Position numbers and translations under genes: made by a program. Shown one piece after another: positions 1 through 42,382 of a stretch of DNA of 42,382 bases. Each line of letters begins with the position of its first letter. Position 1 is the stretch's first letter. Source of the stretch: a bacterium (GTDB lineage Bacteria; Actinomycetota; Thermoleophilia; Solirubrobacterales; Solirubrobacteraceae); contig JAJPKQ010000006.1 in assembly GCA_021323635.1 (NCBI GenBank), forward strand, positions 1 to 42,382, given 5' to 3'. A model generated the notes under the pieces. That model saw nothing but the letters and a program-made list of their open reading frames with translations. It did no database searches and was not told where the DNA came from.

Positions 1-1543
1 CGCTTGCCGGTGTGAGCGTCGTGCCCGCCGGGACGCCCGTGTTGCTCTGGTCCGGATAGCCACAGGCGCTTGGCAGCACGACACAGTCGAGCGGGGCGGT
101 TGAGGTCGACGACGTGCTTGTCGTCGTCACCGAGGAGGTGGTTGTGACGGTGGATGTCCTGCTTGTCGAAGTCGTTGCCGAGCTCGTGGAGCTTGAGGTA
201 ACGGCCGTCGTGCTGCTTGTCGATGTCGTCGTGCCGGAGCTCGACACCACGATGTCGTGCTCGACGCTCGCAACCCGACCGAGTGCGTCGGTGATCGTCA
301 GCCGCACGTACTTCGTGCCCGCTTCGGAGAACGCGTATTCCAGCTCCGCGCCGCTGCCTAGTGGCCAAAGGATCGATTCCGGAGGTGTCGGCGAGCCGTC
401 GTCCGACCACTGATAGGCACACGGGGCAGCCGCACACGAAGAGCCCGAGCCGTTCAGATGCACGACCTGGCCGACGGCCGGTGCGCTCGGGGAGTACGTA
501 AAGGAGGCGCTCGGCGCAGGTGGTGCGGACGTCGTGCTTGTCGTGATCGAGGTGCTGGTGGAGGTAGAAGAGATCGCCGAAGTCGAGCGGGTCGACTGCG
601 TTGTCGTGCTTGTGAGGCTTGACGGGTAGCTGCTTGAGAGGGTTGTGCTCGTCGCCGTCATGGATGTGGCGCTCGTCGTCGACGTGGAGGTCTTTGTGGT
701 GCCGCCCGAGATTTCTTCCCCGCCTGCAGGCGGTTCAAGCGAGATGACCGGTTCAAGCGGCGCCAGTTGACCGCTCAGATAGACGGAGAGCGGGCAGGTA
801 GCGTAGTTGACTCCGGGTGACCAGCTGCTGGGAAGGGAGCGCAGCCCGCCTTGAGCGCTCGTCTGGGCTGCGCAGGGACCGCTGGCGCGATCCCGGTAGC
901 GCAGCGTCCCGCCCAAGCCGAGGATCGCAATCCAGTAGCGGGTGCCGGCGGCGATCGCGACGGGCGCCAGCGCGGCCGAGCTCCACTTGCCTGCCGGCGG
1001 CATTGAGATCTGCGCTGCAGCAAGCAGCCTTCCCGGGCCGCTCGCGCCGTTTGCGTACAACCCGACGGAGATTGCGCGCGCACCGTTGTGCGTGTCGACG
1101 TAGACATGGATGGCGTTGACCGTCGCGGCAAGCGCGGCAGTGGTTGGAAACGCTTCTGCTTCGCCTGGGGGCAGGTAGTCGCGGTTGCTCTCGACGCTCG
1201 CGTCACCGAGCAGCACAGCGCTGGTCGCTGTCGCTGCCGTTGCAGAGCGGCGAGGCAAGCGCGTCTGCGCGCTGGCGCCGTGGCGTGCCCTGCAGCGCCC
1301 GTGCGCGCGTCTGGAGCCATGCCGGCGAGCGCGTCGCAGACAGCTTTGCCGGCGCTGCGCGGCTGCTTGCTGCGACAGCTGCGGTGTGCGGCGGCGCGCA
1401 AGGCTTGTTGCAGCATGCAAGGGATGAGCGCTCGCGGCCGACGCTCCCAGCGGACATAGCAACGTCGTAAGGAGAGCAGCCGTTGCGAGCAGTCGCGCCT
1501 GCCGGGCCGGTGAGCTGAGGAGCTGCGTGTGCGGCGACTTCAC
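1..1543 (-). CDS. Secreted PKD-like protein with Ser/Thr-rich linkers (partial, runs off left edge)
   Basis: About 514 N-terminal residues are in the window; the C-terminus lies beyond position 1. I start it at a GTG at 1543 because a good signal peptide follows (basic stretch, then a hydrophobic core LLATAALLTTLL, then ASA). A jelly-roll-like segment follows (about residues 100-260). Next comes a long Ser/Thr linker (about 280-340), a PKD/Ig-like domain with two cysteines and a YQWSDDG strand, a second Ser/Thr linker and the motif GYPDQSNTGVP at the edge. In Actinobacteria that motif often opens a secreted parallel beta-helix domain (recollection of the family, not checked). It probably acts at the cell surface. 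The Shine-Dalgarno signal is weak, so the exact start is uncertain. No catalytic residues can be named from the visible part. Confidence 0.7.
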   Translation of the reverse strand, partial: MKSPHTQLLSSPARQARLLATAALLTTLLCPLGASAASAHPLHAATSLARRRTPQLSQQAAAQRRQSCLRRARRHGSRRAHGRCRARHGASAQTRLPRRSATAATATSAVLLGDASVESNRDYLPPGEAEAFPTTAALAATVNAIHVYVDTHNGARAISVGLYANGASGPGRLLAAAQISMPPAGKWSSAALAPVAIAAGTRYWIAILGLGGTLRYRDRASGPCAAQTSAQGGLRSLPSSWSPGVNYATCPLSVYLSGQLAPLEPVISLEPPAGGEEISGGTTKTSTSTTSATSMTATSTTLSSSYPSSLTSTTTQSTRSTSAISSTSTSTSITTSTTSAPPAPSASFTYSPSAPAVGQVVHLNGSGSSCAAAPCAYQWSDDGSPTPPESILWPLGSGAELEYAFSEAGTKYVRLTITDALGRVASVEHDIVVSSSGTTTSTSSTTAVTSSSTSSATTSTSRTSTVTTTSSVTTTSTSSTSTAPLDCVVLPSACGYPDQSNTGVPAGTTLTPAS

Positions 1544-1711
1544 GTCGGCAGCGCATCGGCCGGTCCCTGCGTGAGCTTGAGGGGCGCGCGTGCAGCTGGA
1601 CGCTTGTCCACAGCCCTTCGTGCTTGCGTGCACGCGACGGCACGCAAAGGACGACGCGGATCGGCCCGAAGGGTGCAAGCAGGGCGCTGTTGGGGCTACT
1701 CTCTGCAGTCG

Positions 1712-2395
1712 ATGGACATGTCCTCGGGGAGACCGCGCGTCGTCATCGCGGACGATCACGCGCTGCTGCGGGAGGCGGCGCGGCATGTTCTGGAGGTGGC
1801 CGGCATCGCGGTCGTGGGCGACGCCGCAGACGGCTATCAGACCCTTGCGCTCACGACGCGCCTGGCGCCTGACGTGCTGGTTCTCGATCTCGCCATGCAG
1901 CGACCCTCCGGTATCGAGGTCATCGACGCCTTGGCGGAGCGTGCGCCCGCGGTGCGGGTGCTCGTCCTGACGGCCTCGGCCGATCCGGATGACGTCGCCG
2001 CGGCGATTGCGCATGGGGCATACGGCTACCTCACCAAGGATGCGCACCCCGATGCGCTGCCGTGCGCAGTCCGGCTTGCGTTCACAGGTCAGCTTGCTCT
2101 GCCGCGCGACTCAGCGCGCATGCTCCTGCGGGCCGCCAGAGCGCATATCGGGGCAAGCGAGCGTATGAGCCGCTCAGAGCGCACGGCGCGCGCAGCCTGC
2201 GCGCTGCTGAGCGCGCGCGAGCAACGCATCTTGAGCCTCCTTGCAAGCGGGGCGCCCAACGGCTCGATCGGCCGCACGCTGGCAATCAGCGAGCATACGG
2301 TCAAGCAGCACGTGACGCGCATCTTTGAGAAGCTTGAAGTGTGCAATCGCGTGCAGGCGGCCGTTGTCGCCGAGCGCGCGAGGATTGTGCGCTGA
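1712..2395 (+). CDS. NarL/FixJ-family response regulator
   Basis: A two-domain response regulator of about 227 residues. The receiver has the acidic pair D14-D15, the phospho-acceptor D59 (VLVLDLAM), T87 and K109 (YLTKDA), so it should be phosphorylatable. A LuxR-type helix-turn-helix follows at about residues 165-225 (LSAREQRIL...ISEHTVKQHV). The frame stays open upstream to 1529, but that extension overlaps the divergent secreted-protein gene and is basic and unstructured. I therefore start at ATG 1712 (ATG 1718 is also possible). It converges on the second regulator gene with only five bases between stops, and has no kinase gene of its own nearby. The kinase at 3030-4625 may serve both regulators, which is inference. 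Confidence 0.9.
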   Translation: MDMSSGRPRVVIADDHALLREAARHVLEVAGIAVVGDAADGYQTLALTTRLAPDVLVLDLAMQRPSGIEVIDALAERAPAVRVLVLTASADPDDVAAAIAHGAYGYLTKDAHPDALPCAVRLAFTGQLALPRDSARMLLRAARAHIGASERMSRSERTARAACALLSAREQRILSLLASGAPNGSIGRTLAISEHTVKQHVTRIFEKLEVCNRVQAAVVAERARIVR

Positions 2396-2400
2396 GACGC

Positions 2401-3033
2401 TCAGGCGAGGGCGCGCAGCGCCTCTTGACGGTTGGCTGCTCCGAGCTTGCTTGCGGCGGTTGAGATGTGACGGCGGACGGTCGTCGGCGAGAGCGCCAAA
2501 CGTTCCCCGATCTCGGTCGTGGAGAGGCCGGCGCGCAGCATGCGCAGCACTTCCGACTCGCGGGTCGACAGACGCACATCGCCGACGCGCAGTGGGCTGG
2601 GCGTGCGATCCGCGAGCTCGCGCAGCTGCGTGAGCGCACCGCCAAGGACCGAGCGCGGAAGGGCCGCCTCACCGCGGAGCACGCCACGCAGCGCCGCGGG
2701 GAGGCGATCTGGAGAGGTGTCCTTGACCAGGAACCCGCGTGCCCCTGCGCGCACTGCAGCAAGCATGATGTCCGGGCTTGCGGCGACCGTCAGCATCACA
2801 ACGGCGGTCGCGGGCGCCGTCTGCGCGATCACCGCCGCCGCCTCGATGCCGCCGCCGGGCATGAAGAGGTCGAGCAGGCAGATGTCGGGGCTCTCGCGCA
2901 GCACGGCGGCGATCGCGCCATCGCGGTCTGCGGCTTCAGCCACGACGTGCATCGAGCCCCGCACCAACGCCATCCGTATCCCAAGGCGCACAAGCGCATG
3001 GTCGTCGGCGATCACGACGCGCGGCTCCTTCAC
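2401..3033 (-). CDS. NarL-type response regulator, partner of the adjacent histidine kinase
   Basis: A 210-residue response regulator with receiver residues D10-D11, D55 (CLLDLFMP), T82 and K104 (FLVKDT), and a C-terminal LuxR-type helix-turn-helix (LSTRESEVL...LSPTTVRRHI). It lies directly downstream of the histidine kinase; the kinase stop and this start overlap by four bases (ATGA), so the two are translationally coupled and form a two-component pair. Its target genes are unknown. Its place beside a polysaccharide locus suggests control of surface polymer genes, which is inference from position only. The C-terminal helix-turn-helix is complete. Confidence 0.93.
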   Translation of the reverse strand: MKEPRVVIADDHALVRLGIRMALVRGSMHVVAEAADRDGAIAAVLRESPDICLLDLFMPGGGIEAAAVIAQTAPATAVVMLTVAASPDIMLAAVRAGARGFLVKDTSPDRLPAALRGVLRGEAALPRSVLGGALTQLRELADRTPSPLRVGDVRLSTRESEVLRMLRAGLSTTEIGERLALSPTTVRRHISTAASKLGAANRQEALRALA

Positions 3034-4625
3034 GGCAGGTGCGCCTCCACCTCGGTGCAGCCTGCGCTGCTGCGCAGCATGAGCTTTCCGCCGAGCGCCT
3101 CAGCCTGTTCGCGCATGCTGCGTATTCCAAAGCCCTCGCACAGCTCCTGGCGATCGAAGCCGCAACCATCGTCGCGTATCAAGAGCCGCCAGCCGCCGAT
3201 GCGGCCATGTGTGAGAACAATCTCGATCAGCCGTGGCGCTCCGTGCTTGACGGCGTTTGTGACGGCCTCGCGTGTGAGGTGCAGCAGCACGGCGCGCGCG
3301 GCTTCGCTTGGCGCACGCCCATCGATCCCGGCGAAGCGCACCTTCAACCGAGTCGTGCGGGCGGCCGCCAGCGCGCACTGTCGGACCGCCGCACCGATCG
3401 GCAGGCGCTCCTCGTCGCCTACGATGAGCTCGCGGACGAGTCGGCGCGCGCCATGCAGCGCCCTTTCGCCCGCCAGCACCACGCCCTCCGGTCCACTCGG
3501 CGCGTCGGGTGTGAGGGACATCTGCTGTCCGCGAGATCCCGTCTGGTCGCTGTCCTGCGCGATCATGCGGGCGCTTGCGAGCGCGAAGGAGAGATCCTGC
3601 ATGACGAGGTCGTGGATATCCGCCGCCAGCCGTTGGCGCTCGCGCTCAATGCGCCGGAGCCAGCCGATCCGCTCGTCCGCCGACCACTCCAGGCACAGAT
3701 AGCCGAGCAGCGCGATGCTCCAGCCGAGATGTAGAATGTCCGCGCTCTCCACGCGATCTGCGTAGATCAGGGGCGAGGCGCAGGCGGCAATTGCGGCGGC
3801 GGCGGCAAGGCCGCACGCCGCCCGCAGCGCGTATCCGGTTGCGTCGCCAGCAGCGAGCGCGGACGGCCGCGCGCCGATGGCTGCAACAAGCATGACCAGC
3901 GCGAGCGCTGCATGCACCGCTACCGCCGCGGTGCCGTTGCCGGTGGGGGCCACCGCCCCCAGGAGCGGCACCGTCTCTGCCGTCGCATAGAGCGCCACCA
4001 TGCCAAGGAGCCCGAGGAGGATGCCGCAGAGGATCAGGCGCCAGATGCGGCGCGCGCTCACCGCAACGAGCGGGCGATCGTGGGCGAGAACCGCCGCGGC
4101 CACCAGGCTCCAGCCTACGAGCCGCCCACCAAGCGCTATCCACTCCGGCGAGTGACCGAGCGGGGCGAGCGAGCGGTCAACCATGATCGTCGTGAGCAGG
4201 CTGGCGCCAAAGTCCGTGGTCAGGCCCGCCGCAAGCAGTAGATCACGGGTGCGTCGATAGCGCCGGAAGCGGTCTGCGAAAAGCAGGGCGGCGACGATCT
4301 CGATGACGGCAGCGGCGGTGACGACGATCACGGCCGCCGAGGCTGAGCGCAGCTCGAGGCGCGTCGCAGACCAGAAGCCGGCGCCCGCGAAGGCAGCGAG
4401 CGCGACTGCCGCCAGCGCGACGCGCTTCGTCGGTCGATCGCCTGTGAGCACGGGCAGCCACGGACGCCGTGGCGCGCCGGCTCGCGCGCCGCCGGCCCCG
4501 CTCACGCCGCGCAGCAGTGTGGTTGTGACCTCCGCGTCAGGAAGGGCAGCCCGGGCTGCCCTCCAAGCCGTATACATGCTCGCGCGCGCCGGCCGTCCCC
4601 GAGAGCTGCTGTTGCCCGAGGACAT
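3030..4625 (-). CDS. Membrane sensor histidine kinase, NarL/DesK type (HisKA_3)
   Basis: A 531-residue kinase. About 60 mostly polar N-terminal residues are followed by roughly eight predicted membrane segments (about 70-312). There is no large extracellular loop, so it may sense within the membrane. The dimerisation/phosphoacceptor box is AADIHDLVMQDL with H338, and the HATPase domain has the N-box EAVTNAVKHG (N457) and G-box DDGCGFD. The order matches the HisKA_3/HATPase_c class that pairs with LuxR-type regulators. Its stop overlaps the start of the 2401-3033 regulator by four bases. Upstream lies a 360-base divergent region shared with the gene at 4986. The signal sensed cannot be read from the sequence. 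Confidence 0.93.
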   Translation of the reverse strand: MSSGNSSSRGRPARASMYTAWRAARAALPDAEVTTTLLRGVSGAGGARAGAPRRPWLPVLTGDRPTKRVALAAVALAAFAGAGFWSATRLELRSASAAVIVVTAAAVIEIVAALLFADRFRRYRRTRDLLLAAGLTTDFGASLLTTIMVDRSLAPLGHSPEWIALGGRLVGWSLVAAAVLAHDRPLVAVSARRIWRLILCGILLGLLGMVALYATAETVPLLGAVAPTGNGTAAVAVHAALALVMLVAAIGARPSALAAGDATGYALRAACGLAAAAAIAACASPLIYADRVESADILHLGWSIALLGYLCLEWSADERIGWLRRIERERQRLAADIHDLVMQDLSFALASARMIAQDSDQTGSRGQQMSLTPDAPSGPEGVVLAGERALHGARRLVRELIVGDEERLPIGAAVRQCALAAARTTRLKVRFAGIDGRAPSEAARAVLLHLTREAVTNAVKHGAPRLIEIVLTHGRIGGWRLLIRDDGCGFDRQELCEGFGIRSMREQAEALGGKLMLRSSAGCTEVEAHLP

Positions 4626-4985
4626 CGCACCGCATCCCGCTAGCGCGTTGCTTTCTGCGCGCTCTTAGGCGCTTTGACGAGGCCGCCGAAGACGGAGATG
4701 GGCTTCATGCTCCTGTAGATCTCCCCTTGATCTCGTCTACTATAACTGAATCTGGGCCGAAAGTGCGGAGAAATTGTGACCGCGCTCAGCTCTCTTCCTG
4801 CGTCGGCCGCCCGCTTCGGTAAGCTGTCCATCGCTCGGCAAAGCTCGCAATCGGATGCAATCGCGCCCGCGCAGAGCGCATGCGCGGGGTGCTCCTGCGC
4901 TAATCTGAGCATGCGGCCTCGCAAAGCCCTGGGCATGCGAGTGGAGAGGTGGCCGCAACCGATCCCGACTTGATAGGAGCCCGGT
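4626..4985. other. Divergent intergenic region between kinase operon and glycine-rich protein gene
   Basis: This 360-base stretch separates two divergent transcription units and should hold both promoters. On the minus strand a TATAGT hexamer (4739-4744) could be a -10 element for the kinase operon, though I see no convincing -35. On the plus strand an AGGAG (4975-4979) sits six bases before the TTG start at 4986. The only small reading frame of any interest is the 22-codon one at 4640-4708 on the minus strand. I see no RNA gene. Confidence 0.4.
4640..4708 (-). CDS. Possible 22-residue leader peptide ahead of the histidine kinase gene
   Basis: A short frame opens with ATG at 4708 (MKPISVFGGLV...) and ends in TAG at 4640, 14 bases before the kinase start. 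Purine-rich sequence (AAGGGGAG and AGGAG) precedes it, although the nearer AGGAG is only one base from the ATG, which is too close to be ideal. The peptide is basic at its C-terminus, with no membrane segment and no match to any family I recognise. It could be a leader, a small protein, or chance. Codon use is compatible with coding but too short to judge. Confidence 0.2.
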   Translation of the reverse strand: MKPISVFGGLVKAPKSAQKATR

Positions 4986-5645
4986 TTGCTCGGATTGCCG
5001 GGCACGATGATGGCAGCAGGAAGTTGGACGTGGAGCAATGAGGTGCGCTACCTGCAGGGGCGCCCTTTCCGGCTTGGCGCAGTTGCCGTCGCATTGCTGC
5101 TCGCCTGCGTCTGCGCGCCCGCGCGCGCGCTTGCGCACGGGTCAGCCGGCACCGAAGCCGAAGCCCCCACGCTCAGCGGCTACGGCGGCCCTGGTGCGGG
5201 CGCGGAGGTGATCGTCGGCTCGCACCTCTACGGCGAAGAACAGGGCAAGGGGCGCGCAGGGCAGGGATCTGCGCATGCGCCGCAGGGTGTCGGCGCGGGC
5301 ACCGCTGACGGTGGCTCGGGCACAAACGCGCAGGGTCCACGCGGCGGCTCGGGCCGCAGTGCTGAAGCCCAGAGCGGCTACGTTCACAGCGCAGGCGCGC
5401 ACGGAGGCGGATCTGGGGGCGCAGGCTCCGCCTCCGGTATCGGTGCCACGCAGGCGGGCAGCGGTGGAGCGAGAGCCGCGGCCCACGGATATGCTGCGCG
5501 GGGCCGGCTTGAAGCCGGGAGACGGATGGCAGCGGTTGCTGCGCTCGGGCTCTCGGGCGGCGACCTGCTCGCGGCGGCGTTGATCCTGGTTGCGCTTGCC
5601 GCGCTGAGCGTTCTGACGCGATGGCTGGCGGCAGGCCGGGACTGA
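4986..5645 (+). CDS. Secreted Gly/Ala/Ser-rich protein with C-terminal membrane anchor
   Basis: A 219-residue protein starting at TTG 4986, chosen because AGGAG lies six bases upstream; ATGs at 5007 and 5010 are alternatives. It has an N-terminal signal sequence (LGAVAVALLLACVCAPARALA), then about 140 residues of low-complexity Gly/Ala/Ser/Gln sequence. It ends in LSGGDLLAAALILVALAALSVLTRWLAAGRD-like architecture: a short GG motif, one membrane helix and a basic tail. That tripartite end resembles C-terminal sorting signals or a simple anchor, but it has no LPXTG and I see no sortase or exosortase in the window. It lies 62 bases upstream of the priming glycosyltransferase gene in the same direction. 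The function is unknown; a wall-spanning surface protein is a guess. Confidence 0.75.
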   Translation: MLGLPGTMMAAGSWTWSNEVRYLQGRPFRLGAVAVALLLACVCAPARALAHGSAGTEAEAPTLSGYGGPGAGAEVIVGSHLYGEEQGKGRAGQGSAHAPQGVGAGTADGGSGTNAQGPRGGSGRSAEAQSGYVHSAGAHGGGSGGAGSASGIGATQAGSGGARAAAHGYAARGRLEAGRRMAAVAALGLSGGDLLAAALILVALAALSVLTRWLAAGRD

Positions 5646-5707
5646 TCCGCCAATGCGCCTAACGGGACAGATGTGCGGTTACGCGACGGCGATCAGCAGA
5701 CGATGCG

Positions 5708-7282
5708 ATGAGAGAGCAGATGAGCAGCTTTCCTGAGATATCCAAGCAGACGACCACGACACCGATTCCGCTGCAGCGCGAGCTGCGGGCGTCAGAGGTG
5801 GCGCTGGACCACCGCGCGCAGCTGGTGAGGCGTCGCGCAGGGCTGCTGCAGTGGCTGCTTGAAGAACAAGGCTGGCGTCTGCTGCGGCCGCTCGTCGACG
5901 TCTGCGCAGCGGTCGCTGCTGGCGTGATCGCGCTGGGTGGCCCGGATGCCACCGCCCATCTGGCCGACTACGACAAGCCGCTGCTTGCGCTGCCGGCGCT
6001 GGTGATGGTCCTTCTCTACACGCGTGGTCTCTACCGCTCGCACCTGCGCACGCTGTTCCTGGACACGGTCGTCCCGGTTGCTGCCGCGGTCTCGATTGCC
6101 GCCATGCTCGTGCTTGCGCTGGGGCTGTTCGCCGATGACCACTCGCCGGGCCAGGGCACCTGGCTGCGTGACTGGCTGATAACGCTTGCCCTTGTGGCGG
6201 GTGGACGCGCGCTGCTCTCGCTCGGCCAGCGCTGGGCGCGCGCGCGCAGGATGGTGGGCCGTCCGGTGCTGATTCTCGGCGCGGGAATCGTCGGCACCCA
6301 GATCGCCAAGCGCCTTGAAGCGCACCCGGAGTATGGGCTGTGGCCGGCGGGCTTCCTCGATGACGAGCCCCGCTCGCTTGAAGAAATCGGCGAATGCGCG
6401 GTGCCCGTGATCGGCAGCGTCGCAGAGGTCGACGAGATCGTCGCGCGCACCGGCGTCGAGCACCTGATCGTCGCCTTCTCCTCGACCACCGACTCGCGCG
6501 TCTCGCCGCTCGTCCAGCGCTGTCAGGAACTTGGCATCGAGGTCTCGGTGGTGCCGCGGATGTTCGACACGATCAACAACCGCATCGACTACGACGCCGT
6601 CGGCGGGCTGCCGCTGCTGAGCCTGCGCATGGTGAGCCCGACGGGCTTCCAGTTCGCGCTCAAGCACGCCTTCGACCGCATCGTAGCTGCGATCCTGCTG
6701 ATCCTGCTTGCGCCGGTGATGGCCTCAGTGGCGCTCGCCGTGCGGCTGACCTCGCGTGGGCCGATCCTCTTCCGCCAGCGGCGGGTCGGCCGCGACGGCA
6801 AGCTCTTTGACCTCTACAAGTTCCGCTCGATGCGGGTGAGCGAGCCCGTCGCAGAGGGCGCCGGCAAGGCTGCCGAGGGCACTCGCAAGGGCTCTTTGAG
6901 CTGGCGTGGCCGCGACATGGCTCCGGGCGGCATCGAGGGCGTCGATCGGCGCACGCCGATCGGGCGCTTCATCCGCTCGACCGCGCTGGACGAGCTTCCC
7001 CAGCTCTTCAACGTCCTGCGTGGCGAGATGTCGCTGGTCGGGCCACGCCCGGAGCGCCCGGAGTTCGTCGAGCTCTTCCGCGAGGAAATCGCCCGCTACG
7101 GCGGTCGCCACCGCGTCAAGTCCGGGATCACCGGCTGGGCGCAGGTCCACGGCCTGCGCGGCAAGACCTCGCTGGCTGAACGTGTCGAGTGGGACAACTA
7201 CTACATTGCCCACTGGTCGATCGGGCTTGACCTGAAGATCCTCGTGATGACCATCTTCGCGCTCTTCCACGGCGCCGAGTAG
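5708..7282 (+). CDS. Priming polyprenyl-phosphate hexose-1-phosphate transferase (WbaP/WcaJ-like)
   Basis: Starts surface polysaccharide synthesis by moving a sugar-1-phosphate from a nucleotide sugar to undecaprenyl phosphate in the inner membrane. The 524-residue protein has N-terminal membrane segments and a Rossmann-like domain (about 180-300, LILGAGIVGTQIA). A further hydrophobic hairpin (about 320-345) precedes the catalytic bacterial sugar transferase domain, with KFRSM, D428-E429 in DELPQ, and LVGPRPE (443-449). An unusually long insert of about 35 residues sits between FRSM and TPIGRFIR. ATG 5708 is used; ATG 5720 is also possible. This is the expected first enzyme of the Wzx/Wzy pathway whose other parts follow downstream. 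The sugar substrate cannot be told. Confidence 0.95.
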   Translation: MREQMSSFPEISKQTTTTPIPLQRELRASEVALDHRAQLVRRRAGLLQWLLEEQGWRLLRPLVDVCAAVAAGVIALGGPDATAHLADYDKPLLALPALVMVLLYTRGLYRSHLRTLFLDTVVPVAAAVSIAAMLVLALGLFADDHSPGQGTWLRDWLITLALVAGGRALLSLGQRWARARRMVGRPVLILGAGIVGTQIAKRLEAHPEYGLWPAGFLDDEPRSLEEIGECAVPVIGSVAEVDEIVARTGVEHLIVAFSSTTDSRVSPLVQRCQELGIEVSVVPRMFDTINNRIDYDAVGGLPLLSLRMVSPTGFQFALKHAFDRIVAAILLILLAPVMASVALAVRLTSRGPILFRQRRVGRDGKLFDLYKFRSMRVSEPVAEGAGKAAEGTRKGSLSWRGRDMAPGGIEGVDRRTPIGRFIRSTALDELPQLFNVLRGEMSLVGPRPERPEFVELFREEIARYGGRHRVKSGITGWAQVHGLRGKTSLAERVEWDNYYIAHWSIGLDLKILVMTIFALFHGAE

Positions 7283-7290
7283 GGCGCAAG

Positions 7291-7319
7291 CGCCACGCGG
7301 GCGTCGCCGCGGCGTGGCG
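7291..7319. terminator. Bidirectional hairpin between convergent genes
   Basis: A perfect eight-base inverted repeat (CGCCACGC at 7291-7298 with GCGTGGCG at 7312-7319) fills the 38-base gap between the priming transferase stop (7282) and the stop of the hydrolase gene on the other strand (7321). It has no T-run, as is common in high-GC actinobacteria. Its position makes a shared terminator likely. Confidence 0.5.
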
Positions 7320-7320
7320 A

Positions 7321-8760
7321 TCAGGCGCGCGCGTGCGCTCCGGACCGCGGCGGGTAGCCGTACTGGTGGACGCGCACCAGCAGCCCGCGCGCCCCGATCG
7401 CAGCCGGCAGCGCCACCCGATAGCGATTGAAGCGATCGAGCGTGAAGAGCGTGCTGTAGCGAAGATGACCGTCGCGCAGCGCTTCAAGCTGCATGTAGTC
7501 GCCGACAGGCGCCGAGCCTGTGGCGATCAGCCCAGCGGCGGAGCGCAGCAGCTGCAGGCGCACCGGCGCGGGTTTGGCGAGGGGGTTTGCAAAAGCGCGC
7601 GCAACCGCGGCAAAGGAGGGCTTGCGCGCGCCGCTTTCGGTCAGCACGCCGAACGATTCTTCGGGCGAGTCCTGGAGCTTGTAGAAGACGGCGGCGGCGA
7701 CATATGGCAGGCGTGCCAGCTCATGTGTCATCGATGCAAGGTTCTCGGCCTGCACGCGAGCGCTCACGCACGCCTGTTCCTGCTGGATCTGCTCGCTGGG
7801 CGCGCAGGCCGGCCAGCCGAACTCGGTGAGCCAGATCGGCTTGCTGTCGTGGTGCTGGAGCTGGACTTCGTGGATCACGTGCAGCGCGGCGAGCGTGAGC
7901 GTGTAGAAGTGCACAGAGAGGCCGTCGTAGTAGCCCTGGATGCCGTGTTCGTAGAGCAGACGCAGGAAGTAGCCCGTGGGCCCGATGAAGGACCCCGCCA
8001 GTACCGGGATCTGCGGTGCGACCGCCTTGATCGCGGGGTATGCGGCCTTCAAGATCTCGGCGTAGTGGGCGGCCTTTTCCGGTCCTGCAAGGTAGTCTTC
8101 ATTTGCCTGATCGGGCTCGTTCCAGACTTCGATCGCAGCAAGCTCGGAGGCAAAGCGCTGGGCGATAAATGCCACGAACGTGCCGTAGGCGGCGTCGTTG
8201 GCCGGCGGCCAGGCGTTTGCTTTGCTGCTCTGCCCGGGAAGGCACGCCGCCTCGATCTGCACGGGCGCGGTGGAGTCCCAGCAGGGCGTCCCCTGCGAGA
8301 GCACTATCACCTTGATGCGCCTCCTGGCTGCGGCGCGCATGAAGGCGGCAAGCTGCGACAGCCTTTCGGAGCTCACCTCGCCTGGCTGTGCTTCGTATTC
8401 GGACCAGCGCACTTCGATGCGCACGATGTGCGCGTTCAGTGCGCGGGCGGCGGCGAGCTCCCGAGCATCCTGCTGTTCTGTCGGCGTCACACCCACGCTC
8501 ACGCCGGCCTGCAGCGAGGATCCATGCGGACCCTGGCTCAGACCGCTGTGAGGCTTCCTCGTCCCGCGTGTAGCTCTCCGCACGAGCGCCGAGGGGGGCG
8601 AATGGCGCAATGATGCGCGAGCACGCGCTGTCGCGTCGGGGGCGGGCAATCCAAGGACGATGACCGCGGCAGCGACATTGCCGGCGATCATCATCGAACG
8701 CAGCGCTCTCCAGCGATCGGGCACTGCGCTCAACGATAACTGCGGATTCGGCTCGGCCAC
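7321..8760 (-). CDS. Secreted TIM-barrel glycoside hydrolase (GH39/GH5-like, PslG-type role)
   Basis: A 479-residue protein with an N-terminal hydrophobic segment (about 24-40) that should export or anchor it. A (beta/alpha)8 hydrolase domain follows at about residues 84-390. The predicted acid/base is E215 in EVWNEPD and the nucleophile E313 in WLTEFGWP, the classic clan GH-A pair about 98 residues apart. A small beta-rich tail (about 395-479) may bind carbohydrate. Glycosidases of this type (for example PslG with the Psl cluster) trim or help release the polymer made by the surrounding genes. The substrate is inferred from context only. It converges with the priming transferase gene and shares a hairpin terminator with it. 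Confidence 0.88.
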   Translation of the reverse strand: MAEPNPQLSLSAVPDRWRALRSMMIAGNVAAAVIVLGLPAPDATARARASLRHSPPSALVRRATRGTRKPHSGLSQGPHGSSLQAGVSVGVTPTEQQDARELAAARALNAHIVRIEVRWSEYEAQPGEVSSERLSQLAAFMRAAARRRIKVIVLSQGTPCWDSTAPVQIEAACLPGQSSKANAWPPANDAAYGTFVAFIAQRFASELAAIEVWNEPDQANEDYLAGPEKAAHYAEILKAAYPAIKAVAPQIPVLAGSFIGPTGYFLRLLYEHGIQGYYDGLSVHFYTLTLAALHVIHEVQLQHHDSKPIWLTEFGWPACAPSEQIQQEQACVSARVQAENLASMTHELARLPYVAAAVFYKLQDSPEESFGVLTESGARKPSFAAVARAFANPLAKPAPVRLQLLRSAAGLIATGSAPVGDYMQLEALRDGHLRYSTLFTLDRFNRYRVALPAAIGARGLLVRVHQYGYPPRSGAHARA

Positions 8761-8805
8761 GCCGGAAGGCGCGCTTCAGCCACGCCAGCAAGTACGCTTG
8801 AGCCG

Positions 8806-8892
8806 ATGTCGCCAACCTGGCTCTGGCTGCAGATAGCAACGGTGATCGTGGTTCTGATCGGAATGGTCATCGCCATCACGCGGCTGGCTTGA
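8806..8892 (+). CDS. Putative 28-residue single-span membrane protein
   Basis: An ATG-to-TGA frame of 29 codons encodes a peptide beginning MSPTWLWLQIA and ending ITRLA. Almost the whole length is one continuous hydrophobic helix (IATVIVVLIGMVIAI) with tryptophans near the start and a single arginine near the end, as expected of a small inserted membrane protein. It starts 45 bases after the divergent hydrolase gene begins and lies ahead of the stress-protein gene. No good ribosome-binding site is seen, and the frame may be chance; its clean membrane profile is the only support. Confidence 0.4.
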   Translation: MSPTWLWLQIATVIVVLIGMVIAITRLA

Positions 8893-9049
8893 GGCTCGCG
8901 CTCAGGCGGTCGAGCGCCGACGCAGGCGGTATCATCGAGCCAGCATCTTGATGGGTGCAGTCGAACCCGACTGCGATGATCTGCGTCTTCGCGCGCCGAG
9001 GCAAGTCGGCGCGCGGGTGGGTCTCAGCATTCTCAATAAGGGGGATTCA

Positions 9050-9493
9050 ATGTTCAAGAAGATCGTCGTGGGTACGGACGGCTCCGATACCGCAACGGAG
9101 GCGGTCCGGCAGGCAGCTGCGCTGGCGTCGGCGGTCGGTGCAGAGCTGGCGATAGTGAGCGCCTACGAGCCGGTCTCCCGCCAGCGCTTGCGTCAGGAGC
9201 GCCTTGAGGCGCCTGAAGAGATCCAATGGGCGATCAATCCCCGGGAGGATGTCGAGGCCACGCTCACTGAGGCAGCCGAGCTCGCCCGGCAGGCAGGCGT
9301 TGAATGCGACACTTTCCCACGACAGGGCGACGCCGCCGACGCGCTGCTCGATGTGGCCGAGGAGCTGGCAGCAGATCTGGTTGTGGTTGGCAACAAGGGA
9401 ATGACCGGCGCCAAGCGCTTTCTGCTCGGGTCAGTTCCCAACCGCGTATCGCATCACGCGCCCTGCTCGGTCTTGATCATTCGCACAACCTGA
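9050..9493 (+). CDS. Universal stress protein, UspA family
   Basis: A single-domain Usp fold of 147 residues. The start at ATG 9050 is set by a strong AAGGGGG site five bases upstream; the frame is open further upstream but without a signal. It begins FKKIVVGTDGSDTATEA, and the C-terminal nucleotide-binding loop reads VVGNKGMTGAKRF, then LLGSV, matching the ATP-binding Usp consensus G-2x-G-9x-G(S/T). It would be a cytoplasmic stress or nucleotide-sensing protein. It has no evident mechanistic tie to the polysaccharide genes around it. Confidence 0.94.
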   Translation: MFKKIVVGTDGSDTATEAVRQAAALASAVGAELAIVSAYEPVSRQRLRQERLEAPEEIQWAINPREDVEATLTEAAELARQAGVECDTFPRQGDAADALLDVAEELAADLVVVGNKGMTGAKRFLLGSVPNRVSHHAPCSVLIIRTT

Positions 9494-9497
9494 TCGC

Positions 9498-9525
9498 CGG
9501 CACCGTGCGGTGGGGGCCGGTGCCG
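9498..9525. terminator. Hairpin between convergent usp and phosphatase genes
   Basis: CGGCACCG (9498-9505) pairs perfectly with CGGTGCCG (9518-9525), four bases after the stress-protein stop and 28 bases before the stop of the phosphatase gene on the other strand. There is no T-run. A shared terminator is the simplest reading. Confidence 0.5.
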
Positions 9526-9553
9526 TGCTCGCTCCAGCGTCACTGCGCCGCGC

Positions 9554-10342
9554 TCACTTGCGCCCCTGCGTCAGCCAGCGCCTTTTGCGAGCTCTCGAGG
9601 GCAGCGACACCGGCGGCCGCGGCGGGATCCTCTCCGCTCCCGACAGTATCGCCTGCGGGACCGCCTGCGTGAGCCACTCGGCAAGTGGCGCCAGGCCGGC
9701 AGACTCGAGCTCCGCAGCGATGCCGGGCGGGCGGGAGCGGAGATCGTGCGCGTCAGATGCGACGTTATGCGCGAGGCCCGCCTCCACCAGCGACTCGGCG
9801 TAGTGAAGCACTGTGGCGCCGAAGCGCCCGACGAGGGCGCCGGCGGTTATCGACGCCAGCGCGCCGGCATCGATCAGCCGGCGAAGCAGGTCGGGCTCGC
9901 GGTGAAACGCCGGGCAGCGCTCTGGGTGCGCCAGCAGCACTCGATATCCGCGTCTGTGCAGGTCGGCGACGATGCCGTCTAATCCCGGCGCAGCGTTTGT
10001 AAAGGGCGGCTCGAGCAGCAGCCATGGGCCATCGCCCAGGCTCAGTGCCGAGAGCTCGCGCTCGTCGAGATCGGAAATGCGCGTAGCCGCAATCTCTGCT
10101 CCCTGGCTGATTCGCGGTCGCTCATCAGCGCTTCCCTCCGCGCGCGCAAGCGCTGCATTGAGCTGCGCCAGCGCCGCGGCGATCGCGGCCGAGTCGTTGT
10201 CGTAGCGCCAGCTCACGTGCGGCGTGGCCACGATCTCGGCCACCCCGCACCTGGCTGCGGCGTGGGCAAGCGCAACGGCCTCCTCGAGGCTTCGTGGACC
10301 GTCATCGATGCCGGGGAGCACGTGGCAGTGCAGATCGATCAT
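9554..10342 (-). CDS. PHP-domain tyrosine-protein phosphatase (CpsB/YwqE/Wzb-like)
   Basis: A 262-residue metal-dependent PHP phosphatase of the CpsB/YwqE family, which dephosphorylates the BY-kinase controlling capsule chain length. Metal-binding motifs run in the family order: H5-C-H7 followed by GIDDGP, ATPH, QGAEI, AHPERCPAF and SDAHD. It starts with MIDLHCHVLPG, typical of the family, so the ATG at 10342 is secure. The likely partner kinase is encoded about 20 kb away at 30958. It is transcribed alone, divergent from the glycosyltransferase at 10511. The C-terminal tail is basic and Pro/Arg rich. Confidence 0.92.
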   Translation of the reverse strand: MIDLHCHVLPGIDDGPRSLEEAVALAHAAARCGVAEIVATPHVSWRYDNDSAAIAAALAQLNAALARAEGSADERPRISQGAEIAATRISDLDERELSALSLGDGPWLLLEPPFTNAAPGLDGIVADLHRRGYRVLLAHPERCPAFHREPDLLRRLIDAGALASITAGALVGRFGATVLHYAESLVEAGLAHNVASDAHDLRSRPPGIAAELESAGLAPLAEWLTQAVPQAILSGAERIPPRPPVSLPSRARKRRWLTQGRK

Positions 10343-10510
10343 GCGATCAAGTTATTGCCATTTCCGGCTGGCGGCTGCGTGGCGTATATGATCGGCGCGG
10401 TCATGCGTGGTCGCGCACTGCCGGTGCTCGGCCCCGTTCAGGCGCAGGAGCGCTGCCGTGGGCTGCCGGTCTCCTTCGGCGGCAGCGGGCCGGCCACCTT
10501 GAGCTCCGAG

Positions 10511-11623
10511 ATGCGCATTGCTTCGATACAGACTTCCGCTGAGCGTGGCGGTGCCGAGTATGCCAACGTCGATCTGCTGCGCGCCCTGCAGGCGCGCGGC
10601 CTCGATGTCGTCCTTGTGACCAACATCCCGGATATCGCCACAGGCACGCAGATCCCGGTGGAGCGGCTGGAGTTGGGGCCGAAGCTCTCGCGTCGCTCCG
10701 CGCTGCGGATTCTCATCAGGTGGCCGGCGCTGCTATTGCGGCTGGCAGGCGCGTTGCGAAAGCTCGCTCCGATCGATGGCGTGATGCTCCACTTCAAGAA
10801 GGAGCAGCTTCTGTGCTCGCTGCTTCCCAGGAGCCTTGTGGGCCGCATCGTGTGGATGGAGTGGGGCCCTGTGCCGCCGCCGATGCGGCAAGGGCCGGCA
10901 CGCGCTCTGTACGCGTTAGCTGCGCGGCGCGCCGAGGCGATCGTCGCCGTATCGCCGGGCACGGCCGCCACCGTGCGGGCGGCCGGCGTTCCTGCTGAGA
11001 AGGTACACGTCGTGCCAAACCTCGTCGAGGTTTCTGACATCACTCCGGACCCCGATGCGCGGCGGCGGTTGCGCGATAGCTGGGGAGTCGGCGCGGAGAC
11101 GCTGGTGGTCGGCTGCGTTTCGCGCTTTCAGCGGCGCAAGCGCAACGACGTCGTGATCGACGCAATGCGCCACCTCTCAGAGGGCGTGCTGCTGGTGATG
11201 GCCGGCGAGGGCGAGGAGGAGGAGGCGCTCCGAGAGCGCGCGGCCCCATACGGCGGGCGCGTGCGCTTTGTCCCCAACGTTCGCGGCCACGCGGCCGAGT
11301 TCCTTTCCGCGTGCGACACACTTGCGTTCGCTCCGAGCCCGACCGAGGGCGAGCCGAGGATCATCGTGCTGGCGCAGCTGGTCGGCCTGCCCGTGATCGC
11401 AACGGCCGCGGAGGGAGCGGAGGGCCTGGTCGAGCCCGGAAATGGCACGATCATCTCTCCTGAGCACGATCCGTCCGCGTTGGCCGCTGCGATCGAGAGC
11501 TACCGCTCCGACCCGGCGCGCCGCAAGGCTGAGGGCGCGCGGGCGCGCGCCGGTCGACTCCAGAGCCACGATCCAGATCGCACTATTGCGGCGATCGAGC
11601 GCCTGCTCGGCGTCTCGGTATGA
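10511..11623 (+). CDS. GT4-family glycosyltransferase
   Basis: A GT-B glycosyltransferase of 370 residues. It starts MRIASIQTSAERGGAE, the usual N-terminal beta strand and glycine-rich loop of GT4 enzymes, which is why ATG 10511 is preferred although the frame extends upstream (ATG 10388). The C-terminal donor domain has VVGCVSRFQRRKRND, then PSPTEGEPRIIVLAQLVGLPVIA, in which the expected EX7E pair is loosely kept. It should add one sugar to the lipid-linked repeat unit on the cytoplasmic face. Its stop overlaps the start of the phosphoesterase gene by four bases (ATGA). Donor and acceptor are unknown. Confidence 0.9.
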   Translation: MRIASIQTSAERGGAEYANVDLLRALQARGLDVVLVTNIPDIATGTQIPVERLELGPKLSRRSALRILIRWPALLLRLAGALRKLAPIDGVMLHFKKEQLLCSLLPRSLVGRIVWMEWGPVPPPMRQGPARALYALAARRAEAIVAVSPGTAATVRAAGVPAEKVHVVPNLVEVSDITPDPDARRRLRDSWGVGAETLVVGCVSRFQRRKRNDVVIDAMRHLSEGVLLVMAGEGEEEEALRERAAPYGGRVRFVPNVRGHAAEFLSACDTLAFAPSPTEGEPRIIVLAQLVGLPVIATAAEGAEGLVEPGNGTIISPEHDPSALAAAIESYRSDPARRKAEGARARAGRLQSHDPDRTIAAIERLLGVSV

Positions 11624-12621
11624 GCCCCACGAGCGGACTGCAGCGCCTGCGCCCGCGGCTATGCGATGCTTCGCCCGTGCGGCTAACTGGCGCAGCCTCC
11701 CTGCTGGCGGTCGGCGTGGCAATCCTCTGCGGCTGCGGCGCAGCTCGCGCTGGCGCGACGCTGCAGGCTGGAGCGAGCGCAGCCGGCGCGCACCGGGCAG
11801 AGCGCTCGCACGTGATCCTGATCATGCTTGAGAACCGCGAGCTTGACGAAGTCATCGGCTCCTCCAGCGCTCCCTACATCAATCGGCTCGCGAGGCGATA
11901 CCTTCTCGCCACCGACTATCACGCCACCACACATCCCTCGCTTCCAAACTACATTTCGCTAATCGCGGGGTCCACGCTCGGGATCAGCTCAGACTGCACA
12001 GAATGCGAAGCTCACGGCGAAACGCTGGTGCAGCAGCTTGAACGCGCACACGAGAGTTGGGGGGCGTTCATGGAAGGCATGCCGTCCCCCTGCTATACGG
12101 GCGAAGCCTCCGGTCAGTACGTAAAGCGACATGATCCCTTCATTTACTTTCCGGAAATCATCAACGACCCGGCGCGTTGCCGCAACATTGTTCCCATCAC
12201 GCAGTTTGTACGCGACGTGCGCTCTGGCAGCCTGCCCTCTTTCTCGTGGATTACACCGAATCTCTGCAACGACGGTCACGACTGCGGCACCTCGGAAGTG
12301 GACCACTATCTCTCCGGCGTAGTGCCATATATCCTGAGCGTGCTGGGCCCACACGGGCTGTTGATCATCACCTGGGACGAGGGTGCGACCGACAGCTCCT
12401 GCTGCTCAGCGGCAGCGGGAGGCATCGTGCCGCTAATCGTGGCCGGACCGGACGTCAGGGCGCATCATCGCTTCACGGGCGCAGCCGATCACTACTCGCT
12501 CCTTGCGCTGGTCGAGAGGGTCTTCGGCTTGTCGCGTCTGCGCCGCGCTGCCTGCTCGTGCACGCCCTCACTGAACGGCGTCTTCAAGCACAACAGGCCA
12601 CCGCTGCTGAACAGACGCTAG
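11620..12621 (+). CDS. Secreted phosphoesterase (PF04185 acid phosphatase / phospholipase C-like)
   Basis: A 333-residue alkaline-phosphatase-fold phosphoesterase. It has an N-terminal hydrophobic stretch with a cysteine (VGVAILCGCGAARA) that could be a signal or lipoprotein signal. The family core follows: VILIMLENREL, THPSLPNYISLIAG, FSWITPNLCNDGHDC and ITWDEG, with several cysteine pairs fitting an exported protein. It overlaps the upstream glycosyltransferase gene by four bases, so they are co-translated. The family cleaves phosphomonoesters or phosphodiesters outside the membrane. A substrate in the glycan or its lipid carrier is inferred from the coupling. The middle of the gene is noticeably less GC-rich than its neighbours. 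Confidence 0.88.
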   Translation: MSPTSGLQRLRPRLCDASPVRLTGAASLLAVGVAILCGCGAARAGATLQAGASAAGAHRAERSHVILIMLENRELDEVIGSSSAPYINRLARRYLLATDYHATTHPSLPNYISLIAGSTLGISSDCTECEAHGETLVQQLERAHESWGAFMEGMPSPCYTGEASGQYVKRHDPFIYFPEIINDPARCRNIVPITQFVRDVRSGSLPSFSWITPNLCNDGHDCGTSEVDHYLSGVVPYILSVLGPHGLLIITWDEGATDSSCCSAAAGGIVPLIVAGPDVRAHHRFTGAADHYSLLALVERVFGLSRLRRAACSCTPSLNGVFKHNRPPLLNRR

Positions 12622-12638
12622 TCGACGTGATCGGCGCG

Positions 12639-13796
12639 CTAGGGAGCGGGCTGCCGAGCAGACAGGCGAGCCTCGGCGGCGTCTTCGATGACCTTTGCCA
12701 TCTGAGTGCGAAAGCGCTTGCGTCCGAATGCCTTTGCGCGCTCGCGGATGGCTTGCTCGTTGAATGTTGAAGCCTCAAAGCGGTCAAGCGCCTCCTGCAG
12801 GCAATCTTGATCCTGGCGCGGGAAGAGTATGCCTGTCACCTCGTCGAGGACTGACTCTGAGGCGCCTCCGCAGTTGAATGCCACAACTGGCATGCCGGCC
12901 GCCTGAGCCTCGACGGGAACTATGCCGAAGTCCTCCTCCCCCGGAAAGATGAGGGCGCGCGCGCGCGCAAAAAGCTCGTCGCGCTGACGCTCGTCGACGT
13001 GCCCGATCACCTCGATATTGCGATGCCCGCGGCAGATGCGACGGATGGACTTCAGCGCCCTGCCATCGCCCGCTATCTTCAGCCTCCTGCCCGAGCGCAG
13101 GCAGGCCTGGACTGCGAGGTCGACCCGCTTGTACGGAACCACACGGCCAAATACCAGATAGAAGTCCTCTGGCTTGCGCTCAAGCTCCAGAAAGTGGTCG
13201 ACGTCGACCGGGGGATTCACCACAAGCGCATGCCTTCCGTAGAAGCGCTCGATGCGCGCTGCTACATGCTCGGAGTTGGCCACCAGCAGGTCGGGGTTCT
13301 TGGCGCCGTCGAGGTCCCACCGCCGCAGCGTCGCAAGGATTGGTCCGATCAAGGTGCGCCCTATCCGTCCGATCCGCTCCCCCTCGAGAAAGCCGGGCTC
13401 CCAGGCGTAGCGCATGGGCGTGTGGCAATAGCAGACGTGCAGCGTACCTGCGGCCGTCCGGGCGTTCTTGGCGAAGGCGTGATTGCTTGAGATGACAAGG
13501 TCGAAGCCGCTCAGGTCGAAGGAGCGAATGGCGCCGTGCATGAGCGGTAGCAGGAGGCGGTAGCTGCTCCTCGCTCGCGGAGCGCGATCAAGCCAAGAGG
13601 CGTGGACGGTTTGAGCGCCCAACGCTCCCTGCCACCGATCGACGTCATAAACCGTCGTGAAGATCTCAGCTTCCGGGAACAGCGCGAGCAGCTCGAGCAC
13701 CACCTGCTCAGATCCCCCAGGGATGGTCAGCCACTCGTGCACGATCGCCACGCGCCGAAAGCGCCTGCGCAGCGCCTCGATTGCCTCATCGCTCAT
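12639..13796 (-). CDS. GT4-family glycosyltransferase (WbaZ-like mannosyltransferase type)
   Basis: A 385-residue GT-B enzyme. The N-terminus has IVHEWLTIPGGSEQVVLEL and FDLVISSNHAFAKN, with CYCHTPMRYAW in the middle; this set is characteristic of WbaZ-type mannosyltransferases. The donor domain carries YLVFGRVVPYKRVDLAV and EEDFGIVPVEAQAAGMPV, with the EX7E pair. It acts on the cytoplasmic face in repeat-unit assembly. The start ATG at 13796 overlaps the stop of the upstream deacetylase-like gene (ATGA). Mannose specificity is only suggested by resemblance. Confidence 0.9.
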   Translation of the reverse strand: MSDEAIEALRRRFRRVAIVHEWLTIPGGSEQVVLELLALFPEAEIFTTVYDVDRWQGALGAQTVHASWLDRAPRARSSYRLLLPLMHGAIRSFDLSGFDLVISSNHAFAKNARTAAGTLHVCYCHTPMRYAWEPGFLEGERIGRIGRTLIGPILATLRRWDLDGAKNPDLLVANSEHVAARIERFYGRHALVVNPPVDVDHFLELERKPEDFYLVFGRVVPYKRVDLAVQACLRSGRRLKIAGDGRALKSIRRICRGHRNIEVIGHVDERQRDELFARARALIFPGEEDFGIVPVEAQAAGMPVVAFNCGGASESVLDEVTGILFPRQDQDCLQEALDRFEASTFNEQAIRERAKAFGRKRFRTQMAKVIEDAAEARLSARQPAP

Positions 13797-14923
13797 CTGG
13801 GATCGCCGCCGTCTCTCTCACCGGCAAGCGACCCGCCTCCGGGGGCCCATCCGACTCGCTCCGCGGCGTCGAGCAGCTGGCTCCACGGGACCGCGAAAGG
13901 CGCAATCAGATCGACCAGTCGTCGAAGCGAGCTCCAGTCATCGCCCTGCTCCCACTCCCAATGGAGCACGAGCGGCACCCAGATGCCGGGCTCGCGCGCG
14001 ATCAGCGTGCTCACAGCACTCAGCATCTGCTCCGCCGCGCCGTAGAACGGCGCATAGCTGGGCAGATAGATGCAGCACGAGCGCCACTGCGGGGTGGGCT
14101 GAAAGCCCAGCTGGCGGATGGACTCCGGGCCACCGCAGACGACCGCGAACCGCCTGCCGAGCAGCTCCAGCTGTGCTGCGTCGAAGCGGTTGAAGGGCGC
14201 AACAAAGACGCGGGGCGAGATTGAGTGCTGCTCAAGCTCTGCCATCGCCTCATCGAGCAGCTGTTCCGTCGCCGCCCTGTCAAGCCCGCTGAGCTCGCTG
14301 TGGTGATGCGGTGAGGCATTGCGCGTGCGGTGATCGCGACCGTGGAGCGCCAGCTCTACGCCCTCGCTCTTGAGCTGGCCGAGCAGCTCGACCTCGGCAT
14401 GCTCCAGCGGACGAGAGCCAAGCGGCCGAGAGCAGAGGGGCTCGTGAGCTACTCGCGGCAGCACGGCCAGCGCGTAAGGCACGCCCGCCGACCTCATGAC
14501 CGCGTGAAACTCCGCAAAGCGCTCGGACCCAAATCGCCGATCGTGCCCGGCAGAGAGATAGTGCGGGAACTCGTCGACACGGACCAGCAGGCGGGCCGGT
14601 CCAAGCGCGGCATCTCCCAGCAGCGAGCGACGGGCCTGCAAGAGCGGCTCGAGGAGATCACAGAGGTAGTCGAGCGCGAAGGGGCGCAACACGGCGCCCA
14701 GCAGACCGTTGGCACTGCTGCGCGACCCGACTTCGGCAAATCGATAGCGCAGATGATCGCTCCAGGCGCGCAGCTCCGGGAAGTTTCGACGCCGATGCAG
14801 CATCCCGGCAAATGCCTCGACAAGCTCGCGCTCCTTGCCGGCGGCCCCGCTCAACTCGCGATCGAGCCAAATGCGGGCTGTGCGCAGATCGTCCTCTCGT
14901 ATGCTCCCGTTTCCGCTTTGCAT
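13793..14923 (-). CDS. DUF2334-type polysaccharide deacetylase-like protein
   Basis: A 376-residue protein with a divergent NodB-like (DUF2334) fold. Visible signatures are LLVRVDEFPHY (first metal/catalytic aspartate strand), AVLPRV, ALHGRDHR (histidine motif) and VFVAPFNRFD, with a closing LVLHWEWEQ. About 130 helical N-terminal residues precede the catalytic part. I start at ATG 14923 (MQSGNGSI...), although the frame opens at 14998; the extension is Arg/Pro rich and overlaps the promoter area of the divergent gene. There is no signal peptide, so it probably acts in the cytoplasm. It likely removes acetyl groups from a sugar. The four-base overlap with the next gene ties it to the 12639 glycosyltransferase. 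Confidence 0.8.
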   Translation of the reverse strand: MQSGNGSIREDDLRTARIWLDRELSGAAGKERELVEAFAGMLHRRRNFPELRAWSDHLRYRFAEVGSRSSANGLLGAVLRPFALDYLCDLLEPLLQARRSLLGDAALGPARLLVRVDEFPHYLSAGHDRRFGSERFAEFHAVMRSAGVPYALAVLPRVAHEPLCSRPLGSRPLEHAEVELLGQLKSEGVELALHGRDHRTRNASPHHHSELSGLDRAATEQLLDEAMAELEQHSISPRVFVAPFNRFDAAQLELLGRRFAVVCGGPESIRQLGFQPTPQWRSCCIYLPSYAPFYGAAEQMLSAVSTLIAREPGIWVPLVLHWEWEQGDDWSSLRRLVDLIAPFAVPWSQLLDAAERVGWAPGGGSLAGERDGGDPR

Positions 14924-15089
14924 CGTTCGCCGGGCACGCTCTCCTCGCCATGCTGACAGGGGCCGGAGCGGCTGTCTGCGCTGGCAAGGTGGCGCCAACC
15001 AGCCTACTATCAGGCCCGCTCCCCGCAGCTGCCATCATGCCGGCAATGAAAGTTCGCAGGCAACGGCAGCGCGTGCGGATTCGCGCGAG

Positions 15090-16292
15090 ATGAGCCTCGA
15101 CAGACGCGCGCAGGCGCCAGGGGAGCTACGCGGACTCTCGATCGTCTGCGTCGGATTCGCCGACTGGGACACCGAGCTGTGGACCAATCAGCATCACCTG
15201 ATGTCGCGGCTTGCGCGGCACAACGACGTTCTCTTCATCGAGTCGCTCGGGTTGCGCAGGCCGACGCTGGCGGGCAGGGACCTACGTCGAATTCTGAGGC
15301 GCCTGACCAGGGCCCTGCGCCTCCACCGGGCTGCCGACCGCCTGACCGTGCTCTCGCCGCTTGTCCTTCCCATCCATCGCGATGGGCCCGTCCGCAAGCT
15401 CAATCGCGCACTGCTGCGCCTTCAGGTCGGCCATGCGATGCGCAAGCTGAAGATGGTGCACCCGATTCTCTGGGGCTACGTACCCCAGGTCGAGGATCTC
15501 ACCGAGACGGTGCGGCCGCGGCTGCTCGTCTATCACTGCGTGGATGACATAGCCGCCCAGCCAGGTGTCGACCGCGACAGCTTTCAGGCCGCGGAGCAGC
15601 GCCTGGCCGTGCGCGCGGATCTGGTGATCGCAAGCTCTAAGCCGCTCGCCGAGCGCATGAGCCGCCTCTCGCCTCGTGTTCTATATGCGCCCAATGTGGC
15701 CGACGTCGAGCACTTCAGGAGTGCGCTTGATCCGGCGCCGGTGGATCCGGCCATCGCCGCCCTGCCGGAGCCGAGGATCATCTTCATCGGCGCGATCTCC
15801 GCCAACAAGGTGGATCTTGAGTTGGTAGCCCAGCTTGCGAGACTGCGCCCGCAATGGTCGATCGCTCTGGTGGGGCCGATCGGCCCGGGCGAACCGGCAA
15901 CCGATGTGAGCATGCTCGCCAGTCGGCCGAACATCCATCTGATCGGCTGGCGCCGCCACGATCAGCTTCCCGCCCTGCTGCGTGGCGCAGCTGCAGGGCT
16001 CATACCCTATGCGCAGAATCAGCTCACGGCGAGCATCTTTCCGATGAAGGTCTACGAGTATCTTGCTGCCGGTCTGCCGGTCGCCTCCACTCCGCTCGCC
16101 TCGCTGGCAGACATCCCTGACGTCCGAGTTGGCGCGGACGCGGCCGAGCTTGCCTTGATCCTCGACGAGCTTCTAAGGGCCGATTCGCCAGCAGAGAGAG
16201 CGCGTCGGTCCGCAGCGGCTGAGTCGCATTCGTGGGAGAGCCGGATCAGCGAGCTGGCGCGCGCGATAGCGCCGCTCTTGAAGGAGGGCTGA
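15090..16292 (+). CDS. TuaH-like glycosyltransferase
   Basis: A 400-residue GT-B enzyme. The N-terminal motif VCVGFADWDTELWTNQHHLM, then VLFIESLGLRRP, is typical of TuaH-type glycosyltransferases found in surface polymer clusters. The C-terminal half has IIFIGAISANKVDL, LIPYAQNQLTASIFPMKVYEYLAAGLPV and a conserved KVYEYLAAG helix. ATG 15090 is chosen; the frame is open upstream to 14835 but that part is antisense to the deacetylase gene. The next gene begins immediately after its stop, with its ribosome-binding site inside this gene's last codons. Sugar specificity is unknown. Confidence 0.88.
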   Translation: MSLDRRAQAPGELRGLSIVCVGFADWDTELWTNQHHLMSRLARHNDVLFIESLGLRRPTLAGRDLRRILRRLTRALRLHRAADRLTVLSPLVLPIHRDGPVRKLNRALLRLQVGHAMRKLKMVHPILWGYVPQVEDLTETVRPRLLVYHCVDDIAAQPGVDRDSFQAAEQRLAVRADLVIASSKPLAERMSRLSPRVLYAPNVADVEHFRSALDPAPVDPAIAALPEPRIIFIGAISANKVDLELVAQLARLRPQWSIALVGPIGPGEPATDVSMLASRPNIHLIGWRRHDQLPALLRGAAAGLIPYAQNQLTASIFPMKVYEYLAAGLPVASTPLASLADIPDVRVGADAAELALILDELLRADSPAERARRSAAAESHSWESRISELARAIAPLLKEG

Positions 16293-17411
16293 TTGCGCGA
16301 TCTGCTTGTCACCGCGCACACGCCGGCGTTGGGCTCCGGCCACGGCATTCGCACCTATGCGATCGCGCGCGCTTTGGCCCGCCACCGCGACGTCGATCTG
16401 CTGTACGTGCGATTCGGCGCGGCGGCACCCGACCGGGCGTTTCAAGCGATCGCTGGAGTTCAATTCCACCCGGTTGAATCAGGGCGCGGTCTCGGCCGCG
16501 CCCTGGCCTATCTGAGAGCGCGCGCGGGCGGCGTCCCACCCGATCTTGCGCGCGGCATCTCAAGTGAGCTGATACAAAAAGCGACATTGCTCTCCGAGCG
16601 ACCCGACAGGGGAAGGATCGTCGCAGACGGGCCGACGATCGCGGCCGCTCTCAGCCGCCTGGCAGGTCGGCGCCCGGTGATCTACAGCGCATCCAACCTC
16701 GAGTCCGGCTTCCGTCACGACCTCAGCCGGGCAGCCGCGCTGAGGGCCGGCCGCCTGCGCTCGTTCGAGCGCCGACTGCTGGAGCGGATGACGGAGAGCT
16801 GGATGGTGAGCTCGGCGGATATGGAGGCGGCCCTGGAGCTGTGCCCCGGCGCCGCGCTGCGCTACGTGCCAAACGTCGTGGATGTTGCCGCGATTGCGCC
16901 GGTCGGCGCGTCGGAGGATCCGAACCTGCTGTTCATCGGCAGCCTGTTCTACAAGCCGAACCTGAACGGCTTGCGCTTTCTGCTCGCAGACGTGATGCCG
17001 CTGGTCTGGAGACGTCTTCCCGAGGCCACGCTGACAGTCGCTGGGACGGGCCTGAAGCGACCTATCTCCGAGGATGAGCGCGTGCGAACGCTTGGCTACG
17101 TCGAGAGCCTCGCAGAGGTCTATGCTGGCGCCAGAGCCGTGGTCGTGCCGTTGCTTCAGGGAGGCGGAACGCCGTTGAAGCTGATCGAGGCGCTTGCTTT
17201 CGAGCTCCCGGTGGTAGCGACGCCGCGCGCTGTCCGCGGCCTTGAGGTGTGTGCGGGCGTGCACTGTGAAGTGGCCGAGGGGGCGACTGACTTTGCGCAG
17301 GCGATTCTGCGCGTGATGTCCAGTGATGCGACCGACATGGCAAGGCGCGGGCGCGCGCTTGCCGCCGAGAAGTACTCGATTGAGGTTTTGGAGCGGATCC
17401 TCGCGCCATGA
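16293..17411 (+). CDS. GT4-family glycosyltransferase
   Basis: A 372-residue GT-B enzyme starting at TTG 16293, directly after the upstream stop; an AAGGAGGG site about six bases before supports the unusual start codon. The N-terminus has LLVTAHTPALGSGHGIRTYAIARALA. The donor domain has LLFIGSLFYKPNLNGLRF, VAGTG and GGGTPLKLIEALAFELPVVATPRAVRGL, the hallmark of glycosyltransferases that also match sugar transferases of the PEP-CTERM/XrtA type. It is in an operon with the TuaH-like gene. Donor and acceptor are not readable. Confidence 0.9.
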   Translation: MRDLLVTAHTPALGSGHGIRTYAIARALARHRDVDLLYVRFGAAAPDRAFQAIAGVQFHPVESGRGLGRALAYLRARAGGVPPDLARGISSELIQKATLLSERPDRGRIVADGPTIAAALSRLAGRRPVIYSASNLESGFRHDLSRAAALRAGRLRSFERRLLERMTESWMVSSADMEAALELCPGAALRYVPNVVDVAAIAPVGASEDPNLLFIGSLFYKPNLNGLRFLLADVMPLVWRRLPEATLTVAGTGLKRPISEDERVRTLGYVESLAEVYAGARAVVVPLLQGGGTPLKLIEALAFELPVVATPRAVRGLEVCAGVHCEVAEGATDFAQAILRVMSSDATDMARRGRALAAEKYSIEVLERILAP

Positions 17412-17440
17412 GCGCTGCCGCGCTGCCACGCTCAGCCGCC

Positions 17441-18745
17441 TCAGGCGCTCCCACCGACCTGGGCCGCTTCCAGGCCTGCTCCCGAGGCCCGTTGCGCTCG
17501 CCGCGCGGCGATGATCTTGCTGACCTGCGCTGCGCTCATCCCAACCCTTATCCCCCCCGCCCGCGGCCAGATGCTGCGCGGAGCCAGGCGCCTGGCACAA
17601 GCTACGCGCCTGCCGACCACCACCACAGCGTCAATGCTGCGGATCTGATCCTCCACGTCCAGCGCGCGCAGGAGGGAGATCGGACCCAGGCGCTTGAGCG
17701 GCACAAGCTCTACGCCGTTCGGGCGCCAGCTTGCCCTCCGTGCGGTTGACGAGCTGCCATCGGCAGCCGGCTCGTCACCTGGCTGGCCCTCGGTGATCAG
17801 CGCCGCGTCGACACCGGCGGCGGCAAGTCGCTCGAGCCAATCCAGGACAGGGGCTCTGGCGGATGCATCGCAGATGGCGATCACCTTGGGGACGCCCGCA
17901 TGGTGGCGGCCGAAGTGCTGGTCGGCGGATGAGCTCGGCACCCCGCGTGCGCGCGCTTGCGGTGCCGTGAGCGCAAGGATCCACACCAGCGCGTCAGAGG
18001 CGCAGTCGAGCGCGATCTTGAGCAGGCCGCGCCAACCGTCGCGCCATCCCTGATCGATCAACGTTCGATAGGCGTACTTGGCGGCTGGCCTCACCAGGAT
18101 CGCTCTCGCGGCGCTGGAAATCCTTCGCGGGGGATCGACCCTGCCGCTCTCAAGGCGCGCGTAGCGCCAGACGTCGATCAGTGACTCGCGCAGCGAGCTT
18201 GCGAGCAGATGCTCTAGATCTCCCTTCAGGATCAGCGGTCGCGCGCGGGCTTGAATGCCCTCGTGCACCGACCTGCTCTCATCGTGTCGGTAAGCGCCCC
18301 GCCGGAACAGACGCGCCCGGTAGGCGGGATACTTGGCTGCTGGACCGATCGCCCGACCAAGGAACTGGTTGCGTAGCGCGAACAGCGCCAGGTCGCATTC
18401 GGCGGGCGCGCCTTCGAGCAGCTCTTCGATGCTCGCCCGCAGGGCGTTGCTGACGCGCTCGTCTGCGTCGAGCTCCAAGATCCAGTCCGCGCGAGCGTTG
18501 TCGATGGCGAAGTTGCGTTGCGCTGCGTACCCCGGCCAGGGGTTGAGGAGCACCGTTGCGCCGGCTGCCTCGGCAATCGCTCTGGTGCGGTCCGTGGAGC
18601 CCCCATCGACGACGATGATCTCGTCGCAGAAGGCCACGCTGGAGAGAGCGTCGGCCAGCCGCTCCTCCTCATTCTGAACAATCAGACAAGCTGCGATGCT
18701 CTCTCTGCTCACCGGCTCACCACCATAGAGGCTATGGATCGGCAC
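17441..18745 (-). CDS. GT2-family glycosyltransferase with extra C-terminal Rossmann-like domain
   Basis: A 434-residue protein. Residues about 15-260 form a GT-A domain of the WaaE/KdtX-like GT2 type: CLIVQNEEERLADAL, IIVVDGGSTDRT, ILELDADERV (the DxD-type metal site) and RNQFLGRAI...RLFRRG. About 160 further residues follow that the family normally lacks; they contain VIAICDASARAPVLDWLERL and AVVVVGRRV, resembling the first domain of a GT-B enzyme or a Rossmann fold. A GTG at 18745 starts the frame, but the GTG at 18709 (just before SRESIAACL) is also plausible. It diverges from the nucleotidyltransferase gene at 18776. Confidence 0.85.
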   Translation of the reverse strand: MPIHSLYGGEPVSRESIAACLIVQNEEERLADALSSVAFCDEIIVVDGGSTDRTRAIAEAAGATVLLNPWPGYAAQRNFAIDNARADWILELDADERVSNALRASIEELLEGAPAECDLALFALRNQFLGRAIGPAAKYPAYRARLFRRGAYRHDESRSVHEGIQARARPLILKGDLEHLLASSLRESLIDVWRYARLESGRVDPPRRISSAARAILVRPAAKYAYRTLIDQGWRDGWRGLLKIALDCASDALVWILALTAPQARARGVPSSSADQHFGRHHAGVPKVIAICDASARAPVLDWLERLAAAGVDAALITEGQPGDEPAADGSSSTARRASWRPNGVELVPLKRLGPISLLRALDVEDQIRSIDAVVVVGRRVACARRLAPRSIWPRAGGIRVGMSAAQVSKIIAARRAQRASGAGLEAAQVGGSA

Positions 18746-18775
18746 AGCAGCGCAGATCCTCTAGGTTTATCGACC

Positions 18776-19402
18776 ATGTCATATCGCCCCGGCCGGCTCA
18801 TGCTCCTGCGCGGCTACCTGAACATCCTGATCTGGAGATTGCCGCTGCCCGCACGGGTGCTCGCCCGGCTCAGCGCCACGGCGTACCGCAATCCCTCGTT
18901 TCCGGCCAGTCTTGTCAGGGAGGTTGCCCAGCAGCTTGAGGCCGCTGGCGTCGAGTACTGGATCAGCGGTGGCTGGGGGCTCGATGCGCTGCTCGGTGAG
19001 CAGTCGCGAACACACGATGATCTCGATCTGGTGGTTGTCGGCGCGGCGCGTGCGGAGGCCGCGCTTTCCGACTTAGGCTTCTCACTGTGGTACCGGTCAC
19101 GATCAGATGCGCCGATGGGCGCGCGCATCGTGCTGAGAGACCATCCGGTGGCAGGGCACGCGATCGATCTTCATCCGATCGACTCTGCGCAAGATCAGCT
19201 CTCCTTCAGCGCCGGCATGATCGAGGGCAAGAGCGTGCCATGCCTCCACGTGGATGCTCAGATCGCCCTGCACTCGGGCTACCGCAACGCCAACTATCGC
19301 AAGCGGCGCCGCGATCGAGCCGACGCGGCGCTGCTCCAGAGAATCGCCGTCTCCGGCGAGCGGGATGGGGGTGGCGCCGGCGCCGACGAGGAGGTGCGAT
19401 GA
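18776..19402 (+). CDS. MNT-fold nucleotidyltransferase (aminoglycoside 2''-adenylyltransferase-like)
   Basis: A 208-residue nucleotidyltransferase of the pol-beta superfamily. The signature SGGWGLDALLG (G65-G66) is followed by the acidic metal site HDDLDLVV (D82, D84), in the layout of the ANT(2'')-like group. Later motifs are IDLHPI and HSGYRNANYRKRRRDRAD. It would transfer a nucleotide onto a small molecule, sugar or protein. ATG 18776 is preferred; ATG 18734 overlaps the divergent gene. Its stop overlaps the start of the 2H phosphoesterase gene by four bases after a GAGGAGG site. Antibiotic resistance is possible by homology, but the glycan context suggests another acceptor. Confidence 0.8.
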   Translation: MSYRPGRLMLLRGYLNILIWRLPLPARVLARLSATAYRNPSFPASLVREVAQQLEAAGVEYWISGGWGLDALLGEQSRTHDDLDLVVVGAARAEAALSDLGFSLWYRSRSDAPMGARIVLRDHPVAGHAIDLHPIDSAQDQLSFSAGMIEGKSVPCLHVDAQIALHSGYRNANYRKRRRDRADAALLQRIAVSGERDGGGAGADEEVR

Positions 19403-19947
19403 GCGTCGGGGCTGCCGCTCGCAGGCTCGCCCGTGGACTCGGGCTTCACGGCCCGACCGCGCTCGTGATACCGGTCCCGGTCGCGGATCGGCTGGTGAGG
19501 CGCGATGCGCGCGCGCGCGGCCTTGGCGCGCACATCACGGTGCTGCATCCCTTCATCGACGCTCGGAAGCTGGCGGACGCGACGGATGTCGCGCTCGCAG
19601 AGTGCTTTGCAGCCGCGGAGCCATTTGACTTTGTCCTGCAAGATGTGGAGCGGTTCCCATCGGTCGTCTACCTTGCGCCGGACCCCGCCGATCCATTTGT
19701 TGCGTTGACGCACGCGGTCGTTGAGCGCTGGCCTGAGCGACTTCCGTATGAGGGCCGCTTCGACAGCGTTGTGCCCCATCTGACTGTCGCATACGGGTCG
19801 GCGGTGCCCGCAGGTCTCTCAGCTGCCCTGCCGCTGCAAGCGGAGGCCCGCGAGGTCTGGCTTATGCGCAAAGCTCTGCGCCGCTGGTGGCGCATGCGCG
19901 TCTACCCGCTCGGCCACGGGACCGCGAGCGCTGCTGCGCCGCGTTGA
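19399..19947 (+). CDS. 2'-5' RNA ligase-like 2H phosphoesterase
   Basis: A 182-residue protein with the two HxT motifs of the 2H superfamily, H45-I-T47 (HITVLHPF) and H127-L-T129 (HLTVAYGS), spaced as in LigT/YjcG-type proteins. The superfamily hydrolyses cyclic or 2'-5' phosphodiesters. The start ATG 19399 overlaps the nucleotidyltransferase stop (ATGA) and is preceded by GAGGAGG. The tight coupling suggests the two act on the same product, one adding a nucleotide and one opening or removing a phosphodiester; this is inference. The C-terminal 25 residues are basic. Confidence 0.85.
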   Translation: MSVGAAARRLARGLGLHGPTALVIPVPVADRLVRRDARARGLGAHITVLHPFIDARKLADATDVALAECFAAAEPFDFVLQDVERFPSVVYLAPDPADPFVALTHAVVERWPERLPYEGRFDSVVPHLTVAYGSAVPAGLSAALPLQAEAREVWLMRKALRRWWRMRVYPLGHGTASAAAPR

Positions 19948-19999
19948 GATGCCGCCTCCCACCGCCGCCGCGAAGCCGTGTCCGCCCTAAGATGCCCCG

Positions 20000-20803
20000 A
20001 TGAGCAGGTTGCCGATGCTGATCGTGAACGCCGATGATTGGGGCGGCTCGGCTGCTCTCACGGACGCAATCGACGCGTGCTTCATCAGGGGCGCGATCAC
20101 GTCTGCCACCGCGATGATGTTCATGACCGACAGCAGGCGGGCAGCGGAGCTGGCGCTTGCTCGTCAATACCCGATCGGGCTGCATCTCAACCTCACGCAG
20201 CCGCTCGCTGCTCCAGAGACGCCCCCGATGGTACGAGAGCGCCAGCTGCAGGCCTGCGCGCACTTTGCGAGCCTGCGACGCAGACGGCTGCTGATCAGCC
20301 CGAATCCGCGTGTCCACACCCTGATTGCAGACTGCATCAGGGATCAGCTGGACGAGTTTCACGAGCGCTACGGATGCCAGCCCACGCATCTTGACTCCCA
20401 CCACCACGTTCACACCTCTCCCGACGTGTTTCTTTCCCGAGCAATTGCGCGCGGCAGCCTGGTCAGACAGACGATCTCGCCGAGTCCGAGGCCCGTTGCG
20501 CCCTTGGAGCGGCTTGATCTTGCCCTGCTGATCGGTCGGGCGCGGCACGAGCTGCTCTACAGGCTCTTCACCACCACCGACAGGCTTTGGCGCCCGGCCG
20601 AGGTCTACAGCGGCAGGGGTGCCGTCACAATTGAGACGGCGGCGCGCGCTGCGCGATCGGAAGCGGTCGAGATGATGGTTCATCTGCAGCACCAGCCTGA
20701 GCGTGAGCTGCTCTACTCAGACCACTGGGCGGCGTCGCTTGCTAATGCGCGCCTTGCCTCCTATGAAGATCTTGGCGCTGCCCTGACTCCACGCTACAGC
20801 TAG
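20000..20803 (+). CDS. ChbG/YdjC-family carbohydrate deacetylase
   Basis: A 267-residue cytoplasmic deacetylase of the YdjC/ChbG fold, which removes N-acetyl groups from amino sugars. Metal and catalytic signatures are NADDWG (D12-D13), IGLHLNLTQP and THLDSHHHVHTSP. The length is normal for the family. It lies 52 bases after the 2H phosphoesterase gene in the same direction. In this locus the likely substrate is an N-acetylhexosamine in the repeat unit or its precursor. The remains of a methyltransferase gene follow directly. Confidence 0.9.
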   Translation: MSRLPMLIVNADDWGGSAALTDAIDACFIRGAITSATAMMFMTDSRRAAELALARQYPIGLHLNLTQPLAAPETPPMVRERQLQACAHFASLRRRRLLISPNPRVHTLIADCIRDQLDEFHERYGCQPTHLDSHHHVHTSPDVFLSRAIARGSLVRQTISPSPRPVAPLERLDLALLIGRARHELLYRLFTTTDRLWRPAEVYSGRGAVTIETAARAARSEAVEMMVHLQHQPERELLYSDHWAASLANARLASYEDLGAALTPRYS

Positions 20804-20809
20804 CATTCT

Positions 20810-21552
20810 CTGACGAAGGGCTCATGGCTTACATTCAACTTCCAGGCGCGATCACCGGCTTGGCGTGCCGCTCTGACTTGGCTGATCCAGCGAGCCCAGG
20901 CCCGGCTGAGCCGCAATCCTGGCGATGAGCCCAAGGTGATGACGTTCTTAAGTGAGTCTATGAATATCGGCGAGACGGTCTGAGACATCGGTGCCAATGT
21001 GGGTCAGTTCGCACGGCTCGCCAGCGAATGGATTGGCCGGAAGGGCAGGGTCGTCGCACTTCAGCCGGCGCAAGCGTGGTTTGTGGCGTTTGCGCGGGAC
21101 GCCGCTAGCTGCGCGAAAGCGCGTGCGCTGAATGTGGAGCCTGGGCAGCGGAGGCGAAGCCCTCGATGCATCTTGCCGATGACCCGAAGGCGACAAGTCA
21201 CACACTTGTCGACACGCGCGATGATACGCCTTGAGCCATTGTGCTCAGCGTCCATTCCGGTGACGCACTGCGCCACAGCGAGGGATTGCTGACGCCTGAC
21301 CTGGTCAAGGTCGACGTTGAGCGCTTTGAGCCGGAGGCTCTGATCGGTCTCGATGAGACTGTGGCCGACCCAGCCGCGCGCAGCTTGCTCTCCGAGATCC
21401 ACATTGCGCTCCTGGAGTCACGCGGGCGCAAGCACGCGCCCGGCGATCTTCGGCGGTGCCTTGCGGCACACGGCTACAAGCTCAGGCGGGTGACGCTGCC
21501 ACGGCTGGGGGCGCGTCGCTTACGGCTGCGGTCCTGCCTATGGCTGCGGTAG
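20810..21552 (+). pseudogene. Broken FkbM-family methyltransferase gene
   Basis: Read in one frame, 20810-21100 gives a typical FkbM N-terminus ending in NIGETV-stop-DIGANVGQFARLASEW; the in-frame TGA at 20981-20983 replaces what is normally a Trp codon. Downstream the homology moves to another frame (somewhere between about 21100 and 21166), with HLADDPKATSHTLVD, a second TGA at 21232-21234, then SGDALRHSEGLLTPDLVKVDVERFEPEAL, the conserved C-terminal motor of the family. No ATG start is left in the first frame. FkbM enzymes O-methylate sugars or natural products, so loss here would leave the repeat unit unmethylated. Base composition is lower in GC than the flanks. Confidence 0.85.
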
Positions 21553-23514
21553 TTAGCGTTCTCGCTCGTACTCCGAAAGTGTGCCTTCGTAATAGTTGGC
21601 AACATAGACGCTGTTGCCTTCGGGGCTGACCGCGATCCCTTCCGGCCGCTTTCCCGAGGCTATTTCCGGCGAGGCTTCGATGGGCTGCAGCGCGCCATCG
21701 CCTGCGACGCGTTCGTACTCGGAGACGCTGTTGGATTCGAAGTTTGTGACATAGAGCGAATTGCCGCCGTTGCTGATCGCAATGCATTCGGAATACTCTC
21801 CGGCCGCGATACTCAGTTCAGGGAGCGCTTCGAGCGTGCCGCCGGTGAGCGTGCGGAAGACCGACACTTGGCCGGGCGGCGTGTTAGCCGCAACGTAGAC
21901 ATCGCTTCCGTCGGGGCTGATCGCAAGATCGTGCGGATTGACGCCAGCTCCGACAGATGCGGGCGTCAACGCGGTCAGCAGGCCGGTAGACGTGCTTCGT
22001 TTGTACTGGGAGACTGTGCCGGCATTGTAGTTGGTCACGTAGACGGCTTCTTCGTCGGGTGCCACAACGATGCCATGGGCGTTTTCGCCGGCTTCAACTT
22101 CGCCAATTTGCTTCAGAGCACCGCCCGACCCGCGCGCATACTCGCTGATCGTCTTCGAGGTGCTGTTGGCGACGTAGACATTTGCGCCATTTGCGGTGAT
22201 GGCAATGCCGATCGGCCCTTTACCTGCATCCACCGATTCGAGAAATTCAAGTGCGCCGGTCGAGTTGCGCCTGAAGACGCTGACGTTATTCGAGTAGCGG
22301 TTTGCGACGTAGGCGTTTTCTCCGTTCGTATCGATGACTATGCCCTCGGGGCTATCGCCGGAGTCTACAGTGCCCAGCGCAGTAAGTTCACCGGTTTCGC
22401 GATTGCGTGTGTACTCCGTGATCGTGCGGGTGTTGCGGTCCGTCACGTAGACGTTCAAGCCGTCAGGGCTTACAACTACGCGAGCCGGCCCTTCACCGGC
22501 CGATATGCTTCCCAGCGCTCTCAGCGTCCCAACCTGATACACCGTCATCGTGCCTGTGACTGCCTGGGCTGCGCGCCAGTATTGGTTGCCTTCCTGGCTT
22601 GCCTTGATCTTGCAGGTCCCGGTGCGAAGCAGTATCAGCGTCTGCGCGGAGACCTTGCAGATCGATTCGCTGAGGGACTTGACCTGCACCGACAGGCCAG
22701 AGCTTGCGGAAGCGGTGAATTCCACCGGACTGCTGCCAAGTGACGAGGATGCTGGCATGTCAAGCGTGATCTGCTGTTCGGCGGCTACCACGGTGAGCAC
22801 AATCGGGGCGGACGTCGATTCCGGGAAGTATTCGGATCCGCGGTAGCGCGCGCTCACGCTGACTGTGCCGATCGCGCTGAAGCTCGTTTCGCATGTGGCT
22901 GTCGCGGTAGCGGCAAGCTGCTGGCGTTCGCAGCCGCTGATCGCTCTTTCACCCGCTCGGAATTCAACCGTGCCGCCGGGCGTTTCCGACGGCGCCCCTT
23001 CAACCGTTGCGGTCAGGCGCACCGGTGCCTGGTAGGGGATAGTGCTTTCTGACGCTTCGAGCCTCGTGCTTGAGGTATGAACGGTGACCGCTGCGGAAGC
23101 CGCGCTGCTGGCTGTCCAGCCTCCATAGTGGGCCGTCACGACGTACCGATACTTGCCGGCTGCGGGCTTGTCCGTGCACGTGAAGCTGCCCATCGAGTTG
23201 GGGCTGCCGCTGCTCGCGGCGATGCTGCCGCATGTCGCCGAGCCGACCGGGTCGCCGGTTTCCGCGTTGTAGCGCTCGACCGTGTATTCGGAGGCTGGCG
23301 TGCTCGATCCGATCGATGCAGCGTCCCAGTTGATCGTCGCCGTGTCGGTGACAGCGCTTGCCGCGACCCCGGATGGAGCCGACAGGGATTCTAGGGACGC
23401 GGCCGCGGCGCCTGACCCCTGGCCCGTGAAGTACGCCATCGCCGTTGTCAAGCGCGCCAGCAGCGCAAGGCAGGAGGCGACCATCAGCAGGCTGATTAGG
23501 CGAGCGCTCCTCAT
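21553..23514 (-). CDS. Secreted Fn3/Ig-like protein with seven-bladed YVTN beta-propeller
   Basis: A 653-residue extracellular protein. ATG 23514 (MRSARLISLLMVAS) is used because a signal peptide follows and it overlaps the upstream stop by four bases; the open frame upstream is the antisense-like extension into the previous gene. After the signal comes AYFTGQGSG, the post-cleavage motif seen in SipW/TasA-type proteins. Domains: Fn3-like (about 45-147), Ig-like (150-243), Ig-like (245-325) and a propeller (327-653). The propeller has seven repeats, each with VYVTN or VYVAN followed by SEYxR or SVFRR. It is the third gene of a matrix operon. A structural or adhesive role is likely; the ligand is unknown. 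Confidence 0.9.
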   Translation of the reverse strand: MRSARLISLLMVASCLALLARLTTAMAYFTGQGSGAAAASLESLSAPSGVAASAVTDTATINWDAASIGSSTPASEYTVERYNAETGDPVGSATCGSIAASSGSPNSMGSFTCTDKPAAGKYRYVVTAHYGGWTASSAASAAVTVHTSSTRLEASESTIPYQAPVRLTATVEGAPSETPGGTVEFRAGERAISGCERQQLAATATATCETSFSAIGTVSVSARYRGSEYFPESTSAPIVLTVVAAEQQITLDMPASSSLGSSPVEFTASASSGLSVQVKSLSESICKVSAQTLILLRTGTCKIKASQEGNQYWRAAQAVTGTMTVYQVGTLRALGSISAGEGPARVVVSPDGLNVYVTDRNTRTITEYTRNRETGELTALGTVDSGDSPEGIVIDTNGENAYVANRYSNNVSVFRRNSTGALEFLESVDAGKGPIGIAITANGANVYVANSTSKTISEYARGSGGALKQIGEVEAGENAHGIVVAPDEEAVYVTNYNAGTVSQYKRSTSTGLLTALTPASVGAGVNPHDLAISPDGSDVYVAANTPPGQVSVFRTLTGGTLEALPELSIAAGEYSECIAISNGGNSLYVTNFESNSVSEYERVAGDGALQPIEASPEIASGKRPEGIAVSPEGNSVYVANYYEGTLSEYERER

Positions 23515-24359
23515 CGAGGCCTCTTGCTGCCGTGCGGTCGTCGGCGCGCTAAAGGGCCGGGGCTTGGCGTTTCCGCGCCGAGCTGCAGTCGAGCCCGATA
23601 TGCAAGGGTGAGCGTCGCGCCCATGCAGCCATCCTGGTTGCTGCTGGTGTTGCGCATCGCGATTGTGGGCCAGTAGCGGGGCGCGACCCGGTCGGAGATG
23701 AGGTCGCTGGCGCCCGACCCGGCCGTGAACGGCGGTCCGAGGTACGGAGTCACGGCGAAGTCGGCGCTCGTGCAGGACAGGGAGGCGCTTGCCCGCGGCG
23801 CATGCACGGCAGTGATGGTGACGCTGATATCTCGCACGCGCACGCGCTGAGCAAAGCTGCTGCTCAGCTGCACGTCGATCGGGATCGGCGGATCGCCGGG
23901 GAAGAGCGCGCCCGCGACCGAGCCGCTCAGGTCCAGGCGCCCGCGTGGTGGGCGCACCCGCCAGTGCCACGACGGCGGCGCCGCGGTCGAGTTGCCGGCG
24001 GCAGGCGCGCTTCTGCGCCCGTCAGCCGCAAGCGCGAAGACAACGAACTGATGCGTGCCGGGCGCAAGGTTGCGATAGGTGACGCCGCTTCGACACGCAC
24101 GGGGCCGGCCGCCGTCGATGCGGCAGCGAAACCTGAGCGCTGAGCTTGGAGTGCGCCAGGTGAAGCGCGCAGGGGCGCCGTAGGGGACCAGTGCGGCCGG
24201 TCCGCGCAGATCGGAGGGTGCGGGCACTCGCCCTGCCCGACGCGCAGCTGCAAGCGCGCCGCCGGTGTGATCCGACGAGGCCAGAGCGAGCGCACCGCAA
24301 GCACACGCGGTAGCAGCGCACGCAGCAGCGCTCAATGGCAATCGAAGCTTACGCCACAT
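23511..24359 (-). CDS. Secreted matrix-associated protein sharing the camelysin-like C-terminal domain
   Basis: A 282-residue exported protein. After a signal sequence (LSAAACAATACACGALALA) comes an actinobacterial Ig-like repeat (about 60-125: FRCRIDGGRPRACRSGV, LAPGTHQFVVFALAADG). The C-terminal part (about 145-260) matches the product of the upstream gene: LFPGDPPIPIDV, cysteine, then RNTSSNQDGCMGATLTLAY against NASENQNACQGAKLTLAF. The tail is basic and Pro rich. Its stop overlaps the propeller gene start by four bases. I read it as an accessory or cap subunit for the TasA-like protein encoded just upstream; that is inference from shared sequence and gene order. Confidence 0.85.
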   Translation of the reverse strand: MWRKLRLPLSAAACAATACACGALALASSDHTGGALAAARRAGRVPAPSDLRGPAALVPYGAPARFTWRTPSSALRFRCRIDGGRPRACRSGVTYRNLAPGTHQFVVFALAADGRRSAPAAGNSTAAPPSWHWRVRPPRGRLDLSGSVAGALFPGDPPIPIDVQLSSSFAQRVRVRDISVTITAVHAPRASASLSCTSADFAVTPYLGPPFTAGSGASDLISDRVAPRYWPTIAMRNTSSNQDGCMGATLTLAYRARLQLGAETPSPGPLARRRPHGSKRPR

Positions 24360-24393
24360 CGCACCTGCACCAGATGTCAGGGTGAGAGCAACA

Positions 24394-24433
24394 GCCGCAG
24401 GTTCGCGAGCGCACGCGCGCCAGCACCTGCGGC
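24394..24433 (-). repeat. Intercistronic hairpin between matrix genes one and two
   Basis: A perfect nine-base inverted repeat (GCCGCAGGT at 24394-24402, ACCTGCGGC at 24425-24433) lies 20 bases past the stop of the first matrix gene and 35 bases before the second gene's start. The loop is 22 bases and GC rich. There is no T-run. It could be a partial terminator or an RNA stabiliser that makes the first product more abundant than the next two. Confidence 0.45.
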
Positions 24434-24453
24434 GACAAGTTGCTGTAGCCCGA

Positions 24454-24915
24454 TCAGTTGCTTTCGAACGCGAGCGTCAGCTTCGCCCCCTGACATGCAT
24501 TCTGATTTTCGGAGGCGTTGATCATCTTGAGCTTGCCCGTGGCGGTTGTCGATTCACCCGCGTTGAGTGTCTTCGCTACCGTCACCGCTCCCATTTCAAA
24601 CCAGCTGCTGCTCGTGCCAAGTTCGGTCTTGCATCCGCTGGCTGAAGTCGTGATCGAGTGCAGCGTCACCTGATTTACATAGACCGTGCCTGGGGATTCG
24701 TTCTTTACGGTAAGTTCCACTACTGCTTCAGCTCCCGGATAGAGCGTGCCTTTTGTGGTGCCATTGATCGAGATCTTGCCCGAGCTGCTGCCGACGGTCG
24801 CTTCGCCGCTGCCGCTTCCGGTCAGCGTGAAGTAGGCGAAGGCGCCGGAGGCGGCCAACGCGACGGCTAGGGCTATCGGCAGGACCACAAGCGGTCTTGT
24901 ACGTACTCTCCTCAT
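24454..24915 (-). CDS. TasA/camelysin-like secreted matrix subunit (SipW-type signal)
   Basis: A 153-residue protein. ATG 24915 is set by an AAAGGAG site seven bases upstream. It has a basic N-terminus, a hydrophobic core (LPIALAVALAASGAF) and the sequence AYFTLTGSGSG right after it, as in TasA/CalY-type proteins cleaved by SipW signal peptidase. The mature part is a compact beta-rich domain: LYPGAEAVVELTV, VYVNQVTL, one cysteine pair, and a final NQNACQGAKLTLAFESN. The small size suits a fibre or matrix subunit. It is first in a three-gene operon, with a 200-base upstream region. No SipW-like peptidase is visible in the window. The family call rests on architecture, not on close identity. 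Confidence 0.8.
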   Translation of the reverse strand: MRRVRTRPLVVLPIALAVALAASGAFAYFTLTGSGSGEATVGSSSGKISINGTTKGTLYPGAEAVVELTVKNESPGTVYVNQVTLHSITTSASGCKTELGTSSSWFEMGAVTVAKTLNAGESTTATGKLKMINASENQNACQGAKLTLAFESN

Positions 24916-25094
24916 ATGATGCTCCTTTGTCGACCCCGCGCGCAGGGTCATCGTTTGTGATTGGCGCTTAATGATCGAAAGTCGGCGTCTTGAGCCGGCA
25001 GATTCCTGCGGTTGGTTGCCACCCACTCTCGGAGCGTCAATGGTACCAGGGGCACAATTGCATTTCTTCCACCATTTCGGGGTAATTTAGGGTG

Positions 25095-25147
25095 GGTCAA
25101 AGGGTGATAATTACTGGGTGATACGACTACTCCGGACGTGCTATATT
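25095..25147. promoter_or_regulatory. Divergent promoter region with GGGTGATA direct repeat
   Basis: This relatively AT-rich segment separates the matrix operon from the LuxR-type regulator gene. An exact eight-base direct repeat GGGTGATA occurs at 25102-25109 and 25116-25123, start to start 14 bases apart. A TATATT hexamer (25142-25147) could be a -10 element for the regulator, and on the minus strand TTGACC (complement of 25095-25100) could be a -35 for the matrix operon. All are by-eye matches. Confidence 0.4.
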
Positions 25148-25180
25148 CCCCAGGGATGGCGCTGGCAGGGGGCATCGAGG

Positions 25181-25804
25181 TTGGCTGAGCGCGCTCCGGT
25201 GAGCGTGATCAGCGGGCAGTTTCCGGACTTGGTCGCGCATGGGCTGCGCGCCGTGCTGAGGGCCGACCGAAGCGTGCGGCTGCTGGCATGGAACGTAGCG
25301 CCCGCAGAGCTTGAGGTCGCGCTCAGCGCGCATCGGCCGCAGGTTGCGATCCTCGACTTCGAGCGTCTTCCGGGCCCCCCCGAGGTAGGGCGATTGAGGG
25401 AGGCGCACCCTGATTCGCGGATCATCCTGCTCTCCACTGAGCTCCGCGCCTCCGGGTGTGTGCAGATGCTCTCCTTTGGTGCCAGCGCCTGCCTGGCAAT
25501 GACGACAGAGGCCCGCGATGTCCTCAACGCCGTGCACCTGGCATCACGGGGGCTGCGGCTGCTGCCGAGCGGCGGCGGGGCGGGGCGCCTCTCCTCCGAG
25601 GCGGCGCAGCTGCTTACCGCGCGTGAGGAGCAGGTGCTTGGGCTGCTGCGCCAGGCTCTCTCAAACTCCCAGATAGCCTCGCTGCTGGGGATCTCGATCG
25701 AGACCGTCCGTACTCACGCGCGCAGCGTCTATCGAAAGCTTGGAGTCTCTTCGCGTCGGGAGCTAATCGGGCGCTTCGACGGCGGTCGCGCAGATTGGGT
25801 GTGA
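25181..25804 (+). CDS. LuxR-family regulator with degenerate receiver domain
   Basis: A regulator of about 207 residues if started at TTG 25181 (AGGGGG about eight bases upstream); GTG 25118 is an alternative but would lie upstream of the candidate -10. The receiver-like part keeps an aspartate (VAILDFERL) but lacks the N-terminal acidic pair (SVISGQFPDL instead of a DD motif) and the conserved lysine (ACLAMTTEA). Phosphorylation by a kinase is therefore unlikely. The LuxR helix-turn-helix is intact (LTAREEQVLGLL, SIETVRTHARSVYRKLG). It diverges from the matrix operon and runs into the flippase gene one base later, so it is a good candidate regulator of both. Confidence 0.85.
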   Translation: MAERAPVSVISGQFPDLVAHGLRAVLRADRSVRLLAWNVAPAELEVALSAHRPQVAILDFERLPGPPEVGRLREAHPDSRIILLSTELRASGCVQMLSFGASACLAMTTEARDVLNAVHLASRGLRLLPSGGGAGRLSSEAAQLLTAREEQVLGLLRQALSNSQIASLLGISIETVRTHARSVYRKLGVSSRRELIGRFDGGRADWV

Positions 25805-25805
25805 T

Positions 25806-27305
25806 GTGCAGCGCCAGGCCAAAGGCACCGTGGCTGCTGGCGGCGAATCCGTTGCTATGCGGTCAGCGGCCAGAGTAGCCACTCGGCAGCGCGCAGCGCG
25901 CGACATCGTGCTGCAGGTGGCGGTGCGCTCGCTCAACCTGGCGCTTGGAGTGCTCGTCACCGCTCTGGTCGTGCGAACCCTTGGCAGCACACGCTACGGC
26001 CAATGGTCGACCATCCTCGCCACTCTTGCATTGGTCGAGTACCTGGCCACATTCGGAGCCGACAGCGTGGCTGTGCGCGAAGCCGCCGCGAGCCCCGAGC
26101 ACGAGCACGAGTGGCTCTCGGCGGTCGTTGCGCTGCGGTTTGTCGCCGTGGTCCCGGTGGTAGTGATCTCGGCGCTTGCGATGCTGCTGCTGGCTCGCGA
26201 TCAACAGATGCTCATCGCCGGGCTGATCCTGATCGCAGCGATGCCGTTTGGAGGCGTCGGCGCTCTTCAGCTTGTCTTTCGCCTGCGGGTCAACAATCGC
26301 GTGCCGATGCTCGTGCTGACCCTGCGCAGCGTGCTCTGGGGCGTCGCCGTGGCGATCATCTTCCTGCGCAGGGGAGGGCTGGTCCCCTTTGCGATCGCTC
26401 TCGCTATCACCAACGCGATCGGCTCTATCGTGCAATCGTTGCTCGCGCTGCGACTGCTCGAGCGCCGGCCGTGGCCATCGCGCCAGCACCTCCTCCGCCT
26501 GGTTCGAGCGGCGGCGCCTGTCGGCCTCGCCGGGATGCTGGTGATCGCCTACGCCCGCATCGACCAGTTGATGGTCTTCGGCATCTCCGGCTCACGAGCG
26601 GCCGGCCTTTACGGCAGCGTCTACAACATGCTTGACCAGGCTCACTTCATCCCGATGTCGATTCTGACCACGCTCGCGCCTGTGCTTGCCGCGTCCTGGC
26701 CGCATGATCGCGCGCGGCTGCTTCGCGCCGCGCGGCAGACTGCCGAGCTGATGGCTGACGCATCCTTCGGCGCGCTGGCATTTGCGGCCGTCGCCGCCGC
26801 CCCTGTCGTGCGGCTGATCTTCGGCAGCGCGTTCGCCCAGGCCGCTCCGGCGCTGCCGATCCTCGGCGCCGCCTTCGTCTTCATCAGCTTCGGCTACCTG
26901 AACGGCAACCTGCTCGTGGTGCTTGGTCTGCAGCGGCAGTTCCTGCGAATCAGCCTCGTCGCGCTGGTCATCAACGTGGTCGGCAACGCGGCTCTGATTC
27001 CGCTGGTCGGATTCATCGGTGCCGCATGGATGACGCTGATCACCGAGATCTACGTCTGCGGCGCAGGGATGGCGCTCATACGGCGCAAGCTGGAGCTGGA
27101 GCCTCCAAGACCTGGACGCGTCGGGCGCGCGGCGCTCGCCGGAATCGCGCTGGCCGGCGTGCTGGTCGCGGTCGCGGCGCTTGGCGGCGGTCTGGCGGGC
27201 CTGATCATCGCCGCGCTCATCTTCTACCCCGCGCTGCTGTTCGGCCTCGGCGCGATCGGCGTCGGCGACCTGCGCGCGGTGGTCAGCCGCGGGGCTGCGG
27301 CCTGA
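25806..27305 (+). CDS. wzx: Wzx-type polysaccharide flippase (MOP superfamily)
   Basis: A 499-residue membrane protein with about 12-14 hydrophobic segments, in the polysaccharide transporter branch of the MOP family. It has the usual features: an opening helix followed by RTLGSTRYGQWSTILATLALVEYLATFG, later YARIDQLMVFGISGSRAAGLYGSVYN and FGSAFAQAAPALPILGAAF. It moves undecaprenyl-linked repeat units across the inner membrane. GTG 25806 is one base after the regulator stop; ATG 25857 is also possible. Its 3' end overlaps the convergent glycosyltransferase gene by 23 bases. It is the only flippase in the window. Confidence 0.92.
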   Translation: MQRQAKGTVAAGGESVAMRSAARVATRQRAARDIVLQVAVRSLNLALGVLVTALVVRTLGSTRYGQWSTILATLALVEYLATFGADSVAVREAAASPEHEHEWLSAVVALRFVAVVPVVVISALAMLLLARDQQMLIAGLILIAAMPFGGVGALQLVFRLRVNNRVPMLVLTLRSVLWGVAVAIIFLRRGGLVPFAIALAITNAIGSIVQSLLALRLLERRPWPSRQHLLRLVRAAAPVGLAGMLVIAYARIDQLMVFGISGSRAAGLYGSVYNMLDQAHFIPMSILTTLAPVLAASWPHDRARLLRAARQTAELMADASFGALAFAAVAAAPVVRLIFGSAFAQAAPALPILGAAFVFISFGYLNGNLLVVLGLQRQFLRISLVALVINVVGNAALIPLVGFIGAAWMTLITEIYVCGAGMALIRRKLELEPPRPGRVGRAALAGIALAGVLVAVAALGGGLAGLIIAALIFYPALLFGLGAIGVGDLRAVVSRGAAA

Positions 27306-28479
27306 GCCGGAGATCCTCCACCAGCGCAGCCAGGCGCTTGAGCTGCAGGGAGGCGTCGAAATGCTGCTCGCAACGCCGGCGCGCCGCGGCGGCAAGCTGC
27401 GCAGAGCGCTCATGGTCTGCCAGCAGGGAGCGGACGGCCCCGCTCAGCGCTCGTCTGTCACCGTGATCGATCAGGATCCCCGCGCTGCCGTGCGCGAGCA
27501 TGTCGGGCACGCCGCCGACGCGCGAGGCCACTACCGGGGTGCCGCACGCCATCGCCTCCAGCAGGGCCCAGGGGGCGGCGTCGGCGTGACTGGGCAGGCA
27601 GAACAGGTCGGCCTGTTGGAGCAGGTCGATCAGCTCTGGAGCCGATGGCGCGAGCCTGTGCACCCGAAGACCCGGCGAAGGCTCCAGCTGATACGGCGTC
27701 ACGACGTCCACCTCGAGCTCCGTGCCGATGAGTCCGGCCAGCGCCGCAAGCAGATCCTCGCCTCCCTTCTCGCGAAAGCGACCACCGACGAAGAGGACTC
27801 TTGGCAGCTCACGCGGGCGCCGCGGTGCAGGACGGAAGCACTGCAGGTCAATGCCGGGATGATGCTCGACCACGCGCGCGGAGGGCGCCTGCGCTTCGAC
27901 AGCGCGGCATGCCCAGGCGGTCCAGCCGAGCACAAGCGCGCAGCGGCGAAAGGCACGGCGCTCGAGGGCAACGCTGGGCGCGATCTCGACCTCCGCAAGG
28001 CGGCCGGCAGGTCGCCAGGCCGGCATCGCCCACCAGTCGCGGACGGTGACGTCCACGGAGAGCAGGACCGGTATTCGCCTCATTGTGGCACCCATCGCAA
28101 GCCCGATCGAATGGCTGTGAACCTGGATCGCATCCGGCCTGTACGCAGAGAGCTCGGCGGCGATCGCCGCGCGCGCCCGCAGCGACTGGACCAGGTGCCA
28201 TCTGAGGGTCTGTGCGTCAAGGTGCGCTCGCGCCAGCGACCCGATGCGCCGGGTGGCGAGCGCGTGCGCCAAGCGTCCCATCGGCTCCAGGCCGCAGAAG
28301 CGGGCCTGGAGCTGCGGCACTGCGTCGAGCCCGCTGCGCAGCGCCACCTCGAGCTGGCCGTGGCCGAGGACGTGCGTCCCCAGGTTGCCCTCGTTGAAGA
28401 AAAGCATCTGCAGTGCTCGGCCTGACGTCGACTCCTCCTCGCCGGGTCGTCCGGGTACAGGGTTGGGCCGCGCGCTCAT
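27283..28479 (-). CDS. GT4-family glycosyltransferase coupled to acyltransferase
   Basis: A 398-residue GT-B enzyme starting at ATG 28479, which overlaps the acyltransferase stop by four bases. The donor domain shows RVLFVGGRFREKGGEDLLAAL, DLFCLPSHADAAPWALLEAMACGTPVVASRVGGVPDML and an EX7E-like pair. The N-terminal acceptor domain begins LQMLFFNEGNLGTHVLGH. Coupling to an LpxL/PIM-type acyltransferase suggests that this sugar is added to, or near, a lipid-linked acceptor; that is inference. Its stop lies inside the last codons of the convergent flippase gene. Confidence 0.9.
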   Translation of the reverse strand: MSARPNPVPGRPGEEESTSGRALQMLFFNEGNLGTHVLGHGQLEVALRSGLDAVPQLQARFCGLEPMGRLAHALATRRIGSLARAHLDAQTLRWHLVQSLRARAAIAAELSAYRPDAIQVHSHSIGLAMGATMRRIPVLLSVDVTVRDWWAMPAWRPAGRLAEVEIAPSVALERRAFRRCALVLGWTAWACRAVEAQAPSARVVEHHPGIDLQCFRPAPRRPRELPRVLFVGGRFREKGGEDLLAALAGLIGTELEVDVVTPYQLEPSPGLRVHRLAPSAPELIDLLQQADLFCLPSHADAAPWALLEAMACGTPVVASRVGGVPDMLAHGSAGILIDHGDRRALSGAVRSLLADHERSAQLAAAARRRCEQHFDASLQLKRLAALVEDLRLRPQPRG

Positions 28480-29447
28480 CGGCCGCTGCGGCGGGCCGGG
28501 AGCGGCCAGCCGGTGGCGGTGGCCTGCTCTTCCCAGGCGCCGGGTCGACGCGGGTCCTCGAGTGCGTATGGCTGCTCGAGAATCCACGCCTCGTGTCGCA
28601 GGGCAAGCTCCGTGTGCAGCAGCGCCGCATCTGCGAACTCCTCCGGGTCGATTGCCTCGTCGACGTCCATCCAGACGCGGTGACCGATGCGTCGCGGCCG
28701 CACGGCCAGGACGAGGGCGCCGCTGACCTTCGCCACTCGTGCGCTGCCGTCGGCAAGCATCACCGGCTTGCCCAGGAACCGGGTCTCATGCCGTCCGGGC
28801 ATGTCAAAGTGAATGTGCACGACTCTGCCTTTTGTCAGCAGCTCGACCACGGCCTCGAAAGAGCCGCGCGCGGGGATCGCGCTGGCGCTGAACGTCGCAA
28901 GCTGCGTTCGCCAGTGCGCGAGGCGCCTGCCCCACTCGTCGCGGCTTGGCTCCTCAAAGAGCCAGGGATCGGCGACCACCGTGAGCGGGCTGCCAACCAT
29001 GTATCCGAGGCCCGGCATCAGCTGATATGGGCCCAAGTGCGCGGTGCTCAGCAGCACGCCTCGTCGCGAGGCCACAGCCCGTCGCAGGCGCTCGAGGGAC
29101 CGGCGATCGGCAGAGGGCAGCTGCCAGCGGCGCCGCAGCAGCGCCTCGCGCACGCCCTCCTCGATCAGGTGCAGACGGGCGAGCGGCTCGCACTCGCCGG
29201 CACGCGCCGTCTGGCCGACGATCGCCTGCATGCTTGCCCGTGCGCGCTGACGCGCCGCCGGCGAGCGGCGCCACGTGCGGGCACCCTTGATTTCCGCTCT
29301 GCGCAGCACAGCCACCGCCGGCATCCGCGCATCGAACGTCCTGGATACCCGCACCCGCAGTGGCGCAGAAGGCAGCGGCACAGCGCTAAGCGGCACAGGC
29401 GAGGGTGGCTGCACCTGGCGCTTGGGCAGCTGCGGGCGATCTGGCAT
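28476..29447 (-). CDS. Lysophospholipid/PIM-type acyltransferase (LpxL/HtrB superfamily)
   Basis: A 323-residue protein whose core matches the LpxL/HtrB and mycobacterial PatA-like acyltransferases: LLSTAHLGPYQLMPGL (catalytic histidine region, though the usual HX4-D/E acid is a Gln here), VADPWLFEEP, and HFDMPGRHETRFLGKPVML with GSARVAKVSGALVLAV. The first 41 residues are Pro/Ser rich, so ATG 29324 (MPAVAVLRRAE) may be the real start. It would acylate a glycolipid or sugar at the membrane. The next gene is a glycosyltransferase with a four-base overlap. It diverges from the 29609 gene across 161 bases. Confidence 0.8.
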   Translation of the reverse strand: MPDRPQLPKRQVQPPSPVPLSAVPLPSAPLRVRVSRTFDARMPAVAVLRRAEIKGARTWRRSPAARQRARASMQAIVGQTARAGECEPLARLHLIEEGVREALLRRRWQLPSADRRSLERLRRAVASRRGVLLSTAHLGPYQLMPGLGYMVGSPLTVVADPWLFEEPSRDEWGRRLAHWRTQLATFSASAIPARGSFEAVVELLTKGRVVHIHFDMPGRHETRFLGKPVMLADGSARVAKVSGALVLAVRPRRIGHRVWMDVDEAIDPEEFADAALLHTELALRHEAWILEQPYALEDPRRPGAWEEQATATGWPLPARRSGR

Positions 29448-29608
29448 CCGCAGAATCTTTGCACGAGAGCTCGATCACGCCCGGCGTGCGGAGCGGTTGC
29501 GCGACATCTCGTCGTGCGATTTTGTCGCGCACGGCGCCGTTGTCCGGCCTCGTCGGTGAATCAGCCCAAGCACTGCATCAGCGCCCGGGCAGGCTAGCGT
29601 GTCGCTCG

Positions 29609-30877
29609 ATGCGCATTCTTGTGATCTCCAATCTGTACCCGCCGATCTCGCGCGGTGGCTACGAGGTCGAGTGCTCCGCTGTCGTCGAGCGGCTTCGTCA
29701 GAGCCACGAGGTTCGGGTGCTCTGCTCCTCCTTCCAACGGGAGGAGGTGCCTGCGCTGCTCCGGGACGAGTCCCAGCGACGCGCCGAGAAGGACGTGGTG
29801 CGAGCGCTCGCCCTGCTCAGCCCCGACGCGCGCGGAGCTCTGCGCGCCCCCCTTGCGAGCATCGATGCGGTCCGCTTGGCCAGGCGGCTGATGGGTGAGC
29901 GACCTGACCTCGTCTATGTCTGGAACGGCAGCGACATACCTCAGGCGGCGATCCGCACGATCGCCGACACGGGCGCTCCTATTGCCTTCCGGGTTTGCGA
30001 GCACTGGTTCTCGCGCCTGTTTGCGCAGGATCAGTTCATGCGCGAGCTGATGCCCGCCGACCGCGGTGCGGCGCGCAGAGTCTGGTCGCTGCTCTGCCGT
30101 GCCGTGAACCGCCTGCCGTTCATGCAGCTCAAGCCGGCCGTGCCGATCAGGGCGGCGATCTCTTGGAACTCGGAGGCGATTCGCGCGATGTCGGGCTCAC
30201 CGCCGGTGATCGAGGCGGTGATGGAGCGGGTGGGGCACTCGGTGCCTCTGCACGGTGACCTCTACGCTGCGGTGCAGCGCTCGCCGGCGCCCGATCCCGA
30301 GATCCTCTTTCTGGGAAGGGTGACCGCCTACAAAGGCGTCTCGGTGGCGATTGAGGCGCTTGCGATTCTGCGCAGCCGGCTCGGCCTCGAGGGACGTCTG
30401 CGCGTTGTCGGCCCACTGGACTCCCACTACGCTCTGCAAATGCGCAGGCTCGCCGAGCAGCGGGGACTCTCAGCGGCCGTGAGCTTCGAGGGCCCGGCGG
30501 GCCCTGCCGAGATCGCCAGCGCATTTGCGCGCGCGGCCGCCCTGATCGTGCCCTCGCTCTGGCGGGAGCCATTTCCGCTCGTTACCATCGAGGGCGCTCT
30601 GGCAGGGGTGCCCGTCGTCGCCTCCGACGTCGGCGGGATCGCCGAGGGCCTGCAGGATCAGGAGCATGCCCTGCTGTTTCCGCCTGGAGATGCCGAGCGT
30701 GCAGCAGCAGCGCTCGCGCGCCTGATCCGGATGCCAGAGGAGACCGAGGCTCGCGTGCGGCGCGCGCGCGCACGTGCGGAGGATTTTCGCCTCGGCCCCT
30801 ACCTCGACGCTCAGGAACAGTTCGTGATTGACGCCCAAGCTGCGTTGCGGCGCGCTGCAACGAGCGCTCGTGCTTAA
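29609..30877 (+). CDS. GT4-family glycosyltransferase
   Basis: A 422-residue GT-B enzyme. MRILVISNLYPPISRGGYEVE gives a textbook GT4 N-terminus, so ATG 29609 is used although the frame is open to 29405 and no strong ribosome site is seen. The donor domain has EILFLGRVTAYKGVSVAIEAL, RVVGPLDS and PSLWREPFPLVTIEGALAGVPVVASDVGGIAE, with the EX7E motif. It heads the plus-strand run glycosyltransferase, BY-kinase, Wzy-like protein and so belongs with the assembly genes. Sugar specificity is unknown. Confidence 0.92.
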   Translation: MRILVISNLYPPISRGGYEVECSAVVERLRQSHEVRVLCSSFQREEVPALLRDESQRRAEKDVVRALALLSPDARGALRAPLASIDAVRLARRLMGERPDLVYVWNGSDIPQAAIRTIADTGAPIAFRVCEHWFSRLFAQDQFMRELMPADRGAARRVWSLLCRAVNRLPFMQLKPAVPIRAAISWNSEAIRAMSGSPPVIEAVMERVGHSVPLHGDLYAAVQRSPAPDPEILFLGRVTAYKGVSVAIEALAILRSRLGLEGRLRVVGPLDSHYALQMRRLAEQRGLSAAVSFEGPAGPAEIASAFARAAALIVPSLWREPFPLVTIEGALAGVPVVASDVGGIAEGLQDQEHALLFPPGDAERAAAALARLIRMPEETEARVRRARARAEDFRLGPYLDAQEQFVIDAQAALRRAATSARA

Positions 30878-30957
30878 GGCGCCGCATGCACGCAGCGGGC
30901 AGCCGTGGAAGGGCCGAGGTCAAGCTTCGATGTACCGGCGCCGATAGAGGTACCATC

Positions 30958-32619
30958 GTGTCAGACTCAAGCGGTGTCCGCCCCATGCCTGCGGGAGCTC
31001 CAGGCCTTCCAGAACGCAAGATGACCACGAGTCAAGCACCACCGAGAGCGCGCTCTGTCGAGACGGCTGCCGGCACGTTCGATGTGTTGCGAAGGCGCTG
31101 GTGGGCGGTCGTGGCGATGGTCACCCTCGGACTCCTCGTCGCCGTCGTCGAGCACGAGCGGTCGCCCGCGTCATATTCGGCGACCGCAAGCGTCGCCTTC
31201 CAAAGCGGGACGCTCGCCGAGGCCGCGCTTCAGGTGGCCTCGGGAGGCGGCGCAGAACCTCAGCGCGAAGCCAACACCGAAGTGCTCACTGCCCACTCGA
31301 CCGCGGTCGCCTCCGCTGTGCTCAAGCAGCTGAGCATCAAAGCTTCGCCCAAGGAACTGCTCGGCGATGTCGGCGTTGAAACCGCGCCCAGTGCAGATGT
31401 CCTCAACATCACCGCATCGACTCGTGATCCCGAGCTCTCGGCGGCGCTTGCGAATGCGTTTGCGGAACAGTACATCGCGTTCCGAGCCCGCACGCAACTG
31501 AACGGAATCGAAGTCGCGGAGAGCAAGCTGAGCAGGCAGCTCGCTGCGTTGCCGCCCGGCTCGGCAGAAAGCGCCACGCTCAGCCAGTCGATTCAGAAGC
31601 TGAATGCTTTGCGTGCCGTTGCTGGCGGCGGCGCCACCGTGATCAGCAGAGCGACTCCGCCAAGCTCCCCCTCTGGGATCAGTCTCACCGGAACGGCGGC
31701 GATCGGCGTCCTGATCGGCCTTGCCCTTGCGCTGGCGCTCATCTTTCTGGTCGAGTCCCTCGACCAGCGAGTGAAGACGACCGAGGAATATGAGCACGAG
31801 TACCGGCTGCCGGTCCTGACCACGATCCCCCAGTCGGCGTTCGTCGACGCGCCGGCAAGCAAGCGCGTCGACGAGCTCGAGCCCTACCGCATTCTTCGCA
31901 CGGCCTTCGACTTCGCCGGCGTCACACGGCCGGTGGACACAATTATGGTGACCAGCGCCGTCGCTGCAGAGGGCAAGAGCACCGTCGCGGTGGATTTTGC
32001 GCACGCGATTGCCCTGACCGGGCGCAAGGTTGCTCTCGTGGAGCTCGATCTACGCCATCCCTCCTTTCACCGACACTTCTCAGGCGTATCGAAGAGCGGG
32101 CTCACAATGTCGCTCACCGGCAGCGCTGAGCTCCACGAGGTGATCACCCATCCGATCGCGAGCCTGCCAAATCTCTCGGTCTTGCCGGCCGGACCACTGC
32201 CGCCGAATCCGGCTGAGCTCCTTGCCTCGGCGAAGATCTCCGAGCTGCTCACGTCGCTGGCGAACGATGCAGATGTCGTGGTCGTCGATGCGCCGCCGCT
32301 TATCCCGGTGTCCGATGCGCAGGTGTTGATCGACAATCCGGTGATCCAGGCCGTGCTGATCGTCGCGCGCATTGGCAAGACGACTCGCGATGACGTACGC
32401 CGGGCGCGCGCGATCCTGGATCTCCATCAGGTTGAGCCAGTCGGCATCGCAGTGACAGGATTGCGCGCCTCGCGCCACTACGGCTACGGCTCGCATTACT
32501 CAGTTTCAGCAACTGCTCCTCCATCGAGCGGGAGTCCGTCGGCGCCCAGAGGCGCTGATGGCAGAAGAGCGCGTCGTCAAGCGGCGCGCAAGCGAGTGAC
32601 CGCTGTCGAGCGGCCCTAG
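30958..32619 (+). CDS. Wzz/BY-kinase: polysaccharide co-polymerase fused to tyrosine autokinase
   Basis: A 553-residue protein. GTG 30958 is preferred because AGAGG lies seven bases upstream; ATG 31021 is an alternative. Two membrane helices (about 77-95 and 258-280) flank a periplasmic Wzz domain with the helical stretch SRQLAALPPGSAESATL. The cytoplasmic kinase has Walker A AAEGKST, Walker A' VALVELDLRHPS and Walker B VVVVDAPPL. The C-terminal tail has a short tyrosine cluster (HYGYGSHYS) as the likely autophosphorylation site. Proteins of this type set polymer length with Wzy, and the CpsB phosphatase at 9554 is the expected antagonist. The linker RTAFDF...PVDTIMVTS is typical. Confidence 0.93.
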   Translation: MSDSSGVRPMPAGAPGLPERKMTTSQAPPRARSVETAAGTFDVLRRRWWAVVAMVTLGLLVAVVEHERSPASYSATASVAFQSGTLAEAALQVASGGGAEPQREANTEVLTAHSTAVASAVLKQLSIKASPKELLGDVGVETAPSADVLNITASTRDPELSAALANAFAEQYIAFRARTQLNGIEVAESKLSRQLAALPPGSAESATLSQSIQKLNALRAVAGGGATVISRATPPSSPSGISLTGTAAIGVLIGLALALALIFLVESLDQRVKTTEEYEHEYRLPVLTTIPQSAFVDAPASKRVDELEPYRILRTAFDFAGVTRPVDTIMVTSAVAAEGKSTVAVDFAHAIALTGRKVALVELDLRHPSFHRHFSGVSKSGLTMSLTGSAELHEVITHPIASLPNLSVLPAGPLPPNPAELLASAKISELLTSLANDADVVVVDAPPLIPVSDAQVLIDNPVIQAVLIVARIGKTTRDDVRRARAILDLHQVEPVGIAVTGLRASRHYGYGSHYSVSATAPPSSGSPSAPRGADGRRARRQAARKRVTAVERP

Positions 32620-32656
32620 CCCCAAGGCGACGGCCGGAGGCAGGAGGCTGAGGCTC

Positions 32657-34138
32657 ATGGCGGTGAGCAGCTGGGTTGCGCGTGCGGGCGAGGGCGGATC
32701 GATCATGCGGGCGCTCCGCGAGCAACTGGTCATCGCATCAGCGCTAGGGGTTGCGCTGCTGCTGATGGCAGCGCTTTTCGCAAAGCTCGGTCTGCTGGCG
32801 CTGCTCGTCCCCGTTGGCCTGGCGGCGGCCGCGTTCCTTCTGCAGCGTCCGTTGCTGACAGTCTTGCTGACCGTGACGCTGGTCGCCCTATGTGAGGGCC
32901 CGAGCTTCGGCCTGTTCACCTTTACAGCAAAGCTCTATGGACAGCTCTACCGAGATATCTCGAGGCTTGACGTGCTCGTCGGCATGGCGGTCGTGGCGGT
33001 GTTCCTCGATGTCCTCAGAAGACGAGAGCGGCTCTATGTGCCCAGGCCGCTGGCGCTGCCGCTCTCAATCCTGTTCTTGGCGATGATTGTGGCCGTAATC
33101 ACCGGGCAGGCTGCCGGTGAAAAGCTGAGGTTCGTGATCTTCTCTGAGCACATCCTCGCCTACCTTCTTCTGCTTCCAATCGCAGTCGCAAACCTTGAGA
33201 TCGATGAGGCGACGATCAAGAAGCTGCTGGTCGGCGTTGTCGCGTTCAGCGCACTCAAGGCGCTGCTCGGCCTAATCGAGATCGCGGGCCACTACGGGCA
33301 GGCGATTTACGGTACCGCGACCCTCACCTACTACGAACCGGCGGCCAACTGGCTGATCATGGTTACCATGTTCGGGCTGCTGGCGGCGCGCTCGAGCGGG
33401 ATGCGCCTGCCTCGCTGGACGGCTCCCGTATCCGCGCTGCTGCTGGCGTCGTTCGTGCTCTCATATCGACGCTCTTTTTGGATCGCCGGAGTGCTCGGCC
33501 TGGTGCTGGTGGTGATCGTCGCCGGCTCGCAAAGGGGCCGGCGCACGCTTCTGATCAGCGGGCTTCTGCTTGCCGGTGCAGTCTGGGCGGCAGGATCGAT
33601 CGCGGTCGAATCGCAGTCGCCGATCATCAGGCGCGTCGAGTCGCTCAACCCGAGTCGGCTGGAAAACAACGCACAAGACGAGTATCGGCTCGATGAAGAG
33701 GCGAACGTGATCGCGGAAATAGGCAAGAATCCAATCACCGGCATTGGGATCACAACCCCCTGGCACGCGACCGCGCAGCCGCTGGCGGTGGAACACGCCG
33801 AAGGGCGCCTTTACACGCACTTTGCGGCTCTCTGGTACTGGCTGAAGATGGGCATCCTCGGTCTCGTGGCGTACCTGGGCATTATCATTGGCAGCCTCGT
33901 GCTCGCTTGGCAGGCATGGCACCGCAGCACTGATGCGATGCTGCGCGCATTTGCGGTGGCGTCGCTGTGCGCGGTCGCAAGCCTCGCGGTGCTCGATGGA
34001 ACCGCCAGCTTCACCGGCGTGGATGCGCGCCTGACCGTGCTGCTCGCCTTCCAGCTCGGGCTGCTTGGACGTATGCTGCGGATCGGCGCGACCAGACCTG
34101 TCGCCTCCGCAGCCTTGGTGCCGCGATCAGGCGGCTAG
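32657..34138 (+). CDS. O-antigen ligase/polymerase family membrane protein (Wzy-like)
   Basis: A 493-residue protein with about 11-12 membrane helices, opening at ATG 32657 after a GGAGGCAGGAGG site. A long external loop lies before the last helices and carries the family region around GIGITTPWHATAQPLAVEHAEGRLYTHFAALWYWLKMGILGL, with the HNxxL-like part altered to HFAALWYWLK. It follows the BY-kinase gene by 37 bases and would polymerise or ligate repeat units outside the membrane. The stop codon shares the palindrome CTAG with the stop of the convergent hydrolase gene (34135-34138). Confidence 0.88.
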   Translation: MAVSSWVARAGEGGSIMRALREQLVIASALGVALLLMAALFAKLGLLALLVPVGLAAAAFLLQRPLLTVLLTVTLVALCEGPSFGLFTFTAKLYGQLYRDISRLDVLVGMAVVAVFLDVLRRRERLYVPRPLALPLSILFLAMIVAVITGQAAGEKLRFVIFSEHILAYLLLLPIAVANLEIDEATIKKLLVGVVAFSALKALLGLIEIAGHYGQAIYGTATLTYYEPAANWLIMVTMFGLLAARSSGMRLPRWTAPVSALLLASFVLSYRRSFWIAGVLGLVLVVIVAGSQRGRRTLLISGLLLAGAVWAAGSIAVESQSPIIRRVESLNPSRLENNAQDEYRLDEEANVIAEIGKNPITGIGITTPWHATAQPLAVEHAEGRLYTHFAALWYWLKMGILGLVAYLGIIIGSLVLAWQAWHRSTDAMLRAFAVASLCAVASLAVLDGTASFTGVDARLTVLLAFQLGLLGRMLRIGATRPVASAALVPRSGG

Positions 34139-36138
34139 GGGTTTTCGTTCAGCAGCGCGCTGGCGGTCGCGGTGTAAGCGCCCTTGGGCGCGCCGTTGTT
34201 CTGAACGATGCCGAAGTACTGCTCGCGTTCGTTTGAGACACCAGGTTCGGATTGGTCCTGGGCCTGGTAGAGGTAGATCGCGGCCAGTCGGCTGCCGTAG
34301 CGGGCGCGCATGCCGGCGACCACGCTGGAGAGCGTCGTCGCAGCTTCGGAATATGTCATGCAGCGGTTCCAGCCATAGTTGTCCGTCAGGCATCGCCCGT
34401 TGTCTGTCGCCAGGCCCCACTCGGTGACGTAGATCGGAATGGTGCTAGAGGCGCCATTTTCGCTGGTCTGCTGCACCAGACGATTCATGCGCGTTTCCCA
34501 TTCGGGCCCATAAGGGTGGATCGTCCATCCGGAGACGTAGCGGCCGAGATTTGGCACCGCCTTGAACATGTTGTCGACCCAGATCGAAGATCCGCTGTCT
34601 CCTTCGTCCGCCTGCGCCAGCAGGCCGACCCGCGGATTGGCAGCATGGATTGCTTCCGCTGCTTCCTTGAAGCGCAGCGCGTATTCCTGCGCGCGGCTGG
34701 CGACCGCTTCCGGCGAGTTGTTCGAGAACTGATATGCGTAGCTCGTCTCATTGCCGAACTCGATGTCTGTGATCGCGGCGCTTTCTGGCAGCGACTTGCC
34801 CTTCCAGAAGGTTCCCCCCGGACCATACGCCGCTGCCCAGGTGGCGAGATTCCGCGCCTGAGCAGCTGTAGGTATGCGGCCTTCAAAGCCGGCGAGCGGC
34901 AGGATCTTGATGCCGGCGCTGGCGTAGCTTTCGACCCAGGGAGCAAGCTGAGAGGCGGGAGCTTCGATTTCGGCTTCCATGCGCACAGTGCGCGCTCCAA
35001 GGTCCTTTATCAATGTTGTCTCGTGGCTTTCGAGACTCTCGGGAATCAAGCCGATTTCAAGATGGCCGCTGGCGCGCGGCGCTTCAAATGTCTGGCCGCT
35101 TTCGGTGCTCACAGGCACTTCGGTCGGGGGCGCTTCCGAGGACGAGGAGGTAGAAGCGCTGGTCGTTGTAGTGGTGGTCGAGGAGGAGGAGGAGGCTTCG
35201 GTGACCGCCTTTTCTTCTGTGGGAGTGGGTGTCGGCTTGGCTTCCTCGTTGGGTTCGCCCGGCGCCGATTCCGGGTAGCTGATCTGAACAGGCGATGACC
35301 AGGCACTGCCTTCGACTGCCGTGCGGATGCTGTAGGTGACGGTCGCGCCGGCTATCGGCGCCGGCGTGAGCGAGGTGCCACCGACCTCCAGGTAGGTTAC
35401 CGCACCGCTCGGCAGCGTTGCCGCGAGCACGTAGGTCTGAACACCGGCCACCGCCGTCCAATGCAGCGTGTATCCGCTCACCGTCAGAAGCGGCGCGGCC
35501 TGCGGGTTGGGCGCGACTGCTTCGGGCTGGTAGGAGATGCTCACCTGGTTGGACCACCGTGCGTTGCGAGCGGCAGCCCGCACGCGATAGCTTGCAACAT
35601 GGCCGGGCAGCGGCGGAGGCGTGAAGCTCAGCCCATCCACGAGCTCGAAGCTTGCGCTCTGAGAACCGATCATGCGCTCGACGATGTAGGAGCGCGCTCC
35701 TCCGACCGCTGACCAGTGCAGGCTGTCGCCGCTGACGTTGAGTGAGGGCGCGCGCCTCGCGCTGGAGCTATTGGCAGCACGGTCGGAGCGGCGCACCGTC
35801 CTGTTCAGTGCGTGCTGCGCACGGGCGTCGCTGCTGCCCGCACGTTGAAGCCTGCGCCGAAATGTATGGCATGGCACCTTGTGCGCGCTCTTGCAGTCGC
35901 GGTAGGCGATTGCGGCTCTGACCAGGGCGCGATCGGCCTCCCGGGCCCGATGCGCTGCCGCCCGCACGACAAGCAGGCTGGAAGGGAAGGGGCTGCTCTT
36001 GCCTGCCGCGGCGGTGACCGGGCCGCTGGCGATCAGCAGGAGGGCGGCCGCCGGGAGCGCAAGCGCCCTGGCAGTGCGCCTCCGACCGCTTGATCGGCCA
36101 AATGCCCCGGTTGAGATACGTGTCCGCGAGATCCGCAT
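34135..36138 (-). CDS. Secreted Fn3-containing glycoside hydrolase (GH39/GH5-like)
   Basis: A 667-residue exported protein: signal sequence (about 24-44), a helical Cys-containing segment, two Fn3-like repeats (about 130-205 and 212-290), a Thr/Ser linker (about 315-335), then a TIM-barrel hydrolase (about 355-665). Predicted catalytic residues are E464 in IEFGNE (acid/base) and E573 in YVTEWGLA (nucleophile), as in clan GH-A. Like the 7321 product it should cut a polysaccharide outside the cell. ATG 36138 lies only a few bases after a c-di-GMP-I riboswitch candidate, with no separate ribosome-binding site. Its stop overlaps the Wzy-like stop. Confidence 0.88.
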   Translation of the reverse strand: MRISRTRISTGAFGRSSGRRRTARALALPAAALLLIASGPVTAAAGKSSPFPSSLLVVRAAAHRAREADRALVRAAIAYRDCKSAHKVPCHTFRRRLQRAGSSDARAQHALNRTVRRSDRAANSSSARRAPSLNVSGDSLHWSAVGGARSYIVERMIGSQSASFELVDGLSFTPPPLPGHVASYRVRAAARNARWSNQVSISYQPEAVAPNPQAAPLLTVSGYTLHWTAVAGVQTYVLAATLPSGAVTYLEVGGTSLTPAPIAGATVTYSIRTAVEGSAWSSPVQISYPESAPGEPNEEAKPTPTPTEEKAVTEASSSSSTTTTTTSASTSSSSEAPPTEVPVSTESGQTFEAPRASGHLEIGLIPESLESHETTLIKDLGARTVRMEAEIEAPASQLAPWVESYASAGIKILPLAGFEGRIPTAAQARNLATWAAAYGPGGTFWKGKSLPESAAITDIEFGNETSYAYQFSNNSPEAVASRAQEYALRFKEAAEAIHAANPRVGLLAQADEGDSGSSIWVDNMFKAVPNLGRYVSGWTIHPYGPEWETRMNRLVQQTSENGASSTIPIYVTEWGLATDNGRCLTDNYGWNRCMTYSEAATTLSSVVAGMRARYGSRLAAIYLYQAQDQSEPGVSNEREQYFGIVQNNGAPKGAYTATASALLNENP

Positions 36139-36140
36139 TG

Positions 36141-36213
36141 GTGGGTAGCCGGGCTGTCTCCTGGAGACCCCTTGCTTTGCGAGCCCGCCTTACGGCGGGG
36201 GTGCCTTTTTCCG
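36141..36213 (-). promoter_or_regulatory. Candidate c-di-GMP-I (GEMM-I) riboswitch
   Basis: Read on the minus strand, the segment shows the GEMM-I order: GGCACCCC, a CCGCC/GGCGG hairpin closed by a GTAA (GNRA) tetraloop, the joining stretch CTCGCAAAGC, a GGGGTCTC...GAGAC stem, and closing AGCCCGGCTACC. The GNRA loop and the GCAAAGC joiner are the most conserved parts of the family. It directly precedes the start of the secreted hydrolase gene (36138). I could not resolve a clean P1 helix by eye. Confidence 0.7.
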
Positions 36214-36297
36214 ACCGGAAGGACCGCTCCTCCTGTCCGCCAAGCAGCAATCCGTCCTGCACCACTGCGGTCGGCCGCGCGCAGCGCAAGCTTGATT

Positions 36298-36341
36298 GCG
36301 CAGCTCAAGCTCCGGACAAACGTCCAGAGCTTGAGCTGCGC
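36298..36341. terminator. 44-base long inverted repeat, probable terminator
   Basis: Fifteen bases (36298-36312) pair perfectly with 36327-36341; a C-A mismatch and four more pairs lead to a four-base loop. It lies about 70 bases after the stop of the minus-strand glycosyltransferase gene and about 85 bases ahead of the riboswitch. No T-run follows on either strand. A terminator for the 36411 gene is likely, which would make the hydrolase a separate riboswitch-controlled unit. Confidence 0.55.
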
Positions 36342-36410
36342 TCGCGTGCTCGATCGGCCCGGGCCAGGATGGCCGCGTCGAGAGCTGCGGAGTCCGGGTT
36401 CAGTCCGCGC

Positions 36411-37382
36411 TCAGGCCCAGATGCGGCGCAGGCGAGCGCGACGCCGCGCCGCTGAGAAGTCGAAGAGGTCGTCGACGATTTCATGACGGCCCAGCTGCGA
36501 GGCCGGGGCTTCGTCCTTCTCGATGCGGCGGATCAGCTCAGGCAGCGCAGCGCAGAATGCGGGGGAGCGATAGGGAGGATGCAGCGACCACATCCCGGGC
36601 GATTCGCCCAAGAAGTCCACGCGGGACATCGACTTCTCGGCCATCGCGGCGCTGAGCACGATCTCTGCTGCGGCGTAGGGAGGGTTGCCGTGCAGGCGGG
36701 CCTTCAGCATGCTGATCGTGCGGATCGGTCCGCGCAGGCGTAGGGGTGCCAGCCGCTCGAGCAGGCGCGAGCGGTCGACCATGAACAGTCTTGTGCTGAT
36801 CGTCCTGAACTGGAATGCCGGAGATCCCAGGCCGATGGGCTCGCCGTTCTGCGAATGCAGCATGCCATCCGCCGCGGGAGGCCCGGGCAGCGGCCCGCAG
36901 GCCAGGATCTCCTCGTGGGTCTCCAGCAGCTCGCGCGCTTCAGCGATCCAGGTCTGGCTGCAGCCGCCGAAGAGCAGGTCGGAGTCTAGGTGCAGGATCA
37001 GATCGTGCCTGGCTCTGTCCAGCCCGTGGAAGTACGGGAAGAAGGGGGCACCCTTGGTGTCCTTGGCGGGGATCCAATCGCAAGCGAAGAAGCGTTGTGC
37101 CACGGCACGCACCCGATCGCTGGTGTACTCGACCTCGTCGATGCGCGCATTGCTGTGTTTCTCGCAGAGCGACGTGAGCAGCTGCTGCATAGGCTGGCGG
37201 CGTTCCTCCCATCCCTCCGCAAAGCGCCCTCCGCGCGCTGTTCGGTGAAGGTCAAGCGTGAACAGGATCTCGTCGACCTGACGAGCCCACTGACGAAGCT
37301 GGTGCGGCAACGTCGCGACAGCGTGGGGGAGATCGGTGGGCGCCACATTGATCTGCAGTGTCACCGGCCTGTGCGCGACCAT
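36411..37382 (-). CDS. Putative GT-A fold glycosyltransferase
   Basis: About 323 residues if started at ATG 37382 (MVAHRPVTLQINVAP); ATG 37424 and an open frame to 37781 exist, but the upstream part is Arg rich and unlike a protein. A DxD-like metal site is seen in LILHLDSDLLFGG, preceded by RVRAVAQRFFACDWIPAKDTKG and followed by LACGPLPGPP. This resembles family-A glycosyltransferases that modify surface polymers. The C-terminus is basic (ARRRARLRRIWA). It is separated from the downstream hydrolase by a long inverted repeat and the riboswitch. The family call is moderate and the donor unknown. Confidence 0.7.
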   Translation of the reverse strand: MVAHRPVTLQINVAPTDLPHAVATLPHQLRQWARQVDEILFTLDLHRTARGGRFAEGWEERRQPMQQLLTSLCEKHSNARIDEVEYTSDRVRAVAQRFFACDWIPAKDTKGAPFFPYFHGLDRARHDLILHLDSDLLFGGCSQTWIAEARELLETHEEILACGPLPGPPAADGMLHSQNGEPIGLGSPAFQFRTISTRLFMVDRSRLLERLAPLRLRGPIRTISMLKARLHGNPPYAAAEIVLSAAMAEKSMSRVDFLGESPGMWSLHPPYRSPAFCAALPELIRRIEKDEAPASQLGRHEIVDDLFDFSAARRRARLRRIWA

Positions 37383-37565
37383 CGCTGCCACCGTAGCAAC
37401 AGCGAGGCAGCCGCTGAGCGGCATCCTGCCAAGGAGCTGATCGTGATGGCTGGCATTCACCGCTCGCTCGCGGCGGCGCCTTCTACGAGAGCGTCCCCGG
37501 AGCCTGTGCTCGAGTAGCCTCTGCTTTGGCGCCCACAGCAGGGTGGCTTCCAGAGGAGCGCGACC

Positions 37566-39854
37566 ATGCGCTATGAGAGCACAACGACCATGCTGCGCCA
37601 GCGAGCGCTGGCGCTTTGCGTATGCTTTTGGGCGTGCGGCATCGCTCCGGCGGCGGCGTCTGCGCGTGCGCTGCAACCCGCTCTGAGGGCGCGCGCCTGC
37701 CGCGGTGGCTGCTCGCAGCCGCGGCCTCAGTTGCAAGATCGGCCGGCGTTGCCGACGAGCGCGGTGCACGGACGTGCACACCTGCGCCTGCAGTTGCGCA
37801 AGCTCGCGCTGCGCGATGGCCAGAGCATGCTCGAAGGCCGGATGGCGCTCACCGAGCCGGCGAGCGTGCCGTTGCGTGCAGCGACGGCGCGCGTGCTCTG
37901 GACGCGTGGTGGCGCGGCGGCCGTAGAACGCCTTGGGCTCGTGCGTATTCCCCCGCCCAAGCGCGGCGGCTCAGCATCGGTCCGGCTCTTGATTCACCTT
38001 CCCGCTGCCGCGCCGCCAGGGCGACATGTTGTCTTCATCTGCGTCACCATCCTCGACGGCGCGCGGCGACGTCGTCGGATGCTCGGCTGCATCCGCGCCG
38101 GCATCGTCCGACTCCACGCGGGCGTGCGCGCAGGCGGAGCGCAGGCTGCGATCTCGGGCGCCTCGGCGCCGCCGTCCGCGCAGGAGCGCCTGCCGGCCCC
38201 CTATGCGGCCGGCGCCTTCGCGGCCCGCCCGTCGGAGCCCTTCGCTGCAGAAAGCTTCGAAGCGCCCGGCGGCGCTGCCACGGCAGCTGGTCCCCCTGAG
38301 CCCATCATCACCGCCGCTCCACACGGGATCGTGGTTGAAGGGCCAGCAACACTCGAATTCCGCTCAGAACAGGCTGGGGACATGCTCGAATGCAGTCTCG
38401 ACGAAGGTGCCTTCGCGCCGTGCAGCTCTCCGTTCGTCACGCCGCCCCTCCGGGCGGGCCGCCACAGCTTCAGCGTGCGGGCGGTGAGCCCGACAGGGGC
38501 TGGAGGCCAACCGCCGGCGCGGGCTCAATGGGTGGACATACCAAGGCGTGTTGATCTCTGTGGCCGCATCGAACGAAGCGAGGTCCTGGGACCCGCGGAC
38601 GCTGGCGAATACGTGATCGAACACTGCCAGGCGACCATCTCGCGCGGAGCCCAAGTCACGCTTGAGCCCGGATGTATCATCCGAGCGCTCGCCGGCGGCC
38701 TCGAGGTCGAAGGCGTGTTGATCGCCGCAGGCTCAGCATCCCAGCCGGTCCTGCTCTCCTCGCTGCTGGAAGTGGAATCTGCGGAGGGCAGCGCGCCCTC
38801 GTCGGGTGACTGGCAGGGGATCGAGCTTGCGCCCGGCGCAAGCGCCGATCTCCACGCAGTCACGATCAAATACGCCGCCAAGGCGCTCGCCGTCGCAGCC
38901 GGCGACGCAGTCACGATTGACGGCTCGATCCTCGATTCGACCGTGGGAATATCGGCGGAAACCTGGGTTGATGCCACCGGCGTCGAATGGGGGAGCACGA
39001 GCGGCCCGGCGCCCGCAGGGAGCGGTCCGGCGATCGAAGGAGACGGGCCGATGGTGGTGCCGTGGGTCGGCTGGACGCCGGCTCGGCGCCCGGCGCTCGT
39101 TCCAGAGCCGGAGCCGGCGCAAGCATGCGGCGCAAGCAGTGAAGGCATCCTGTTTGTCGGGGCTCGCGGCTCTGGCGAACCACCGCAGGCTGTCGAGGGG
39201 TCCGGAGCTGCCGGCGAAGAAGGATTGGGCGGACCGGTCGCTGCGGCCCTGCGGGGATTCAGGAGCAGGATGAGCCAATTGGGCTCGGCCGATGCAGTCA
39301 GCGCGCTTGGGCTCCGCTATCCGGCGCTGGCCCTGCCCGAAGGCGTTCCAGTTGACGAGCTGATCAGCGGCGCGTACGGGGAGCTTGAAGGCAGCTATTG
39401 GCAGGGAGCGGCGAACCTTGCAGGGCTGATACAAGAAGTCTCAGCTCGTTGCCCGCATCTGCAGATCGTGCTTGCCGGCTACTCTCAGGGCGCGCTTGCC
39501 ATCCATCTCGCGCTCACAGAGCTGCTTGACTCGGCTGAACTCTCTGACATCGCAGCGGTGATCCTGATCGCCGACCCCGCCCATCGCAGCGCTGACCCAA
39601 GCGTCCTGCGCGAGGGCGGCGCGGCCAGCGCGGGCGAAGGTATCTACGCCCAAGCGTTTGCTGACACAAGCGAGGCCGTGCACTCTCTGCCGACGTCGCT
39701 TGCCGGGCATGCGATCGAACTCTGCCATGAGGGCGACATCATCTGCGCGCCTGGGGTTGGCGCAGACTTGGCCCGCCACGAGGAATACAGCGAAGCTGAA
39801 GCAGACGCGGTCGGCGCTTGGGCGGCCGAACATCTGACCCGGACGAGCGGCTGA
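37566..39854 (+). CDS. Secreted beta-helix/Ig-like protein with C-terminal cutinase domain
   Basis: A 762-residue exported protein; ATG 37566 follows GAGGAG at a spacing of seven. After the signal peptide (RALALCVCFWACGIAPAAASA) comes a Cys/Arg-rich segment. An Ig-like repeat follows (about 255-320, MLECSLDEGAFAPCSSPF, LRAGRHSFSVRAV). A short parallel-beta-helix-like stretch (about 355-480) precedes a full cutinase fold (about 520-760). The cutinase has VGARGSGEP, the nucleophile S640 in GYSQGA, the aspartate in HEGDIICAPG and the histidine in LARHEEYS. Cutinases hydrolyse esters such as acylated glycans or lipid polyesters. The natural substrate may be acyl groups on the locus polymer, which is inference. 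Confidence 0.88.
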   Translation: MRYESTTTMLRQRALALCVCFWACGIAPAAASARALQPALRARACRGGCSQPRPQLQDRPALPTSAVHGRAHLRLQLRKLALRDGQSMLEGRMALTEPASVPLRAATARVLWTRGGAAAVERLGLVRIPPPKRGGSASVRLLIHLPAAAPPGRHVVFICVTILDGARRRRRMLGCIRAGIVRLHAGVRAGGAQAAISGASAPPSAQERLPAPYAAGAFAARPSEPFAAESFEAPGGAATAAGPPEPIITAAPHGIVVEGPATLEFRSEQAGDMLECSLDEGAFAPCSSPFVTPPLRAGRHSFSVRAVSPTGAGGQPPARAQWVDIPRRVDLCGRIERSEVLGPADAGEYVIEHCQATISRGAQVTLEPGCIIRALAGGLEVEGVLIAAGSASQPVLLSSLLEVESAEGSAPSSGDWQGIELAPGASADLHAVTIKYAAKALAVAAGDAVTIDGSILDSTVGISAETWVDATGVEWGSTSGPAPAGSGPAIEGDGPMVVPWVGWTPARRPALVPEPEPAQACGASSEGILFVGARGSGEPPQAVEGSGAAGEEGLGGPVAAALRGFRSRMSQLGSADAVSALGLRYPALALPEGVPVDELISGAYGELEGSYWQGAANLAGLIQEVSARCPHLQIVLAGYSQGALAIHLALTELLDSAELSDIAAVILIADPAHRSADPSVLREGGAASAGEGIYAQAFADTSEAVHSLPTSLAGHAIELCHEGDIICAPGVGADLARHEEYSEAEADAVGAWAAEHLTRTSG

Positions 39855-39885
39855 GCGCTGCGCGCTTTAGGCGCTGTGGCCGGCG

Positions 39886-41517
39886 CTACCGCTTTCGCAT
39901 GGCGCTGAGCGCCCCGGGGCCGCCAGCCGCCGTCGCCGCGGCCGCATCGAGCAGCCCTGCCCCGTAGTAGCTGCGATCCTTCGCGGATCCCAACGGGCGA
40001 GCGGTGACCTTCAGGCGCGTGATCACCTGGTCCGGCGTGGGGTGGTGACCAAGCACGCCGGAGGCGATCACGAGCGCGGCGGTCGCGGACACCTCGGGCG
40101 CCGCCATCGAGGTGCCTTCATAGCCGTCGGGGATGCCGAAGCGATGACCCGAGGATCCGACCAGGGTGACCTGGAAGATGTCGCGCCCGGGCGGGCCTTC
40201 AGGGTGGCAGTTGGGGTCCTGCGGGATGCTCGCGTCCGGCCCGCCGCCGGGTGCGACCAGCGTCAGCCGACGCCCGTAGTCTGAGTAGTCGGCAAGGCAG
40301 CCGTGTTCGGTGGTCGCTCCGACCGATACCACCCCTGCCGCTCGCGCCGGAAAGGGGATGGCGGGCGAGTCGTCGTTGCCCGCCGCGGCGACGACCAGCA
40401 CATGATGCCGACGCGCGTAGCGCAGCGCGGAGATCAGCTCAGGCACATCGGAGGCGACTATCGCACCTGGGAATTCCAGGCTCATGTTGATCACCTGCGC
40501 GTGGTGGTCGACCGCAAAGCGGATCCCCCGTGCGATCGTGGCTGCGTTGCCTTCGCCGGAGGAGTTAAGAACGCGCACCGGCATCAGCTTGACGCCGTAT
40601 GCCAGGCCGGTGAGGCCGAAGCGCACACCCGTCTCCTCCGCGATCTCGCCCGCGACGAATGTTCCATGGCCGTTGCGGTCGATCGGCGGCATCTTCGGGT
40701 CGACGAAGTCGTAGCCGGGGACGAACTGACGTGGGCTGAACCCCGGCGAGCGCCGAAAGCGCCGCCAGTTGCGGTAGGCGATGCCCGTGTCGAGCACCGC
40801 GACCGTCACACCCCGGCCTCCCGGAGCGTGATCCGCAATCACGTTGGCCCATGCCTGCGGCGCGTCGACGCCGAAGCTGCCCGCGAAGTTCCACTGCGAA
40901 AGCTCCCAGCCGCCCGGACGATGAGCTGCGCCTTCGTTGATCGGAATGACCGGGCTGGGCGTGGGCTGTTCTTGCCTGGCGCTGACCGTCGAGCTGGTCG
41001 CAGCGCTCCTCACCGCGACCGAGGCTCCGGCCGCAGGCGCGAGGCCGCTCGCGCGCGCGGTCGGCGGGCCCCCGACAAGGGCGGTGGTCCGCGCGATGTA
41101 GTTCGGCGCCGCCCAGCGCACGCGCCCTTCCGAGCGCAGGCGGGCCACTGCGGCGGGGACGCTTTCGCCGCGGCGCAGGTGGATGATGCGCACCCTGCCG
41201 CTGCCCAGCGCTGCGGCGCGAGCCGTGCGCGCACCGGCTGGGCGACGATCCGACCGAGGGCTGGTCATTTCAGCGACGACCTCTTCGGGCACGTATGCGG
41301 CAGCAGCGCTGCTCGCGGGCCGCTCGGCGGGCGTCTGCTCCGCCACGCTGCGAGCGCTGCGACGGGTGTGCGCGTGCGCCCGCGGCGCGGCCACTGCGCT
41401 GGCGCCAAGCGCGCCTGCGATGACAAGCACAGCCGGCAGCGATCGCAGCAGCAGCCGGAGCTTCGCACGCGCGCGCAGGCGGAACGCGGACGTCTTGATG
41501 TCTCTGTGGGCGGGCAT
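39886..41517 (-). CDS. Secreted subtilisin-like serine protease (S8 family)
   Basis: A 543-residue preproprotease. It has a signal sequence (about 21-45), a propeptide (about 60-190) and an S8 catalytic domain with D243 (AVLDTGIAY), H284 (NGHGTFVAG), the oxyanion N381 (AAAGN) and S470 (GTSMAAPE). All catalytic residues are present, so it should be active outside the cell. There is no C-terminal anchor. It could process surface or matrix proteins, but no link to the locus is shown by the sequence. It diverges from tadA. Confidence 0.95.
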   Translation of the reverse strand: MPAHRDIKTSAFRLRARAKLRLLLRSLPAVLVIAGALGASAVAAPRAHAHTRRSARSVAEQTPAERPASSAAAAYVPEEVVAEMTSPRSDRRPAGARTARAAALGSGRVRIIHLRRGESVPAAVARLRSEGRVRWAAPNYIARTTALVGGPPTARASGLAPAAGASVAVRSAATSSTVSARQEQPTPSPVIPINEGAAHRPGGWELSQWNFAGSFGVDAPQAWANVIADHAPGGRGVTVAVLDTGIAYRNWRRFRRSPGFSPRQFVPGYDFVDPKMPPIDRNGHGTFVAGEIAEETGVRFGLTGLAYGVKLMPVRVLNSSGEGNAATIARGIRFAVDHHAQVINMSLEFPGAIVASDVPELISALRYARRHHVLVVAAAGNDDSPAIPFPARAAGVVSVGATTEHGCLADYSDYGRRLTLVAPGGGPDASIPQDPNCHPEGPPGRDIFQVTLVGSSGHRFGIPDGYEGTSMAAPEVSATAALVIASGVLGHHPTPDQVITRLKVTARPLGSAKDRSYYGAGLLDAAAATAAGGPGALSAMRKR

Positions 41518-41601
41518 CGCGGGGTGGTGGTCTCAGTATTGTCTGCTGTGGTCGTCGCCGCCGAAGTTGGCGCACCAGCCTCCCCATCTGCCCGGCAGTC
41601 T

Positions 41602-42066
41602 ATGCGCGAGCCATTCTCATCTCAGGACGAGTACTTCATGCACCTGGCCATGCGCGAGGCCGAGCGCTCGCTTGAACACGGCGATGTGCCGATCGGAGCG
41701 GTGCTGGTCAGCGGCGGCGAGGTGATCGCAGCGGCCCACAACGAGCGCGAGCTGCGCGCCGACCCGACCGCTCACGCGGAGGTCCTCGCGTTGCGCGAAG
41801 GAGCGCGGGCGATCGGCTCTTGGCGGCTGCTTGACGCCACCCTCTACGTCACCCTCGAGCCCTGCGCGATGTGTGCCGGGGCGATTGTCCTTGCGCGCCT
41901 CCCGCGCGTCCTCTACGCCACCGATGACCCGAAGGCGGGAGCGGCGGGCAGCGTGCTCGACGTTCTCGCAGAGCCGCGCTTGAACCACCGCCCGCTGGTG
42001 GAAAGCGGGCTGCTCGGCGATGAGTCGGCGGCGCTGCTGAGGGCGTTCTTTGCGCAGCGGCGCTGA
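41602..42066 (+). CDS. tadA: tRNA-specific adenosine deaminase TadA
   Basis: Converts A34 of tRNA-Arg(ACG) to inosine. This 154-residue zinc deaminase has H58-A-E60 (zinc ligand and proton shuttle) and P-C88-A-M-C91, with the family motif GDVPIGAVLV near the N-terminus and ARLPRVLYATDDPKAGAAGSV after the zinc site. ATG 41602 (MREPFSSQDEYFMHLAM) is chosen; the long upstream open frame is antisense to the protease gene. It is a housekeeping gene and lies 113 bases before a tRNA-Ser gene. Confidence 0.96.
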   Translation: MREPFSSQDEYFMHLAMREAERSLEHGDVPIGAVLVSGGEVIAAAHNERELRADPTAHAEVLALREGARAIGSWRLLDATLYVTLEPCAMCAGAIVLARLPRVLYATDDPKAGAAGSVLDVLAEPRLNHRPLVESGLLGDESAALLRAFFAQRR

Positions 42067-42179
42067 GAGCAGGCCGCGCGAGTCCGACTCGGCGCCGGAG
42101 CGCCTGCGGCAGCTGCCCGTCGCAGCAGGCGGTGCTCTAAGCTTTCGTCCAAGAGCCCGGATGTGCTCCGTGGCGGCGC

Positions 42180-42272
42180 GGAGGGGTGGCAGAGCGGTTG
42201 AATGCGGCGGTCTCGAAAACCGTTTCGGGGCGATCAGCTCCGACGAGGGTTCGAATCCCTCCCCCTCCGCCA
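42180..42272 (+). tRNA. serU: tRNA-Ser(CGA)
   Basis: A 93-base gene with encoded CCA. The acceptor stem GGAGGGG (42180-42186) pairs with CCCCTCC (42262-42268), discriminator G then CCA. The anticodon loop is CTCGAAA with CGA at 42214-42216, reading serine UCG codons. A long variable arm and the T-arm GAGGG-TTCGAAT-CCCTC (42245-42261) confirm a class II serine tRNA. Confidence 0.96.
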
Positions 42273-42281
42273 TCTGAGGTC

Positions 42282-42318
42282 TTCACGTTTGACCCACCGT
42301 CATGTTCACGTTTGGGTC
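42282..42318. repeat. Short direct and inverted repeats just after tRNA-Ser
   Basis: TTCACGTTTG occurs twice (42282-42291 and 42305-42314). Within them GACCCA (42291-42296) is the inverse of TGGGTC (42313-42318). The block sits ten bases after the tRNA CCA end. It may be a terminator, an operator, or the edge of an integrated element; nothing coding is seen in the remaining bases of the window. Confidence 0.35.
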
Positions 42319-42360
42319 GGACGGAAGGCCTCGTGTCCGCGTCACGGTCAACCTTGCGCT

Positions 42361-42380
42361 CGGGGCGGCATTTTGCCCCG
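42361..42380. terminator. Hairpin at right edge
   Basis: CGGGGC (42361-42366) pairs with GCCCCG (42375-42380) around an eight-base loop GGCATTTT. It lies about 90 bases after tRNA-Ser and could terminate it, or belong to a gene outside the window. Confidence 0.3.
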
Positions 42381-42382
42381 GC

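What the first reader, a model, noticed from the sequence alone, without database searches (positions are those of the whole stretch)
36138..36213. c-di-GMP-I riboswitch abutting the start codon of a matrix glycoside hydrolase
On the minus strand the conserved GEMM-I elements occur in order, including a GNRA (GTAA) P2 loop and the CGCAAAGC joining segment, immediately before the 36138 start. The gene encodes a secreted clan GH-A hydrolase inside a Wzx/Wzy locus. Direct c-di-GMP control of a polymer-cutting enzyme would link biofilm signalling to trimming or release. The aptamer ends within about five bases of the ATG and no separate Shine-Dalgarno is visible, so control may be at translation start.
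Basis: partly seen in the sequence, partly recalled or inferred. Interest (0 to 1): 0.78.

Follow-up and report, generated by a model that had tools for sequence, protein, structure and literature searches.

The report
c-di-GMP riboswitch before exopolysaccharide hydrolase gene
A soil-type actinobacterium (Solirubrobacterales) carries a real RNA sensor for the biofilm signal c-di-GMP directly in front of the gene for a secreted sugar-polymer-cutting enzyme beside its exopolysaccharide genes; the sensor class is known, the target is one I did not find reported, and related genomes suggest that the signal switches the enzyme off.

Summary
Window 36214-36140 (-) matches Rfam c-di-GMP-I (RF01051: 53.1 bits, cutoff 35) and c-di-GMP-I-GGC (RF03167: 60.3, cutoff 59), one base before the ATG of a 667-aa secreted protein. 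The GGC label is not literal: that model has G at the base equivalent to Vc2 A47; this copy and its relatives have A. The contact bases are G20/A47/C92, as in ordinary c-di-GMP-I. The genome has five copies, 32 GGDEF and 8 EAL domains. The protein's C-terminal domain has a confident clan GH-A model closest to a GH39 enzyme and PslG. The gene abuts a Wzy/Wzc/Wzx locus, and aptamer + hydrolase lie near Wzc homologues in eight related genomes. There the Shine-Dalgarno lies in the 3' strand of aptamer helix P1, so ligand-stabilised P1 should hide it: a predicted translational OFF switch. The window copy has lost that Shine-Dalgarno; its P1 ends one base from the ATG. Aptamers before pilins and other secreted proteins have distal Shine-Dalgarnos that tend to open when the aptamer folds (ON-like in modelling). 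Binding, direction and substrate are untested. New member of a known kind.

The parts
36140..36214 (-). c-di-GMP-I riboswitch aptamer (P1, P2, P3)
   Evidence: RF03167 60.3 bits; RF01051 53.1 bits
36211..36216 (-). P1 5' strand GGUCGG (C at 36213 bulged)
   Evidence: model alignment and constrained fold
36140..36144 (-). P1 3' strand CCACC, ending one base before the ATG; occupies the place where relatives carry the Shine-Dalgarno
36205..36205 (-). G equivalent to Vc2 G20 (ligand contact)
   Evidence: contact role from PMC4744006
36178..36178 (-). A equivalent to Vc2 A47 (ligand contact; G in the RF03167 consensus)
   Evidence: PMC4744006
36145..36145 (-). C equivalent to Vc2 C92 (ligand contact)
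   Evidence: PMC4744006
36184..36199 (-). P2 outer helix with GUAA (GNRA) loop at 36193-36190
36147..36176 (-). P3 helix and loop
36209..36220 (-). alternative hairpin UUCC-GGUC-GGAA, exclusive with P1, minimum-energy form without ligand
34135..36138 (-). regulated gene: 667-aa secreted protein, two repeated modules, Ser/Thr-rich linker, C-terminal GH-A-type catalytic domain (about 34138-35073)
32657..34138 (+). Wzy_C (O-antigen ligase family) gene converging on the hydrolase gene
   Evidence: PF04932
30886..32619 (+). Wzc-like gene with ParA-type ATPase domain
   Evidence: PF10609; conserved near the hydrolase
29405..30877 (+). glycosyltransferase (group 1)
   Evidence: PF00534
25806..27305 (+). 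Wzx-type flippase
   Evidence: PF01943

Best explanation
A c-di-GMP-I riboswitch in the 5' leader of an exopolysaccharide-locus glycoside hydrolase. c-di-GMP binds at the P1-P2-P3 junction and stabilises P1. In related genomes the 3' strand of P1 contains the Shine-Dalgarno, so binding would block ribosome entry and the hydrolase would be made when c-di-GMP falls (trimming, release or dispersal). In the window copy P1 (GGUCGG/CCACC) ends one base from the ATG and a Shine-Dalgarno is lacking, so the same occlusion is predicted on top of low basal translation. Shown here: aptamer, contact bases, conserved pairing with the hydrolase gene, enzyme fold, locus. Inferred: ligand binding, OFF direction, substrate.
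For: Covariance-model matches above both cutoffs. G20/A47/C92 present; A47 and C92 in 42 of 42 and G20 in 41 of 42 aligned relatives. P1 pair 3-77 seen as C-G, U-A, U-G and G-C. 32 GGDEF, 8 EAL, 1 PilZ matches in the genome. Aptamer directly before the hydrolase family in ten genomes of the genus and three more distant ones including Svornostia abyssi J379. Shine-Dalgarno in P1 there; mean pairing run 3.65 against 1.94 for random upstream stretches. P1 of Vc2 is described as formed in the presence of c-di-GMP. Fold closest to a GH39 enzyme and PslG; Wzc/Wzy/Wzx homologues nearby in eight relatives. Precedent: ZmpI of C. difficile, a surface-trimming enzyme under a class I OFF switch.
Against: No binding data. 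The window copy lacks the Shine-Dalgarno that the mechanism hides in relatives. Thermodynamic modelling shows no clear loss of accessibility in the P1-embedded group (mean -0.02), and free duplex energies of the flanks are mostly not significant. The copies are related, so they are not independent tests. Vc1 before gbpA is an ON switch. Some GH-domain homologues lack an aptamer.
Confidence: 0.6

Rival explanations
1. Same riboswitch and ligand, but an ON switch: aptamer folding frees the ribosome site, so the hydrolase is made at high c-di-GMP, for example to help polymer export or matrix remodelling, as PslG is made together with Psl.
For: Vc1 is an ON switch for gbpA; PslG is co-transcribed with the psl genes; in the modelling several P1-embedded copies show small rises.
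Against: The Shine-Dalgarno of relatives is part of P1, which ligand is expected to stabilise; for the window copy modelled ribosome-site accessibility falls from 0.50 to 0.35.
Confidence: 0.22
2. The window copy is decaying: the aptamer still folds and binds, but with the Shine-Dalgarno gone it no longer usefully controls the gene (or the draft assembly is wrong at this spot).
For: Shine-Dalgarno and spacer absent in CUACCCACCAATG while relatives have CUACCGAAGGAG-N-ATG; the genome is a draft in 46 contigs.
Against: All contact bases and all three helices are intact, P1 is paired by different bases than in relatives, and the 667-aa frame is open.
Confidence: 0.25
3. A riboswitch of the same architecture for another ligand (cGAMP, or the unknown ligand of a GGC variant).
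For: The best-scoring Rfam model is c-di-GMP-I-GGC. Two relatives carry A at the G20 position, a change known to allow cGAMP binding.
Against: The window copy has G at the G20 position and A at the A47 position; all 27 best RF03167 matches in the class also have G and A there, so the higher score of that model does not rest on its diagnostic base.
Confidence: 0.05

Closest known systems
c-di-GMP-I (GEMM-I) riboswitches, Rfam RF01051 (Vc2, Vc1, Cd1)
   Same: Covariance-model match, three-helix layout, GNRA P2 loop, G20/A47/C92 contact bases, position in a 5' leader
   Different: Lies one base from the ATG; relatives carry the Shine-Dalgarno in P1; target is a GH-A hydrolase of a polysaccharide locus
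c-di-GMP-I-GGC variant, Rfam RF03167
   Same: Highest-scoring model for this copy and many Thermoleophilia copies
   Different: The base at model position 37 is A, not the G of the model consensus
C. difficile ZmpI (PPEP-1) class I OFF riboswitch with adhesins under class II ON riboswitches
   Same: A surface-trimming enzyme predicted to be off at high c-di-GMP, with surface proteins on
   Different: Protease and adhesins there, glycoside hydrolase and pilins/secreted proteins here; attenuation at transcription is ruled out here upstream of the gene; opposite control is only predicted
Pseudomonas aeruginosa PslG
   Same: GH-A/GH39-like fold, gene beside a polysaccharide locus
   Different: 16-17% identity in the structural alignment, extra N-terminal modules, own riboswitch, convergent rather than co-transcribed

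Membership tests
c-di-GMP-I riboswitch (RF01051) | covariance-model score above the gathering cutoff | tested here: met
   53.1 bits, cutoff 35
c-di-GMP-I riboswitch (RF01051) | contact bases G20, A47, C92 | tested here: met
   G 36205, A 36178, C 36145 (roles from PMC4744006)
c-di-GMP-I riboswitch (RF01051) | binds c-di-GMP | not testable with these tools
   needs in-line probing or SHAPE
c-di-GMP-I riboswitch (RF01051) | organism makes c-di-GMP | tested here: met
   32 GGDEF and 8 EAL matches; enzyme activity not tested
c-di-GMP-I-GGC (RF03167) | covariance-model score above the gathering cutoff | tested here: met
   60.3 bits, cutoff 59
c-di-GMP-I-GGC (RF03167) | G at the A47 position (read from the printed model consensus) | tested here: not met
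   A in the window copy and in all aligned relatives
cGAMP riboswitch (GEMM-Ib) | A at the G20 position | tested here: not met
   G at 36205
Glycoside hydrolase clan GH-A | TIM-barrel fold with two catalytic glutamates | tested here: met
   Z 24.1 to 5jvk and 22.5 to PslG; invariant E464 and E573 aligned with PslG; catalysis not tested
GH39 / PslG family | sequence membership of the family | tested here: inconclusive
   profile matches PslG at E 1.5e-10 and GH39 xylosidases weakly, but no Pfam family reaches its cutoff for the window protein

The most novel reading that the evidence does not exclude
A reciprocal c-di-GMP riboswitch regulon in Thermoleophilia: class I aptamers switch exopolysaccharide hydrolases off (Shine-Dalgarno built into P1) and switch type IV pilins and other secreted surface proteins on (Shine-Dalgarno paired with aptamer strands when unbound), so one signal sets matrix building against matrix cutting through RNA alone.
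Probability: 0.4. Interest if true: 0.6.

Novelty: new member of a known kind. Interest (0 to 1): 0.45.

Why it matters
If true, c-di-GMP would control the cutting of a matrix polymer directly at the mRNA of a PslG-like enzyme, in a little-studied actinobacterial class with many predicted cyclases. A named strain with a chromosome record (Svornostia abyssi J379) carries the same aptamer before a related hydrolase, so the link can be tested. It also cautions that the RF03167 label is assigned to aptamers that lack its diagnostic base.

Tried and rejected
Energy folding of the leader: no signal above shuffles. Free duplex energy of the two P1 flanks: significant for few copies in GC-rich DNA; replaced by a run-length test next to the P1 core. 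Thermodynamic ON/OFF modelling: not decisive for P1-embedded copies. Alternative start codons: none common before the signal peptide's hydrophobic core. Transcription attenuation ahead of the gene: no room between aptamer and ATG; the 20-bp hairpin lies upstream of the aptamer. phmmer of the single protein against PDB and Pfam scan: nothing at threshold; an alignment profile was needed. The describing papers for the GGC variant are not held. Literature search for c-di-GMP riboswitch with glycoside hydrolase and exopolysaccharide: 0 papers in this library, which is not proof of absence. The first genome-contig query was too diverse. Some GH-domain homologues have no aptamer above the cutoff (L149, L155-L158).

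Full report
Observation. cmscan of the window gives two RNA matches: a tRNA and, at 36214-36140 (-), c-di-GMP-I-GGC (RF03167) with 60.3 bits, cutoff 59, E 6.4e-12. RF01051 searched in the same genome gives 53.1 bits at 36215-36141, cutoff 35. Fourteen control genomes give none. The genome (2.6 Mb, 46 contigs) has five copies. The aptamer's last base is 36140; the ATG is 36138-36136.

Which subtype. The printed RF03167 consensus has CGCGAAGC; the window has CGCAAAGC. The differing base is the one equivalent to Vc2 A47 by my alignment. G20, A47 and C92 are named as the c-di-GMP contacts of Vc2 in PMC4744006. Among 42 aptamers that align in register, position 37 is A in all, position 10 is G in 41, position 75 is C in all. 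Twenty-seven of the best class-wide RF03167 matches also all have G and A. I therefore treat the element as an ordinary c-di-GMP-I aptamer. That 'GGC' refers to these three positions is my reading; the describing papers are not held.

Reality of the RNA. P1 pair 3-77 occurs as C-G, U-A, U-G and G-C; P2 and P3 keep pairing through changes at several positions. RF03167 matches occur in 24 of 41 genomes (the window's own and 40 relatives) and in 119 of 299 genomes of the class. Plain energy folding is uninformative.

Organism. Named relatives found through the hydrolase are mainly Solirubrobacterales MAGs, plus Svornostia abyssi J379; the order is inferred from these. The genome has 32 GGDEF, 8 EAL and 1 PilZ domain matches, so c-di-GMP signalling is very probably present.

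The gene. ORF 36138-34135 (-) encodes 667 aa with a signal peptide (by eye), two repeated modules, a Ser/Thr-rich linker and a catalytic domain. No Pfam family reaches its cutoff. A profile of 14 relatives matches PslG at E 1.5e-10 and 5jvk, described as a GH39 enzyme, at 3.1e-10. The AlphaFold model (pLDDT 94.5, pTM 0.92) matches 5jvk (Z 24.1, rmsd 3.1, 262 aligned) and PslG (Z 22.5, rmsd 3.7, 275 aligned) best, with many GH-A enzymes just below. The invariant glutamates of GNE and TEWG align with glutamates of PslG. Clan GH-A is supported; the exact family and the substrate are open.

The locus. A Wzx-type flippase, a glycosyltransferase, a Wzc-like ATPase and a Wzy_C protein precede it on the + strand; the Wzy gene and the hydrolase gene converge and overlap by four bases. 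In eight other genomes with aptamer + hydrolase, Wzc homologues lie within the fetched few kilobases, often with Wzy, Wzx or the glycosyltransferase. The association with a polysaccharide locus is conserved.

Aptamer-hydrolase pairing. In the genus, members of the hydrolase family follow an aptamer in G001, G002, G003 (cut by the contig end), G004, G006, G008, G011, G014, G017 and G019. In three further genomes (L151, L152, and L153 of S. abyssi) the same holds. The N-terminal modules often stay while the catalytic domain differs among several GH-A-like types. Some GH-domain homologues lack the aptamer.

Expression platform. In these relatives the leader reads CUACCGAAGGAG-N-ATG or a close variant: the Shine-Dalgarno GGAG directly follows and partly forms the 3' strand of P1. 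The five bases 5' of the P1 core pair with it over a mean run of 3.65 against 1.94 for random upstream stretches (17 copies, some before other genes); the copies are related, so these are not independent events. P1 of Vc2 is described as formed in the presence of c-di-GMP. Ligand binding should therefore hide the Shine-Dalgarno (inference). In aptamers before pilins and other secreted proteins the Shine-Dalgarno lies further down and is complementary to P1 or P3 3' strands in several copies (by eye). Modelled accessibility of the ribosome site rises on aptamer folding there (mean +0.09) but not in the P1-embedded group (mean -0.02; one-sided P 0.006 on rounded values). This is suggestive only.

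The window copy. It reads CUACCCACCAATG: Shine-Dalgarno and spacer are missing. P1 is still paired, as GGUCGG/CCACC with a bulged C, and ends one base before the ATG. Without ligand a UUCC-GGUC-GGAA hairpin is the minimum-energy alternative; ribosome-site accessibility falls from 0.50 to 0.35 in the folded aptamer. Either translation starts without a Shine-Dalgarno and P1 blocks it, or the copy is decaying, or the draft assembly errs here. I cannot separate these.

Known parallels. C. difficile ZmpI, which releases adhesins from the surface, is under a class I switch and repressed by c-di-GMP, while its targets are under class II ON switches (PMC6366702). V. cholerae Vc1 is an ON switch for gbpA (PMC4744006). 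PslG is co-transcribed with the psl genes and its loss alters biofilm development (PMC9075953). No paper in the searched library holds the three terms c-di-GMP riboswitch, glycoside hydrolase and exopolysaccharide together.

Verdict. Real, canonical c-di-GMP-I riboswitch; a new member of a known kind, with a target and a conserved P1-embedded Shine-Dalgarno that are of moderate interest. My estimates: aptamer real about 0.97; ligand c-di-GMP about 0.9; OFF direction about 0.6.

Noticed in passing
L151:3436-3510 and L162 (near position 1501): Two relatives have A at the G20 position (AAGAGC, CAGAGC), the change linked with cGAMP binding, in otherwise similar aptamers; one stands before the same kind of hydrolase.
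   Followed up: partly
window 36298-36341 (-): A 20-bp hairpin (-43 kcal/mol, z -9.3) without a T run between the upstream gene and the aptamer, probably the end of the upstream transcript; the pair of exact arm matches is at this site, with one further exact arm match elsewhere in the genome.
   Followed up: partly
G000 C19:17215, C33:34689, C24:67604, C30:129631 (L011-L014): The other four aptamers of this genome precede a proline-rich 173-aa protein, a camelysin/TasA-type protein, a long secreted protein and a collagen-repeat protein; the C24 copy lies 160 bp behind a GGDEF domain.
   Followed up: partly
related loci such as L079, L084, L095, L103: Aptamers of the same family precede pilin-like proteins with N-terminal methylation motifs.
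   Followed up: partly
L085, L090, L098, L108, L115, L116 and the window hydrolase: Riboswitch-linked hydrolases share N-terminal modules in many cases but carry different GH-A-like catalytic domains, as if the catalytic part were swapped under one control element.
   Followed up: no
window 37566-39854 (+): A 762-aa protein with a C-terminal cutinase domain next to the locus.
   Followed up: no
L151 (record CAMCUD010000001.1): A contig titled Bifidobacterium breve carries a hydrolase and aptamer closest to Solirubrobacterales; the record title looks wrong.
   Followed up: no
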